NCBI GenBank assembly: GCA_029255105.1
Contig: JAQWWH010000016.1
Location: 106,345-170,344 of the forward strand
Direction of reading: 5' to 3'
Source: Flavimaricola sp.
GTDB taxonomy: Bacteria > Pseudomonadota > Alphaproteobacteria > Rhodobacterales > Rhodobacteraceae
DNA length: 64,000 nucleotides
Of this stretch, positions 1-64,000 are shown in pieces. Each line of letters begins with the position of its first letter. Positions within the stretch are counted from its first letter, which is position 1. The notes under the pieces are model-generated. The model did no database searches. It was given only the letters and a program-made list of their open reading frames with translations, and had not been told where the DNA came from. Both the position numbers and the translations under genes were made by a program.

Positions 1-222
1 GAAGGGGCCGTTGGTGGTTTTGGCAGTCACGTCGCCCAACTGCTGTCCGACGAAGGGGTTTTTGACGCAGGGCTGAAATTCCGGTCCATGGTCTTGCCCG
101 ACATCTTCATTGATCAGGCCGGACCCAAGGAGATGTATGCCGTTGCCGCCCTCAACGCCGAGGACATCGAGCGCAAAGTGCTTGAGGTGATGGGTGTAGG
201 CGTCATGACCCGGCGGGCCTGA
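1..222 (+). CDS. dxs: 1-deoxy-D-xylulose-5-phosphate synthase, C-terminal part (truncated by window edge)
   Basis: Frame 1 reads [15 protein letters not shown]...[22 protein letters not shown]...RKVLEVMG, typical DXS C-terminus; stop at 220-222. Confidence 0.85.
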
Positions 223-272
223 CAAGACATGCTGTCCGGAGGACCCTCCGGTGGATCATTGATGAGGATGAA

Positions 273-989
273 ATGGCGGATACAGAACTGACCCATGCCG
301 AGATCGTAGAGATCCTTGAAGGGGTGACGACGGCGACATTGACCACTGTCCTTCTGAAGAAAGGGCTGCGCAACGTCTGGCTGCGCGGCACCCGGCCACT
401 GAACCCCGGACAGGTCAGGGTCGCGGGCCCTGTCTTTACCCTTCGCTTTGTTCCGGCCCGCGAGGACCTTGCCACACCGGAAAGCTGGTCGTCGCCCATC
501 TCGACCCGCGCTGCGATCGAGGCGATGCCGGAAGGCTGCATTGCCGTGGCCGATGCGATGGGGGTCACCGACGCGGGCATCTTTGGCGATATCCTGGCGG
601 CGCGTATGCAAAAGCGGGGCGTGGCGGCCCTGGTGACAGATGGGGTGATGCGCGATGCGGCGGGCGTTCTGTCCACCGAACTGCCCGTCTGGTGCGACGG
701 AGTGGCGGCCCCACCCTCGGTCGCGGGCCTGACGTTCGTGGGTTGGGAAGAGCCCATTGCATGCGGCGGTGTCGCCGTCATGCCCGGTGACTGGATCGTC
801 GCAGATGCGGACGGGGCGGTATTGATCCCGCAGGCCAAACTTGCCGCTGTCCTGGAAGAAGCGCCCGAGCAGGAGCGGATGGAAGCCTGGATCATGGAAG
901 AGGTCGGACGCGGCGTGTCCTTGCCCGGTCTTTATCCGATGAATGCTGAGACCAAGGCGCGATACGACACATTCAAAGCGAACGGCTAG
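273..989 (+). CDS. RraA / HMG-aldolase family protein
   Basis: 238-aa ORF with RraA-like VADAMGVTDAGIFGDILAARMQKRGVAALVTDGVMRD and DWIVADADGAVLIP motifs. Confidence 0.8.
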   Translation: MADTELTHAEIVEILEGVTTATLTTVLLKKGLRNVWLRGTRPLNPGQVRVAGPVFTLRFVPAREDLATPESWSSPISTRAAIEAMPEGCIAVADAMGVTDAGIFGDILAARMQKRGVAALVTDGVMRDAAGVLSTELPVWCDGVAAPPSVAGLTFVGWEEPIACGGVAVMPGDWIVADADGAVLIPQAKLAAVLEEAPEQERMEAWIMEEVGRGVSLPGLYPMNAETKARYDTFKANG

Positions 990-1044
990 GGCAGTAGCCT
1001 CCGGCGGGAATATTTAGGGCAAGAAAAAGCCCGCAAGTCAGCAC

Positions 1045-1824
1045 CTAGTCGCGTTCACGCTCAGACAGCCGGGCCTCGATCGCTTCGAGACGTGACAGTA
1101 CTTTGTCCCGGTATTCGTCGGTTGCGGCATTCGATTCTTCTGCATGGGCGTCCTGCATTGAATTGACGATCAGGCCGACCAGCAGGTTCACCACGGCGAA
1201 AGTGGTTACCATGATAAAGGGGATGAAGAAGGCCCAGGCCCATGAATAGGTCTCCATCACCGGGCGCACGATCCCCATCGACCAGCTTTCCAGGGTCATG
1301 ATCTGGAACAGGGAATAGGCTGAGCCGCCCAAGGTGCCGAACCATTCCGGAAAGGTTTGCCCGAAAAGTTTGGTCGCCATGACGGCCCCGATGTAGAAGA
1401 TGATCCCCATCAGCAGAAAGACGGAGCCCATGCCTGGTAGTGCCGTTATGAACCCTTCAACCACCCGTCGCAGTCGGGGCGCGACGGAGATGACGCGAAG
1501 TACCCGAAGGATCCGGAGCGCCCGCAAGACTGATAGCCCCTGTGTCGCCGGAACCAGCGAAATGCCGACGATGACGAAATCGAACAGGTTCCATGGATTG
1601 CGGAAAAAGCGGGGACCATAGGCAAATAGCTTGGCGAGGATTTCGACGACGAAGACCGTAAGGCACAACCGGTCGAGCAGGACAATAACGCCACCCGCGC
1701 CATCCATGACCACAGCGGATGTTTCAAGCCCAAGGATGATCGCGTTGAAAACGATGACCCCGATAATCGCATTCTTCACGATGTCCCGGTTAAGGATGCG
1801 GGCGGTTTTGGCGCGAAGCGTCAT
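1045..1824 (-). CDS. Bacterial voltage-gated sodium channel (NaChBac/BacNav-type ion transporter)
   Basis: Six-TM architecture; S4 LRALRILRVLRVISVAPRLRR; pore FQIMTLESWSMG; S6 VNLLVGLIVNSMQ; C-terminal coiled coil. Start placed at MTLRAKTARIL. Confidence 0.88.
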   Translation of the reverse strand: MTLRAKTARILNRDIVKNAIIGVIVFNAIILGLETSAVVMDGAGGVIVLLDRLCLTVFVVEILAKLFAYGPRFFRNPWNLFDFVIVGISLVPATQGLSVLRALRILRVLRVISVAPRLRRVVEGFITALPGMGSVFLLMGIIFYIGAVMATKLFGQTFPEWFGTLGGSAYSLFQIMTLESWSMGIVRPVMETYSWAWAFFIPFIMVTTFAVVNLLVGLIVNSMQDAHAEESNAATDEYRDKVLSRLEAIEARLSERERD

Positions 1825-1966
1825 GATCCCTCGGTGTTTGTCCCACTTCGTTTGAATATGGGGTGCTGTGGCCCGGCTGCAAGCGGTCACTGGCAAGCCG
1901 GATCTGTGGGTTGCACCAAGTTGCCCGCGCCGTGCAATGTCATGTCACTGTTGATGGAGGACTATT

Positions 1967-2668
1967 ATGCGGCCTGTTCTAGTCTTTCGTTGGATCGTGT
2001 TCCTGCTGGCCGCGGGTTACAGCCTGCGCATGATCGTCTTTGGGGGGTATGACGGATTTGGCGGACCTTTTCGCTTTCTGACGGTCTGGGCCCTTTTCGC
2101 CTCATTCTTTGCTGCAAGTCGCATGATCGCCCTAGAGGAGGGCCGGTCGACCTGCCGCTGGGATGGTTTCGTGGGGATGACGGCGGTTATCAACCTGATG
2201 GTCGTGTTCCTGTACTGGCGTCTTTATTTTGGCGACCCGACCTCGGTCACCAAAGATGGTGAATTGGGGGAATGGTGGCTGGAGTACTACCTTCATGCCC
2301 TTGGCCCCTTGCTGCAATGGATCGATGCCCTGTTCTTCCATCGGTCGTTCCGCCGCCCTTTGGCCTCGGTCGGTTGGATCGTGGGGCTGGTGGCCGTCTA
2401 TTTTGCCTGGATCGAGCTGGCCGTCGCGCCCTTGAACGATAGCCCGCAGGGCTCTGTCACAAGCGGCTTGCCATACCGTTTCCTCAACAGCATGGACTGG
2501 CCCGAAAGGGCGCAGTTCTATATCACGAATGTCGGTGTCGGCCTTGGGGTTCTGGCGGCGTTTTGTGTCCTGGCCTGGGTCATTCGCCGTCTTGTTCCAA
2601 GGCGAGAAGTGCCGCGAGGCCGGCCCGATAGTCGGGATAAAGCAGCGTCACGCCAAGCTCTTCCTTGA
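1967..2668 (+). CDS. Multi-TM membrane protein, Pr6Pr-like
   Basis: Hydrophobic 233-aa ORF with ~6 TM segments and a WWLEYYLHALGPLLQWIDALFF motif; Arg-rich tail overlaps the convergent gene. Confidence 0.6.
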   Translation: MRPVLVFRWIVFLLAAGYSLRMIVFGGYDGFGGPFRFLTVWALFASFFAASRMIALEEGRSTCRWDGFVGMTAVINLMVVFLYWRLYFGDPTSVTKDGELGEWWLEYYLHALGPLLQWIDALFFHRSFRRPLASVGWIVGLVAVYFAWIELAVAPLNDSPQGSVTSGLPYRFLNSMDWPERAQFYITNVGVGLGVLAAFCVLAWVIRRLVPRREVPRGRPDSRDKAASRQALP

Positions 2669-3437
2669 TCCGCCTGTTCGAGACCTTTTTGCTTTCGGCA
2701 TAAAAGCTTCGGGCCATGGGCGTCATCTCGGCAGTATCAAAGTCTTCGGCGGGGGGAATGGGCAGGCCAAGAAGTTCGGCCGCGTGGCCGATCACGTCCT
2801 CGGGCGGGGCAGGATCGTCGTCGCAGACGTTGTAGGCAGCACCCGGATTGGGCCGCCGGATCGAGGCCCAGAGAACCTGTGCTATGTCCTCTACATGGGT
2901 GCGCGAAAAGACCTGACCGGATTTGAGGATCCGCCGCGCCGTGCCGTCGCGCACCTTTGCAAAGGGTCCGCGTCCGGGGCCGTAGATCCCGGCCAACCGG
3001 AAAATGTGCAGGGGCAGCCCCGGTATGGCGCCCCAGGCGGCCTCTGCGGCCACGCGGGCCTTGCCGCGCACGGTAGCAGGCGTCAGGGGGCTGTTCTCAT
3101 CCACCCAGCCGCCTGCATGGTCTCCGTAGACGCCGGTCGTGGACAGGTAACCCACCCATTTGAACTGTTCAGCCCGCTCTGCAATCGCCTCCTCAAGCTC
3201 TCTCAGGACCGGGTCCCCATCCGCGTCTGGGGCGGCGGATATCAGGAGGTGGGTTGCCGCGTTCAATGCCGGCAGCATGTCCGCGCCGGGCCAAACCCGG
3301 GGCTCTGTCCCTGCGGCCAGAAGCTCGGCCGCCTTGTCCTGCGACCGGGTTGTCCCGATCACCCGCCAGTCATTGGGCAGGAGCTGGGTCAGCGCCCGGG
3401 CGGAGTATCCGTGTCCAAAGGAAAGCAGCGTCGTCAT
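2580..3437 (-). CDS. SDR/NAD-dependent epimerase family protein (YeeZ-like)
   Basis: N-terminal LLSFGHGYSARAL, YLSTTGVYGDHAGGWVDE, IFRLAGIYGPGRGPF motifs; start at MTTLLSFGHG. Confidence 0.8.
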   Translation of the reverse strand: MTTLLSFGHGYSARALTQLLPNDWRVIGTTRSQDKAAELLAAGTEPRVWPGADMLPALNAATHLLISAAPDADGDPVLRELEEAIAERAEQFKWVGYLSTTGVYGDHAGGWVDENSPLTPATVRGKARVAAEAAWGAIPGLPLHIFRLAGIYGPGRGPFAKVRDGTARRILKSGQVFSRTHVEDIAQVLWASIRRPNPGAAYNVCDDDPAPPEDVIGHAAELLGLPIPPAEDFDTAEMTPMARSFYAESKKVSNRRIKEELGVTLLYPDYRAGLAALLALEQDGE

Positions 3438-3498
3438 GCCCCTGTCTCGCCCGTCTCTGCCCGGTTGGCAAGATGGGGCGTTTGGAGAAGAATGGTGT

Positions 3499-4152
3499 AT
3501 GACCGGACCAGACCCCAAATCCGACCCTCAACCGGATCCGAGCCTTCAGGCAGCCTATGACCTGGACAGTCCCGAAAGGGTTATCCGCCTCTACGAGGCC
3601 TGGGCCGAAAGCTATGACGGAACCTTTGCTGCCGCGATGGACTACCAGTTGCCAGCCCGCGTGGCAGAGGCGTTTGACCGCGCGGGTGGCCGGGGGCCAG
3701 TACTGGACGTGGGGGCGGGAACCGGCCTTGTGGCCGAGAGACTGGTGGAACTGGGGTTCGGACTGGTGGACGGTACCGATTTTTCCGAAGAGATGCTGGA
3801 GGTGGCCCGCCGGAAAGAGCTTTACCAGCGGGTGTTTCATGGGGATGTGATGGGGCGGCTGGACTGTCCGGACGACGCCTATGGTGGGGTCGTCAGCGCG
3901 GGGACCTTTACCCACGGCCACGTCGGCCCGGAGGCCTTGCCAGAGCTTTTGCGGGTGGCCTTGCCCGGTGCGGTCTTTGCCCTTTCCATCAATGCCGAGC
4001 ATTACGAGGCCAAGGGCTTTGGCCCCGCCTTTCGGGATCTCGAAGGTCAGATCACTGATTTGCGTTTGCCGGAGGTCAAGATTTATGGGCAGCAGGCGAA
4101 GGGCCCTCATGCCAATGATCTTGGACGGGTTGCGGTGTTTCGAAAGGCTTAG
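3499..4152 (+). CDS. Class I SAM-dependent methyltransferase
   Basis: VLDVGAGTGLVAERL SAM motif; start ATG at 3499. Confidence 0.8.
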   Translation: MTGPDPKSDPQPDPSLQAAYDLDSPERVIRLYEAWAESYDGTFAAAMDYQLPARVAEAFDRAGGRGPVLDVGAGTGLVAERLVELGFGLVDGTDFSEEMLEVARRKELYQRVFHGDVMGRLDCPDDAYGGVVSAGTFTHGHVGPEALPELLRVALPGAVFALSINAEHYEAKGFGPAFRDLEGQITDLRLPEVKIYGQQAKGPHANDLGRVAVFRKA

Positions 4153-4279
4153 CCGGCCAAAACCGCCTGTTTGACTGGATACGCCAGTCAGGCGGGGGCC
4201 AGCGCCGGCCGCAGTTTGCGCTTGCCTTACTGTGAGGTTTGTTTATCGCAATGGGCATAAACATAACACATGCAGGCAA

Positions 4280-5314
4280 ATGACCCAGACAACTCAGACC
4301 ACCCAGTCCGCGACTGGACCCAAATCAGCGCGCGACTGGGTCTCGGTATTGGCTCACTACCGCGAACCCAACGAATGGCGCAGCTTTTTTGAACTTGGGG
4401 TAAGCATCGTCCCGTTCTTTCTTCTTTGGGGCCTGGCATGGTGGGCGTTGTCATATAGCTACCTACTTACCTTGGCCATTTCTGTCGTAAACGCTGCGTT
4501 CCTGTTGCGCATGTTCACCATTCAGCACGATTGCGGCCATGGTTCGCTGTTTCGCAACCGGGTGCTAAGCGACTGGATCGGGCGAGTCATCGGGGTCTTT
4601 ACCCTGACACCCTATGATGTCTGGCGGCGGACCCATTCGGTGCACCACAGCGCTGCGGGCAACCTTGCCAAACGTGGGATGGGTGATGTTCACACCCTCA
4701 CAGTTGCGGAATACAAAAGCCGGTCTTGGATCCACCGCATGCGGTATCGCTTGTATCGGCATCCATTCACCCTTTTTGTGCTTGGCCCGGGCTACCTGTT
4801 CTTCTTGCAGAACCGGATCCCGCTTGGCCTGATGTCGACCGTCAAATACTGGGTCAGCGCGATGGCGACGAACCTTGCGATCGTCACGGCCCTGACTGCG
4901 ATCTGGTACTTTGGCGGCCTGATGCCGGTTCTTCTCATCTTCCTGCCTTCGACCTTGATTGCGGCGACCGCTGGCGTCTGGCTGTTTTATGTCCAGCATC
5001 AGTTCGAAGAGACGATCTGGGATAAGGATGAAGACTGGCAGCTACATGACGCTGCCCTGCATGGCAGCTCACATTATGTCTTGCCGCCCGTGTTGCAGTG
5101 GTTCAGCGCCAACATCGGCATCCACCACGTCCACCACCTTTACAGCCGCATCCCGTTTTACCGGTTGACCGAGGTGTTGCGAGACCACAAGGAACTGGCA
5201 ACCGGCAACCGCATGACCGTGCGCGAAAGCCTGGCCTGCGCCCGGCTTCATCTGTGGGACGAGAAAAGCAAACGGCTTTTGTCCTTTGCCCAGGCCCGCT
5301 CGCTGTCAGCCTAA
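4280..5314 (+). CDS. Fatty acid desaturase family protein
   Basis: His boxes HDCGHGS, HSVHH, HHVHH and TM segments. Confidence 0.85.
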   Translation: MTQTTQTTQSATGPKSARDWVSVLAHYREPNEWRSFFELGVSIVPFFLLWGLAWWALSYSYLLTLAISVVNAAFLLRMFTIQHDCGHGSLFRNRVLSDWIGRVIGVFTLTPYDVWRRTHSVHHSAAGNLAKRGMGDVHTLTVAEYKSRSWIHRMRYRLYRHPFTLFVLGPGYLFFLQNRIPLGLMSTVKYWVSAMATNLAIVTALTAIWYFGGLMPVLLIFLPSTLIAATAGVWLFYVQHQFEETIWDKDEDWQLHDAALHGSSHYVLPPVLQWFSANIGIHHVHHLYSRIPFYRLTEVLRDHKELATGNRMTVRESLACARLHLWDEKSKRLLSFAQARSLSA

Positions 5315-6480
5315 GGGCTGACGGCGGCCCCTTTGATCCGGGTCATCAGGCGAAAGACGCCCAGCGCCGGGATACAGGCGATCAGCAAGGCCGAGCCAAA
5401 GAGGAAGGTGACCCCGGCCTCTCCGGCCCGGTCCGCAAGGGCTCCGGCAATAGCGGGTCCAGCCATCATCAAAGCATAGTAGATTGAAAAGAACACACCC
5501 ATGCCAAGGGCGCGGGTTTCTGGCCGCAGGATCACGGCAGGCAGGGTCATGATCGGGCCGGCCCCCAGTCCAAAGAAGAACCCGGCCACACTCAGCGCGA
5601 TCGTGATGCCCCATGCCGGCGCGTAAAGGGCGACGGGTAATAGGGCTGAATAGCCAATCAGGCTGATCAGGATGACGGTGTCGCGGCGTCCGGTCCGGTC
5701 AGCGATGATCCCGCCAAGGGGCAGGGCAATCGCGGTGGCGATGACAAAGATGCTGGTCGTCGAACTTGCCGCCGTCAGGGACCATCCCCGCTCGCTCAGG
5801 ACCGACGGTCCAAAGGCAAACACCATCGCCAGACCGACGTTGTAAAGCGCCCAGATCGTGCTGGCGAGGGTCAGGGTGATGATCGGGAACCCTGCTCCAC
5901 CCATGACAGCCGCCGGTTGCGAGGTGGTAGGCGGGGTCTGGTAGAGCAGGGCAAACGCCACCAGTGCAATGCCGATGATCCCGATGACAAAAGCCCAGAC
6001 CCCGGTAAGACCCCCGGTAGTGGCCACGCTTGGCAAGACCAGAAGGGCCAGCGCGATGCCGACCGGCCATGAGTTGATGAAGATCCCCATCGCGGTCGAG
6101 ATTTCGCGCCCGGCAAACCAGTCCACCAGCATCTTGGTCATGATGACGTTTATGATGACGCCACCGACACCCCCGATGACCCGGCCTGCCATCAACCAGC
6201 CCCATGTCGGGGCCAGAGCGATCATGACGACCCCGATCAGCATCAGAACCATGCTCAGCATCACAATCCGCTTGTCACCAAACCGCGCAGCGATGGCCCC
6301 GCCGGGGATGGCGACCACGATGCCCGGGGCAAGGTAAAGACCGATCAGCCAGCCCATATCGGCCAGGCTGACGCCGTAGGTCTCGGCGATCAGGGGTGAT
6401 ACCGCTCCAACGGACTGGAACTGAAACGCCATTGTCAGGCGTGCTGTGAACAACACGGCAAGGATGGTCCAGCGACTCAT
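5311..6480 (-). CDS. MFS transporter (CynX/NimT-like)
   Basis: 12-TM hydrophobic ORF, GGAIAARFGDKRIVMLSMVLM and RALGMGVFFSIYYALMMAGP motifs. Confidence 0.8.
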   Translation of the reverse strand: MSRWTILAVLFTARLTMAFQFQSVGAVSPLIAETYGVSLADMGWLIGLYLAPGIVVAIPGGAIAARFGDKRIVMLSMVLMLIGVVMIALAPTWGWLMAGRVIGGVGGVIINVIMTKMLVDWFAGREISTAMGIFINSWPVGIALALLVLPSVATTGGLTGVWAFVIGIIGIALVAFALLYQTPPTTSQPAAVMGGAGFPIITLTLASTIWALYNVGLAMVFAFGPSVLSERGWSLTAASSTTSIFVIATAIALPLGGIIADRTGRRDTVILISLIGYSALLPVALYAPAWGITIALSVAGFFFGLGAGPIMTLPAVILRPETRALGMGVFFSIYYALMMAGPAIAGALADRAGEAGVTFLFGSALLIACIPALGVFRLMTRIKGAAVSP

Positions 6481-6602
6481 GGCATGGAATGCTCCGGATC
6501 AGACCACCGGAAATCGGGTGGCCCTGTGTGACACTATGCCCAAAGATACTTGGCTGCGAAGGGGCTTTGCGCAAGCATCAGATCGGTAGAAGGGCGTGGT
6601 TC

Positions 6603-7385
6603 CTAGCGACCCTTCCAAACCGGATCCCGCTTTTCGGCAAAGGCCTTGGCGCCCTCTTTCTGGTCCTCGCTCGAATAGAGCAGGTCAACGGTAGCAAACT
6701 GGCGCTTGGTGATGCGGTTGAGGGCGTCCTGAAACCGCATGTCCTCGGCCTCGCGAACGACCTCCTTGATCGCGGCATAGACGAGGGGAGGGCCAGAAGC
6801 GAGAAGGCGGGCGAGATCCCATGCCTTTGGCAGAAGGTCCTCGGGCGTGGTGATCTCTTTGAGAAGGCCCCAGTGCAGGGCCTCTTGCGCATCGAACCAG
6901 CGACCGGTCAGCAAAAGGTCCATCGCGACGTGGTAGGGAATGCGTTTGGGCAATTTGATCGAGGCGGCATCGGCCACGGTGCCCGAACGGATTTCGGGCA
7001 GGGCAAAGGTCGCGTTGTCGGATGCCAGGATCAGATCGCAGGACAAGGCCAGCTCAAGCCCGCCGCCACAACAGATGCCATTAACGGCGCAGATGACCGG
7101 CTTGTTCATCTGGGGCAGCTCCTGCAAGCCGCCAAAGCCGCCGATGCCGTAGTCGCCATCAACGGCGTCGCCCCCGGCGGCGGCCTTCAGGTCCCACCCG
7201 GGGCAAAAGAACTTGTCACCCTCAGCGCGCAGAATGCAGAGCCTCAGGTCGCTGTCATCGCGAAACGCCCGGAAGGTCTCTCCCATGATCCGCGAGGTTG
7301 CCAGGTCGATGGCGTTCGCCTTGGGACGGTCAAGCGTCACCTCAAGGATCGGACCTTCGGTGCGGGTTCGGATGGGTAAGGTCAT
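6603..7385 (-). CDS. Enoyl-CoA hydratase/isomerase family (CaiD-like)
   Basis: Crotonase fold motifs PVICAVNGICCGGGLELALSCDLILAS; start MTLPIRTRTEG overlaps the upstream stop (ATGA). Confidence 0.82.
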   Translation of the reverse strand: MTLPIRTRTEGPILEVTLDRPKANAIDLATSRIMGETFRAFRDDSDLRLCILRAEGDKFFCPGWDLKAAAGGDAVDGDYGIGGFGGLQELPQMNKPVICAVNGICCGGGLELALSCDLILASDNATFALPEIRSGTVADAASIKLPKRIPYHVAMDLLLTGRWFDAQEALHWGLLKEITTPEDLLPKAWDLARLLASGPPLVYAAIKEVVREAEDMRFQDALNRITKRQFATVDLLYSSEDQKEGAKAFAEKRDPVWKGR

Positions 7386-9403
7386 GGGGCAATCCGGATC
7401 AGGGCGTCGACAGCAACGGCGCGGGTGGGGGTACACAGAAGCGGGTTCACCTCAACTTCGGCCAGTCGGTCTGCATTGGCAAGGACATAGGACTGAATGG
7501 CGTCTATCGCGGTCAAAACGGCCTCCATGTTGGCGGCCGGCTTGCCCCGGAACCCGGCAAACAAGGGCGCGATCCGCAGGCGGCCGAGGGCCTCTGTCAG
7601 GGCGGGACGGCTGGCGGGGACCAGAACCGAAGCGCTGTCCTGCAGGATCTCGGTCAGGGTTCCGCCTGCTGCGAGGGTCAGGACAAAACCATGGGCAGGA
7701 TCGCGGACGACTCCGACCAGAAGCTCGGCCACGGCCCCGGTAACCATCTCTTCCAGAAGGAATGATTGTGCCTCTATGCCTTGCGCCGCATCGATTGCCG
7801 ACTGGGTGTCGGTCAGACCCAGAACGACGGCCCCCGCTTCGGACTTGTGGGCCAGCCCTTCTCCCTTGAGCACAAACGGAGTGGGCAAAGCCCCGGCCGC
7901 CAAAGCGACGGCTGCGACAGACAGGGCGCGCCGGCTGGTCGGGACAGGCATGCCAAAGGCCGCAAGGGCAGACTTGGCCTCGGCCTCTGTCAGGGTGGTC
8001 GTCTGACGCTCGTGACCCGGCAGAAGCAAATCGTCGCCCAGATCCGTGGGGTTCTTGGCCACCGCGGCGGCGATTGCTGCAAAACTCTCTGACAATCCGT
8101 TCATCGGGACGACGCCTCCTGCAATCAGGGTCGCGGCCACGGATTCTGGCATCAGTTCGGGAAGGCTCGCCACCATGGCAGTCGGGCGACCAGTCCGCTT
8201 GCGGGTGGCGAGAGCCGCGGCCACGACGTGATCCCAGTCGGCCGGATCACAACGGTCGGCGCGGGGAAAGTCGACGATGAGACAGGTCAGCTTGATGGCT
8301 GGGTCGGCCATGGCCGAAAAGGCGTCCGTCATGGCCGCTTCATCTCGCCAGATGTAAGTGTGATAGTCCAATGGATTCGCCAAAGTCACTTTGGGCCCCA
8401 AAGCTGCGAACAGGGCATCGCGCTGGCTTTGGTTCAGGGTGGGAAAGCGCAGACCCTTCTGGCCCCCAAGATCCGCCGCCAGACTGGCCTCCCCCCCAGA
8501 ACAGCTGATGGAGGCGATGTCGGGGGATGGCAGGGGGCCAACCACATGCAGGAACTTGAGGGTCTCGATCAGTGTGGCAAGGTCATCGACCCGTGGAATA
8601 CCAAGCCGGTGCAGAAGAGCCCCGGCTCCGGCATCGCCTCCGGCAAGGGAAGCGGTATGCGAGATTGTGGCAGCCTGCGCCTCAGCGCTGCGACCGACTT
8701 TGAGGGCCACCAGGGGCACCGACTTCTCCCGCGCCTTGCGGGCGAGTGTCTGCCATTGATCGAGGTCGCCAAAGCCCTCGACATGCAACCCGATCGCCGT
8801 GACCCGCGGGTCGTCCAGCAGGCCCAGGGCTGCCTCAGCCTGCGAGATCTGAGCCTGGTTGCCGCAGGTCAAAACATAGGCCAGGGGCAGACCCCGGTTC
8901 TGCATGGTCAGGTTGATGGCGATGTTCGACGATTGCGTAAGGATCGCCACTCCGCTGCTGACCGGGACACAACCATGCTGATCAGGCCAGAGCAACGCGC
9001 CATCGAGGGCATTGATCATCCCATAGCAGTTTGGACCAAGGATAGGCATTTCACCCGCGCCCTGCAGAAGCAAATGGTGCAAGGCCGTGCCATCTTCGAC
9101 CTCTGCAAATCCGCTTGCAAAGCAGACGGCCCCCCCAGCGCCGCTGATCGAAAGGGCGGCCACGGCCTCTACCGTCGCTTCACGGTTTATGCCGATGAAA
9201 CTGGCATCAGGCGGCGACGGCAAAGCCTCCAGTGATGCGAAGGCTGGCTGTCCTGCTATCTCTGCCCGGCTTGGATGTACCGGCCAAACGGGTCCTGGAA
9301 ACCCGGCTTTGCGAAGTTGAGAAATAACTGCAACGCACCACGCACCGCCACCGATCACAGCGATAGAGGTCGGGCGAAGCAAACGAGACAGGTCGCGCTG
9401 CAT
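7382..9403 (-). CDS. ADP-forming acyl-CoA synthetase / acetate--CoA ligase family protein
   Basis: 673 aa; RPTSIAVIGGG CoA-binding start, PILGPNCYGMIN, ISHTASLAG active-site region, C-terminal ATP-grasp (PFVLKGEGLAHKSEAGAVVLGL). Confidence 0.85.
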   Translation of the reverse strand: MQRDLSRLLRPTSIAVIGGGAWCVAVISQLRKAGFPGPVWPVHPSRAEIAGQPAFASLEALPSPPDASFIGINREATVEAVAALSISGAGGAVCFASGFAEVEDGTALHHLLLQGAGEMPILGPNCYGMINALDGALLWPDQHGCVPVSSGVAILTQSSNIAINLTMQNRGLPLAYVLTCGNQAQISQAEAALGLLDDPRVTAIGLHVEGFGDLDQWQTLARKAREKSVPLVALKVGRSAEAQAATISHTASLAGGDAGAGALLHRLGIPRVDDLATLIETLKFLHVVGPLPSPDIASISCSGGEASLAADLGGQKGLRFPTLNQSQRDALFAALGPKVTLANPLDYHTYIWRDEAAMTDAFSAMADPAIKLTCLIVDFPRADRCDPADWDHVVAAALATRKRTGRPTAMVASLPELMPESVAATLIAGGVVPMNGLSESFAAIAAAVAKNPTDLGDDLLLPGHERQTTTLTEAEAKSALAAFGMPVPTSRRALSVAAVALAAGALPTPFVLKGEGLAHKSEAGAVVLGLTDTQSAIDAAQGIEAQSFLLEEMVTGAVAELLVGVVRDPAHGFVLTLAAGGTLTEILQDSASVLVPASRPALTEALGRLRIAPLFAGFRGKPAANMEAVLTAIDAIQSYVLANADRLAEVEVNPLLCTPTRAVAVDALIRIAP

Positions 9404-9435
9404 GTCAGTGGTCCGGTGTTGGTGGAGGCCGAAGA

Positions 9436-9468
9436 CCCTCCGGGGGGGATATTTTAGATCCGAAGAAG
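9436..9468 (+). repeat. Dispersed intergenic repeat, copy B (ccctccgggggggatattttagatccgaagaag)
   Basis: Shares GGGATATTTTNGATCCGAAGAAG core with 22064-22095 and related copies. Confidence 0.65.
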
Positions 9469-9545
9469 TAAGGATCCGTTAGTTTTGATTTGCCATGGTG
9501 CAAGAGCGGTACAGGCGGGGACGCCGATGACCGCATCCGAAGAAG

Positions 9546-9573
9546 CCCCCCGCAATCACTGTCTTGCGGGGGG
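9546..9573. terminator. GC-rich hairpin CCCCCCGCAA-N8-TTGCGGGGGG
   Basis: Perfect 10-bp inverted repeat in the gap between the acyl-CoA dehydrogenase and CoA synthetase genes. Confidence 0.5.
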
Positions 9574-9590
9574 TGGCACGGCCGATTGCG

Positions 9591-9615
9591 TCTTCGGATT
9601 AGAAGTATCCCGAGG
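9591..9615 (-). repeat. Dispersed intergenic repeat, copy C (inverted: cctcgggatacttctaatccgaaga)
   Basis: Reverse complement matches GGGATACTTNTNATCCGAAGA core; flanked by hairpins AGGGCCGCAGGCCCT and GGGGGGCTGGCCCCCC. Confidence 0.55.
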
Positions 9616-9708
9616 GGACAGGGCCGCAGGCCCTGGGGGGGCTGGCCCCCCTTGGCGGCTGAAGCCGAATATTGTCCTGCCTTTGGCGTTGCCATGGTTG
9701 CGCTGGGC

Positions 9709-10869
9709 CTATGCACCCAGGGCGCGTAGCAAATCGCGGCTTATGATGTGGCGCTGGATTTCGCTCGTCCCGTCCCAGATCCTCTCAACCCGGGCGTCGC
9801 GCCAGAAGCGCTCGATCGGGTAATCATCCATGAGGCCCATGCCACCGTGCAGCTGGATGGCCGCATCCGTCACACGCCCCAGCATTTCACTCGCATAGAG
9901 TTTGGCAGAGGCGATTTCGCGGTTCGCCTGCAGTTTCCGGTCCAGCCGGTCGGCCGCCGCAAGGGTCAGCAGGTCCGCCGCATCGATTTCTGTGATCATG
10001 TCAGCAAGTTGGAAGCTGACGCCCTGGAACTTGCCGATCGGCTGCCCAAACTGTTCCCGACTGGCCGCATACTCCAGCGCAAGGTCAAAGACCCGACGCG
10101 CCCGCCCGACCGACATCGCGGCCACGGTGATCCGGGTTGCATAAAGCCAGGTGTTCATCACCTCAAAGCCCTGGTCGACTTCGCCCAAGACTTGCGACTG
10201 GGGCAGTCTGCAATCGTCAAACTCCAGGATCATGTTCTTGTAGCCGCGGTGGCTGACGGACTTGTAGCCGTCCCGGATCGTGAAACCTGGTGTCCCGCGA
10301 TCAACAAGGAAGGTGGTGATCCGCTTTTTGGGCCCCCTTGGGGTCATGTCCTCGCCCGTGGCCATGAAAACGATCACGAAGTCTGCATGTTCAGCGCCCG
10401 AGATGAAATGCTTGGTTCCATTGGCAATCCAGTCACCGCCATCGCGTCGGGCGGTGCACTTCATGCCCCTCACATCGGACCCGGCCCCCGGTTCCGTCAT
10501 AGCGAGCGCGTCCATCCGTTCGCCTTTGACGGCTGGGGTCAGATAGCGTTCGATCTGGTCGCCCTCGCAGGCCATCAGGATGTTTTGTGGCCGTCCAAAA
10601 AAGTGGGTGAGCGCCATGGAGCCCCGCCCAAGTTCTCGTTCAACGAGGGCGAATTCCGTGTGGTTCAGACCTGCCCCTCCGACGCTTTCGGGAAAGTTGC
10701 AGGCGTAGAAGCCCAGTTCGATGGTCTTGCGCTTTATCTCCTGGGCGATCTCTGCGGGGACTTCACCCGTTTGTTCGACGAGGTTCTCGTGCGGATAGAT
10801 CTCATGTTCCACAAACCGGCGCACGGTTTGGGCAATCATTTCGTGGTCGTCATTCAGCCCGTAGAGCAT
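9709..10869 (-). CDS. Acyl-CoA dehydrogenase family protein
   Basis: ALAMTEPGAGSDVRGMKCTARRDGGDWIANGTKHFISGA, ASREQFGQPIGKFQGVSFQLADM, RDARVERIWDGTSEIQRHIISR. Confidence 0.9.
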   Translation of the reverse strand: MLYGLNDDHEMIAQTVRRFVEHEIYPHENLVEQTGEVPAEIAQEIKRKTIELGFYACNFPESVGGAGLNHTEFALVERELGRGSMALTHFFGRPQNILMACEGDQIERYLTPAVKGERMDALAMTEPGAGSDVRGMKCTARRDGGDWIANGTKHFISGAEHADFVIVFMATGEDMTPRGPKKRITTFLVDRGTPGFTIRDGYKSVSHRGYKNMILEFDDCRLPQSQVLGEVDQGFEVMNTWLYATRITVAAMSVGRARRVFDLALEYAASREQFGQPIGKFQGVSFQLADMITEIDAADLLTLAAADRLDRKLQANREIASAKLYASEMLGRVTDAAIQLHGGMGLMDDYPIERFWRDARVERIWDGTSEIQRHIISRDLLRALGA

Positions 10870-10877
10870 TTTGCACC

Positions 10878-11627
10878 CTAGTTGGAGTAATTGGAGCCTT
10901 CTTCGTCAAGGATCGCCTTGAGTTCGGCAAGGTGGCGGATGTCTTGTTCGGGGTAGGCTTCGATTTCCGCAGCCGTTTTTTCGGCTACGTCATCGGGCAG
11001 AACCCGAAGTGGCTGGCCGGTCTGGAGGGCGCGGATGTATGTTTCGGCCGACCGTTCGAAATAGAACAGTCTGTTGAACGTCTCGGCCACGGTCGCCCCG
11101 ATCACAAGCACGCCGTGGTTGCCCATCACCATCACCTTCCTCTTTGGATCGGTGAACAGTGCTGCACAGCGTTCCCCCTCTTCCTCGAAGGCCAGCCCGC
11201 CATAGTCCTCGTCGATGACGACCCTGTCGTAGAACATGGCCGAGTTCTGGTCGATGGCCGGCAGCCGCGAGTCCGCAAGGCTGGCAAGCACCGTGGCAAA
11301 GATCGAATGGCAGTGCATCGCACAGCGGGCATGAGGAACATGCCGGTGGATCGCCCCGTGCAGACCCCAGGCCGTAGGGTCGGGCGCGTTGGGTCCGGTC
11401 AGCGCATCCGGGTCATCCGCATCAACGACAATAAGGTCGGAGGCCCGGATGCGGGAAAAATGCATCTGATTGGGGTTCATCAGGAACTTTGTGCCGCTAT
11501 CGTTGATCGCGAGGGAAAAATGATTTGCGACTGCTTCGTGCAGGTTAAGCCGTGCGGTCCAGCGGAAAGCGGCAGCCAGGTCGACGCGCGCCTCCCAGTG
11601 GTCAAGGTTTGGTCGGTCCTGTTTCAT
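10878..11627 (-). CDS. Class II aldolase / adducin family protein
   Basis: HGAIHRHVPHARCAMHCHSIFATVLA and MGNHGVLVIGATVAETFNRLFYFER motifs. Confidence 0.88.
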   Translation of the reverse strand: MKQDRPNLDHWEARVDLAAAFRWTARLNLHEAVANHFSLAINDSGTKFLMNPNQMHFSRIRASDLIVVDADDPDALTGPNAPDPTAWGLHGAIHRHVPHARCAMHCHSIFATVLASLADSRLPAIDQNSAMFYDRVVIDEDYGGLAFEEEGERCAALFTDPKRKVMVMGNHGVLVIGATVAETFNRLFYFERSAETYIRALQTGQPLRVLPDDVAEKTAAEIEAYPEQDIRHLAELKAILDEEGSNYSN

Positions 11628-11745
11628 GGTCAAAAGTCTCCTCAAGCCTTGGCAAGACGCTGACAGGGCCGCTTTGCGCCTTCAAGCCAGAAAGCGACAG
11701 GGCGGGTCGGATTGCCGTCGGGACCGTCTTGCAGACGTTGCATGA

Positions 11746-13563
11746 TTGGTGTCAGATTTGGAAATGGTACATCACATAAAAACTTGGGCCGAGAGTGCCC
11801 CCCGTCTTGTCGCAGTTGCTGCAGGTCGCTCGCCCGCCGATATGGTCATTCGTGGCGGCAAACTGGTCAATGTTCAAAGTCGCGAAGTTCTCGATGGATG
11901 GCAGGTTGCTGTCGCCGACGGCCGCTTTTCCTATGTCGGGCCTGACGCGTCCCATTGCATCGGTCCCGATACCGAGGTGATCGAGGCCGAGGGCCGCTAC
12001 ATGATCCCCGGCCTGTGCGACGGCCACATGCATATCGAAAGCGGTATGCTGACCCCGGCCGAGTTTGCGGCAGCCGTCATCCCGCATGGCACAACGACCA
12101 TGTTCACCGACCCGCATGAAATTGCCAACGTTCTGGGGCTGGCGGGTGTGCGCATGATGCATGACGAGGCCCTTATGCAGCCGGTCAACATCTTTACCCA
12201 GATGCCCTCCTGCGCCCCCTCTGCCCCGGGTCTTGAGACGACTGGCTATGAGATTGGCCCAGATGACGTCGCCGAGGCGATGACATGGCCGGGCATAATC
12301 GGGCTGGGTGAGATGATGAATTACCCCGGTGTCATCAACGGCGACCCACAGATGCTGGCCGAGATGGCGGCGACGATGGTGGCGGGCAAGACGGTCGGGG
12401 GGCACTACGCCTCGCCCGACCGGGGCATCCCGTTTCACGCCTATGTCGCAGGTGGTCCGGCTGACGATCACGAAGGCACTGCTGAGGGTGATGCCGTGGC
12501 CCGCGCCCGCCAGGGCATGCGCTCGATGCTGCGGCTGGGATCGGCGTGGTACGATGTCGAAAGCCAGATCACGGCGATCACGCAAAAGGGGCTCGACCCC
12601 CGGAACTTTATCCTTTGCACCGATGATTGCCATTCGGGGACGCTGGTCAATGAGGGCCATATGAACCGTGTGGTCCGCCATGCCATCGCCTGCGGCTGTG
12701 ATCCCTTGATCGCCTTGCAGATGGCAACGGTGAATACTGCCGCCCATTTTGGGCTGGAACGCGAGTTGGGGAGCATCGCTCCCGGTCGTCGTGCAGATGT
12801 TATTTTGACGTCGGATCTAAATTTGATCCCGATTGATGTGGTAATCGCGCGCGGTGTGACTGTCGCCCGTGATGGCAAGATCACCGTAGACTGCCCACAT
12901 TATGACTGGCCCGACAGCGCCCGCCAGACTGTCCGGCTGGGCAAGACGCTGGCCGCCGCGGACTTTGAGATTGCTGCTCCCGAAGGGGCCAATGCCGTCA
13001 AGGCCAAGGTGATTGGGGTTGTCGAAAATCAGGCACCGACAAAGGCGCTCACCGCAGAGCTGCCGGTCGTCGAAGGCCTCGTCGAGGCGGAGGGCGGCGT
13101 CGCGCAAATTGCGCTTTTGGAACGCCACAGGGCGACGGGCGGTGTCACCAATGGCTTTGTCTCGGGCTTTGGCTACGAGGGCGAGATGGCCATCGCCTCT
13201 ACCGTGGCACACGACAGCCACCATATGATCGTCGTCGGCACCAGCCGCGAGATGATGGCCAAGGCGGCCAACCGGCTAGGCGAAGTGGGCGGCGGGATCA
13301 CGGTCTGGAAGGACGGGGCAGAAATCGCCCTTGTCGAATTACCCATCGCCGGATTGATGTCCGACAGCCCTGCGGCACAAGTCGCGGCCAAGGCCGATGC
13401 AATGGTCGCGGCGATGGCCTCCTGCGGCTGCGTACTCAACAACGCCTATATGCAGCATTCCTTGCTGGCGCTTGTGGTGATCCCGGAACTCAGGATATCC
13501 GACCTGGGATTGGTCGACGTCAGGACCTTTGAGATTACCGACCTGTTCGAGGACAACGCATGA
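11746..13563 (+). CDS. ade: Adenine deaminase (start may be 11764)
   Basis: GLCDGHMHIESGMLTPAEFAAAVIPHGTTTMFTDPHEIANVLG, ILCTDDCHSGTLVNEGHMN and C-terminal domain typical of the adenine deaminase family. Confidence 0.92.
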   Translation: MVSDLEMVHHIKTWAESAPRLVAVAAGRSPADMVIRGGKLVNVQSREVLDGWQVAVADGRFSYVGPDASHCIGPDTEVIEAEGRYMIPGLCDGHMHIESGMLTPAEFAAAVIPHGTTTMFTDPHEIANVLGLAGVRMMHDEALMQPVNIFTQMPSCAPSAPGLETTGYEIGPDDVAEAMTWPGIIGLGEMMNYPGVINGDPQMLAEMAATMVAGKTVGGHYASPDRGIPFHAYVAGGPADDHEGTAEGDAVARARQGMRSMLRLGSAWYDVESQITAITQKGLDPRNFILCTDDCHSGTLVNEGHMNRVVRHAIACGCDPLIALQMATVNTAAHFGLERELGSIAPGRRADVILTSDLNLIPIDVVIARGVTVARDGKITVDCPHYDWPDSARQTVRLGKTLAAADFEIAAPEGANAVKAKVIGVVENQAPTKALTAELPVVEGLVEAEGGVAQIALLERHRATGGVTNGFVSGFGYEGEMAIASTVAHDSHHMIVVGTSREMMAKAANRLGEVGGGITVWKDGAEIALVELPIAGLMSDSPAAQVAAKADAMVAAMASCGCVLNNAYMQHSLLALVVIPELRISDLGLVDVRTFEITDLFEDNA

Positions 13564-15041
13564 CCCTGTCAGAGCCGACCGAAATCCATACCCCACCGAT
13601 GACCGCACCCGAGGCGTTCACCGATCCGGCCCGCGCTGTTCAAAGGTTGACCAAGCTTTACGCAGAGGCTGTCGCCTTTCTGGGTGAAAACTTTGCCAAA
13701 GCGATGACCGAGGGTCGTCCCGCAGGACGTGTCCGCGCGTTCTACCCCGAGATCCGGTTTGCGACCTCTACCTTTGAATTGGCTGACAGCCGTCTAAGCT
13801 TTGGTCATGTCGCCCAACCTGGCGTCTACTCGACCACGATCACCCGCCCGGTCCTCTTTGGGAACTACCTTGAACAGCAGATCAAGCTTTTGATCCAGAA
13901 CCACAATGTGCCGGTTCTTATCGGGGTGTCTGATACGCCGATGCCGCTGCATTTTGCGATGGCGAATGATGCGGCCATATCCGTCCCGCAAGAGGGGGCG
14001 GCGGACTTTCACCTGCGCGACGTCTTTGATGTGCCGGACCTGTCGACAACCAACGATGACATCGTCAATGGGGCTGGCTTTCATTATCCGGACGGCTCTG
14101 CCCCGCTGGCTCCGTTCACGGCCCAGCGAGTAGACTATTCACTGGCCCGGCTGTCGCATTACACAGCGACTGCGCCTGACCATTTCCAGAACCACGTCCT
14201 GTTCACAAACTACCAGTTCTATGTCGAAGAGTTTGAGGCCTACGCCCGCAAAATGCTGGCCGATCCCGACAGCGGCTATACCGCCTTTGTCGGTCCGGGG
14301 AACACGATCCTGACCACGGCGGATGGTGATCTGCCCGTGCCGGCCAAGCTGCCGCAAATGCCGAGTTATCACCTCAAGCGTGAGAATGGGGCGGGCATCA
14401 CACTTGTGAACATCGGGGTCGGGCCGTCGAATGCCAAGACAGCGACGGATCATATTGCAGTTCTGCGACCACATGCCTGGCTGATGGTCGGCCATTGCGC
14501 CGGCCTTCGCAACTCGCAGCGGCTGGGCGATTTTGTCCTGGCCCACGCCTATCTGCGAGAGGACAAGGTCCTCGACGATGACCTTCCGGTCTGGGTGCCG
14601 ATTCCACCCCTGGCCGAGATCCAAATTGCCCTAGAGAATGCTGTGGCCGCTGTAACCGAGCTTGAGGGGTACGAACTCAAGCGGATCATGCGGACGGGGA
14701 CGGTTGCCAGCCTTGATAACCGCAATTGGGAGTTGCGCGATCAGACCGGACCTGTCCAGCGACTGTCCCAGTCCCGCGCTATCGCGCTCGATATGGAAAG
14801 TGCCACGATCGCGGCCAACGGTTTCCGGTTTCGCGTTCCTTACGGGACGCTTTTGTGCGTCAGTGACAAGCCCCTTCACGGTGAGCTGAAACTGCCCGGA
14901 ATGGCATCGGATTTCTATAAGACTCAGGTTTCAAGGCACTTGATGATCGGCATCCGGGCGATGGAACGTTTGCGCGACATGCCACTCGAACGGATACACA
15001 GCCGCAAGTTGCGTAGCTTTGAAGAGACGGCTTTCCTCTGA
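13560..15041 (+). CDS. amn: AMP nucleosidase
   Basis: 493 aa; LADSRLSFGHVAQPGVYSTTITRP, LFTNYQFYVEEFEAYARKML, VNIGVGPSNAKTATDHIAVLRPHAWLMVGHCAGLRNSQRLGDFVLAHAY, ALDMESATIAANGFRFRVPYGTLLCVSDKPLHGE. Confidence 0.93.
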   Translation: MTLSEPTEIHTPPMTAPEAFTDPARAVQRLTKLYAEAVAFLGENFAKAMTEGRPAGRVRAFYPEIRFATSTFELADSRLSFGHVAQPGVYSTTITRPVLFGNYLEQQIKLLIQNHNVPVLIGVSDTPMPLHFAMANDAAISVPQEGAADFHLRDVFDVPDLSTTNDDIVNGAGFHYPDGSAPLAPFTAQRVDYSLARLSHYTATAPDHFQNHVLFTNYQFYVEEFEAYARKMLADPDSGYTAFVGPGNTILTTADGDLPVPAKLPQMPSYHLKRENGAGITLVNIGVGPSNAKTATDHIAVLRPHAWLMVGHCAGLRNSQRLGDFVLAHAYLREDKVLDDDLPVWVPIPPLAEIQIALENAVAAVTELEGYELKRIMRTGTVASLDNRNWELRDQTGPVQRLSQSRAIALDMESATIAANGFRFRVPYGTLLCVSDKPLHGELKLPGMASDFYKTQVSRHLMIGIRAMERLRDMPLERIHSRKLRSFEETAFL

Positions 15042-15173
15042 AATCGCCAAAATGCCTACAATCCGCGCTGTTTTCCCTTGCATTGTGCCTCAATTTCTTG
15101 TGGACCTATACAACATCGCGTGTGTAGGCACGAAATTGGCCCCAATTGCGGGCTGCGAGCAGGGAGACCAGAA

Positions 15174-15464
15174 ATGGCAAAAGCACCAATGACAAAGGCG
15201 CAGCTTATCGCTGCCCTGGCCGAGAAGACTGAGACCGACAAGAAATCCGCTGCAGCAGCGCTGGACGCCATGGTGGCGATCATCACCGACGAAGTGTCCG
15301 GTGGCGGTGCAGTTACGCTTCCGGGTGTTGGCAAGATTTATTGCCGTGAGCGCCCCGAGCGTATGGTCCGCAACCCCGCGACGGGCGAGCAGATCAAGAA
15401 AGAGTCCGACAAGGTGGTCAAGATGACCATCGCCAAGGCACTCAAAGACAGCGTGAACGGCTAA
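15174..15464 (+). CDS. HU family DNA-binding protein
   Basis: 96-aa HU-type protein: MTKAQLIAALAEKTETDKKSAAAALDAMVAIITDEV...GVGKIYCRERPERMVRNPATGEQIKK. Confidence 0.9.
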   Translation: MAKAPMTKAQLIAALAEKTETDKKSAAAALDAMVAIITDEVSGGGAVTLPGVGKIYCRERPERMVRNPATGEQIKKESDKVVKMTIAKALKDSVNG

Positions 15465-15491
15465 GCCGCTTCACCAGTCTGACGGTTTCAA

Positions 15492-15520
15492 GGGTCGCCC
15501 ATCGGGCGACCCTTTTGTTT
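15492..15520 (+). terminator. Intrinsic terminator after HU gene
   Basis: GGGTCGCCC-ATC-GGGCGACCC followed by TTTTGTTT. Confidence 0.88.
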
Positions 15521-15581
15521 GTGGCAAGGGCTATGGTCATTTCCTGCTGCGGGGTCTAGCAAATCCGCGAAAGGGGACATC

Positions 15582-16469
15582 ATGGACGTTCGTGCGATTG
15601 CAATGGGGCTGGTCTTTGCGATCATCTGGTCCTCGGCCTTTACCTCGGCACGTGTCATCGTCGAGTATGCGCCGCCCCTGACGGCGCTCGCCCTGCGCTT
15701 TCTGGTATCCGGCCTTATCGGCATCCTTATTGCCGCAGCCCTTGGCCAAAGCGCCTGGCTGAGCCGGCGGCAATGGACCGGAGTCGTCGTCTTTGGCATC
15801 TGCCAGAACGCCCTTTACCTTGGCATGAACTTTGTCGCGATGCAGACGGTCGAGGCGTCTTTTGCGGCCATCATCGCCTCGACCATGCCGCTTCTTGTTG
15901 CGCTTGTCGGCTGGGCCTTTCTTGGGGATCGGCCCCGTCCGCTGGCAATCGGCGGACTTCTTGCCGGTGTTGTTGGCGTGGCCATCATCATGGGATCGCG
16001 GCTGCAGGGCCATGTCGATCCGCTTGGCACCATCTTGTGCGTGCTAGGGGTCGTGTCCCTGACAGTGGCGACCCTGGCCGTGCGGGGCGCGTCGTCGGGC
16101 GGCAACGTCCTGATGATCGTTGGGCTGCAGATGCTGGTCGGGGCGGCCCTGCTGGCGATTCCGGCGGCCCTGTTTGAAACATTTGACGTCACCTGGAACT
16201 GGCAGCTTGGCGTCGCATTCGGTTACACCACGCTCTTCCCCGGCCTCGTTGCAACCGTTGTCTGGTTTCTGCTGGTGCAGCGGATCGGCGCAGTCAAGGC
16301 GGCAACGTTCCACTTTCTCAACCCGTTCTTCGGGGTGGCCATCGCGGCGGTCTTGTTGGGGGAAAGCCTCGACCTTCTGGATATTCTGGGGGTTGTCATT
16401 ATCGCTGGTGGCATCCTTGCCGTTCAGCTGTCACGGCAAAGCGTCAGGCCGCAGCCCACGATGAGTTGA
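15582..16469 (+). CDS. DMT family (EamA) transporter
   Basis: 10-TM EamA repeats: AIIWSSAFTSARVIVEYAPPLTALALRFLVSGLI; C-terminal FLNPFFGVAIAAVLLGESL. Confidence 0.88.
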   Translation: MDVRAIAMGLVFAIIWSSAFTSARVIVEYAPPLTALALRFLVSGLIGILIAAALGQSAWLSRRQWTGVVVFGICQNALYLGMNFVAMQTVEASFAAIIASTMPLLVALVGWAFLGDRPRPLAIGGLLAGVVGVAIIMGSRLQGHVDPLGTILCVLGVVSLTVATLAVRGASSGGNVLMIVGLQMLVGAALLAIPAALFETFDVTWNWQLGVAFGYTTLFPGLVATVVWFLLVQRIGAVKAATFHFLNPFFGVAIAAVLLGESLDLLDILGVVIIAGGILAVQLSRQSVRPQPTMS

Positions 16470-16509
16470 CCCTTTGTAACCCGACAAGGGGCTGACAGCA
16501 CTACGACCT

Positions 16510-17241
16510 TTGACCATGGTCGGGCGCATGGAGCTTTTGTTCGGATATCTGGCCGGTCTGCTGACCCTGATCAACCCCTGCGTCCTGCCGGTGTTGCCGA
16601 TTGTTCTGGCGACGGCCCTTCAGGCGACGCGCTGGGGGCCGGTGGCGCTGGCGGCAGGGATGAGCCTGTCCTTTGTCACCTTTGGTCTGGGTTTAGTGGT
16701 CTTTGGTCGGGCCATCGGCCTTATGCCGGAAACTGTGGCGCAAGTAGGTGCCCTGTTCATGATAGGCTTTGGGGCGGTGTTGCTCGTCCCCCGCTTTTCG
16801 GACCGCTTTGCCCTTGCGACGGCTGGCGTCTCGGCCCGGGCGGATGCGGGGATCGACAGGATCGACCAAAGCGGGGTCCAAGGCCAGTTTCTGGGGGGCC
16901 TGCTGCTGGGGGCGGTCTGGGTGCCTTGCGTCGGGCCAACCCTGGGCGGGGCCTCTGCGCTTGCCTCTCAGGGGGAAAGCCTGCTTTGGGCCGGGGCGAT
17001 CATGGTCTCTTTTGCCCTAGGTATCTCAACCATCATTATTGCGCTGGGCTATGGCGCCCAAAACGCCATCCGAAGTCGCCGCGACCTGCTGCGCAGGATT
17101 GCGGAGAAAGCACGGCCTGCAATGGGCATCATATTTGTCCTGACCGGCCTCGCCCTGTTCCTGGAACTACACAAATACGCCGAGATCTGGCTGATCCAGA
17201 CCTTGCCCTTCTGGCTTCAGGACCTGTCGGTCCGCTTTTGA
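16510..17241 (+). CDS. ccdA: Cytochrome c biogenesis / thiol-disulfide transporter CcdA-like
   Basis: GYLAGLLTLINPCVLPVLPIVLATAL and GAVWVPCVGPTLGGASALAS motifs with paired TM cysteines. Confidence 0.88.
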   Translation: MTMVGRMELLFGYLAGLLTLINPCVLPVLPIVLATALQATRWGPVALAAGMSLSFVTFGLGLVVFGRAIGLMPETVAQVGALFMIGFGAVLLVPRFSDRFALATAGVSARADAGIDRIDQSGVQGQFLGGLLLGAVWVPCVGPTLGGASALASQGESLLWAGAIMVSFALGISTIIIALGYGAQNAIRSRRDLLRRIAEKARPAMGIIFVLTGLALFLELHKYAEIWLIQTLPFWLQDLSVRF

Positions 17242-17255
17242 CAAGGAGAATGCTC

Positions 17256-17663
17256 ATGCACCGTCGCACCTTCCTCACCCTCACCGGGGCCGCCACAATT
17301 GCGCCGCTGACGGCCCATGCTGCACCACTGGACTATACTCCGGGGCTTGTGACCGAGAGGCTTGCCGCGGGCGAGACGGTTTTCGTGGATTTCAAGGCCA
17401 GTTGGTGTTCCACCTGCGCTGCGCAGTCGCGTGTGCTCGACAGCCTGAAGGCCGCCAATCCGGCGTACGAGGCGAACATCACCTTTATAGACGTCGATTG
17501 GGATACCCATGGCAACGGCGATTTGGCCAACAGCCTGAACATCCCGCGACGGTCGACGCTGGTGGTTCTGCGCGGCGATCAAGAGCTTGGACGTATCGTG
17601 GCCGGAACCGCACAGCGCGATATTCAGGCGCTGATGGATATTGCGCTGTCAGCCTCGTCCTGA
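17256..17663 (+). CDS. Thioredoxin-family protein, exported (signal peptide)
   Basis: RRTFLTLTGAATIAPLTAHA signal, VDFKASWCSTCAAQSRVL CxxC site; directly downstream of ccdA. Confidence 0.85.
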   Translation: MHRRTFLTLTGAATIAPLTAHAAPLDYTPGLVTERLAAGETVFVDFKASWCSTCAAQSRVLDSLKAANPAYEANITFIDVDWDTHGNGDLANSLNIPRRSTLVVLRGDQELGRIVAGTAQRDIQALMDIALSASS

Positions 17664-18472
17664 CGCGGGCGGCCGCCGATAGCGAGGGTCAGGGCATCAG
17701 CTGCCCTGATCACCCGTTCACCCAATCTGGCGATCGACTGATCCTCGATCCGGCTGGTGGGGCCTGACACGGAAACCCCTGCCACAGCCTCGCCATGCAC
17801 GTCATAGATGGCAGCGGCGATGCAGCGCATGCCAAGGTTCTTCTCTTCTGCATCGATAGAGTAACCGCGCCCCTGTATCGCAACGAGGTCCCGGCGCAGG
17901 TCGTCGGGGGCCGTCAGGGTGTGCTGGGTGAATGAGGTCAACACATTGCCCTCAAGGAACCGGTCCAGCCGGTCAGGGGGCATCTGCGCCAACAATGCCT
18001 TGCCGATGCCAGAGGCATGCAGGGGCGACATGGTGCCCGGCGGAAAGAACGCGCGGATCGAGGCGTGGGTTTCGACCTGGCTGACGAACAGGACCGATCC
18101 GCCCTGTTGCACCCCAAGGTTCGCCGTTTCGCCCGTCGCCTCCATAAGGTCGCGCAGGATGGGACGGGCGCGATCTACAAGCGAGGTCCGCCGCAGAAAG
18201 CGTGAGCCGATCAGAAACGCCCCCGCACCGATATGCCAAAGCTGCTGATCAGCCTCAAAGTCGACGATGCCGCGTCCCTGAAGGGTGACAAGCACCCGGT
18301 AGACAGTGGCCGGAGATTGGTCGAGGTCCGACGCGAGGCCCGACAAGGTAGACCCTCCCATCTCGCTTAGCCGTTCAAGAACTTCCATCGCGCGATCCAG
18401 CGACTTGATGGTGTTCTGTTCGGTCTTGTCCTCCCAGTCGCGGGGACGGCCGCGGGCCTTGCGTTCGGTCAT
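17624..18472 (-). CDS. bhcR: IclR family regulator, probable BhcR of the beta-hydroxyaspartate cycle
   Basis: IclR HTH (SLDRAMEVLERLSEMGGSTLSGLASDLDQSPATVYRVLVTLQGRGIVDF) and effector domain; divergent from bhcABCD, matching the known locus arrangement. Confidence 0.85.
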   Translation of the reverse strand: MTERKARGRPRDWEDKTEQNTIKSLDRAMEVLERLSEMGGSTLSGLASDLDQSPATVYRVLVTLQGRGIVDFEADQQLWHIGAGAFLIGSRFLRRTSLVDRARPILRDLMEATGETANLGVQQGGSVLFVSQVETHASIRAFFPPGTMSPLHASGIGKALLAQMPPDRLDRFLEGNVLTSFTQHTLTAPDDLRRDLVAIQGRGYSIDAEEKNLGMRCIAAAIYDVHGEAVAGVSVSGPTSRIEDQSIARLGERVIRAADALTLAIGGRPRQDEADSAISISA

Positions 18473-18538
18473 ATTGCCCTCGAGGTTTGATGCCGGTTGA
18501 CCATCGCTATCGCGTGGTCAGGCCTGCCTGCAAGGTGA

Positions 18539-18587
18539 TTTTCATGCATATGAAAAAGTAAACCGCTATATGAAAAAATCAACCATC
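18539..18587. promoter_or_regulatory. Candidate BhcR operator / bhcA promoter region: palindrome plus 20-bp-phased direct repeats
   Basis: TTTTCAT-gcat-ATGAAAA (18539-18556) and ATATGAAAAAGTAAACC (18548-) repeated as ATATGAAAAAATCAACC (18568-), offset exactly 20 bp. Confidence 0.55.
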
Positions 18588-18695
18588 TGATAAATAGTAC
18601 TAAATCTGTGATGTGTGAAAACGAAAAAACATTTCAAAAAAATTGCGGTGTGGGCAGAGGGCCCCTATGAAGGACCATCCAGAGGAGGAATTCGC

Positions 18696-19901
18696 ATGAG
18701 CTTTCAGAACCCCGTCTTTATTCCCGGCCCGACCAACATGCCGGAGGCGATCCGCAAAGCCTGCGATATGCCGACCATCGACCACCGCTCGCCCCTGTTC
18801 GGGCAGATGCTGCACCCGGCAATCGAGGGTGTGCGCAAGGTCATGAAGTCATCCTCTGCCGAGATTTTCATATTCCCGTCCACCGGCACCGGCGGCTGGG
18901 AGACGGCCCTGACCAACACCCTGTCCCCCGGCGACAAGGTACTGATGGCCCGCAACGGCATGTTCTCGCACCGCTGGATCGATATGTGCCAGCGTCACGG
19001 TCTGGACGTCCAGATTATCGAAACACCCTGGGGTCACGGCATTGACGCGGCCGAGTATGAGGCGGCTCTGACCGCCGACACCGGGCATCAGATCAAGGCG
19101 GTCCTTGCCACCCACAACGAAACTGCGACAGGGGTCCTATCGGATATTGCTGCGGTCCGCCGAGCAATGGACGCGGCAAACCATCCTGCCCTTTTGTTTG
19201 TGGATGGCGTGTCCTCCATCGGGTCGATGAACTTTGAATTCGACGCCTGGGGCGTGGACGTTGCCGTGACGGGTTCGCAAAAGGGCTTTATGTTGCCGCC
19301 CGGTCTGGCAATCGTCGGCTTCAGCGCCAAAGCGATGGACATGACCGAAGGGGCGAAGCTGCCGCGCACTTTCTTTGACATTCGTGACATGGAAAAGGCC
19401 TATGCCAACAACGCCTATCCCTACACACCGGCCGTCGGCCTGATCAACGGGTTGAGCCTGGCCTGTGACATGCTGCTCAAAGAAGGGCTCGAGAACGTCT
19501 TTGCCCGTCACCATCGGATCGCCGAAGGCGTGCGCGCCGCTGTTGGCGGTTGGGGGCTTGAAATGTGCGCCGCCCGCCCCGAGTTCTATTCAGACAGCGT
19601 CAGCGCGGTTCGGACCCCGGCTGGTTTCGATGCGACATCTATCGTGCAGCATGCAGCCACCAAATACGGCATGGCCTTTGGTGTTGGCCTGGGCGAAGTA
19701 GCGGGCAAGGTTTTCCGCATCGGCCACCTTGGCAGTCTGACCGACGCCATGATGCTTTCGGGGCTGGCCACGGTCGAGATGTGCATGGTCGACCTCGGCC
19801 TCGACGTGAAACTCGGCTCCGGCGTTGCCGCTGCGCAGGCCGTCTACATGGCCCCTCAGGTCATGGACAAGAAGGTCATGGCCAAGAAGGACGCAGCGTG
19901 A
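18696..19901 (+). CDS. bhcA: L-aspartate--glyoxylate aminotransferase BhcA (class V PLP aminotransferase fold)
   Basis: FIPGPTNMPEAIRKACDMPTIDHRSPLFG, VDGVSSIGSMNFEFDAWGVDVAVTGSQKGFMLPPGL; SD agaggagg; first gene of bhcABCD. Confidence 0.9.
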   Translation: MSFQNPVFIPGPTNMPEAIRKACDMPTIDHRSPLFGQMLHPAIEGVRKVMKSSSAEIFIFPSTGTGGWETALTNTLSPGDKVLMARNGMFSHRWIDMCQRHGLDVQIIETPWGHGIDAAEYEAALTADTGHQIKAVLATHNETATGVLSDIAAVRRAMDAANHPALLFVDGVSSIGSMNFEFDAWGVDVAVTGSQKGFMLPPGLAIVGFSAKAMDMTEGAKLPRTFFDIRDMEKAYANNAYPYTPAVGLINGLSLACDMLLKEGLENVFARHHRIAEGVRAAVGGWGLEMCAARPEFYSDSVSAVRTPAGFDATSIVQHAATKYGMAFGVGLGEVAGKVFRIGHLGSLTDAMMLSGLATVEMCMVDLGLDVKLGSGVAAAQAVYMAPQVMDKKVMAKKDAA

Positions 19902-20866
19902 TGAAGGACACCATGTATATCCCCACATATGACGACATGCTGGCGGCGCATGAGCGGATCAAACCCTACATCCACCGCACGCCGGTTCTGACATCGTCCT
20001 ACCTGAACGACCTCACCGGCGCGCAGTTGTTTTTCAAATGCGAGAACTTCCAAAAGGCAGGGGCGTTCAAGGTTCGTGGTGCCTCTAACGCGGTCTTTGG
20101 CCTGTCCGATGACATGCTTGAAAAGGGTGTTGCGACCCACTCATCCGGTAACCATGCCTTGTCGCTGAGCTATGCGGCCGGGCGCCGGGGCATCCCCTGC
20201 AACGTCGTCATGCCGCGTACCGCCCCCCAGGCCAAGAAGGACGCGGTGCGGGGATACGGCGGGATCATCACCGAGTGCGAGCCTTCGACCACCAGCCGCG
20301 AGGCGGTGTTTGCCGAAGTGCAGGCCCGCACCGGTGCCGAATTCGTCCACCCGTACAACGATCCCCGCGTGATCGCTGGTCAAGGCACCTGCTCGCGCGA
20401 GTTGATGGAGCAGACCGACGGTCTGGATATGGTAGTCGCGCCCATCGGCGGCGGTGGTATGATCTCGGGCACCTGCCTGACCCTGTCGACGCTGGCCCCC
20501 GAGGTGAAGGTGATCGCAGCAGAACCAGAGAATGCCGACGACGCTTTTCGCAGCTTCAAGGCAGGTCACATCATCGCCGATGACGCGCCCGAGACCGTCG
20601 CCGACGGGCTGAAGGTGCCGCTGAAGGACCTCACCTGGCACTTTGTCTCGACCTATGTGAACGACATCTACACCGCCTCCGAGGACGAGATCGTCGAGGC
20701 GATGAAACTGACGTGGAAGCGGATGAAGATCATCATCGAGGCCAGCTGTGCTGTGCCGCTTGCGATCATTCTGAAGAACAAGGACGCCTTCGCGGGCAAA
20801 CGCGTGGGCGTCATCATCACCGGCGGCAATGTCGATCTTGACACGCTGCCCTGGTTCAAGGGCTGA
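19901..20866 (+). CDS. bhcB: beta-hydroxyaspartate dehydratase BhcB (threonine dehydratase family)
   Basis: FFKCENFQKAGAFKVRGASNAV, THSSGNHALSLSYAA, PIGGGGMISG; ATG overlaps bhcA stop (ATGA at 19898-19903 region). Confidence 0.9.
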   Translation: MKDTMYIPTYDDMLAAHERIKPYIHRTPVLTSSYLNDLTGAQLFFKCENFQKAGAFKVRGASNAVFGLSDDMLEKGVATHSSGNHALSLSYAAGRRGIPCNVVMPRTAPQAKKDAVRGYGGIITECEPSTTSREAVFAEVQARTGAEFVHPYNDPRVIAGQGTCSRELMEQTDGLDMVVAPIGGGGMISGTCLTLSTLAPEVKVIAAEPENADDAFRSFKAGHIIADDAPETVADGLKVPLKDLTWHFVSTYVNDIYTASEDEIVEAMKLTWKRMKIIIEASCAVPLAIILKNKDAFAGKRVGVIITGGNVDLDTLPWFKG

Positions 20867-20876
20867 GGAGACTGCA

Positions 20877-22040
20877 ATGAACAAGCAAACATCGTTCGAA
20901 GGACTTGAGGTTGGCTATGATGTTCCGGCCCTTCCGGGCATGGACGAGGCCGATATCCAGACACCTTGCCTGGTTCTTGACCTGGATGCGCTAGAGCGCA
21001 ACATCAAGAAGATGGGTGATTTCGCCAAGGAGATGGGCGTTCGCCACCGGGTTCACGGCAAGATGCACAAGTCGGTCGACGTGGCCCTCTTGCAGGAAAC
21101 TCTGGGCGGTTCCGTCGGTGTGTGCTGCCAAAAGGTCAGCGAGGCCGAGGTCTTTGCCCGTGGCGGGATCAAGGACGTTCTGGTGTCCAACCAGGTGCGT
21201 CAGCCCGAAAAGATCGACCGCCTTGCCCGCCTGCCCAAGCTGGGCGCCCGCGCCATCTGCTGCGTCGACGATCTGGCCAACGTGGCCGATCTGTCTGATG
21301 CGGCGGTGCGTCATGGCACCCAGATCGAATGCTTGGTCGAGATTGACTGCGGCGCCGGTCGCTGCGGTGTGACGACGACCCCGGCTGTGGTCGAAATCGC
21401 AAAGGCAATCGACGCAGCCCCCGGTCTGAAGTTCGCAGGCCTTCAGGCCTACCAGGGCGCGATGCAGCACCTCGACAGCTATGAGGACCGCAAGGCCAAG
21501 ATCGAGATTGCCGTGGCCCAGGTCAAGGACGCGGTCGACACCCTAAAGTCCGAAGGACTGGAGTGCGATATCGTCGGCGGTGGTGGGACAGGTTCCTACT
21601 ACTTTGAGGGGACCTCGGGCGTCTATAACGAGCTTCAGTGCGGGTCCTACGCGTTCATGGACGCTGACTATGGCCGCATACTGGACAAGGACGGCAACCG
21701 GATCGACCAGGGCGAGTGGGAGAATGCGCTGTTCATCCTGACCTCGGTCATGAGCCATGCCAAGGCCGAAAAGGCCATCGTTGATGCGGGCCTGAAGGCC
21801 CAGTCCGTCGACAGCGGTCTGCCGGTGATCTTTGGCCGCACGGATGTCACCTATGTCAAATGCTCGGACGAGCATGGTGTGGTGGCTGATCCTGATGGTG
21901 TGCTGAAGGTGAATGACAAGTTGCGCCTGGTGCCCGGCCACTGTGATCCGACCTGCAACGTACACGACTGGTATGTTGGTGTGCGAAACGGCAAGGTCGA
22001 AACCCTCTGGCCCGTGTCGGCCCGCGGCAAAGCCTACTGA
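20877..22040 (+). CDS. bhcC: beta-hydroxyaspartate aldolase BhcC (D-threonine aldolase-like, alanine racemase fold)
   Basis: TPCLVLDLDALERNIKKMGDFAKEMGVRHRVHGKMHKSVDVALLQ, SNQVRQPEKIDRL, GGGGTGSYYFEGTSGVYNELQCGSYAFMDADYG, PGHCDPTCNVHDW. Confidence 0.9.
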   Translation: MNKQTSFEGLEVGYDVPALPGMDEADIQTPCLVLDLDALERNIKKMGDFAKEMGVRHRVHGKMHKSVDVALLQETLGGSVGVCCQKVSEAEVFARGGIKDVLVSNQVRQPEKIDRLARLPKLGARAICCVDDLANVADLSDAAVRHGTQIECLVEIDCGAGRCGVTTTPAVVEIAKAIDAAPGLKFAGLQAYQGAMQHLDSYEDRKAKIEIAVAQVKDAVDTLKSEGLECDIVGGGGTGSYYFEGTSGVYNELQCGSYAFMDADYGRILDKDGNRIDQGEWENALFILTSVMSHAKAEKAIVDAGLKAQSVDSGLPVIFGRTDVTYVKCSDEHGVVADPDGVLKVNDKLRLVPGHCDPTCNVHDWYVGVRNGKVETLWPVSARGKAY

Positions 22041-22049
22041 CGCACCTGG

Positions 22050-22095
22050 CCCCGCCGGAGGAGCCTCCGGCGGGGATATTTTTGATCCGAAGAAG
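22050..22095 (+). repeat. Dispersed intergenic repeat, copy D, with terminator-like hairpin, between bhcC and bhcD
   Basis: CCCCGCCGGAGG-AG-CCTCCGGCGGGG perfect 12-bp inverted repeat followed by ATATTTTTGATCCGAAGAAG. Confidence 0.75.
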
Positions 22096-22136
22096 CAGGG
22101 GACGGTGCGCCGTTCCTCGCAGGGAGAATAGCTGAG

Positions 22137-23102
22137 ATGTGGATTGTGCCCGAAGGGACCATCGGCGGTCTGATGACGCCGGATGCGGCATTCGCGGCGG
22201 TTGAGCAGGTGTTCGCCGCGATGTCGCGAGGGGATGCCTACAATTTTCCGGTCATCCGTGAGGCAATCGGTCATGCCGACGCCCTCTACGGGTTCAAGTC
22301 CGGCTTTGACCGGGCCGGTCTGAACCTTGGCCTGAAATCGGGCGGCTACTGGCCTGGCAATGCCGACAAGGGCCTGACGAACCACCAGTCGACCGTGATC
22401 CTGTTTGACGCCGATACCGGCAGGGCCAAGGCGCTGGTCGGGGGCAATCTGTTGACGGCCCTGCGGACCGCCGCGGCCTCGGCCGTGTCGATCAAGCATC
22501 TGGCACGGCCAGATGCCAAGGTCCTTGGCATTGTCGGTGCGGGTCACCAGTCGGCCTTTCAAATGCGGGCGGCGGTTGCGCAGCGCGACTTTGAAAGGGT
22601 GATCGGCTGGAACCTGCATCCCGAGATGCTGAGCCGCCTGGCCGATACCGCGGCGGAACTGGGTTTGCCGTTCGAGGCTGTCACCCTTGATCGGCTGGCG
22701 GCTGAGGCGGAAGTGATCATCACGATCACTTCGTCATTCGATCCGATCCTGATGGATGCCCAGATCACCCCGGGTACTCACCTGGCTTGCATGGGCACCG
22801 ATACCAAGGGAAAGCAGGAAGTGGATGCCGCCCTTGTGGCCCGCGCCACTGTCTTTACCGACGAAGTGGCGCAATCCGTTACCCTGGGCGAAGCGCAACA
22901 TGCAGTCGCCGCAGGGCTGAAAGCAGAGGCCGACATCGCCGAAATGGGCGCGGTCATCAATGGCACGCACCCGGGTCGTACGTCGGACGCGGAAGTGACC
23001 CTGTTTGATGGAACAGGTGTCGGCCTGCAGGATCTGGCGGTCGCGGCCGCAGTTCTTGACCTTGCCATTGCGACGGGCATCGCCATGGAAGTCGAGTTCT
23101 GA
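22137..23102 (+). CDS. bhcD: Iminosuccinate reductase BhcD (ornithine cyclodeaminase / mu-crystallin family)
   Basis: GLTNHQSTVILFDADTGRAKALVGGNLLTALRTAAASAVSIKHLARPDAKVLGIVGAGHQSAFQMRA; fourth gene of the locus. Confidence 0.9.
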   Translation: MWIVPEGTIGGLMTPDAAFAAVEQVFAAMSRGDAYNFPVIREAIGHADALYGFKSGFDRAGLNLGLKSGGYWPGNADKGLTNHQSTVILFDADTGRAKALVGGNLLTALRTAAASAVSIKHLARPDAKVLGIVGAGHQSAFQMRAAVAQRDFERVIGWNLHPEMLSRLADTAAELGLPFEAVTLDRLAAEAEVIITITSSFDPILMDAQITPGTHLACMGTDTKGKQEVDAALVARATVFTDEVAQSVTLGEAQHAVAAGLKAEADIAEMGAVINGTHPGRTSDAEVTLFDGTGVGLQDLAVAAAVLDLAIATGIAMEVEF

Positions 23103-23105
23103 AGC

Positions 23106-24131
23106 CTACCGCCGCAACAAGGTATCGCCGTAAGCCAGTCTTGGCGTCAGTTCGACAATCTGATCGACATCCGCGGTAGGATCCGCCGTTCTGGCCGCGA
23201 TGATCCTGGCGGCCTTTACACCGACCTCGCGCCGGCAGGCGTCCATGGTTGCGAGCTGCCGGGGCAACCCTTCGAGCAGTTCGACCCCGTTGAAACCGGC
23301 CAGGCCGATGCGTCCGGGGATGTCGATCCCCTTTTCGAGCAGGTACAGAAGCCCGCCTGCACCGATCATGTCGTTCGAATAATAGAGAAAATCGATCTTT
23401 GGACTGCGCTCCAGGATGGATTGTGTCATCTCGCGGCCTTTGGCCAGGGCCGACCCGCCTGAGTAGAACTCGCGATCCACGATCTCGAGTCCGGCCTTTC
23501 CAAGGGTCCTCGTGAAGCCTTCGAACCGCTTTCTGGCTCGGTGATCAAGCGGCATCTTGGTGCCCAGAAAGCCGATATTCCGGTAGCCCGCCTCTATGAT
23601 GGCCTCAGCCATGACCCGGCCCGCTCGCCGGTGCGAGATGCCGACACAAGCGTCGATCGGCTCACCATCCACATCCATGATCTCGACCACCGGCACGGCG
23701 GCCTGCGCCAACATCGCACGGGAGGCTTCGGAATGTTCCAGACCTGCAATGATCACCCCGGCAGGCCGCCAGGATAGCATCTCGAAAAGGACCTTTTCTT
23801 CCTTTTCGCTCATGTAATCGGTCACCCCGACGACCGGCTGCAGGTCTGTGTCTTCCAGTGCCTCGGAAATGCCGGACAGCACCTCTGGGAAGACCATGTT
23901 GCTGAGCGAAGGGATGATCACTGCGACAAGGTTGACATGGCTTGAGGCCAGTGCGCCCGCGATCTTGTTCGGAACGTAGCCGAGCCGTTTGGCGGCGTCT
24001 TGGACCTTGCGCCGTGTCGCCTCGCTCACGTCGCCTTTGTTGCGCAGGACGCGGCTGACTGTCATTTCGCTTACACCCGACGCTTCGGATACATCTCGGA
24101 GGGTGAGGGGCCGTCTGGGCGGAGGGGTCAA
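23106..24131 (-). CDS. LacI family transcriptional regulator
   Basis: LTLRDVSEASGVSEMTVSRVLRNKGDVSEATRRKVQDAAKRLGYVPNKIAGALAS HTH; periplasmic-binding-like effector domain. Confidence 0.9.
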   Translation of the reverse strand: MTPPPRRPLTLRDVSEASGVSEMTVSRVLRNKGDVSEATRRKVQDAAKRLGYVPNKIAGALASSHVNLVAVIIPSLSNMVFPEVLSGISEALEDTDLQPVVGVTDYMSEKEEKVLFEMLSWRPAGVIIAGLEHSEASRAMLAQAAVPVVEIMDVDGEPIDACVGISHRRAGRVMAEAIIEAGYRNIGFLGTKMPLDHRARKRFEGFTRTLGKAGLEIVDREFYSGGSALAKGREMTQSILERSPKIDFLYYSNDMIGAGGLLYLLEKGIDIPGRIGLAGFNGVELLEGLPRQLATMDACRREVGVKAARIIAARTADPTADVDQIVELTPRLAYGDTLLRR

Positions 24132-24260
24132 GTGCGCGGTCTTTCGAGATTTGCCATCTCCTTTATTGATACCTGTGCGCGATCAATTGTCCAAGCAAAT
24201 GCGCTGCGTCTTCAGCCTGCCGTTGACGTGGGGGGCTGCGTTGGGCCATGAGTGATTAAC

Positions 24261-24336
24261 GGCTCCGTAGCTCAGGGGATAGAGCAACCGCCTCCTAAGC
24301 GGTAGGTCTCAGGTTCGAATCCTGACGGGGCCACCA
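24261..24336 (+). tRNA. tRNA-Arg (anticodon CCT), CCA encoded
   Basis: Cloverleaf readable: ggctccg acceptor, accgc-CTCCTAA-gcggt anticodon arm, ggTTCGAATcc T-arm, ends CCA. Confidence 0.93.
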
Positions 24337-24711
24337 TTCTCTTTGATGGTGAAATACAAGCTGGGCAAAGCTGCGTGGTGCAGCGGGGTTGGATCATTGA
24401 TTGGATCGACTTGCTGGCCGGTTTGCGTGCTTTGGCAGCGAAACGGCTGCCCCGACGCGCAGACGATGGCCAAAAAAATGCGTAGCAGTAGCGAAGAAAT
24501 GCAAACTGGATATGAATCCTTTCCGATTGTCCGCTATTCAGGGTTGTAAGACGCTGTGACCGGTTCGGGTCAGGGTGGTTGCCGACAACCGCACTGTTCC
24601 GTGAGGACAAGAGCTGAAAAGTGGTATTGAACCCTGGTTGAACAAAAGAAGTGAGTTGCTGCCGGCAGGGTTGGGCAGCGCGTGTTTTGGTTTTGAGTGA
24701 CGAGGTGTGCC

Positions 24712-25062
24712 GTGGCGCAATCGAGAACAGCCGCCCTTGATGAGATGATAGAATTCGCGATGGAAGAACTCCTTTCGGGGAACAACCAACGAAAAAGAGC
24801 GATGGTCAGACGAATGGCAGAGCGGTGGCCGGGAGAGCCGGCCCTGGCCCTGGTCTATGCCGTTACATCGGCAACTGGGACGATCGAGGACACGTTCGAT
24901 CCGTCGATCCAGGACCCTGTCATTCCACTCGGGTATCGATTGTCGGCCCTGATTTCGGCTGATGTCCATGCGGTGCAATCGATGGGGCAGGTTCCATCCA
25001 TGGCGGGCGACCTGCTGCATTTCTGGCGCCGGGTCGATCCGCTGTTCCTGCGGCTGCAATAG
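24712..25062 (+). CDS. Hypothetical protein
   Basis: GTG start; 116-aa coherent ORF with acidic/amphipathic composition and no sense-strand competitor. Confidence 0.55.
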   Translation: MAQSRTAALDEMIEFAMEELLSGNNQRKRAMVRRMAERWPGEPALALVYAVTSATGTIEDTFDPSIQDPVIPLGYRLSALISADVHAVQSMGQVPSMAGDLLHFWRRVDPLFLRLQ

Positions 25063-25098
25063 AATGCCCCTCGACGTTCGCTGCAGAAGGTCCGCGTG

Positions 25099-25803
25099 TC
25101 AGACCATGCGGATGACGTCCTTGTCGATCGCCAGAACATAGCCACGTCTGGCGATGTTCTTTATCAAAAGCTCGCTGACCATCTGGTTGCCCAGTGTGTC
25201 GCGTAGCCGCTTAATCCGTGTTGCGCCGGCAGCCTCGTCGCAGTCGCTGGAATCACGGCCTGAAATGACGCCTTCGATTTCAGCCCCGCTGAGCACTTCG
25301 TCGTCCATGCGAGCCTCGGCCAGAACGGCAAGGGTCTCGATCGCGGACTCGGTCAGTTTGAATTCGATGTTGTTCAGAAGCACCGTGTTCTGCTCGCGGG
25401 CGATGAGGAGAGAGTTCACCTCGATCCCCTTCCGCTCGATCTGGCCCATGCGCCGGTTCATCGCGATCAGCATCACGAGAAAAGCGACCGCTGCGATCAG
25501 CAGCGAAGTCGAAAAGACCAGCAGGACGAAGATCACAAAACGATAGCTGTCGAGGGTCGCCGAAAACGCGGTGCCGGACTGAGCGAGAATCTCGAGTAGT
25601 TTGATTTCGGCACGGGTGGTGAGGTCGTCATTCTCGACAAAGAGCTGCTCGACCCGCGCGTTGAAGGCATTCGCGTCGGGCAGATTGATGAACAGCAGGA
25701 TCGCCGCCACCAGCAAAATCAGGACGATGGCGGCTATGCCCGCAATGACGATACGGTTGCCGGTCTGGCGCGCCTCAATAGCGGAGATAGAACTCGCCTG
25801 CAC
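25099..25803 (-). CDS. Two-TM membrane protein with C-terminal OmpR/PhoB-like winged-helix domain (putative)
   Basis: TM1 IVIAGIAAIVLILLVAAILLFI, TM2 FVIFVLLVFSTSLLIAAVAFLVMLIA; C-term IEFKLTESAIETLAVLAEA...GATRIKRLRDTLGNQMVSELLIKNIARRGYVLAID. GTG start with ggagag. Confidence 0.65.
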   Translation of the reverse strand: MQASSISAIEARQTGNRIVIAGIAAIVLILLVAAILLFINLPDANAFNARVEQLFVENDDLTTRAEIKLLEILAQSGTAFSATLDSYRFVIFVLLVFSTSLLIAAVAFLVMLIAMNRRMGQIERKGIEVNSLLIAREQNTVLLNNIEFKLTESAIETLAVLAEARMDDEVLSGAEIEGVISGRDSSDCDEAAGATRIKRLRDTLGNQMVSELLIKNIARRGYVLAIDKDVIRMV

Positions 25804-26056
25804 TCTCTCTCCTTTCGGCAAGGCCGGCATCGTCAAATACGCCGAGCACATTCAAAAGCTGCCAACCATCGGCCGCCAGCTTTGGGGTCAATTCAGCCGT
25901 CGCGGTTTCGATGGAGCATTCCCCGTTAACCTGCACGACACCGTACTGCAGGCGCAAGGGATCGTCCTGTTTGGCCTTGTAGTCCGCGTAGCACGCGGCC
26001 TCGGCTGAGGAGGCGGCGAAACCCAGGGCAAGGAGGCTGGCGATGATAATCTTCAT
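25775..26056 (-). CDS. Small secreted hypothetical protein
   Basis: MKIIIASLLALGFAASSAEAAC signal peptide; 93 aa; overlaps start of downstream gene. Confidence 0.6.
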   Translation of the reverse strand: MKIIIASLLALGFAASSAEAACYADYKAKQDDPLRLQYGVVQVNGECSIETATAELTPKLAADGWQLLNVLGVFDDAGLAERRESAGEFYLRY

Positions 26057-26248
26057 GATACGCCAACCATGCCTTGTGAGACGTCTGATACACAATAGCC
26101 TTCGCAGCCCGGACCGTTGCTAGCCGATAACATGGCGGTGTTATTGCCTGTCTTTCGCCCTGACCACATTCCTCTTCCCAATCGAACGGCGCAATTGGGG
26201 CCCGCCCTGCAAGCGCCCTGCAGCGACCAAAGGGAAGGAACCGCACCC

Positions 26249-26791
26249 ATGACGCCAAAACACAGGTCCATACGGATATTGATCGCCTTGATCACCGGAA
26301 CCTGCCTTCTTGCCGGGACCACGGCCGCTTTTGCCGAAGAGGGCCACGATGCATCCCATGGATACCTTTCCCGGCCCTACATCAATCAATCCGACGTCAG
26401 GTCATCGGGACAATGGACCCACGGTGGGTTCTGGAACCAGCGCCCAGCCTGGCAGCGAGGTTTCGAAGAGCAGCGACAGGCGCCGCGTTACCAGCAGCGC
26501 CACCAGCCTCAACATCAAGGGCAGTTCCACCCCCCGACAGTACGGCCAATACCTGCCCAGCCGCTGCCATCAGCCCGCGTCCGCTATCTGCCACTGTCGT
26601 GTATCGACAGCATCTCGGTTGGATCGGCGGACATCTTTGTTTTTGACGCGGCCTGCATGAGGGAACGCCAGATCAATCTTCGGACCTTGCCGGCCGCATG
26701 CGCGGTCCGGGTCCAGACCCGAGGGGACAGGGTCGACGGGTACGACACGGTTTGCCTGCGCACTGCAGGCTACAGGTTGGCCGGCGACTAA
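26249..26791 (+). CDS. Secreted, Gln/Pro/His-rich hypothetical protein
   Basis: Signal peptide IRILIALITGTCLLAGTTAAFA; two cysteine-containing C-terminal motifs; followed by a strong terminator. Confidence 0.65.
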   Translation: MTPKHRSIRILIALITGTCLLAGTTAAFAEEGHDASHGYLSRPYINQSDVRSSGQWTHGGFWNQRPAWQRGFEEQRQAPRYQQRHQPQHQGQFHPPTVRPIPAQPLPSARVRYLPLSCIDSISVGSADIFVFDAACMRERQINLRTLPAACAVRVQTRGDRVDGYDTVCLRTAGYRLAGD

Positions 26792-26846
26792 CGCCGACCG
26801 AGCAGAGGCCCGGCGCACATTGCCCCAGTTGCGTCGTGTCGGAGGA

Positions 26847-26883
26847 GGGCGGGAAGGTCGGACATGACTTCCCGCCCTTTTTT
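26847..26883 (+). terminator. Intrinsic terminator
   Basis: GGGCGGGAAG-N11-CTTCCCGCCC followed by TTTTTT. Confidence 0.9.
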
Positions 26884-26944
26884 CGGTTTGTCAGGTTTCC
26901 TGCGGTGCGCCTGCGGCGCAAGCCTTCTGGCACTTCGTGCGACT

Positions 26945-26987
26945 GGGGCTTTGCCCCAGACCCCAGGATACTTATGAACCGAAGAAG
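26945..26987 (+). repeat. Dispersed intergenic repeat, copy E (ggggctttgccccagaccccaggatacttatgaaccgaagaag)
   Basis: Shares GGATACTTATGAACCGAAGAAG with copies B-D; preceded by short GC hairpins. Confidence 0.65.
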
Positions 26988-27014
26988 CGCAGAGGGCTTT
27001 GGGGCAGATAGTCG

Positions 27015-27639
27015 ATGGCGGATTATTCTTTTGAGCGGATGGCAATGGATCGTGGCCAGACCCCGGTTGCCGGGGTGGATGAGGCCGGTCGGGGCCCTTT
27101 GGCGGGTCCTGTCGTGGCTGCCGCCGTCATCCTCGACCCGGCCTGTATCCCGGGCGGTCTGGATGACAGCAAGGTCCTGAGCGCCAAGCGGCGTGAAGTG
27201 CTTTGTGCGGCCTTGTTCGAGGTGGCCCAGGTTGGTGTCGGGATCGCCACCGTCGAGGAGATTGACGAGATCAACATCCTTCGCGCCTCTCATCTGGCCA
27301 TGTGTCGTGCGATCGAGGCCTTGCCGGTGCCGCCCGCCCATGTCCTGATCGATGGCAATCTGATCCCCCGGGGACTGCTGTTGTCCGCCGAGGCGATCGT
27401 GAAGGGCGATGCCCGAAGTCAGAGCATCGCGGCGGCCTCAATTGTGGCAAAAACGAGGCGCGATGCGATCATGGTGGATTTGGCGCAACAGCATCCTGGC
27501 TACGGCTGGGAGCGCAATGCTGGCTATCCGTCGAAAAGCCACAAACTGGCCCTTCAAAATCTTGGGGTTACCCCACACCATAGACGCAGCTTCAAGCCGG
27601 TCCACAATATCTTGTATCAAGGAAAAATCGTAACTCCTT

Positions 27640-27641
<2 letters not shown>
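27015..27641 (+). CDS. rnhB: Ribonuclease HII
   Basis: [53 protein letters not shown] motifs. Confidence 0.93.
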
Positions 27642-28832
<1,191 letters not shown>

Positions 28833-28883
28833 ATTCACGATTTACCGCCGGTGCCTGTGGCTTCACCCAGGGGCGCTCACCTT

Positions 28884-28918
28884 GCCCCGCCGTCTTTGAT
28901 GACGTGCGGGGCGTTTTT
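28884..28918 (+). terminator. Intrinsic terminator downstream of ccrM
   Basis: GCCCCGCCGTC-N6-GACGTGCGGGGC then GTTTTT. Confidence 0.85.
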
Positions 28919-28965
28919 ATGTTGTAATGTGCGGGGGTCGCTTTGACCCGAAAGAGGATGACAAA

Positions 28966-29997
28966 ATGACGACCGCCCGCTCAATTCGTCTTGCCGCCCG
29001 TCCGAAGGGGCTGGCTACTCTCAAGGACCTGTCGCTGACAGAGGATCCCATCCCTGTTCCCGGTCCTGGCCAGTTCCTGGTCCGGGTCATCTGGCTGTCT
29101 CTGGACCCCTATATGCGCGGCCGGATGGATGATGCAAAGTCCTATGCCAAGCCCGTGGACATTGGCGACATCATGCAGGGCGGCTGCGTGGGCGAGGTCC
29201 TGGCCTCGCATCATCCGCACTACGCGCGCGGAGAGATCGTGACGGGGGCCTTTGGCTGGACGACCCATGCCGTGTCGGATGGGGAGGGTGTGCGCAAGCT
29301 TGATCCCCGTCTTGCCCCTGTCTCGACGGCATTGGGTGTTCTGGGGATGCCTGGGATCACGGCCTGGGTGGGGCTTAACGACATTGCCGCAGCCAAACCG
29401 GGCGAGACAATCGTGGTTTCGGCGGCTACCGGGGCGGTTGGCGGGCTGGTCGGGCAGCTGGCCAAGGCCAAGGGTATGACCGTGATGGGCCTTGCCGGGG
29501 GGGCGGACAAATGTGCCTATGCCTGCGAGGTGCTGGGCTATGATCATTGTCTGGATCACCGCGCAGCACCCGATGCCCGCACCCTTGGGGCCCGGATTGC
29601 AGAGGTCGCGCCGCAGGGTGTCGACGTCTATTTCGAGAACGTCGGGGGCAAGTCCCTGTCAGCCGTTCTGCCCCGGATGAATGTTCATGGCCGGGTCGCC
29701 CTCTGCGGCATGATCGCCTGGTACGGTGGTCAGAACCTGGACGAGGCGCTGCCGTTGCCACTCGTTTGGCGGACGGTGCTGACCCGAAGGCTGGGGGTTC
29801 AGGGGTTCATCATCTTTGACCACTTCCACCGGTTTCCCGATTTTCTGAAAGAGGTAGGCCCGATGGTTGCAGACGGCCGCATTGTCGTGCGCGAGGATGT
29901 GACCGACGGGATCGAGAACGCCCCGGTAGCCTTCTTGCGCATGCTTGAGGGTGGCAACTTTGGCAAGACCCTCGTCCGGGTTGGTCCTGATCCGTAA
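28966..29997 (+). CDS. NADP-dependent oxidoreductase, zinc-free MDR family (CurA-like)
   Basis: WLSLDPYMRGRM, VVSAATGAVGGLVGQLAKAKG, VDVYFENVGGKSLSAVLPRMNVHGRVALCGMI. Confidence 0.88.
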   Translation: MTTARSIRLAARPKGLATLKDLSLTEDPIPVPGPGQFLVRVIWLSLDPYMRGRMDDAKSYAKPVDIGDIMQGGCVGEVLASHHPHYARGEIVTGAFGWTTHAVSDGEGVRKLDPRLAPVSTALGVLGMPGITAWVGLNDIAAAKPGETIVVSAATGAVGGLVGQLAKAKGMTVMGLAGGADKCAYACEVLGYDHCLDHRAAPDARTLGARIAEVAPQGVDVYFENVGGKSLSAVLPRMNVHGRVALCGMIAWYGGQNLDEALPLPLVWRTVLTRRLGVQGFIIFDHFHRFPDFLKEVGPMVADGRIVVREDVTDGIENAPVAFLRMLEGGNFGKTLVRVGPDP

Positions 29998-30031
29998 GGT
30001 GGGTCCTGACCCACCCCCCCCAGGGCATCTG

Positions 30032-31177
30032 TCAGCGCGGCATTGGGTTGCTCGCCTTGTTGTAGGCCGTCCAGTCGGTGATGTCGGGATAATGGGTCTG
30101 ACGCCAGGCCCGGACCCTTGGGTTCATCACTCTGCGCCATAGCGGGGGGATCATCGCAGCAACGGTCATGACGGGATAGCCATATGGCAACTGGGGGGCA
30201 TCTGCTTCGCCATAGGTCTGCAACAGGGGAAACCGCCGGTCGGGCTTGTAATGGTGGTCGGAATGCCGCTGGAGGTTGATCAGCAACCAGTTCGACACCT
30301 TGTGGCAGGCGTTCCACGAATGTCGGGGCAGGGTATGTTCATACTTGCCATCGCCCAGATGCCTCCGGGTCAGCCCGTAGTGTTCGACATAGTCGACCAG
30401 TTCAAGCTGCCAGACGGCGACGAAGGCCTGAGTAAGAAACAGGAACACCCCCCAGCCGCCACCAATCAGGACCGAAAGCAGCAGCATCGCCCCCTGTAGT
30501 CCCCAGTAGCGCCAGAACGGATTTGACAGGTCCGTCCAGGGGCGACCCTTGCGGGCAAGCATGGCCTTTTCTGCCCGGAAGGCCGAGATCAGGCATTGCC
30601 TGAGGACCCTGGGAAAGAACCGGTGGAAACCTTCGTTGTAGCGGGCTGTCACCGGGTCCCGTGGTGTGCCGATGTAGCGGTGATGGACCAGCAGGTGTTC
30701 CGAGCGGAAGTGCGAATACATCACCATTGCCAGCAGGATATCCGCCATCCAGCGCTCGCCCTTGGGCTTCTGGTGCATCAGCTCATGCGAATAGTTGATG
30801 CCGATGGTCCCTGTCAGGATGCCAACACCAAAGAACAGGGCCCATTCCTCGAACCTGCTCAGGTGGTCTGTCGCACTGACAAACCACAGAACGCCAAAGA
30901 CGGTCGCAAATTGGAGGGGGGCCCAGATCAGCGTGATCAGACGGTACCATTTCAGGCAGTTTTTTTCGGCCGCTGCCGGGTCCGGGTTTTCCGTGTTCAG
31001 GCCGACAACGAAATCCAGGGCTGAAAACAGGTACCAGGTGCAGAACGGCATCAAAAGAAGGGTCCAACCACCCCATACGGCGCCCTGCCACACGATCGGG
31101 ATCAGCAGCAGCGAGATCCAGAACGGCAAGGCGCGGCTAAGCCGAGCAAAGTCACGAGTGATTGGGACGGTGGTCAT
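30032..31177 (-). CDS. Alkane 1-monooxygenase (AlkB-like integral membrane di-iron hydroxylase)
   Basis: His motifs HELMH, EHLLVHHRYIGTPRDP, VEHYGL, LQRHSDHHYKPDRRFPLLQ. Confidence 0.85.
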   Translation of the reverse strand: MTTVPITRDFARLSRALPFWISLLLIPIVWQGAVWGGWTLLLMPFCTWYLFSALDFVVGLNTENPDPAAAEKNCLKWYRLITLIWAPLQFATVFGVLWFVSATDHLSRFEEWALFFGVGILTGTIGINYSHELMHQKPKGERWMADILLAMVMYSHFRSEHLLVHHRYIGTPRDPVTARYNEGFHRFFPRVLRQCLISAFRAEKAMLARKGRPWTDLSNPFWRYWGLQGAMLLLSVLIGGGWGVFLFLTQAFVAVWQLELVDYVEHYGLTRRHLGDGKYEHTLPRHSWNACHKVSNWLLINLQRHSDHHYKPDRRFPLLQTYGEADAPQLPYGYPVMTVAAMIPPLWRRVMNPRVRAWRQTHYPDITDWTAYNKASNPMPR

Positions 31178-31227
31178 TCTTTGGCCTGATCTGATTTTCC
31201 TAAGTCTACCCCGGTCGACCCTCGCGC

Positions 31228-32286
31228 TCAAACAGGCCGTAGCGTCGCGGCGGCCAGATCATAGACCTTGCGCATGACGGTCGGCAGGTCAGCGGGCCGA
31301 AACCTTGATGCCGGGACAAATTGCCCCCTGTCAGGGACATCCTGCACCGCCACATCGGCTGTCATTATGGCAAGCCTGAGATGAAAATGTGTGAAGGTGT
31401 GCCGGGCTTCGGCCTCAAGCAGGGTCCAGTCGGCGTTAATTGGCGGGTTCGGCTGGGGATCGTCGTTCCAGTCAGAGCCGGGCCAGCCCAGCATGCCGCC
31501 CAAAAGGCCCTTGTCTGGCCGGGTTTCCAACAGCCAGGCGCCATCGGCACGGCGGGCCACATAGGCAATGCCAAGCCGGGTGGGCTTCACCGCCTTGGGC
31601 AGCTTGCGCGGCAGCTCGCCCTGGGTGCCACGGGCGCGGGCCAGACAAGGCTCGCGTAGGGGGCAGATGCCGCAGGCCGGGTTGCGCGGGGTGCAGATGG
31701 TCGCGCCAAGGTCCATCACCGCCTGGGCATGGTCGCCGGGCCGGCTGGCAGGGGTCAGCGCCTCTGCCCGTTCGGTTAGTTCGGGCTTGGCGGTCGGCAG
31801 CGGCGTGTGGATGTCAAAGAGCCGGGCCATCACCCGCTCAACATTGCCGTCCACCACTGTCGCCCGTTCATCATAGGCGATCGAGGCGATGGCACTTGCC
31901 GTATAGGGCCCGATCCCGGGCAGGGTCAGAAGGCCCTCGCGCGTCCGAGGAAAGACCCCACCATGATTCGCCGTCACCGCCCGGGCGCATTTGAGAAGGT
32001 TCCGCGCCCGGGCGTAGTAGCCAAGCCCCGCCCAGGCCGCCATGACATCGGGATCCTCGGCGGCGGCCAGGTCTGTGACGCGCGGCCAAAGGGCCGTGAA
32101 TTTGAGGAAATACGCGCGAACGGCGGCGACGGTCGTTTGTTGCAGCATCACCTCGGACAGCCAGACCCTGTAGGGATCCGGCAGCACGCCTTGGCGCCGG
32201 TCCGCTGGTCCGACCCGCCAGGGCATGTCACGTGCGTGGCGGTCATACCAGTCCAGCAGGGCAGCGCTCTTTTCTTCGTCACGCAT
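31228..32286 (-). CDS. mutY: A/G-specific adenine glycosylase
   Basis: MPWRVGP, VMLQQTTVAAVRAYFLKF, LPGIGPYTASAIASIAYDERATVVDGNVERVMARLF, C-terminal Fe-S cysteines and NUDIX-like domain. Confidence 0.92.
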   Translation of the reverse strand: MRDEEKSAALLDWYDRHARDMPWRVGPADRRQGVLPDPYRVWLSEVMLQQTTVAAVRAYFLKFTALWPRVTDLAAAEDPDVMAAWAGLGYYARARNLLKCARAVTANHGGVFPRTREGLLTLPGIGPYTASAIASIAYDERATVVDGNVERVMARLFDIHTPLPTAKPELTERAEALTPASRPGDHAQAVMDLGATICTPRNPACGICPLREPCLARARGTQGELPRKLPKAVKPTRLGIAYVARRADGAWLLETRPDKGLLGGMLGWPGSDWNDDPQPNPPINADWTLLEAEARHTFTHFHLRLAIMTADVAVQDVPDRGQFVPASRFRPADLPTVMRKVYDLAAATLRPV

Positions 32287-32354
32287 AGTTTATGTCGGGT
32301 CCGTTCTGGTTTCGCTGGCCTCATCCCGACCAATCCTTAGTATGCATACCTAAG

Positions 32355-32867
32355 ATGAAACAGCCCCGCCACCAGTCCACCACTTATGGTTTCTCCCAGA
32401 CCTCGCGTCTGTTGCAGGTGCGTATCCGCACGGCGTCAGAGGCGCGTGGGTTTGCGGTGACCCGCCTTCTCACCCATTGGGACGAAATTGTGGGGCAAGC
32501 AACCGCCCAGATCGCCCGACCCGTGAATGTCAGCTATGGACGCGAAGGGATGGGGGCGACCCTGACCATCCTCACGACAGGCTCACAGGCCCCAATGCTG
32601 GAAATGCAGAAAGAGCAGATCCGCGAAAAGGTGAATGCCTGCTATGGCTACCGGGCGATAAGCCGGGTCCGGATCACCCAGACCGCCCCCACCGGGTTTG
32701 CCGAAGGGCAAGCTGTTTTCGGCAATGCACCGCCGAAAATGGAGCTTCGCCCTGACCCGAAAATCGCCGATGCCGCCGCTGCGGCAACATGCAATGTCAA
32801 AAACGCCGATTTGCGCCTTGCGCTCGAGGCCCTTGCCAACAATGTGCTGCGCAAGCAGTCATCCTGA
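32355..32867 (+). CDS. DUF721 / DciA-like protein
   Basis: LLTHWDEIVGQATAQIARPVNVSYGREGMGATLTILTTGSQAPMLEMQKEQIREKVNACYGYRAISRVRITQ. Confidence 0.8.
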   Translation: MKQPRHQSTTYGFSQTSRLLQVRIRTASEARGFAVTRLLTHWDEIVGQATAQIARPVNVSYGREGMGATLTILTTGSQAPMLEMQKEQIREKVNACYGYRAISRVRITQTAPTGFAEGQAVFGNAPPKMELRPDPKIADAAAAATCNVKNADLRLALEALANNVLRKQSS

Positions 32868-32882
32868 AGGATCAGAAAGATC

Positions 32883-33554
32883 ATGAAAAAGCTATTGCCG
32901 GTCATTGCCCTCGCTATTTTTGCCGTTTTGGGAGGGACCTGGTTCCTGACCCAGTCGTCTAACCCCAGTGATCCCATCCTGGGATCAGCCCTGGCGCAGG
33001 AAGCCGGGGAAATTGATACCTCCACCGTGGCCGAAATGATTCTTGGCAATCCGGACGCGGCTGTCGAAGTGATCGAATACGCTTCGTTCACCTGCCCGCA
33101 TTGCGCCGCCTTTCACGCCAACCAGTTTCAAGAGTTGAAGGCCAACTACATCGACACCGGCCTGATCAAGTTCGTCTACCGTGAGATCTACTTTGACCGG
33201 TTTGGCCTCTGGGCCTCGATGGTGGCCCGTTGTGGCGGTGAGATGCGGTTCTTTGGCATTTCTGACATGCTGTACGACCAGCAGCGCGAATGGATCGCTG
33301 GCGGTCAAGATCCCGCTCTTATTGCCGGGAACCTGCGCCGGATTGGTCTGACGGCAGGACTTGATGGTGAACAGGTTGATGCCTGCCTGTCGGACCCCAC
33401 CACGGCGCAGACCCTGGTGGCCTGGTTTGAAGAGAACTCGGCGCGGGACGAGATCACGTCCACCCCCAGCTTTGTCATCGACGGCGAAAAATTCTCGAAC
33501 ATGTCCTATTCAGACTTTGCCGCTGTTCTGGACGAGCGTTTGGCCGCCAAGTGA
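32883..33554 (+). CDS. DsbA family thiol:disulfide oxidoreductase
   Basis: N-terminal signal/TM; EYASFTCPHCAAFHANQFQELKANYIDTGLIKFVYREIYFDRFGLWASMVARC (CPHC). Confidence 0.9.
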   Translation: MKKLLPVIALAIFAVLGGTWFLTQSSNPSDPILGSALAQEAGEIDTSTVAEMILGNPDAAVEVIEYASFTCPHCAAFHANQFQELKANYIDTGLIKFVYREIYFDRFGLWASMVARCGGEMRFFGISDMLYDQQREWIAGGQDPALIAGNLRRIGLTAGLDGEQVDACLSDPTTAQTLVAWFEENSARDEITSTPSFVIDGEKFSNMSYSDFAAVLDERLAAK

Positions 33555-34684
33555 TCGACGACCGTAAGGCGGTCCCGACCGGGCCTCTGGCCGGGATCAA
33601 GGTTATAGAATTGGCGCGTATCCTGGCCGGCCCTTGGGCTGGCCAGCTTCTTGCGGACCTTGGGGCCGAGGTCATCAAGGTCGAATCCCCCGAGGGCGAC
33701 GACACCCGGCAATGGGGGCCGCCCTTTGTGACCCCCGAAGGATCGGCCGCCTACTTCCACGGCTGTAACCGGGGCAAGCAATCGGTCGTCATCGACTTTC
33801 GCACACCCGAAGGCCAGTCTGAGGTGCGGCGTCTGGTGCAAAACGCCGATATCCTGATCGAGAACTTCAAGGTTGGCGGACTGGTCAAATACGGGCTCGA
33901 CTACGCAAGCCTTGCCCAGCTGTCGCCCCGCCTCATTTACTGTTCGATCACCGGCTTTGGGCAAACTGGCCCCTATGCCCATCGGGCGGGGTATGACTTC
34001 ATCATCCAAGGCATGTCCGGCCTGATGTCTGTGACTGGTGAGCCTGACGGCCAACCCCAGAAAGTAGGCGTTGCTGTAACCGATATCTTTACCGGGGTGT
34101 ACTCGGTCACCGCGATCCTTGCTGCCCTGCACAAGCGGCATGAAACCGGGCGGGGTCAACATATCGACATGGCCCTTCTGGACGTGGCGACCGCCATCAC
34201 CGCCAATCAGGCGATGAACTACCTGACCACCGGTACAGCCCCCAGGCGGCTGGGCAACGCGCATCCCAATATCGTGCCTTATCAGGTGTTCGATTGCGCA
34301 GATGGCCATATCATCATCGCCAGCGGCAATGACGGACAGTATGCCCGGCTTTGCGCCTTGCTTGGTATGCCTGACCTCGCCATCGATGCCGCCTACCGCA
34401 CCAACGCAGATCGCCTGGCAAATCGGATCGCCTTGATCGAGGCGCTGACGGCCGTGACCCGGACCCGAAGCAAGGCCGACCTGCTGGCGGACTGCGAAAG
34501 GGCAGGGGTCCCGGCAGGCCCGATCAATGATCTGGCCGAAGTTTTCGCTGATCCGCAAATCATCTCCCGGGGTATGCAGATTGCACCGGGTGGCATTCCG
34601 GGCGTCCGCAGCCCGATTGTATTTTCGGATGACGAACTGGCCCTCGACCGACCAGCCCCAGCCCTGGGCCCTATCGGCGACTAA
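33551..34684 (+). CDS. CaiB/BaiF CoA-transferase family protein
   Basis: [47 protein letters not shown]; class III CoA-transferase motifs. Confidence 0.92.
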
Positions 34685-35675
34685 GGCCAAGTCCGGCGAA
34701 AGCCTGGTCAAGCGGGGACCAATCCTCCAGCGTCAATCGCACGGGCAGGGTCAGGACTTTGGCCCGGAATGCCGGGGGCAGGCGGACGGCATCCTTTTCG
34801 GTGGTGACAAGCTGGGCGCCCAGACCCAGCGCCTCGCGCTCTAGACGTGCCATCAGTGCGTCGGTAAGCGGTTGGTGATCTTCGAGAGCTTCGCCACCGA
34901 GAACCTCGGCCCCCTCGGCGCGCAGGGTTGCAAAGAACTTTTCCGGGTGGCCGATACCGGCAAAGGCGAGGACCCTCTGGCCCTTCCACGGCAGGCCCAT
35001 GGCAAGCGGGGTCAATTGCCCGCGCAGATGTGGTTGGGTGGCAAGGGCCCCTTTCCACTGATCGAGGAAAATGCGTTGCGCCGCAGCGGGGCCGATCGAC
35101 AACACAATGTCGGCCCGGCCCAGCCCAGTCGCAACAGGCTCCCGCAGAGGGCCGGCGGGCAGACAGCGACCGTTGCCAAAGCCACGGACAGCATCCACGA
35201 CCACAATGCTCAGGTCCTTGGACACGACCGGATTCTGGAACCCGTCGTCCAACAGGATGACCTCTGCCCCGGCCGCCTCTGCGGCCCGGACACCTGCCGC
35301 GCGGTCGCGTGACACCCAGGTCGGGGCAAACGCCGCGAGCAACAGGGACTCATCGCCGGTATCAGCGGCCGTATGCCGCCCCTCTGTCACCTGCACCGGC
35401 CCGGTCAGGCGTCCACCATACCCCCGGGTGACGGCATGGGCCCCGATCCCCCATTCTGCAAGTCGTTGGATCAGGGCGATGGCCGTCGGCGTTTTGCCTG
35501 TTCCACCGACGTTGATATTGCCAACGCAGATGACCGGCACCCCGGCCCGATAGGGACGTCCCTTTGCAAGCCGTCGGGCAGTCGCCGCGCCGTAGGCAAG
35601 CCCAAGCGGCGCAAGCACGCGTGCCCTTAGTGCAGGGGCGTCGGGGGGTGTGAACCAGAAGGCAGGCGCAGTCAT
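34671..35675 (-). CDS. lpxK: Tetraacyldisaccharide 4'-kinase
   Basis: [45 protein letters not shown]. Confidence 0.92.
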
Positions 35676-35679
35676 CCTA

Positions 35680-36885
35680 TCAACCCTCTGCCCGGTCCAG
35701 GGCCTCTCGGATCAGACCGACCAGCTTGTTGCTGGACTCGGCCCCGGCCGAGGTCACGTCCCAGGCGGCATGGGCCATTTCGGCCGTCTTGTCGGGCGCA
35801 AGCAGCGCCTCGATCACCCGACCCAGTTGGCCGGCATTTGCGACTGTGCGGGTCGCACCGGCCTGGGAGAGGCGATCAAAGTGAGCTTTATGAGTTTCGA
35901 TCCGGTGGCCGTGCACCACGGCAGAGCCCAGGGTCGCGGCTTCGAACGGATCGCTGCCCCCTTGTCCTGACAAGGTACCACCAAGAAACGAGACCGGTGC
36001 AAGCCGATACCAAAGGCCCATTTCGACGGTGTCGGTCAAAAGGACCTGAGTGTTGTCTGTCGGATCCTGCCCATCCAGCCTGCTGGCTGTTTCAAGCCCG
36101 GCCGCCTTCAACATGGCCGAAGCCTCTGCCTGATGCGGGGTCGACAGGATCAGAAGCAAGCGGTGGGCCCTGCGGCTGGCGACCCGATGGGCCTCGATCA
36201 CGTCGGCAAGTTCTTCAACAGGGGCCTTGGCTGCCAGCCAGACCGGGCGTGTCCCCACGGCGCGAGCAAGATCCTGGCGGTCACTCTCGATGCAGGGCAG
36301 GACGATGGCGCCAGGGTCGAATGTGCCGGTCACCCTAATCCGGTCGTCTGGCAGCCCGGCCCGCCGAAGTCGGGCAACGGTTGCCCCATCCTTGGCCATC
36401 GCTTCGTGGAACAGGGTTATCGTGCCACGGGTTATGCCCGGAACCCAGCTACCCCCCCTGATCAGGGTATCGTCGTCGCTGACATCCAACAGGAACCGTG
36501 CCATAGGCATCTGCGCCGTTTCGTGCAGCAGGACCGGGCGCAGATTGCCGCCATGCCAGAGCAGCACTGCGGGCCGCCAGTACTTCAGGAATGCGCGGGC
36601 TGCGGTCCGGTTTTCGGCAGGAGCACGCTGGACAACAAGGCCCGAAATAGAAGGTATCGACACTTCATTCAACAGTGGAACGGTGACCAAAACGGTCAGC
36701 TGGTCACCATCTGTCCCCAATCGCGCCGCGAGGGCTGAAAAGGGGACAAGGTCTGCCGGATCGTGCACATGGGCCCAGATCAGGTTGCCATCGGGGCGGG
36801 GTGGTGGCGCCTCGGTCGAACCTGGTTCTGGCGCTGAACGGCGGAGCGTCAGAAAGGCCGCCAGCGGGAAGGAGCGGTTCGTCAT
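35680..36885 (-). CDS. waaA: 3-deoxy-D-manno-octulosonic acid transferase-like glycosyltransferase
   Basis: [53 protein letters not shown]; adjacent to lpxK. Confidence 0.85.
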
Positions 36886-36907
36886 CTGCCCTCCTTCGCG
36901 GGTACCA

Positions 36908-37156
36908 TCAGCTGGCCGGTGTTTCTGTGGCCGAACCTTCGTCGGTCTCGTCGAACAGGCGATGAACATGGGCGATGAAATAGCGCATATGCGCATTGTC
37001 CACAGTGCGTTGGGCTTCTGCCTTCCAGGCGGCGTGGGCTGATGCATAGTCCGGGAACATGCCGACTACATGGATGTCGTCAACATTGCGGAAGGTGGTC
37101 CCGCTTGGGTCGGTCAGTTCTCCACCATAGACGAGGTGCAGGCGTTGGGTCATCAC
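36908..37156 (-). CDS. DUF4170 domain-containing protein
   Basis: LHLVYGGELTDPSGTTFRNVDDIHVVGMFPDYASAHAAWKAEAQRTVDNAHMRYFIAHVHRL. Confidence 0.82.
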   Translation of the reverse strand: MMTQRLHLVYGGELTDPSGTTFRNVDDIHVVGMFPDYASAHAAWKAEAQRTVDNAHMRYFIAHVHRLFDETDEGSATETPAS

Positions 37157-37231
37157 AAGATCCTAGGAACAGGGCCGGATTACCGGCAGGTTAGGCAATT
37201 GGAAAGGGTGGTCAAGGGCGGCGCATCCCCG

Positions 37232-38008
37232 TCAGGCAAGGGCCGAGAACAGCGCGGTATGCATCTGCTCCCCCCCCGCTAGAACACCGTTCGTCTGCGG
37301 ATGGGGGTTGTTGAACCGCAGGGGCCGTCCTTGCCGGTCCGTCACACGGCCCCCTGCCTCGGACACGATCAGCGCGCCGGCGGCGATGTCCCATTCCCAG
37401 GCTGGGCGTAGGGTCATCATGGCATCAAACGCCCCTTCGGCAACAAGGCACAACCTCCAGGCAAGGGAGGAGCGGAAGGCGCGTTTGAACTCTGGCAGGA
37501 GGCCGCCTTGCCAAAGGTCGGGATCAAGAGTGGGCTTCGTTGTCAGGACCGTGCCTTGCGCCAGGTCGTTGCAGGCGCTGACCCGGATGGGCGCACCGTT
37601 CAAGGACGCGCCGCCGCCCAGTTCGGCGGTGAATAAGGCGTCTCGTGCAGGCAGGTAAACCACGGCTGCGGTAATTTCACCGTCCAGCGCGACTGCAATG
37701 GAATGGGCCCAGTCCCGCGACCCTTCGATAAAGGCCCGGGTCCCGTCAATCGGGTCGACAATGAAAGTGTGGCGCGGGGTCAACCGTTTCCGCGTGTCGG
37801 GTGTTTCTTCTGACAGCCAGCCAAAGTCGGGCCGGGCCGCCATGAGCCGTTCGCGCAAAAGGGCGTCTACGGCCAGATCGGCATCGGTTACCGGACCAGC
37901 TCCATCAGGTTTGTGGGTGATGTCCAGCGTCCCTGCAGCGTGACGAAGGGCCAATGCCCCCGCCTCTTTCGCCGCATCCTTGAGAAGGCCAAGGTCAGTC
38001 GCCTGCAA
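37232..38008 (-). CDS. 3'(2'),5'-bisphosphate nucleotidase CysQ / inositol monophosphatase family
   Basis: WLSEETPDTRKRLTPRHTFIVDPIDGTRAFIEG, AWEWDIAAGALIVSEAGGRVTD. Confidence 0.9.
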   Translation of the reverse strand: MQATDLGLLKDAAKEAGALALRHAAGTLDITHKPDGAGPVTDADLAVDALLRERLMAARPDFGWLSEETPDTRKRLTPRHTFIVDPIDGTRAFIEGSRDWAHSIAVALDGEITAAVVYLPARDALFTAELGGGASLNGAPIRVSACNDLAQGTVLTTKPTLDPDLWQGGLLPEFKRAFRSSLAWRLCLVAEGAFDAMMTLRPAWEWDIAAGALIVSEAGGRVTDRQGRPLRFNNPHPQTNGVLAGGEQMHTALFSALA

Positions 38009-39341
38009 GGGTCAGCCCGTCGATCAGAATAGAAGGAACAACCCGCGACAGGTGCGGTTGGGCGTCATTGCCCGGTATGATCCGCATCAGCATCTCGCGC
38101 AGATTGCCAGCGACCGTGCATTCGCTGATAGGGTGGCTGATCTCACCGTTCTGGATCCAGAACCCGGAAGCCCCCCGGGAATAGTCGCCGGTGTTGGGAT
38201 TGATTGTCGATCCGATCATTGAGGTGACAAGCAGGCCGGTGCCCATCTGGGCAATCAGATCCGCCCGGCTGGAGTTGCCCTGTGTAAGTGCGATGTTCGA
38301 AACGGACGGTGAGGGTGGCCCACCAGTGCCCCGCGCGGCATTTGCCGTCGACGGCATCCCAAGCTTGCGACCCGTCGCAAGGTCAAGGGTCCAGCCAGTC
38401 AGCACCCCATCCTCGACAATCGCGCGCCGCTGAGTGGGCAGTCCTTCGGCATCAAACAGCTTGGATCCAGAGGTCCGGGGGCGATGCGGATCCTCGATCA
38501 CGCTCAGATGCGAGGGCAGGACATGTTTGCCCAAGGCATCGCGCAGCCAGCTCGAGCCTCGGGCGATCATCATCCCGTTGGTGGCCTGAAGCAGGTGACC
38601 GATCAGCGAGGAGGCGATCCGTTCATCAAAGAGAACCGGGTAGGTCCCGGTCTTGGGTTTGCGCGGCGCGTGCCGGGCCACGGCGCGTTCCCCTGCGATG
38701 CGGCCAATTTCGGTCGGGTCACGTAGATCGGCCTGGAAGATCCGACTATCGTGGTCGTAGTCACGCTCCATCCCGGTGCCTTCACCGCTGATAGCGACAC
38801 AAGAGATTGCCCTGTCGCTGCGCTGGTATCCCCCTGCAAAGCCGTTCGAGGCCGCCATATAGACCTCGCGCCGGCCATACCCGGCCGAGGCGCTGTCGAT
38901 CATGGTTACACCACTCACGGCCCGGGCTGCGGCCTCGGCGGTGCGGGCATCCTCTTCGAGGGCCTGTGCAGAAGGCTCTTCCGTTGGATCGTAGAGGTCG
39001 AGGGACGCGGTATCCGTGTCGCGGGCCAGCTGGTCGGGGTCTGCCAATCCCGCGTGCGGATCGGCGGGCGCCTCACGGGCCATCGCAACGGCCCGTTCTG
39101 CCATGCGCAAAAGGCTGGCCTCGCGGGCATCCGAGACAGACACATTCGCCTGCTGCTTGCCGACAAAGACCCGCAGACCAATGTCGATACCTTCCGACCG
39201 CTCTGCCTGTTCCAGCACCCCGTCACGGACATCGATGGAAATCGAGGTTCCTGCCACGGCAATCGCATCGGCGCTTTCGGCACCCGCAGCGCGGGCGGCA
39301 TCCAGCAGGCGAGCGGTCAAGGCAGGCAGGTCATGCGACAT
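37995..39341 (-). CDS. TldD/PmbA family metalloprotease-like protein
   Basis: DGVLEQAERSEGIDIGLRVFVGKQQANVSVSD; SIGSTINPNTGDYSRGASGFWIQNGEISHPISECTVAGNLREML. Confidence 0.9.
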   Translation of the reverse strand: MSHDLPALTARLLDAARAAGAESADAIAVAGTSISIDVRDGVLEQAERSEGIDIGLRVFVGKQQANVSVSDAREASLLRMAERAVAMAREAPADPHAGLADPDQLARDTDTASLDLYDPTEEPSAQALEEDARTAEAAARAVSGVTMIDSASAGYGRREVYMAASNGFAGGYQRSDRAISCVAISGEGTGMERDYDHDSRIFQADLRDPTEIGRIAGERAVARHAPRKPKTGTYPVLFDERIASSLIGHLLQATNGMMIARGSSWLRDALGKHVLPSHLSVIEDPHRPRTSGSKLFDAEGLPTQRRAIVEDGVLTGWTLDLATGRKLGMPSTANAARGTGGPPSPSVSNIALTQGNSSRADLIAQMGTGLLVTSMIGSTINPNTGDYSRGASGFWIQNGEISHPISECTVAGNLREMLMRIIPGNDAQPHLSRVVPSILIDGLTLAGD

Positions 39342-39430
39342 CGGAGGGTCCTTGTATCGGTGTGCGGCGAACGTGGCGCGGTGACACGGAGGTAGCCCCT
39401 TCGACCTAAAGGGACAAGGCCACCAAACCC

Positions 39431-40951
39431 TTAACGCAGCCTTTGGCCGTTCGCGATGATCTGGCCGTCTTCAGTCAGTTCGATCGCAGAGGTCAGGTTG
39501 TCGTCACCGGGTGCTGCTTTCGTCACCATTCCCAGCCCCATCCGCGCCCCAAAAAGCGCATCTGACGGGATGAACCCTGCATCCGACATCATCTCAAGCA
39601 CTCCGTTGATCCCCTGCAGGGTAAAGTCGGCTATCCCGATTGGCTTGGGAAAATCGGGGTAGGTCGTCGTGTCGGCATTGTCGAACCGAAACGCTGCTGA
39701 TCCCGTCACGATGGCATCAAGGGCTGAGACTGTCAGTTCGTTCAGCGTGAAGGCTTCAAGGCTGAAGGGGAGGGGGCCAACATAATCGAGGTCCTCAAGC
39801 GCCAGAAAATTCAGCCAGTCGACACCGTTGATCACCTGCCCCTCGAGATCGATCGCAAGCCGTCCCGGCGTACGGGGCAAGGACTTGTCAGGGTCGAACA
39901 GGGTCCAAATCGACGGCCCCAGCCGCAGATCGGCCAGATCAAGCGCGTAGGTGAAAGGCTGTGCCTCTGTTGAGGCAAGAAGTGGGATCAGAAAGCCTGC
40001 CGATATTTTGGAAAGATCAAAGCCAATCGGAAAGGGGAGGACGTCCGGCTGCTCAAGGTTGACGGCAAGGCCATCGATATCTGCTTCCACCATGAGGCCT
40101 GCGTCATTCAGGGCAAGGCGTGTTGTTGCCGGACCCGAGAATGTGGATTGCCGGTCGATGACCTGTTGATCGACGGTGGTCAGCGATTGCGTATCGCTGC
40201 CGCCTGTTTCGGACTCGACGGATACATAAAGGCCATTTCGCAAGGCAGGAGCAAGGTTGAGAAGGTCCGAGCCGCCGGGCTCCAGCCCAAGGTTGACCGT
40301 TGTCACACTGGGTGCGCCCATAATTTCGGTCTCTGACACCAGCCCCGTGCCGTCTTCCAGGTAGAACCGGGCGGTAGTGTGCCCAGTCTCCATCCTAGAA
40401 TAGACCACCGTCAAAGTATCCTCGACGATGCGGGTCTGGGTCAGGGTTCGGTCTGTCTCAAGAACCATTTCCACCGTAGCGTCAAACCCGCCAGGTACGT
40501 CCAGAGTGTCCAACCGGATTTCGAGAGGGCCGGTTTCGGTATCATAGCTGATCGCGCCGGGAACGCCTGCGGCGATGGTTACCAGTTCGTCACCGCTGAT
40601 CGAAAAGGTGATGCTGGCGGTTCCTTCGCCGGGAATCGTTGCCGACAGGGCAAGGAAAAACGGCAAGGCATAGGTGATCCTGACCGTGCCGTCCGCCGCC
40701 TCGGTCATTGTGTAGGATGACAGCGCATAAGAGATCGACCCAGCCCCCATCGGCAGGGACCAGGTCGTGATATCGTCACGGACGGTAACTGTGTCGCCTG
40801 ACCGGTTCAGGGTCGCAACCTGACGGCCACCGCTTGCCTCGGCCAGCGCCTGTCCATTTGCCCAGACATCATCGGCCGTAATCTCGGCCCCGGCGGGCAG
40901 TCCCGCCATGGTCACGGGCAATGCAAGGCTTGCTGCTATGAAACGACGCAT
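39431..40951 (-). CDS. DUF2125 domain-containing exported protein (paralog 1)
   Basis: Signal peptide; C-terminus ...GDDNLTSAIELTEDGQIIANGQRLR homologous to neighbour. Confidence 0.75.
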   Translation of the reverse strand: MRRFIAASLALPVTMAGLPAGAEITADDVWANGQALAEASGGRQVATLNRSGDTVTVRDDITTWSLPMGAGSISYALSSYTMTEAADGTVRITYALPFFLALSATIPGEGTASITFSISGDELVTIAAGVPGAISYDTETGPLEIRLDTLDVPGGFDATVEMVLETDRTLTQTRIVEDTLTVVYSRMETGHTTARFYLEDGTGLVSETEIMGAPSVTTVNLGLEPGGSDLLNLAPALRNGLYVSVESETGGSDTQSLTTVDQQVIDRQSTFSGPATTRLALNDAGLMVEADIDGLAVNLEQPDVLPFPIGFDLSKISAGFLIPLLASTEAQPFTYALDLADLRLGPSIWTLFDPDKSLPRTPGRLAIDLEGQVINGVDWLNFLALEDLDYVGPLPFSLEAFTLNELTVSALDAIVTGSAAFRFDNADTTTYPDFPKPIGIADFTLQGINGVLEMMSDAGFIPSDALFGARMGLGMVTKAAPGDDNLTSAIELTEDGQIIANGQRLR

Positions 40952-41028
40952 CCCGCATACTCCCTTGATAGCAACCGCCGCGCGAGAGGACCCCGCGCGG
41001 CGTTTTGCTCCTGAGGTCCTTCTAGGCC

Positions 41029-42531
41029 CTATTGCAGGCGTTGACCGTTGGCGATGACGTGACCTTGATCGTTCACCTCGATGGTCGAGGTCAGCATATC
41101 GTCACCAACCGGGGTGGTGAACACGCCCATCATCATACGGGCACCCATCACCTGATCCTGCGGCAGGAGGCCCATCTGAACCAGCTTGTCGATCAGGCCA
41201 TTGGCACCATTGACGGCGATGTCTAGTTTTCCTTCCGGGCGGGGAAAGCCGGGAAAGGTCATCATGTCGGTGTTGTCGAAAACGAACGCACCAGAGCCAA
41301 GAACCTCTGCCCCTGCCAGCCGGACGGTCAGATCGTCGAGTGACAAGGACTCAAGCGTACCTGGCAGTTCTGCATCTGCGATCTGCATCGCTTGAGCGGG
41401 ATCAAGCAGGTCAAAGAACAGGCTTCCCAGACCCGAGACTTTGATGATCGCGGTTGCAGGGTCATGGGGCAAAACGCCACCTGGATCAGCCATCGACCAG
41501 ATCATGTCGCTGACGGCAAGGTCGACCAACCGGAACTCGGCCCCGAATTCGGACGGGACGTCGCTTTGGCTAAGCGGTAAGCTGACTGAAAGCCCGTATT
41601 CCCCCATGCTGAAATCGACGGGAAGGGGAATAGCTGACCCGGTAAAAGACACGGCCAGATCGGTGAGCGAGTTGGAATACTCCGCCCCGTCATAGTCCAT
41701 CATCACGCCCAGCGACCCACCGGTGGCCGTCGCCGTCCCGTTGGCGGTATCCGTCCCGTCCTGAAAGGCGAAAATATACGTCGAGTTTCCGAATGAGTAT
41801 CCTGCGTCAACAGCAAACCCGTCGATGAACATTGTCTCGGGGGCGTCCATGTCCATATCGGTCGGTGTCGCGACGGACCCTGCAAAGCCAAAGTCCATTA
41901 TTTTGCCTGAGAAGTTGACGAGGACTTCTTCATCAGGCTGGTCGGTATCGAAGAAGATGTCGATGGAAGAGGCAGCCACGTCGTAGGCGATCTGGGTCAA
42001 ATCCGGACCGGTGATGCTTGTGTATGCGCCGGCCAGACCATTCGTCGTCACGATCGCCTCGACAGGCATGGCATCGCCGCTGTCGGTGATTTCGTCCAGG
42101 CTAATACTTATGCGATCTGCACTGACGTCGTAGGTCATTTCCTCGGGCGTGCCCGAAACGACCATCTGCACGCCGGCCTGTGTGAGTGTGATCTTGGCAA
42201 TGTCGCCAGGACCGGCATCGATGGTAATCGGGTTGGTCTCGGACATGAGGACCGAGACAGTACCATCGCCCTGTTCGGTAAACACGATTGTGCCGATCAA
42301 CGATTCGACGCTGACGTCGCCGTCGTCCATTGAAAGGACAATATCTGACACGGTCAGGCTGTTGCCCGCCATTGTTTCAGACCCGATCGAAACGCCGCCG
42401 TCGCCATAGACGTTCAGGCTTTCTTTCCAGTTGTCCCAAACCTGCTGTGCAGTAACGTCTGCCTGTGAAGGAGAAGCAGCCAACAGGGCGGCAGCTGAGC
42501 ATGCCATAGCTTGAAATCTCAATGCGGTCAT
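41029..42531 (-). CDS. DUF2125 domain-containing exported protein (paralog 2)
   Basis: Signal peptide; C-terminus ...GDDMLTSTIEVNDQGHVIANGQRLQ; collinear with paralog 1. Confidence 0.75.
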   Translation of the reverse strand: MTALRFQAMACSAAALLAASPSQADVTAQQVWDNWKESLNVYGDGGVSIGSETMAGNSLTVSDIVLSMDDGDVSVESLIGTIVFTEQGDGTVSVLMSETNPITIDAGPGDIAKITLTQAGVQMVVSGTPEEMTYDVSADRISISLDEITDSGDAMPVEAIVTTNGLAGAYTSITGPDLTQIAYDVAASSIDIFFDTDQPDEEVLVNFSGKIMDFGFAGSVATPTDMDMDAPETMFIDGFAVDAGYSFGNSTYIFAFQDGTDTANGTATATGGSLGVMMDYDGAEYSNSLTDLAVSFTGSAIPLPVDFSMGEYGLSVSLPLSQSDVPSEFGAEFRLVDLAVSDMIWSMADPGGVLPHDPATAIIKVSGLGSLFFDLLDPAQAMQIADAELPGTLESLSLDDLTVRLAGAEVLGSGAFVFDNTDMMTFPGFPRPEGKLDIAVNGANGLIDKLVQMGLLPQDQVMGARMMMGVFTTPVGDDMLTSTIEVNDQGHVIANGQRLQ

Positions 42532-42660
42532 CCGAATTGCCTTCCCATGTGAATATCCTATCGTACCTTCGTTTGCCGCCGCCATTCGGTCAAGGTCAGG
42601 AAAACTTGACCTTTGTCACAGGTTCGGCAGTGCCAAGGGATGCAGAGGGAGTTTCGCGAC

Positions 42661-43410
42661 ATGGATATGACAGACAAGGTTGTCCTGATCACCGGTGCAA
42701 GCCGTGGGATTGGAGAGGCGGCCGCCCGCGGTTTTGCCGCCGCCGGGGCGAAGGTCGCTCTGGCCGCGCGGGGTAAGGACCGCATCGCATCCATCGCCGG
42801 CGAGATCGGGTCAAGCGCCATGGCCATTCCTTGCGACGTCAGCCGGTTTTGGGAGATTGAGGCCGCCGTGGGCGCCACCTTGGCCGAGTTTGGCCGGCTG
42901 GACGTTCTTATTGGGAACGCAGGCGCGATAGAGCCGATTTCCCGCATGGCCGAGGCGGATCCGGATGATTGGGGCAAGGTCATCGATATCAATCTCAAGG
43001 GTGTCTTTTACGGTATGCGCGCGGCTCTTCCCGTGATGTTGGAGCAAGGGGGCGGAACGGTCCTGACCGTGTCCTCAGGGGCAGCTTATGCTCCGGTCGA
43101 GGCCTGGTCGCACTACTGTTCCTCCAAGGCCGGGGCCGCAATGCTGACCCGGAGCCTGCACAAGGAGTATGGCGATCTGGGGATCAGGGCCATGGGCCTG
43201 AGCCCGGGCACCGTCGCCACCGAGATGCAGCGCGAGATCAAGGCATCGGGCATCAACCCGGTCAGCCAGCTTGACTGGTCCGACCATATCCCCCCCGAAT
43301 GGCCCGCTCGGGCCTTGATGTGGATGTGCGGGGCTGAGGCCGATCCCTGGCTGGGCGAAGACGTCAATCTGCGCGAAGACGAGATCCGCCGCTCGGTCGG
43401 ACTTATCTAA
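42661..43410 (+). CDS. SDR family oxidoreductase
   Basis: VVLITGASRGIGEAAARGFAAAGAKVALAARG, YxxxK as HYCSSKAG. Confidence 0.92.
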   Translation: MDMTDKVVLITGASRGIGEAAARGFAAAGAKVALAARGKDRIASIAGEIGSSAMAIPCDVSRFWEIEAAVGATLAEFGRLDVLIGNAGAIEPISRMAEADPDDWGKVIDINLKGVFYGMRAALPVMLEQGGGTVLTVSSGAAYAPVEAWSHYCSSKAGAAMLTRSLHKEYGDLGIRAMGLSPGTVATEMQREIKASGINPVSQLDWSDHIPPEWPARALMWMCGAEADPWLGEDVNLREDEIRRSVGLI

Positions 43411-43493
43411 AGCGAGGGCCTGGAACCGGGGCTTGTCTTGCCTGGTTCGACCCGACATGAGGGGAGAATACCCCAGTAAGATCCAAGGACCCC

Positions 43494-44684
43494 ATGCCCG
43501 ACGCACCAGCCCCCCATACCGCAGCCGCAACGGCATTGGTCATCGGGGCCGGACCGGCCGGGTTGATGGCGGCCGAGACGCTCGCCGCTTCGGGGCATTC
43601 GGTGATGATCGTTGAGGCCATGCCCTCGCCGGGGCGGAAATTCCTTATGGCGGGTAAATCAGGGCTGAACCTGACGATGGACCTGCCGCCCGAGGCCTTT
43701 GCGCGAGGCTACGGAGGGGTGTCGGATACTGTCGCCGGCGCCGTGGCCGCCTTTGGACCTGCCGAGGTTATGGCATGGGCCGAAGGCTTGGGGCAGGAGG
43801 TCTTCGCGGGGACTTCGGGCCGGGTCTTTCCCAAGCTGATGAAGGCCTCACCCCTCTTGCGGGCCTGGTTGGCGCGCCTGGGGGATGCGGGCGTTACCCT
43901 CAGGACCAGGTGGCGCTGGCAAGGCTGGCAGGGCGACGGGCTCCTTTTCGAGACGCCGGACGGGCCGCGGGTGCTGCATCCCGTCTTGACAATTCTTGCG
44001 CTGGGCGGAGCGAGTTGGAAGCGCCTTGGATCGGACGGGGCCTGGGCCGCCCTTCTGCCAGACGAGGTGGCAGAGTTTCAGCCCGCAAATATGGGATTCC
44101 GCGTCGACTGGTCCGCGCATATGACGCCCTACTTCGGTCAGCCTGTCAAAGGCTGCGCCTTGATGGCAGGGCAACAAACGACGCGTGGAGAGTTCGTCGT
44201 CTCGGCCCGGGGTGTCGAGGGAGGCGGGATCTATGCCGTCAGTCGCGCTGTCCGGGGTGGATCGGGGCTGACGATCGACCTTTGCCCTGATCTGACGTTG
44301 GAGGACTTGCGACGGCGTCTTGCCCAACCACAAGGCAAGGCGAGCCTGTCAAACCACCTCCGCAAAAGGTTGAAGCTTGATGGGGTTCGTCTGGCCCTGC
44401 TCAATGAATTCGGCAGGCCGTTTCCCAAGGATCTCGCCACCCTGATCAAGGCCCTGCCAATAATGCACGCTGGTCCGAGGCCAATGGATGAGGCGATCTC
44501 GGTCGCGGGCGGTTTGCGGCTGGACGTGTTGGACGAACACCTGATGTTCCGCAACCGCCCCGGTGTCTTTGCCTGTGGCGAGATGCTGGATTGGGAAGCC
44601 CCAACTGGCGGCTATCTGATTACCGCGTGCCTCGCCACTGGGCGGCTTGCAGGCGAAGGGGCGGCCCGTTTTCTTGCCACCTAG
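43494..44684 (+). CDS. BaiN/TIGR03862-type NAD(P)/FAD-dependent flavoprotein
   Basis: ALVIGAGPAGLMAAETLAASGHSVMIVEAMPSPGRKFLMAGKSGLNLT; GVFACGEMLDWEAPTGGYLITACLATGRLAGEGAA. Confidence 0.9.
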   Translation: MPDAPAPHTAAATALVIGAGPAGLMAAETLAASGHSVMIVEAMPSPGRKFLMAGKSGLNLTMDLPPEAFARGYGGVSDTVAGAVAAFGPAEVMAWAEGLGQEVFAGTSGRVFPKLMKASPLLRAWLARLGDAGVTLRTRWRWQGWQGDGLLFETPDGPRVLHPVLTILALGGASWKRLGSDGAWAALLPDEVAEFQPANMGFRVDWSAHMTPYFGQPVKGCALMAGQQTTRGEFVVSARGVEGGGIYAVSRAVRGGSGLTIDLCPDLTLEDLRRRLAQPQGKASLSNHLRKRLKLDGVRLALLNEFGRPFPKDLATLIKALPIMHAGPRPMDEAISVAGGLRLDVLDEHLMFRNRPGVFACGEMLDWEAPTGGYLITACLATGRLAGEGAARFLAT

Positions 44685-45265
44685 CGGGCCTGCGCGGCCT
44701 TGTAGGCAGGGCGGGCCCGAAGCCTGGCGGAATAGTCGGCAAGAACCGGTTCGTCACAGGGAAACTTGGCAACAGCGGCCCATCCAAGGCAATGGCCCAG
44801 GACAATGTCGGGCAGCGTGATCCGGTCGCCCATGATGAACGGACCCTCCAGCAAGGTGGCGATCCGTTTGCAGGTTTGGGCGAATTCCCACCGTAGGGAG
44901 GTCTTGATTTCGGGCATCCGCAATTCTTCGGGCAGGCCAAAGCTGTGGCGGGCGCTTGTCCAGAGGGTCCCGTCCAACTCGTCCAGGACCATCTGGGTCC
45001 AACCGTCTTGCCGGGCGCGTTCGATCGTGCCGGGCGGGTATGTCAACTGGCCATGCTTGTCGGCTAAGTAGGTCAGGATGGCGGTTGAATCGGTCAAGGG
45101 AGCACCTTCGACCACCAGGACCGGGACCTTTCCATTCGGGTTCAGCGCGATAATTTCGGGGGTGCGAGGCTGGGTGTTGCTGTGCTCATATACCTCGCCC
45201 ATTTCCTCCAGCGCCCACATCACGCGAAAGGCTCTCGACCGGAAGGATCCGTGAAGATGATACAC
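44681..45265 (-). CDS. Glutathione S-transferase family protein
   Basis: VYHLHGSFRSRAFRVMWALEEMG...NPNGKVPVLVVEGAPLTDSTAILTYLADKHG; GTG start preceded by aggag. Confidence 0.87.
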   Translation of the reverse strand: MYHLHGSFRSRAFRVMWALEEMGEVYEHSNTQPRTPEIIALNPNGKVPVLVVEGAPLTDSTAILTYLADKHGQLTYPPGTIERARQDGWTQMVLDELDGTLWTSARHSFGLPEELRMPEIKTSLRWEFAQTCKRIATLLEGPFIMGDRITLPDIVLGHCLGWAAVAKFPCDEPVLADYSARLRARPAYKAAQAR

Positions 45266-45420
45266 CAGAGAATTCTCCTGACTGTATGATTGAGCATGAC
45301 CGAATGTGACACAAAACATCAAGAGGCCGCTGAATGTGGCGGTCTGCTGTGGACCGGGTTTCCATCTTGGCGTCATTGCGGTTAATTTGCCCCGCAAGTG
45401 ACGAAGTTTGGGGTGGCACA

Positions 45421-47547
45421 ATGGCACGATGGGCAATGCGGACCGGCACGGCGATCGGACTGCTGATAGTGGCGGTCCCGGCCTTTGGTCAGGACCGGGG
45501 GATTACCTATACCCACTATGGCACGCCGGGCCTTCTTGAGATGCCAACCGCCCTTAGCGCGATGGACGGAGAATTGGCGGCAACGCTCAGCCTCATGGAC
45601 GGGCAACAGCGCACGGCACTAACCTTTCAGATCACGCCACGCCTGTCGGGCACCTTCCGGATTTCCGGCACCAAGGATTATTCCTATCCGGGCGATCCGG
45701 CCTTTGATGGCATATTCATCGATCGCGGTTTTGACCTGCGCTATCAGATCCTCGACGAAAGTGCGCGTTTGCCCGCCCTCGCGATTGGCCTCCAAGATTT
45801 TCTGGGCAGTGGCCATTCTGGGGCGGAATATATCGTTGCGACCAAAGCGGTGTCTGACTCGATCCGCGTCACGGCTGGTTTGGGCTGGGGTCGGCTTGGG
45901 TCGAACAACGGGTTTAGCAACCCGTTCGGGATCCTGGGGGACAGCTTTGATACCAGGTCGCCCTCGACCAGCGCGATGGAGCCCGAAGAGATGTTCCAGG
46001 GCGATGCCGCCCTCTTTGGCGGGGTCGAATGGGCATTTGCCGACAACTGGACGATCAAGGCCGAATATTCGTCTGATGCATATGTCCGGGAGGCCGATTT
46101 GGGCCTGATCACCATCGACTCGCCGCTCAACTTTGGCCTGACGTGGGAGCCGCTGGACGGCGTGCAGGTGGGGGCGTCATACCTTTATGGCAATACATTC
46201 GGACTGACCGCCACCATCCTGATGAACCCGAATGACCGGCCCATGGACGGGGGATTTGACTCCGCGCCGGTCCCGGTCTCGGTTCGCCCGGCAGATCTGC
46301 GGGCCATGACCAGCTGGAACCGCTCTGCCTTGCCCGACGAAGCGCTGGCGGCAGGGCTGGCACAGGCGATGGCAAGCGAGGGCCTGATCCTTTCAGGGAT
46401 CGAAGTCACCGATACGACTGCCAGGCTGCGCTACACCAACACCCGCTACCGCAGCGAGGCGCAGGCGATGGGGCGGTTGGCGCGGATGCTGACCCAAGGC
46501 CTTCCTCCATCAATTGAACTGATCACTTTGGAACCGATGAAGTCGGGCATTCCGGTGTCTGCCGTTACATTGCGGCGGTCCGATCTTGAGGCGCTTGAAA
46601 CCTCGGCGGGCGGGTCAGAGGCAATGTTCGACAGGGCAAGGTTTGCCGACGCGGGTTCGTCAGCGGGCTTGCTGTCTGTAGCCCCGGCAGAGGGTCCGTT
46701 CAGCTGGTCGCTGGGCCCCTACCTGGGGTTAGTCTTCGGGCCCGAGGACGACGATGGACTTGCTTTGAACGGTGGGGTGGAGGTGACAGCGTCCTACGCC
46801 TTCAGCCCAAACTTCATTCTGGGCGGCGCAGTACGGCAACAGCTTTTCAACACATCGGACACAGCGCCATTCGTGCCGGACAACGACGTCCCGGGTGTGC
46901 ACCCTGTGCGGCGGAACGCGCCGCTTTACGCGTTGGAAGGGACGACAACGATACCGACGCTGACGCTGGCTCACTTCGCCCGACCCGGTCCCAATCTTTA
47001 TAGCCGCGTTACCGCGGGCCTTCTTGAGCCGATGTATGGCGGTGTTTCGACCGAGCTATTGTTCAAGCCGGTCGATAGCGCGTGGGGTTTCGGGGCAGAG
47101 GTCAATTATGTCCAGCAACGCGACTTTGATCAGCAGTTCACCTTTCGGGACTACGACGTCGTTACGGGACATGGTTCGCTCTACTACGACTTTGACAGCG
47201 GATTTTATGCCCAACTGGACGTGGGCCGGTATCTTGCCGGCGATTGGGGGGCAACCATGACCCTCGACCGCACGTTTGAAAACGGCTGGCGGGTCGGCGC
47301 ATCCGCGACTGTGACCGAGGTGTCGTTCGATTCGGGCATGTCCGAAGGGGTCGACTATGGAATCAGGGTAACGATCCCCGTCGACTTCGTTCTGGGCCGG
47401 CCAAGTCAAAGGGGCCTGTCGACGACGCTGGGTGCCCCGACACGGGATGATGGGCAACGGCTCGATGTAGATGGTCGGCTATTCGACACCGTCCGCAATG
47501 GCCACCTAAGCGATCTGGAGGACGGCTGGGGCCGGTTCTGGAGATGA
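45421..47547 (+). CDS. YjbH domain exopolysaccharide-associated outer membrane protein
   Basis: THYGTPGLLEMPTALSAMDGEL, RGFDLRYQILDESARLPALAIGLQDFLGSG, C-terminal beta-rich porin-like repeats. Confidence 0.87.
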   Translation: MARWAMRTGTAIGLLIVAVPAFGQDRGITYTHYGTPGLLEMPTALSAMDGELAATLSLMDGQQRTALTFQITPRLSGTFRISGTKDYSYPGDPAFDGIFIDRGFDLRYQILDESARLPALAIGLQDFLGSGHSGAEYIVATKAVSDSIRVTAGLGWGRLGSNNGFSNPFGILGDSFDTRSPSTSAMEPEEMFQGDAALFGGVEWAFADNWTIKAEYSSDAYVREADLGLITIDSPLNFGLTWEPLDGVQVGASYLYGNTFGLTATILMNPNDRPMDGGFDSAPVPVSVRPADLRAMTSWNRSALPDEALAAGLAQAMASEGLILSGIEVTDTTARLRYTNTRYRSEAQAMGRLARMLTQGLPPSIELITLEPMKSGIPVSAVTLRRSDLEALETSAGGSEAMFDRARFADAGSSAGLLSVAPAEGPFSWSLGPYLGLVFGPEDDDGLALNGGVEVTASYAFSPNFILGGAVRQQLFNTSDTAPFVPDNDVPGVHPVRRNAPLYALEGTTTIPTLTLAHFARPGPNLYSRVTAGLLEPMYGGVSTELLFKPVDSAWGFGAEVNYVQQRDFDQQFTFRDYDVVTGHGSLYYDFDSGFYAQLDVGRYLAGDWGATMTLDRTFENGWRVGASATVTEVSFDSGMSEGVDYGIRVTIPVDFVLGRPSQRGLSTTLGAPTRDDGQRLDVDGRLFDTVRNGHLSDLEDGWGRFWR

Positions 47548-48221
47548 GGGGACGTCGGGGCGTCGTCGCCGCCAGTGCCGCCCTGTTGTTTCTGACCGGC
47601 TGCGGTGATCAGTTGCGGTCAAGTCTTGTGGGTCAGGTCGGGACCCGCCTTGTCCCGGCTTTGGCCGGGTCCGGGCCATCAGCGGAAGAGGCCGCTGCCC
47701 AGGCGGCCGCCATGGGATTCGGGCCAGACGCCATCGCCGCCAATCCTGAAAACTACATGCTGTTTCAGGTAGGCGGGCTTGGGATCGCTGGACTTGGTCG
47801 TGTGGTGTCCGAACATGACAACCTGCGTACCTGGCTTGGGGATTCGGGCTACTCTGTCAGCTTTGAGAACGGGCTAGTTGTGGCCACCCGTGGCTTCGGA
47901 AAGGATCTCATGGCAGCCGACGTGGCAAGTGTCCGGGCCGCGATCGACGCTGGCGGCGGCGAAGCTGTCCGATTGCACGACTACCTTGATAGCCGAGACC
48001 AGATCGTACAGGAGCGCTACGCCTGCGTAATCGCTTCTGCAGGGCCCCAGCCTGTCGACCTGGGTTTGCGCCAGGTTGAGGCAGAAGCCTTCGCCGAGAC
48101 CTGCCGTGGTACACGGGTTCAGTTTGAGAACATGTACTTTATTGGAGAATCAGGGGGAATCATCGCTTCCCGTCAATTGGTCTCGGATGTCGTCGGATAT
48201 TTGAGCAACAATATCCTCTAA
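47544..48221 (+). CDS. YjbF family lipoprotein
   Basis: Lipobox LLFLTGCGD; overlaps yjbH-like stop; VSEHDNLRTWLGDSGYSVSFENGLVVATRGFGKDLMAADV. Confidence 0.85.
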   Translation: MRGRRGVVAASAALLFLTGCGDQLRSSLVGQVGTRLVPALAGSGPSAEEAAAQAAAMGFGPDAIAANPENYMLFQVGGLGIAGLGRVVSEHDNLRTWLGDSGYSVSFENGLVVATRGFGKDLMAADVASVRAAIDAGGGEAVRLHDYLDSRDQIVQERYACVIASAGPQPVDLGLRQVEAEAFAETCRGTRVQFENMYFIGESGGIIASRQLVSDVVGYLSNNIL

Positions 48222-48322
48222 ATTTGGCGATTGATCGCCTATCGGAAACTCTGCGCTTGGAGATTTGTGAGTGAAAGGTTTAAGAACACCTCATATCTTA
48301 CCGCAAACACAGGAATTTTCCA

Positions 48323-48535
48323 ATGCGCGCTACAAAATTCATCGCCCTTTCCGCCGTTCTTGCCACTGTCGTTGCCAGCCAGGCTTTTGCCGGCGGCTAT
48401 GACGTTGCCGTGGTTGAGCCCCCGATCGCACCGGTTGTCATGATCGAGCCCGAGCCCGCCGGTTCCTCCTATGGCTTTCTGATCCCCGTTGTTGCTCTGG
48501 CCGCCTTGGCTGCCCTGGCGATTTCGAACCAGTAA
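48323..48535 (+). CDS. Small secreted/TM protein (paralog 1)
   Basis: 70 aa; signal peptide, EPPIAPVVMIEPEPA linker, C-term GSSYGFLIPVVALAALAALAISNQ. Confidence 0.75.
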   Translation: MRATKFIALSAVLATVVASQAFAGGYDVAVVEPPIAPVVMIEPEPAGSSYGFLIPVVALAALAALAISNQ

Positions 48536-48819
48536 AGCTTCTTTTTCAGGGCCGGTGCATCGATGTTTTTTTAATTAGAAACAGCGGTGTGCCGGTCCTT
48601 ACATGGCAGCATCTAGAGGGCCAAGCAGCCCCTACGGATACGCCTATGTATAGTGGCGGTTTTGCGACGGCCACAGGATTGCCACACTGTTGCATTTTTG
48701 CGCTGGCAATTAGGCCGTTTCTGATTGCGAGTCGGTTCCAATGAGACAAGCACCTTGAGTCGCGCCTACAAAGCCGATATAGCCCATTTAACGCTTTGTT
48801 TATCAACTGGAGTAGAGAC

Positions 48820-49020
48820 ATGCGCCTGACCAAGACCCTCATGGCTGCCGCCATTGCCACCACCGTTGCCGGATCCGCCATTGCTGGCGGCTTCGCCGTC
48901 GAAATCGTCGAACCCCCCGTTGTGGTGGTTGAGCCCGCACCTGCTGGCTCCTCCTATGGCTTCCTGATCCCCGTTGTTGCTCTGGCCGCTCTGGCTGCTC
49001 TGGCGATCTCGAACCAGTAA
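48820..49020 (+). CDS. Small secreted/TM protein (paralog 2)
   Basis: 66 aa; signal peptide, EPPVVVVEPAPA linker, identical C-term GSSYGFLIPVVALAALAALAISNQ. Confidence 0.78.
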   Translation: MRLTKTLMAAAIATTVAGSAIAGGFAVEIVEPPVVVVEPAPAGSSYGFLIPVVALAALAALAISNQ

Positions 49021-49069
49021 ATCCTTCTCAGGATTTGTTCGGACGGTCCAACGACCGTGCTGAACCGAA

Positions 49070-49100
49070 AAAGCGAACCTTCGGGTTCGCTTTCTTCGTT
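49070..49100 (+). terminator. Intrinsic terminator with UUCG tetraloop
   Basis: AAAGCGAACC-TTCG-GGTTCGCTTT then CTTCGTTTT. Confidence 0.88.
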
Positions 49101-49131
49101 TTAAGGACCAGGGCTTTCGGCGTTCGCCTGG

Positions 49132-50163
49132 CTAGCCCCGTCCCTGTCGACCGATCATGGCAAGCCGGATAAGCGCCCGTTCCACCAAGGCGTGCTGGGG
49201 CGCGGTTGACGCGGACCGCAATTGCAGATCCGTCTCGATCAAGAGGCTCAGCGCCTTTTCCAACCGGTCGCGCCCCCAGCTGCCAGCCTGACGCACCATA
49301 GCATCACGGCGATCTCCGTATATGGGGGGCCGCAATCGCTCTATTCCGGCCGCAGCACCTCCTGGGTCGCTGGCAACTTTGTGCAAGGTGCGGAAATGGC
49401 GCATCGCGCCGATACAAAGGGTTACGGGGTTGGTCCCCTGCGCATAGAGGCGCCGAAGAATGTCGGCGATTTGTGGGGTTTGACCCTCTGCCACGATGGC
49501 GAGAAGCGTGTCCAACTCAGCCTCGGCGGACTGGGGGGCGCATGCGGCGACATCTTCAACACTGACTTCTGTCGACTCACTCACCATATAAAGGCCAAGT
49601 TTTTCAATGGTCTGGCGAAAGTCGCCGGGGTCGATGCTGCGCGACAGGGCAGCCAGTGCACTCCTTGCATCCCTGCTCATCCGGGTCAGACCGGCGCGGG
49701 CGATCATCTCGTCGATTTCCTGCGGTTCCGGCGGATTGTCGTACAGGCCAACGGATCGCGCCGTGCGGTGGCCTTCAAAGATTTTGCGCAAAGCTGACTT
49801 CGACGCCAGTTGCCCGGCCGTCACGATCACCTGCGCATCGCCTGTTTGCCATTCCGCAAGAGCTGCCGCAAAAATGGGGGCAAGGCCGTCCGTCGCATCT
49901 TCGACAAATGCGACCCTTGGCCCGGGGAAAAAGCTTTGCGCTCGCATTGCATCGGACAACAACGCGCCATCCTTACGCAGGTCTGCGCCCTGCATACGGG
50001 TCAGGCGCATCTCAGTCTCGCCATTAGGGCCGATCAGAGCGTCAATGACCTGCTTGCGGCGCATGGCGACCTGCATGCCATCCTCACCGTAGATCAACAG
50101 CCCTGCGGCCGCTGGATCAGGCTTGCGAAAGTAGCTTGGGGCATCTTTGCTGAAAAGCTTCAT
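49132..50163 (-). CDS. holA: DNA polymerase III subunit delta
   Basis: LLIYGEDGMQVAMRRKQVIDALIG...RLTRMQGADLRKD...SFFPGPRVAFVEDATD; position next to lptE and leuS. Confidence 0.9.
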   Translation of the reverse strand: MKLFSKDAPSYFRKPDPAAAGLLIYGEDGMQVAMRRKQVIDALIGPNGETEMRLTRMQGADLRKDGALLSDAMRAQSFFPGPRVAFVEDATDGLAPIFAAALAEWQTGDAQVIVTAGQLASKSALRKIFEGHRTARSVGLYDNPPEPQEIDEMIARAGLTRMSRDARSALAALSRSIDPGDFRQTIEKLGLYMVSESTEVSVEDVAACAPQSAEAELDTLLAIVAEGQTPQIADILRRLYAQGTNPVTLCIGAMRHFRTLHKVASDPGGAAAGIERLRPPIYGDRRDAMVRQAGSWGRDRLEKALSLLIETDLQLRSASTAPQHALVERALIRLAMIGRQGRG

Positions 50164-50167
50164 GGGC

Positions 50168-50680
50168 CTAAAGCCCCGGCGTACCGGCGATCAGCCGGGT
50201 CACGATCAGATCAGCCAGGATGACGGCCAGACGGGCTCTGGCATCTTCACTCGCGGCTTGCGTGGCTACGGTGCTGCCGGTCGTGGAGTAGCCGGTAAAG
50301 CTTTCTACAGTGCCACTGAGCAGGACCTCCTCCGATCCAGCGGCCCGAAGTGCATAGCTTCCGACGCCTGGAATGGTGAAACGCGTAATAGCGCCTTCCG
50401 GCGTCACGGCGACACCAGATTCTCGCAAGCTAAGTCCCACCGTCAGGACATAAGCCGCCGAAGACGGGGCCGAGCCGAGCCGGTCCTCGATTCGGGTCCG
50501 CAACCTGTAGCCCTCAACCGTCTCGGGACCTTCGATCGCAACCCCACCGCGCAGCCCTGCAGCAGTCCCGTCCGATCCGTAGACGGGAACGAACCCGCAG
50601 GCCGACAGCAGATAGGCCAGCGAAAGTCCCCCGACCAGCAGGGTACGGCGCGACAGAGATAGTCGCCTACATAACCACAT
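50168..50680 (-). CDS. lptE: LPS-assembly lipoprotein LptE
   Basis: Lipobox-like [15 protein letters not shown]; between leuS and holA. Confidence 0.85.
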
Positions 50681-53219
50681 TGACGATACGACCGGGCACG
50701 ACGATCAGCTTTTTGACCGGCGCGCCGTCTAAAACGCGAATCACAGCCTCGTCCGCCATGACAAGGGCCTCGATCGCGGCCTTGTCGGCATCCTGGGCCA
50801 CGGTGATCTCGGACCGCCGCTTGCCATTGATCTGGATGGGCAGGGTCACCGTGTCGTCAACCAACAGGGCCGGGTCGGCCTGTGGCCAGGTGGCTGTGGT
50901 CACCAAACCTTTGCCGCCCAGCATTGACCAGACCTCTTCCGCCAGGTGCGGGGTCATCGGCGACATCAGCTGCGCCAGAACCTTGGCCGCCTCGACTCGC
51001 GTCGCGCGGCCAGCCTTCGATTTGGCCAGAGTGTTGGTAAAGGCATACAGCCGGGCAATCGCCGCGTTAAAGCCGAAGGATTCGATGCCCAGCGTGACGT
51101 CGTGAATGGTCTTGTGAAGCGCCTTGCGCAGATCGTCGTCCTGACCCGCCTCTGCGCCCTCAGGGGCGTCAGCGGCCTCTGTGGCAATCCTGTACACACG
51201 GGCAAGGTGCTTGGCCGCGGCATCCGCACCAGAGGCGGTCCATTCCACGTCGCGTTCGGGCGGGCTGTCCGAAAGAACGAACCAGCGGGCGGTGTCGGCC
51301 CCGTAGGACGCAATGATGTTCATAGGGTCCACGACGTTCTTCTTGGACTTTGACATCTTGGCCGACGGGATAACCTCAACCGCCTCGCCGCTGGCCTTGA
51401 CTACAACGCCGTCGGACGTCCGCTCTACCTCTTCGGGCAGATGGTAGACCGGGCGGGCTGCGGCGTCGCGGGTCATGTAGATCTCATGCGTGACCATGCC
51501 TTGGGTGAACAGGGCATTGAACGGCTCAATCGCCTTTTCGGGCAGGTGGCCGGTGATCTGCATCGCCCGCGCAAAGAAGCGGGAGTAGAGAAGGTGCAGG
51601 ATCGCATGTTCGATTCCGCCGATGTACTGGTCGACGTTCATCCAGTACTCAGCATCCGCCATGTTCGTCGGCGTCGTCGCCCGTGGCGCGGTAAAGCGGG
51701 CATAGTACCAGGAAGAATCGACGAAGGTGTCCATCGTGTCCGTCTCGCGCCGTGCGGCTGCACCACAGTTCGGGCAGGCGCAGTCGCGCCAGGTCGGATG
51801 GCGGTCAAGCGGGTTGCCGGGGATGTCAAAGCTGACATCGTAGGGCAGTTCGATCGGCAGGTTCTCTTTCTTTTCCGGCACCACGCCGCAAGCGTCACAA
51901 TGGACGACCGGGATCGGACAGCCCCAGTAGCGCTGGCGGCTAAGCCCCCAGTCGCGCAGGCGGAACTTCGTCACGCCTTCGCCCCAGCCCTGTTTTTCGG
52001 CCAGATCGATGGTGGCGTCGATGGCCTCTTGCCCGGTGGCCACGTCCAGACCGGCAAAATGATCGACCCAACGAACCTTGTCCGACTTGGGCGGGACAAA
52101 AGCGGTGTCGGTGACCGGCGTTGGATCGTCGAGGGCAAAGAAGGTGTCGATGACGGGCAGATCGTATTTGCGGCAGAAATCCAGATCGCGCTGGTCATGG
52201 GCCGGGCAGCCAAAGATCGCGCCGGTGCCGTAGTCCATCAGGATAAAGTTCGCGATCCAGATCGGAAGCTCCCGATCCGGGTGCAGAGGGTGACGGACCG
52301 TCAAGCCAGTATCAAAGCCGCGCTTTTCGGCCTTCTCCAGGGCCTCTTCGGTCGTGCCGCCTTTGCGGACATCGACACAGAAGGCCGCGACCTCGGGGTT
52401 TTCGGCCTCCAGCTGCTTGGCCAGCGGGTGATCGGGCGAAATGCCGACAAAGGAGGCACCATTGAGCGTATCGGGGCGGGTCGTATAGACCTCGACCGTG
52501 CCTTGACCGTCGCTGCGCTCGAACGAAAATTGCAGACCGCGCGATTTGCCGATCCAGTTGGACTGCATCAGCCGCACCTTGGCGGGCCAATTTTCCAACC
52601 CGTCCAGCGCGTCCAGCAGTTCACCTGCCATGTCGGAAATCTTGAAAAACCACTGTGTCAGCTCGCGCCGTTCCACATCGGCACCAGAGCGCCAGCCTTT
52701 GCCGTCAATCACCTGTTCGTTGGCCAGAACGGTCATGTCGACCGGGTCCCAGTTCACCACGGCGTTCTTGCGGTAGACCAGGCCTGATTTCAGCATGTCG
52801 AGGAACAAAGCCTGTTGCTGGCCGTAGTATTCAGGATCGCAGGTGGCGAATTCGCGGGTCCAGTCGATGGACAGGCCCAACGGCTTCATCTGGCCGCGCA
52901 TGTCGGCGATGTTGTTGTAGGTCCAGTCCTTTGGATGGCCGCCCGAGGCCATGGCGGCATTTTCCGCCGGCATCCCGAAGGCGTCCCAGCCCATTGGATG
53001 CAACACGGCATGGCCTGTGGCCAACTTGTAGCGGGCGATCACATCGCCCATCGTGTAGTTGCGCACATGGCCGATGTGGATCCGTCCCGAAGGATAGGGG
53101 AACATCTCAAGCACGTAGTACTTTGGTTTGTCTTCGCTGCGGGTGGCGGCAAAGGTCTGCGCCTCATCCCAGGCAGCCTGCCATTTCGGTTCGATCTCGG
53201 CGGGGGCGTAGCGGGACAT
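50667..53219 (-). CDS. leuS: Leucine--tRNA ligase
   Basis: [38 protein letters not shown] (KMSKS), editing domain [22 protein letters not shown]. Confidence 0.97.
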
Positions 53220-53290
53220 TGGAACAGGTCTCTCAAACAAGGGTCAAAGGGCCGAAAGGCCCTGATGTCTGGGTTTAGTGATGCGTGTGC

Positions 53291-53731
53291 CTAGAGAAGG
53301 CCGTCTGCAATGCGAAGTTCCCGAGCCCGGCCAAGGATCGCATCCTCGACAGCCCTTTGGGTTTCGGTGGCAACTGGTCCGCCGCGCGTTGCGATCGCCA
53401 CGTTTAGCGAGCGGGCATCAAGGGCCGGATCGCTAATCAGGACAGTCGCGCGGTACGAGGTGCTGCCGCCCGGCGGTGTGCCATAGCCAAACACGATGAC
53501 CCCGGTAAAGGGATCGACGCTTTCGACAGGCAGAAAGCTGAGGGTGTCGAAGGTGGCAGACCAAAGATAGCGATTGACCGCGACATTCTCGACCCCGCGT
53601 GCCCGAGAGGCCTCGCGGGTTGCATCTGGCCCGGCGCCGCCGCCGAACATTCCGCACGCTGACAGGCCAAGGCACAGTGCGACAGCCAGTGGCAGGGCAG
53701 GCAGCTTTGAAAATGGAATATGTGCCGTCAA
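53291..53731 (-). CDS. DUF3576 domain-containing lipoprotein
   Basis: Lipobox LGLSACGMF; NRYLWSATFDTLSFLPVESVDPFTGVIVFGYGTPPGG. Confidence 0.82.
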   Translation of the reverse strand: MTAHIPFSKLPALPLAVALCLGLSACGMFGGGAGPDATREASRARGVENVAVNRYLWSATFDTLSFLPVESVDPFTGVIVFGYGTPPGGSTSYRATVLISDPALDARSLNVAIATRGGPVATETQRAVEDAILGRARELRIADGLL

Positions 53732-53827
53732 GGTTCATCCCCCCGGGGTAGTCACGTTGGCCAGATGTGTAGCGAACGGGAGGGGGTGTCACAAGAGCGA
53801 TGGCAATTGCTTCGACTGAGCATTGCC

Positions 53828-53859
53828 CAAAAAGAAAGAGCGGCCCCGAAGGGCCGCTC
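53828..53859 (-). terminator. Intrinsic terminator of the porin gene
   Basis: Minus strand GAGCGGCCC-TTCG-GGGCCGCTC then TTTCTTTTTG. Confidence 0.88.
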
Positions 53860-53884
53860 AAACTTGAGTCTATCAGGTTCTAAA

Positions 53885-54943
53885 TTAGAACTTGAAGGAC
53901 AGTTGGGCAGTGATGCCCTGGTTGTACTCGGGGCCACCGATTTCGTCGTTGGCTGCTGCACTTTCGTCGTCAGCGTAGGACATCAGGAACGATGCGCCGC
54001 CGCCCAGATCAACTTCACCAGCCACGTAGTAGTAGACGGTCGAGTTGGTCAGGTCGGAACCAGCACCGACCAGAGCGGTGATGCCGTTGCCAACGTCGTA
54101 GGACACGTCGACTTCAACGCTGTCGGTGCCTGCGTCGCTGTCGTAAGCTGCCGAAACCGCAATCGGGCCGGAAGCGTAGTCAGCCGACACGCCGTAGCTG
54201 TCGTCAGCAATGTCGTTGGATGTGAAGTAGCCACCCAGGGTGACGGGGCCAACGGGGTAGGACACGCCAGCGCCGATCGAAGTCTCGGTGCCGTCGGTTT
54301 CGTATGCCACTTTGACGTCTGCGCCCATGAGGGAGGCAGTACCAGCAATAGCAATGATTTCCGGGGTCGGGCCAAAGGCTTCCTGGTAGGCTGCGATGAA
54401 GCCGAACATGCCGAACGAACCGGTTGCGGCCAACTGCATTGCGTCCAGATCATTGCCACCGATTGCGTCGCCATTGGTGTCAACACCGAACGACACGTAA
54501 GCATTCACGCCAGCGTACATAACGTCGCCGCGCAGGATGCCGTCGAACAGCGCGGTGTCGAAGTGCACGTCGCCGTCGTTGAAGCCGGCAACTGCCGAAC
54601 CGGACACGCCGGACCAGATTGCGTCGCCAACCGGGTCCACGTCACCGAACGACAGGGTCGCCATGTCGGTCGACAGCGACAGAACGTAGCTGGTGTTCAG
54701 CTGGTCCGAACCGCGGGTGGTGTCGCCGTCGTCGTCAGCAAAGTTGATGTCGCCGGTGGCGGACGCGGTCAGACCGTTGTCCAGTTCCTGAGTCATCGTA
54801 ACGGTCAGGTCGGCACCGTAGAAGAAGCCACCTTCGACGGCTTCGTTGTATCCCAGAGTGGCGTCGCCACCAAAGGTCACTTCGGCAGAAGCAACGCCAG
54901 CAAAGGCGAAGATCGAAGCCGAGGCAAGAAGGATGCGTTTCAT
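53885..54943 (-). CDS. Porin (general, 16-strand type)
   Basis: MKRILLASASIFAFAGVASAEVTFGGDATLGYN...ITAQLSFKF (C-terminal Phe). Confidence 0.92.
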   Translation of the reverse strand: MKRILLASASIFAFAGVASAEVTFGGDATLGYNEAVEGGFFYGADLTVTMTQELDNGLTASATGDINFADDDGDTTRGSDQLNTSYVLSLSTDMATLSFGDVDPVGDAIWSGVSGSAVAGFNDGDVHFDTALFDGILRGDVMYAGVNAYVSFGVDTNGDAIGGNDLDAMQLAATGSFGMFGFIAAYQEAFGPTPEIIAIAGTASLMGADVKVAYETDGTETSIGAGVSYPVGPVTLGGYFTSNDIADDSYGVSADYASGPIAVSAAYDSDAGTDSVEVDVSYDVGNGITALVGAGSDLTNSTVYYYVAGEVDLGGGASFLMSYADDESAAANDEIGGPEYNQGITAQLSFKF

Positions 54944-55177
54944 AAGAGATCCCCTCGTTTTTGCATTCCCAAGAATGCCAGTCCAACTAGCATTGGGATG
55001 TCTTTGCGCCCTACGCCCCGGACACTCAAGCAATTTGGGCAAGGGCACGGCGTCCGCCCCATAAATGATGCAACATGGTCACACAGATAGGTTCGGGCCT
55101 TGGGCCATTGCGGGGCGGCCAAAATCCTCTATTCCTTGTGTAAATTGGGTTAACCCAGCGAAAACAGGGGTCTGCAA

Positions 55178-55831
55178 ATGTCGCTAGAGTCGATTCTGTC
55201 CGGTGTCGCCGATGCAGCGAGGGCAGCAAACCGGGATGCCGCCGATGTTACTCTGATCGCCGTGTCCAAGGTTCAGCCACTTGAGAGAGTCGTGGCGATT
55301 CTCGAACAGGGCCACCGCGTATTTGGTGAGAACAGGGTTCAGGAGGCTGCCCAGAAGTGGCCGGAACTGATGGAGCGCTATGCAGGTGTGGCCTTGCATA
55401 TCATCGGACCCTTGCAGACCAACAAGGCCCGGCAGGCGATGGAGCTGGCCCATGCCATCCATTCCCTTGATCGTCCCAAGCTTGCCCAGACATTGGCGCG
55501 GCTGGCCCAGGAACGGGGTGCCTGCCCTGACCTTTATATACAGGTCAACACTGGGGCCGAGGCGCAGAAGGCCGGCATTCTTCCAGATGCCGCCGATGAT
55601 TTCGTGCAGGAATGCCGGTCAATGGACCTGCCTGTGGTGGGCCTGATGTGTATCCCGCCGGTGGATGAAGACCCCGCCCCGCACTTTCAAATGCTTGCCG
55701 ACATGGCTGCCCGCAACGGTCTGTCCGGCCTTTCGATGGGGATGAGCAGCGACTACGCGACCGCCATTGCCCACGGCGCAACCCACGTCCGCGTCGGTTC
55801 CGCCATCTTTGGCGAGCGGGTTCCAACGTGA
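55178..55831 (+). CDS. YggS family pyridoxal phosphate homeostasis protein
   Basis: LIAVSKVQPLERV, HRVFGENRVQEAAQKW, LHIIGPLQTNKARQA, LSMGMSSDYATAIAHGATHVRVGSAIFG. Confidence 0.93.
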   Translation: MSLESILSGVADAARAANRDAADVTLIAVSKVQPLERVVAILEQGHRVFGENRVQEAAQKWPELMERYAGVALHIIGPLQTNKARQAMELAHAIHSLDRPKLAQTLARLAQERGACPDLYIQVNTGAEAQKAGILPDAADDFVQECRSMDLPVVGLMCIPPVDEDPAPHFQMLADMAARNGLSGLSMGMSSDYATAIAHGATHVRVGSAIFGERVPT

Positions 55832-55856
55832 TCGCGCGGAAGAGAGGCCCGGCAGG

Positions 55857-57377
55857 ATGATGACCAATCCGCTTTATGATGCCCTGTTCGGTCGCCACGC
55901 CGGCGCCGAGACACCGTTTATATATATGAACGATGGGTCGATGCTGACCCATGCCCGGTTTCTGGCGCGCGCGGCCGCCTTTGCCCATGCCCTGACTGGT
56001 TTAGGCGTGCAGCCCGGCGACCGGCTTGCCGTCCAGATTGACAAGAGTGTCGATGCACTCGCTGTCTATGCGGCCTGCGTTCAGGCGGGGATCGTGTTCC
56101 TGCCCCTTAACACCGCATATGTGCCGGCCGAGGTCGACTACTTCGTCCAGAACTCCGGCGCGGCGCTTGTCCTGTCCTCACCTGACAAGGCGCTGGCCCT
56201 GGCCGAGGTCGCCGCCCGGCATGGGGCGCAGTTGCAAACGTTGGGGACGGGTGGGGACGGAACCCTTGCTGATCTGGCAGAAGGCCAGCCCGCCCATTTT
56301 GCGACGAACCCGCGATCTGACGACGACCTTGCGGCGATTCTTTATACATCTGGGACAACGGGGCGGTCGAAGGGCGCGATGTTGACCCAGGCCAACCTGT
56401 TATCGAACGCCCGGACCCTCGCGGCTGCGTGGGAGTTCACAGCAAACGATGTCCTCCTGCATGCCCTGCCCATCTTTCACACCCATGGGCTGTTCGTGGC
56501 GACCAACACCACATTGGTGGCCGGTGGTGCGATGATCTTGCTGCCTCGGTTCGATCCGGACGCGCTCATCACGCATATGCCGCAGGCAACTACCCTGATG
56601 GGCGTGCCGACATTCTATACCCGGCTCTTGGACGATGCCCGGTTTGATGCCGCCCTGACCGCACATATGCGTCTGTTCGTGTCAGGGTCTGCCCCCCTCC
56701 TTGCCGAAACCCACCGCCAGTTCGAAGGCCGCACCGGCCACCGTATCCTTGAGCGGTACGGAATGACCGAGACCAACATGAACACCTCCAACCCATTTGA
56801 CGGGGACAGACGGCCCGGAACCGTTGGCCCGGCGCTTGCCGGGGTAGAGGTCAGGGTTTGCGACGACAGCGGGGCGGAACTGCCAAGGGGTGAGATCGGG
56901 ACAGTCGAGGTCCGCGGACCAAACGTCTTTGCGGGCTATTGGCAGATGCCCGAAAAGACAGCCGCAGAGATGCGTCCCGATGGCTTCTTCATCACCGGAG
57001 ATCTGGGGCAGATGTCGCAGGACGGCTACCTGACCATTGTCGGTCGGGCAAAGGACCTGATCATTGCAGGCGGCCTCAACATCTATCCCAAAGAGGTGGA
57101 AGAGGCGCTGGACGATCTGCCCGGTGTTCTGGAAAGCGCGGTAATCGGTGTTCCGCATCCCGATCTGGGTGAGGCCGTTGTCGCCGTGGTGGTGCCAGAG
57201 CCGGGCGCACATTTGACATCGGACGCGCTGTTGGCCGCTTTGGCCGACAAACTGGCCCGCTTCAAACAGCCCCGCCACATCGCCCTGATCGATGCGTTGC
57301 CTCGAAATGCCATGGGCAAGGTGCAAAAGGCTGCTCTAAGAGCCGATCACGCCGGGCTGTTTCAGTCCGGGGACTGA
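55857..57377 (+). CDS. Malonyl-CoA synthetase (MatB-like AMP-forming acyl-CoA synthetase)
   Basis: AAILYTSGTTGRSKGAMLTQANL, ERYGMTETNMNTSNPFDGDRRPGTVG, GRAKDLIIAGGLNIYPKEVEE. Confidence 0.9.
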   Translation: MMTNPLYDALFGRHAGAETPFIYMNDGSMLTHARFLARAAAFAHALTGLGVQPGDRLAVQIDKSVDALAVYAACVQAGIVFLPLNTAYVPAEVDYFVQNSGAALVLSSPDKALALAEVAARHGAQLQTLGTGGDGTLADLAEGQPAHFATNPRSDDDLAAILYTSGTTGRSKGAMLTQANLLSNARTLAAAWEFTANDVLLHALPIFHTHGLFVATNTTLVAGGAMILLPRFDPDALITHMPQATTLMGVPTFYTRLLDDARFDAALTAHMRLFVSGSAPLLAETHRQFEGRTGHRILERYGMTETNMNTSNPFDGDRRPGTVGPALAGVEVRVCDDSGAELPRGEIGTVEVRGPNVFAGYWQMPEKTAAEMRPDGFFITGDLGQMSQDGYLTIVGRAKDLIIAGGLNIYPKEVEEALDDLPGVLESAVIGVPHPDLGEAVVAVVVPEPGAHLTSDALLAALADKLARFKQPRHIALIDALPRNAMGKVQKAALRADHAGLFQSGD

Positions 57378-58576
57378 CGCTCGCCCGGTTCGGGTAGGAT
57401 GTCGTAGGGGGCAGTCAGGTCCCAGACGTGACCGGGCACCATGTTCTTCATCTTTGAAGGCTCTTCCCGGCGCAGGTGCAGGACGGTTTCGATTGCCTTC
57501 ATCTCGACCCGCGTGCGCGCGAACTCCAGCCCGCGTGGCCCGGTGCGGGGCTGCAGCCAGCCGACAATGCCGCGCAGCCAGTTGGGCATCCGGCGCAGGG
57601 GCAGGCCACCGGCGGCAAGGCGGACGTTCTGGGCAAAGCCCTTGACGGCCGCCGCCCGCTTTCCCTTGGACCCCGGAGTGGACAGGCTGACCTCTGACCC
57701 CAGACCGTCAAGCATCTCTTGTCCGCGCTCATTGCGCACGATCAGCCATTGTTCGCCCTCACCCGCCATATAGCCGACGGTGATGTCCGACAGCCGGTTG
57801 GTATAGTCGACGCAGGTCTTGCAGGTCAGCGGAAAGAAGTCGCGGCGTAGGTCTGACAGGGGAAGGCGCAGAAAGGGGATCTCTTTCTTGCGGCCATCGT
57901 TGAACCGCATCTCAACATGATAGTCGGCCCGGAACTCCAGATAGGTGACGGTATCGGGGGCGTCGGTCAGCAGGCCCAGAAACTCGTGAAAGTTTTCGGT
58001 CGTCGTATTGTCCGAACAGGGTGTGCCGATCACGTAAAGCCGGTCAAAGCCCATGTCGGCCTCGATCTTGCGCAAGGCGTGGACCTGGCAGGGAATCCCA
58101 ATCACGGCGAGGCGCTTGTAGCCCGCCTCTTGGGCAGGCTCCAGCATCGCCAGAAGTGGAGCGTAGCCCATTCGCATCCCGCGTGCCTGTGCCATATCGG
58201 CAGCCCGCGTGATCAGGGCCGGGCGGGGGCGCCAGCGGTCATCGGGGTCGGGCACCATGCAGATGACCGCCTCGACTGCCCCGGTTTCCAGCAGGCCTTC
58301 GGCCAGACGGGTTGTCAGGCCGGTCCATTGGGCCCCTTCGCGGGCAGGCTTGAGCGCGGCCTTATACATGACAGTCGACACGCCGAAAAAGCCCTCGTCC
58401 CCCAAACCGGCGGCGCGGCCGTGCACGGCCTTTTCGGTTTCGGGATAATTGGGGGCAATGAACTGGCAGGCCTTGCCGCAGTCATTGGCGTTCTTCATGC
58501 GCGACAGCCCGCAGTCCGTGCACAGGCGGCGGGGCGCGGGGTCGGCAAAGCGGTCGGGGATCATGGGGGCGGGCAT
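57362..58576 (-). CDS. FrhB/BciB-like Fe-S flavoprotein (Coenzyme F420 hydrogenase/dehydrogenase beta subunit C-terminal family)
   Basis: CTDCGLSRMKNANDCGKAC cluster, GIPCQVHALRKIE, GTPCSDNTTTENFHEFL, LTCKTCVDYTNRLSDITVGYMAGEGEQWLIVRNERGQEML. Confidence 0.85.
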   Translation of the reverse strand: MPAPMIPDRFADPAPRRLCTDCGLSRMKNANDCGKACQFIAPNYPETEKAVHGRAAGLGDEGFFGVSTVMYKAALKPAREGAQWTGLTTRLAEGLLETGAVEAVICMVPDPDDRWRPRPALITRAADMAQARGMRMGYAPLLAMLEPAQEAGYKRLAVIGIPCQVHALRKIEADMGFDRLYVIGTPCSDNTTTENFHEFLGLLTDAPDTVTYLEFRADYHVEMRFNDGRKKEIPFLRLPLSDLRRDFFPLTCKTCVDYTNRLSDITVGYMAGEGEQWLIVRNERGQEMLDGLGSEVSLSTPGSKGKRAAAVKGFAQNVRLAAGGLPLRRMPNWLRGIVGWLQPRTGPRGLEFARTRVEMKAIETVLHLRREEPSKMKNMVPGHVWDLTAPYDILPEPGERQSPD

Positions 58577-58775
58577 GGCCCTGACTATGCCCAGTCCTGC
58601 GTGACTGTCCAGTTTAGTTGACACTTTTCTGGCCAAGATTTTCGACTCGACCCGGCTCTTGTTCTATCGGACGGATCGCATTTTGCCGATGGCCCCGCAA
58701 ATCTTGGGCGAATGGGCCATTTTCATTGCCCTCGATGCTGTATATGACCCCTTCGTCATCAAAGGGAGCCGCCAG

Positions 58776-59798
58776 ATGGGCTACAAGATCGCCGTTGTGG
58801 GTGCCACGGGTAACGTGGGCCGGGAAATGCTCAACATCCTCGCTGAACGGGAGTTTCCCGTGGACGAGATCGTCGCCCTCGCCAGTCGCCGGTCGCTGGG
58901 GTCAGAGGTGAGCTTTGGCGACAAGACGCTCAAGACCAAGGACCTCGATACCTTCGACTTCACCGGTTGGGACATTGCCCTTTTTGCGATCGGGTCGGAT
59001 GCCACCAAGATCTATGCGCCCAAGGCTGCGTCGCAGGGTTGTGTCGTCATCGACAACTCTTCGCTCTATCGGATGGACCCTGATGTGCCGCTGGTCGTGC
59101 CAGAAGTGAACGCCGATGCCGTCCTTGGCTATCAAAAGAAGATGATCATCGCCAATCCCAACTGCTCGACCGCGCAGATGGTTGTCGCGTTGAAGCCGTT
59201 GCATGACCGGGCCGTGATCAAGCGGGTCGTGGTCAGCACCTACCAATCCGTGTCCGGCGCAGGCAAGGAAGGGATGGACGAGCTTTGGGATCAGACCAAA
59301 AGCATCTACAACCCCACCGACAACAAGCCGCCGACCAAGTTCACCAAGCAGATCGCCTTCAACGTCATCCCGCATATCGACGTCTTCATGGAAGACGGCT
59401 CGACCAAGGAAGAGTGGAAGATGGTCGCCGAGACCAAGAAGATCCTCGACAAAAAGATCAAGGTGACTGCCACCTGTGTTCGTGTGCCGGTGTTTGTCGG
59501 CCATTCCGAAGCGATCAACATCGAGTTTGAGGAACATCTGGACGAGGATGAGGCCCGCGACATCCTGCGCGAAGCCCCGGGCTGCATGGTCATCGACAAG
59601 CGTGAAGACGGCGGCTACGTCACCCCGATCGAATGCGTCGGTGATTTCGCAACCTTCATCAGCCGCATCCGGCAGGATTCGACGCTGGATAACGGGCTGA
59701 ACATGTGGGTCGTCTCTGACAACCTGCGCAAGGGTGCGGCCCTGAATGCCGTTCAGATCGCCGAGGTTCTTGGACAGAAGTGTCTCAAGAAGGGCTAA
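58776..59798 (+). CDS. asd: Aspartate-semialdehyde dehydrogenase
   Basis: YKIAVVGATGNVGREMLNILAEREFPVDEIVALAS, ANPNCSTAQMVVALKPL, TYQSVSGAGKEGMDEL. Confidence 0.95.
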   Translation: MGYKIAVVGATGNVGREMLNILAEREFPVDEIVALASRRSLGSEVSFGDKTLKTKDLDTFDFTGWDIALFAIGSDATKIYAPKAASQGCVVIDNSSLYRMDPDVPLVVPEVNADAVLGYQKKMIIANPNCSTAQMVVALKPLHDRAVIKRVVVSTYQSVSGAGKEGMDELWDQTKSIYNPTDNKPPTKFTKQIAFNVIPHIDVFMEDGSTKEEWKMVAETKKILDKKIKVTATCVRVPVFVGHSEAINIEFEEHLDEDEARDILREAPGCMVIDKREDGGYVTPIECVGDFATFISRIRQDSTLDNGLNMWVVSDNLRKGAALNAVQIAEVLGQKCLKKG

Positions 59799-59812
59799 GC
59801 CTTGACGAACAG

Positions 59813-59837
59813 GCCGACCGCCCTTGTGGCGGTCGGC
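59813..59837 (+). terminator. Hairpin downstream of asd
   Basis: GCCGACCGCC-CTTGT-GGCGGTCGGC, weak T-tract. Confidence 0.5.
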
Positions 59838-59935
59838 ATCTTGGGAAAGGCGCGCGCTGATCAAACGCCACGATTGCTCTTGATCTGAGTTGGCGCTAAC
59901 GCAGAGGCACCAATTTCCTCCAGGGGTGCCCTGAC

Positions 59936-61087
59936 GTGTTTCGATTCATGACCCCTGCGCGCCAGGTCTTTGCGGGCTTTGCCCTTTATGCCTTTGCGCT
60001 TGGCAACATATTTCCCAGGATCGGCCAGGTTCAGATAGCCATGGGCGTCGAAGAAGGGCTGCTTGGCCTTGCTTTGATCGGGGCACCTGCGGGCACGTTG
60101 ATCGCCCTTACCTTTGCCTCTCCGTTTCTGGACAGGTTGGGCTTTCGATGGGCGCTTTTGATTGGCACGCCGCTGCTGGCGGTCTTCTACGCCATCGCGG
60201 TCCATGCGTCGTCACCCGGCATACTGTTTCTGCTTCTTGTCCCCGCCGGTCTGACCATCGGCTGTCTTGAGATCATCCTCAACCTCGAGGCGGATCGGGT
60301 TGAACATGCGGTTGGCCGCAGAATCATGAACCGCGCCCACGCCTTCTGGTCCATCGGCTTTTTCGGAGCTGGCAGTTTTGGGGCCACGATGGCGGGTATC
60401 GGGCTGTCGCCACAGGCGCACCTTGCCATTGTCGTGCCGGTCACCTTGGTTCTGGTCGTCCTGTTTCTGGGCCGTTTTCAGCCTGCCCCCCATCGGCCGG
60501 GCAATAGCGCAGAGGCGACCCCCCATTTCGCAGCCCCCTCCTGGCCGATCGTCATCCTTGTGGCGTTCACCCTTAGTGCCATGCTGATGGAGGGTGCTTC
60601 GATTGACTGGTCGGCCATCTACATGCGCGACGTTTTTGCCATGCCGCCTTTTGTGGCGGGCCTGACAGTGGCCTGCTTTTCGTTCTTTCACGCCCTGTCC
60701 CGGTTCTTTGCGGACGGGCTGGTGGAACGAACGTCCCCGACACTGGTCGCACGGGTCCAGCTCTACATCCTTCTTGCTGGCTGTCTTGCCGTGACATTCG
60801 CTCCCCATCCCGCGATTGCCATGACCGGGTTTGCGCTGATGGGGATCGGTTCGGCGACCATGTTCCCTCTTGCTATGTCAGCCGCTGCTCAGCGGACCGA
60901 CCGGCCTGCCGCGGTCAACGTGGCCGCCCTTGCCCAGTTCTCTTTCATGACCTTTTTGTTGGCCCCGCCGCTCTTGGGTTTTATCGCAGAGCATTGGGGA
61001 ATCAGAACGTCGTTTGGGATCGGGCTTCCTCTCATCATACTCAGCCTCCTGACGACAAAGGCGCTGAACCCAGGCCATAGCCGGTAA
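59936..61087 (+). CDS. MFS transporter (GTG start, or ATG at 59948)
   Basis: 12-TM ORF; FALGNIFPRIGQVQIAMGVEEGLLGLALIGAPAGTLIAL, FRWALLIGTPLLAVFY. Confidence 0.82.
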   Translation: MFRFMTPARQVFAGFALYAFALGNIFPRIGQVQIAMGVEEGLLGLALIGAPAGTLIALTFASPFLDRLGFRWALLIGTPLLAVFYAIAVHASSPGILFLLLVPAGLTIGCLEIILNLEADRVEHAVGRRIMNRAHAFWSIGFFGAGSFGATMAGIGLSPQAHLAIVVPVTLVLVVLFLGRFQPAPHRPGNSAEATPHFAAPSWPIVILVAFTLSAMLMEGASIDWSAIYMRDVFAMPPFVAGLTVACFSFFHALSRFFADGLVERTSPTLVARVQLYILLAGCLAVTFAPHPAIAMTGFALMGIGSATMFPLAMSAAAQRTDRPAAVNVAALAQFSFMTFLLAPPLLGFIAEHWGIRTSFGIGLPLIILSLLTTKALNPGHSR

Positions 61088-61887
61088 TTCGCGTCTTGCC
61101 CTGAACGGGTTATTATACCCGTTCGGGTATATTTTGGCGCATTCGTCCGCACTCTGTATTCTCTAGTCCAGTAGCGGGTTTGGCCCCAAATTTGCTAATG
61201 ATTTGAAAGGGGAAAGCAGAGGGTTGGCCTTAGCCAATTTAATGCAGACCTCGGCCTCACTTCCTCAGGGGGTGGTTGCCCAATGTTTTGGGGGCCACCC
61301 TATGAAGTAATACTTTTTGTGGTGTGGCCGCTGTTGCGCAACTCCAGATGTGCGGCGGCAAAAAATGGGGCGCACCCTATGGCGTTTAAGCGCAGCTAAA
61401 ATAACAGCACCCATTGATGCAGACCTTTTTTAGCGGTGCCCGCTCCATTCGGCGGGATTTTTAAAGCTGCTACAGGGTGCGCCCTGGCGGCATTTCGAAT
61501 GGCAAGTGGGCGGGTCGGCGGCATTTTGCGTCGACCCGATCCTTTTTGTGGAACCCGACAGATTGCAGTGGGCGGTGTCCGGTGCGGGTTACGCATGATC
61601 AAAACAGACGCCTTTCATCGTCAGGTAAACCGCAGTCAAAGGCCGGTTTTTCGGCGCGGGCCGTCGGTCCCATACGGCAAGTATTGCGAATGCCATGAAC
61701 CTGCTCACCATTTTTCTGCGAAATTCCTGTTCCGTCCACGTCCCCCCGATTGGCAATGAGCCAATGGCATGGCAACCAAATGGAGCCTCTCTCGCGTGAG
61801 GAGGGCGCACATCATCATTCGGTTTGAGAACAACCTTGCCAGTCAGGGAAAAGTTCGGGTGACGAACTGGCGGCGATAGCCGGCCCG

Positions 61888-62199
61888 TCAAAAACGCTCG
61901 GCCCTCAGAACTTTGCAATCGGTAATGCTGACCACGCCGATATGGCGTTCAACAACCTCAAAGGCCGAGGCCAGGAGGTCGTCCAGCCGCTCTGGTCGGA
62001 TCAGACAGATCACGGCGACCATTCCGCTGGCCCGGCCAATCTGGCCTTCGCGGCTCCACTGTCCGGACCGGCCAGAGCCGCCAAGGACGGGGAGAATTGT
62101 GAAACCGGTCACCCCGGCTTTGACAAGGGCGTCAGTCAATCGGCGTTCCAAAGGGGCCTCGATGACGATCTCAACACGTTTCGCGGTATGGGTCTGCAT
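61888..62199 (-). CDS. PII-like signalling protein, probable SbtB-type partner of SbtA
   Basis: 103 aa with PII-like KRVEIVIEAPLERRLTDALVKAGVTGFTILPVLGGSGRSGQWSREGQIG...GMVAVICLI; 2 bp downstream of SbtA-like gene. Confidence 0.78.
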   Translation of the reverse strand: MQTHTAKRVEIVIEAPLERRLTDALVKAGVTGFTILPVLGGSGRSGQWSREGQIGRASGMVAVICLIRPERLDDLLASAFEVVERHIGVVSITDCKVLRAERF

Positions 62200-62201
62200 C
62201 G

Positions 62202-63182
62202 TCAGCCTCCTGCCATCATTTGGGCCACCGCGACATAAAGCGGGATACCCACCACAAGGTTAAACGGAAACGTCACCCCAAGTGACAGGGTCAGATAGAC
62301 TGAGGGGTTAGCCTCTGGCAGGGCTACGCGCATGGCGGCAGGCACCGCGATGTAGCTGGCCGACGCACTTAGAACCATCATCAGGGCAACCCCGCCAGTG
62401 GACAAGCCGATCAACATCCCAAGGGCAAGACCGGCAAGCGAACCGACGACCGGCATCGCCACGCCAAAGCCGATGGCGCCAATGCCCAGTCCCGCGCTGC
62501 GCGCACCGCGCAGGCCGCGCCCGGCCACAAGGCCCATGTCCAGCAGAAACAGGCACAGCACCCCTTGGAACGGCGAGACGATAAAGCTTTCGATCTTGGC
62601 CAAACCTTCTGCCCCTGTCAGGCCCCCGATAAAGAAGGACCCGACAAGAAGGACGATAGACCCGTTCAAAAGGATTTCCCGAAGCAACCCGGGCTCCATC
62701 TTGCCAGATCCTCCGCGGGCCATGATCCATAGGGCGGACAGAATGGCGGGGGCTTCCATCGCTGCAGCGACGGCCACCATATAGCCCTCCGCCTCAATCC
62801 CGCGACCGCCTAGAACTGACGTGGCGGTGACAAACGTTACGATCGAGATCGAGCCGTAATGTGCAGCAACCGCGGCCGCATCCGTGCGACTAAGCCCGGT
62901 CATCACGCGCAACATGGCAAAGGCAATGAAGGGCAGGCCAAACGACAGGATCACGCCCGCCAGGATGGCCAGCGCCAATTTTGCGTCAAGGCCGTGGTCC
63001 GCGACGCTCGCCCCGCCTTTGAAGCCGATAGCAAAGAGAAGATAGATGGACATGGCCTTGGCGGCAGCCTCTGGCACCATCAGGTCCGACCGGCCAAGGG
63101 CAGCGGCGAGACCGAGGACAAAGCTCAGGATGATCGGCGACAGCAGGTTGTCGGCCGCAAGAGAAAGAATATCGTTCACCAA
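62202..63182 (-). CDS. SbtA-like sodium-dependent bicarbonate transport family permease
   Basis: ~10 TM; NLLSPIILSFVLGLAAALGRSDLMVPEAAAKAMSIYLLFAIGFKGGA, VAAHYGSISIVTFVTA, LFLLDMGLVAGRGL, SASASYIAVPAAMR. Confidence 0.87.
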   Translation of the reverse strand: MVNDILSLAADNLLSPIILSFVLGLAAALGRSDLMVPEAAAKAMSIYLLFAIGFKGGASVADHGLDAKLALAILAGVILSFGLPFIAFAMLRVMTGLSRTDAAAVAAHYGSISIVTFVTATSVLGGRGIEAEGYMVAVAAAMEAPAILSALWIMARGGSGKMEPGLLREILLNGSIVLLVGSFFIGGLTGAEGLAKIESFIVSPFQGVLCLFLLDMGLVAGRGLRGARSAGLGIGAIGFGVAMPVVGSLAGLALGMLIGLSTGGVALMMVLSASASYIAVPAAMRVALPEANPSVYLTLSLGVTFPFNLVVGIPLYVAVAQMMAGG

Positions 63183-63188
63183 AAACCT

Positions 63189-63839
63189 CTAGTTCAGGGG
63201 TTCAAAGCTGTGGCGTGTCTCGTCCCAATAGCGCAGCGATCCGTCGCCGATATGGTTCCAAAGACCGTGCAGGGTCAGCCTGCCATCCTCGACCGCTTCG
63301 CGTACAAACGGAAATCCCATCAGGTTGTCGAGCGAGATCACGACCGATTCCTGTTCCAGCGCCCTCAAACGCTCGCTCCGGTCGCCTTGCGGCAGGCGAT
63401 CATATCCCGGGCGCAGGATATCCATCCAGCGGCCAATAAAACTGGTCGTCTTTTCCAACTCGGGCGCATCGCCCGAACACATATCATAACAGCCTTCCAC
63501 CCCGCCGCATCCCGAATGCCCAAGGACGATCAGGTGCGACACGTGCAAGGTGCTGACCGCATATTCAACTGCCGCCGACGTCCCGTGATGGTCACTGTCC
63601 GGGGCATAGGGGGGCACAAGATTGGCGATGTTGCGGTGAATAAAGAACTCACCCTGATCGGCACCAAAGATCGAGGTCACATGAACCCGGCTGTCACAAC
63701 AGGAAACCACCATGGCCCGCGGGCGCTGTCCTTCTTCGGCTAGGCGGCGGTACCAGCCCTGGTTCTCGGCATATGTCGTCGCTTTCCAGCCCAGATAGCG
63801 TCGGATCAGATATTCTGGCAGCGGACGCGCATGTGTCAT
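63189..63839 (-). CDS. beta-class carbonic anhydrase
   Basis: VVSCCDSRVHVTSIFGADQGEFFIHRNIANLVPPY, LIVLGHSGCGGVEGC zinc-site motifs. Confidence 0.94.
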   Translation of the reverse strand: MTHARPLPEYLIRRYLGWKATTYAENQGWYRRLAEEGQRPRAMVVSCCDSRVHVTSIFGADQGEFFIHRNIANLVPPYAPDSDHHGTSAAVEYAVSTLHVSHLIVLGHSGCGGVEGCYDMCSGDAPELEKTTSFIGRWMDILRPGYDRLPQGDRSERLRALEQESVVISLDNLMGFPFVREAVEDGRLTLHGLWNHIGDGSLRYWDETRHSFEPLN

Positions 63840-63956
63840 CGTGGGTCTCCGGTCATTTCGGTCCGTTCCAGTGCTCTTAAGCGGGAAATCGACAAAATTC
63901 GAGAGGTAATCGTGTGCAGGAAGGCCTGCCGTCAACTCTTTGAGAAGCAAAATGAC

Positions 63957-64000
63957 TCATGCTTCGGGAATGTGCTCGAACCGTCCAAACCGCCAAGAAC
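63957..64000 (-). CDS. C-terminus of an unidentified protein running off the window (tentative)
   Basis: Minus strand reads ...SWRFGRFEHIPEA*; too short to assign. Confidence 0.3.
   Translation of the reverse strand, partial: SWRFGRFEHIPEA

Follow-up and report, generated by a model that had tools for sequence, protein, structure and literature searches.

The closest described systems are the SbtA-SbtB pair of cyanobacteria and the PII-like protein CPII of Thiomonas intermedia K12. Structures of CPII (5D4N, 5D4O, 5D4P) were solved with ADP/AMP and bicarbonate. The protein is reportedly carboxysome-associated, to judge by the title of Wheatley et al. 2016. In the cyanobacterial pair, the T-loop of SbtB enters the cleft of the permease, Ser114, Tyr140, Ser324 and Ser327 of Synechocystis SbtA were proposed as HCO3- residues from docking and mutants, and the CGPxGC motif is conserved in only a subset of SbtBs (PMC8352866). 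Roseobacter denitrificans, which does not possess the Calvin cycle, obtains 10-15% of its protein carbon from CO2 by anaplerotic fixation (PMC2749216).

The window, a stretch of 64,000 nucleotides from a contig of Flavimaricola sp. (JAQWWH010000016.1, positions 106,345 to 170,344), carries a minus-strand operon with the gene order beta-carbonic anhydrase, SbtA-family permease and PII-like gene. The intergenic gaps are 6 bp (carbonic anhydrase/permease) and 2 bp (permease/PII-like gene). An earlier note made from the sequence had described three minus-strand genes at this position, and its coordinates, gaps and gene families, the last by Pfam, were all borne out (Table 1). The permease ORF has an alternative GTG start at 63179. 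A scan of genome contigs yielded 25 permease relatives, and 24 loci were scored for neighbours. The carbonic anhydrase gene precedes the permease and the PII gene follows it in 17 of these 24 loci and likewise in many genomes of the family, so that the arrangement is not a matter of chance. Fulvimarina pelagi HTCC2506, an aerobic phototroph, has the permease and PII genes at locus L016. In the window, the contig breaks off at base 64000, which leaves about 160 bp ahead of the ATG of the carbonic anhydrase gene. Scans for promoters, terminators and Rfam families gave no signal clearly above chance level. Control of the operon by PpsR was rejected on the count of TGTN12ACA motifs, which are absent from the upstream region within the window and not enriched upstream of relatives (2 of 68 loci compared to 3.2 expected).

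Table 1. Features of the operon and its upstream region in the window
Feature	Position	Strand	Remarks
beta-carbonic anhydrase	63189..63839	-	216 aa from ATG; Pfam Pro_CA 146 bits, E 1e-42
SbtA-family permease, short type, 325-326 aa	62202..63182	-	TTG start; Pfam Sbt_1 366 bits, E 2e-109
PII-like protein, CPII/SbtB group, 103 aa	61888..62199	-	Pfam P-II 53 bits, E 4.7e-14
upstream (promoter) region	63840..64000	-	cut off by contig end

The zinc and active-site motifs of the carbonic anhydrase, CxDxR (C47, D49, R51) and HxxC (H108, C111), are invariant in an alignment of 14 homologues. Together with the Pro_CA domain they identify the predicted enzyme as a beta-carbonic anhydrase, and its closest solved structures are the beta-class enzymes of a red alga, pea and E. 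coli.

For the permease, an AlphaFold model with a pLDDT of 90 retrieved SbtA structures at ranks 1 to 5, including 8zor, 7egl and 7cye, with TM scores of 0.83-0.90; the next fold was that of the bile-acid transporter ASBT at a TM of about 0.6. The Sbt_1 profile and the 5+5 inverted-repeat fold of the model thus place it in the SbtA family (Sbt_1, TC 2.A.83). Of the HCO3- residues proposed for SbtA, Ser114 and Ser324 are retained in the alignment, and the positions of Tyr140 (Y140A) and Ser327 (S327A) are occupied by alanine throughout the short permease clade. Judged from these positions, the set of four by which an SbtA proper would be recognized is incomplete in the window permease. The two alanines make HCO3- transport less likely without excluding it, the site in SbtA having itself been derived from docking and mutants. 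Because only half of the proposed residues are kept, bicarbonate is here a presumed substrate.

The PII-like protein (model pLDDT 88) gave its best profile match with CPII (5d4n, E 6.7e-13), which was also the top fold match with a TM of 0.81. Cyanobium SbtB followed at E 2.9e-8 and Synechocystis SbtB at about 1e-5. By sequence and modelled fold the protein is therefore closer to Thiomonas CPII than to cyanobacterial SbtB. Its gene shares with sbtB the permease neighbour, here at a distance of 2 bp, and this adjacency is kept in 30 surveyed genomes. A carboxysome or RuBisCO locus to go with CPII was not found in the host assembly (92.6% complete), which holds a RuBisCO-like protein only and no small subunit. 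The C-terminus VLRAERF is strongly conserved among 34 aligned homologues and takes the place of the CGPxGC redox loop, a feature that does not define SbtB. The earlier note had read the ending as TDCKVLRAERF, correctly, and had likened the protein to SbtB while setting it apart by the absent CGPxGC. The PII-like nature and the absence of the motif hold. SbtB as nearest relative does not, since CPII 5d4n scores better, and neither does the distinctiveness of the tail, since the SbtB of Cyanobium PCC 7001 ends in LRAHKF and likewise has no CGPxGC.

The window's own genome carries pufLM, encoding the photosynthetic reaction centre; this feature, and the association of the permease+PII pair with pufLM described below, go beyond the earlier note. 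In the same draft genome (92.6% complete), neither a Calvin-cycle RuBisCO nor a RuBisCO small subunit nor PEP carboxylase was found. Its PF00016 match scored 196 bits, compared to 390-472 bits for the true RuBisCOs of the survey. With this score and no small-subunit partner, a true RuBisCO in the host was rejected in favour of a RuBisCO-like protein. The 419-aa protein (L003:1483-2742, G000:C85) is encoded next to ORFs that by eye resemble a transporter substrate-binding protein and a four-carbon acid sugar kinase, and the locus probably serves sugar-acid catabolism. PEP carboxylase, absent from the host and unrelated to Sbt in the survey, was discarded as a carboxylase partner. All these absences are soft because the assembly is incomplete to the point that even rpoB was not recognizable. 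The RuBisCO-like large-subunit homologue without small subunit fits the earlier proposal of an inorganic-carbon module for anaplerosis in a non-autotroph as far as non-autotrophy is concerned; the bicarbonate part of that proposal is weakened to a presumption by the two replaced residues.

Among 151 Rhodobacteraceae genomes, one per genus, three kinds of permease were distinguished. Kind (a), the short permease with an adjoining PII gene, occurred in 30 genomes. Kind (b), a sister clade without PII, was found in six, each time beside a divergent OxyR-like regulator, and kind (c), the long cyanobacterial-type SbtA, in nine; its aligned members (L201-L203) keep the complete set of four HCO3- residues. 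One short copy (G026) runs into a contig edge and was left unclassed, and another (G080) is a fragment. The carbonic anhydrase gene is missing from some permease operons. The PII-less short permeases (L049, L051, L052, L193, L194, L199 and the plasmid copies L209 and L210) form a supported clade. Their OxyR-like neighbour is a divergent LysR regulator in 6/6 family genomes, and the plasmid copies lie near a photolyase gene (Tritonibacter) or TerC (Aureimonas), which suggests that this branch of the family is linked to oxidative stress.

Several further observations concern the surroundings of these genes. The long SbtAs (L201-L207, in G148, G010, G108, G133, G132, G075 and G026) share about 30% identity with the window permease, and some have an SbtB-like neighbour. 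On plasmid CP031752 of Cereibacter sphaeroides (L208), an Sbt permease gene has an OxyR-like gene on one side and a LysR gene on the other, with form I RuBisCO genes and cbbQ coming after the latter. An Sbt gene and pufLM share a contig at distances of 34-115 kb in four cases (G133:C3, G112:C1, G147:C24, G078:C21). Upstream of the operon in L004-L012, L014, L015, L018, L020 and L023, a conserved divergent gene for a protein of about 130 aa, with no Pfam match in the two that were scanned, is followed by an M17 aminopeptidase gene. Both were considered as functional partners and are read instead as common chromosomal context. Finally, a typical rhodobacterial operon of all three genes (66-72% identity) is present in a record titled as an Exiguobacterium profundum MAG (L025, CP059262), which is probably mislabelled or contaminated.

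The distribution of the permease+PII pair follows that of the reaction centre. pufLM was present in 24 of the 30 genomes with kind (a), compared to 57 of 151 (38%) overall (OR 10.7, p = 2.5e-7), a p value that is optimistic because the loci had already been inspected when they were divided by PII. The undivided test is safer and gave, for all Sbt genes of the family pooled, an OR of 6.6 (p = 2.4e-6; Pagel p = 2e-4 to 5e-4). pufLM was found in one of six genomes with kind (b) and in all nine with kind (c) (p = 1e-4). Correction for kinship used rpoB trees of 135 genomes, from which the window's own genome was left out because its rpoB was not found. For kind (a) against puf, the Pagel test gave p = 9e-6 to 4e-5 on three such trees, independent pairs ran 10.9 with and 0.4 against the association (median p = 0.002), and a simulated null gave p = 2.5e-4. 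Among 371 genomes that belong to the class but not to the family, and with kinship ignored, Sbt was present in 14 of 23 puf-positive and 62 of 348 puf-negative genomes (OR 7.2, p = 1.3e-5). As controls, PEPC was not significantly associated with puf (OR 0.52) and RuBisCO negatively if anything. No positive link of Sbt with RuBisCO appeared, either in the family (2 of 26 RuBisCO genomes, below expectation, raw p = 0.015, not significant after tree correction by Pagel) or in the class (3 of 27). The association has exceptions on both sides, with 33 puf-positive genomes without the pair and six permease+PII genomes without puf. No rhodopsin was found in these six, so that light is not required for the pair. 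Rhodopsin as the light source of permease-bearing, puf-negative genomes was discarded, being present in one of 12 only (G006, PII-less).

On this basis of genes, conserved order, folds, anhydrase motifs and a tree-corrected co-distribution of permease+PII with pufLM, we consider that the operon probably provides a regulated, PII-gated supply of inorganic carbon for anaplerotic carboxylation in a photoheterotroph; the substrate, the binding of PII to the permease, its ligands and the role are what we infer. The SbtA-type permease would import bicarbonate with Na+, and the cytosolic beta-carbonic anhydrase would equilibrate CO2 and HCO3-, making respiratory CO2 and imported HCO3- alike accessible to carboxylases. 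Candidate sinks are pyruvate carboxylase, malic enzyme, acetyl-CoA carboxylase and carbamoyl-phosphate synthase. The CPII-like PII trimer may sense the adenylate state, and probably bicarbonate too, and by analogy with SbtB acting on SbtA its T-loop would plug or free the permease. Light energy would spare organic carbon and allow more anaplerotic fixation, thereby raising the need for HCO3-, and this higher need would explain the accumulation of the pair in bacteriochlorophyll phototrophs without the Calvin cycle. Light as the driver is deduced from the co-distribution; against this reading, no site for a light regulator turned up ahead of the operon.

A more specific version of this reading can be put forward only tentatively. 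The CPII-type PII and the short SbtA, often with the beta-carbonic anhydrase, may constitute a bicarbonate module dedicated to anoxygenic photoheterotrophs, evolved for light-assisted anaplerosis and not for RuBisCO, in which PII would link the entry of HCO3- to an adenylate state that depends on light. The long cyanobacterial-type SbtA, puf-positive in 9/9 genomes and independently acquired, would then answer the same need in a second way.

Lifestyle or habitat, such as sunlit, alkaline or bloom water, could also lie behind the association with puf. In that case the operon would be a general adaptation to low CO2 and high pH, providing bicarbonate in CO2-depleted surface water, and phototrophy would merely share the sunlit, bloom-associated habitats. 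The six permease+PII genomes without puf fit this explanation, as do the SBT permeases of the heterotrophic SAR11 IIIa/LD12 in brackish and fresh water (PMC10030771) and the tracking of environmental pH by SbtA in autotrophs (PMC10880623). We nevertheless regard it as rather unlikely, since PEPC and RuBisCO, which are carbon-assimilation genes too, do not track puf, and neither do the PII-less, OxyR-paired permeases of the same clade.

The replacement of two of the four HCO3- residues across the clade raises the question of whether the short permease moves an anion other than bicarbonate, either a small carboxylate or a solute linked to oxidative stress, with the anhydrase as a housekeeping neighbour. 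The OxyR-like regulator adjoining the PII-less sister clade (6/6), the photolyase or TerC genes beside the plasmid copies and the operons without anhydrase would all agree with such a substrate. On the other hand, most permease+PII loci are a conserved operon that includes the carbonic anhydrase, the PII protein belongs to the CPII/SbtB group, both members of which are tied to inorganic carbon, and Ser114 and Ser324 are retained; we therefore hold a different anion to be improbable. Least probable is a remnant or auxiliary piece of a CO2-concentrating mechanism that serves the Calvin cycle, as chemoautotrophs have. This would suit the carboxysome association of CPII given in the title of Wheatley et al. 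2016 and the Cereibacter plasmid, where an Sbt permease lies beside LysR and form I RuBisCO genes. It is at odds with a host in which the large-subunit homologue is RuBisCO-like only and has no small subunit, and with the 2 of 26 RuBisCO genomes of the family that carry Sbt, a number below expectation (raw p = 0.015; not significant when tree-corrected).

Carbon-concentrating pumps are usually seen as serving RuBisCO, whereas the PII-partnered permease described here tracks bacteriochlorophyll phototrophy, and not RuBisCO, across independent lineages. If the role of a regulated bicarbonate supply is true, the operon would name the transport step that has been missing from light-enhanced anaplerotic CO2 fixation by aerobic anoxygenic phototrophs, organisms abundant in marine and fresh water, and would offer a genetically testable handle on the boost that light gives to growth yield. 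The parts are known; their combination in RuBisCO-free phototrophs (carbonic anhydrase, short SbtA and CPII-like PII) and the co-distribution appear under-described. In the open literature, as far as it was covered, nothing was found that joins SbtA, PII and aerobic anoxygenic phototrophs.

Two precedents concern light-harvesting heterotrophs. The aerobic anoxygenic phototroph 'Candidatus Phycosocius' has an Sbt permease and no RuBisCO, and anaplerosis was proposed as its role; it differs in possessing PEP carboxylase, not found in the Flavimaricola host, and the accessible part of that report describes neither a carbonic anhydrase/PII operon nor a survey of co-distribution (PMC10008586). A bias towards sbtA, that is, an enrichment of Sbt, is seen in proteorhodopsin-bearing Flavobacteriia, which belong to a different phylum and use rhodopsin instead of bacteriochlorophyll; a PII component is unreported in the portion available (PMC5932025). 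Thiomonas CPII shares about 29% identity with the window PII-like protein. Its ligands are known and those of the window protein are putative, and the Flavimaricola host has no Calvin-cycle RuBisCO with which the protein could associate. Cyanobacterial SbtA-SbtB (slr1512/slr1513; 7CYE, 7CYF, 7EGL) resembles the window operon in its adjoining permease and PII-like genes, and the two permeases agree in fold (TM 0.83-0.90) and in Ser114 and Ser324. They differ in sequence, with about 25% identity, the changes Y140A and S327A and the absence, relative to Synechocystis SbtA, of a cytoplasmic stretch of about 46 residues between TM5 and TM6. Finally, the window operon is set apart from the cyanobacterial pair by a host in whose assembly no Calvin cycle is apparent, and by the beta-carbonic anhydrase gene at its head.
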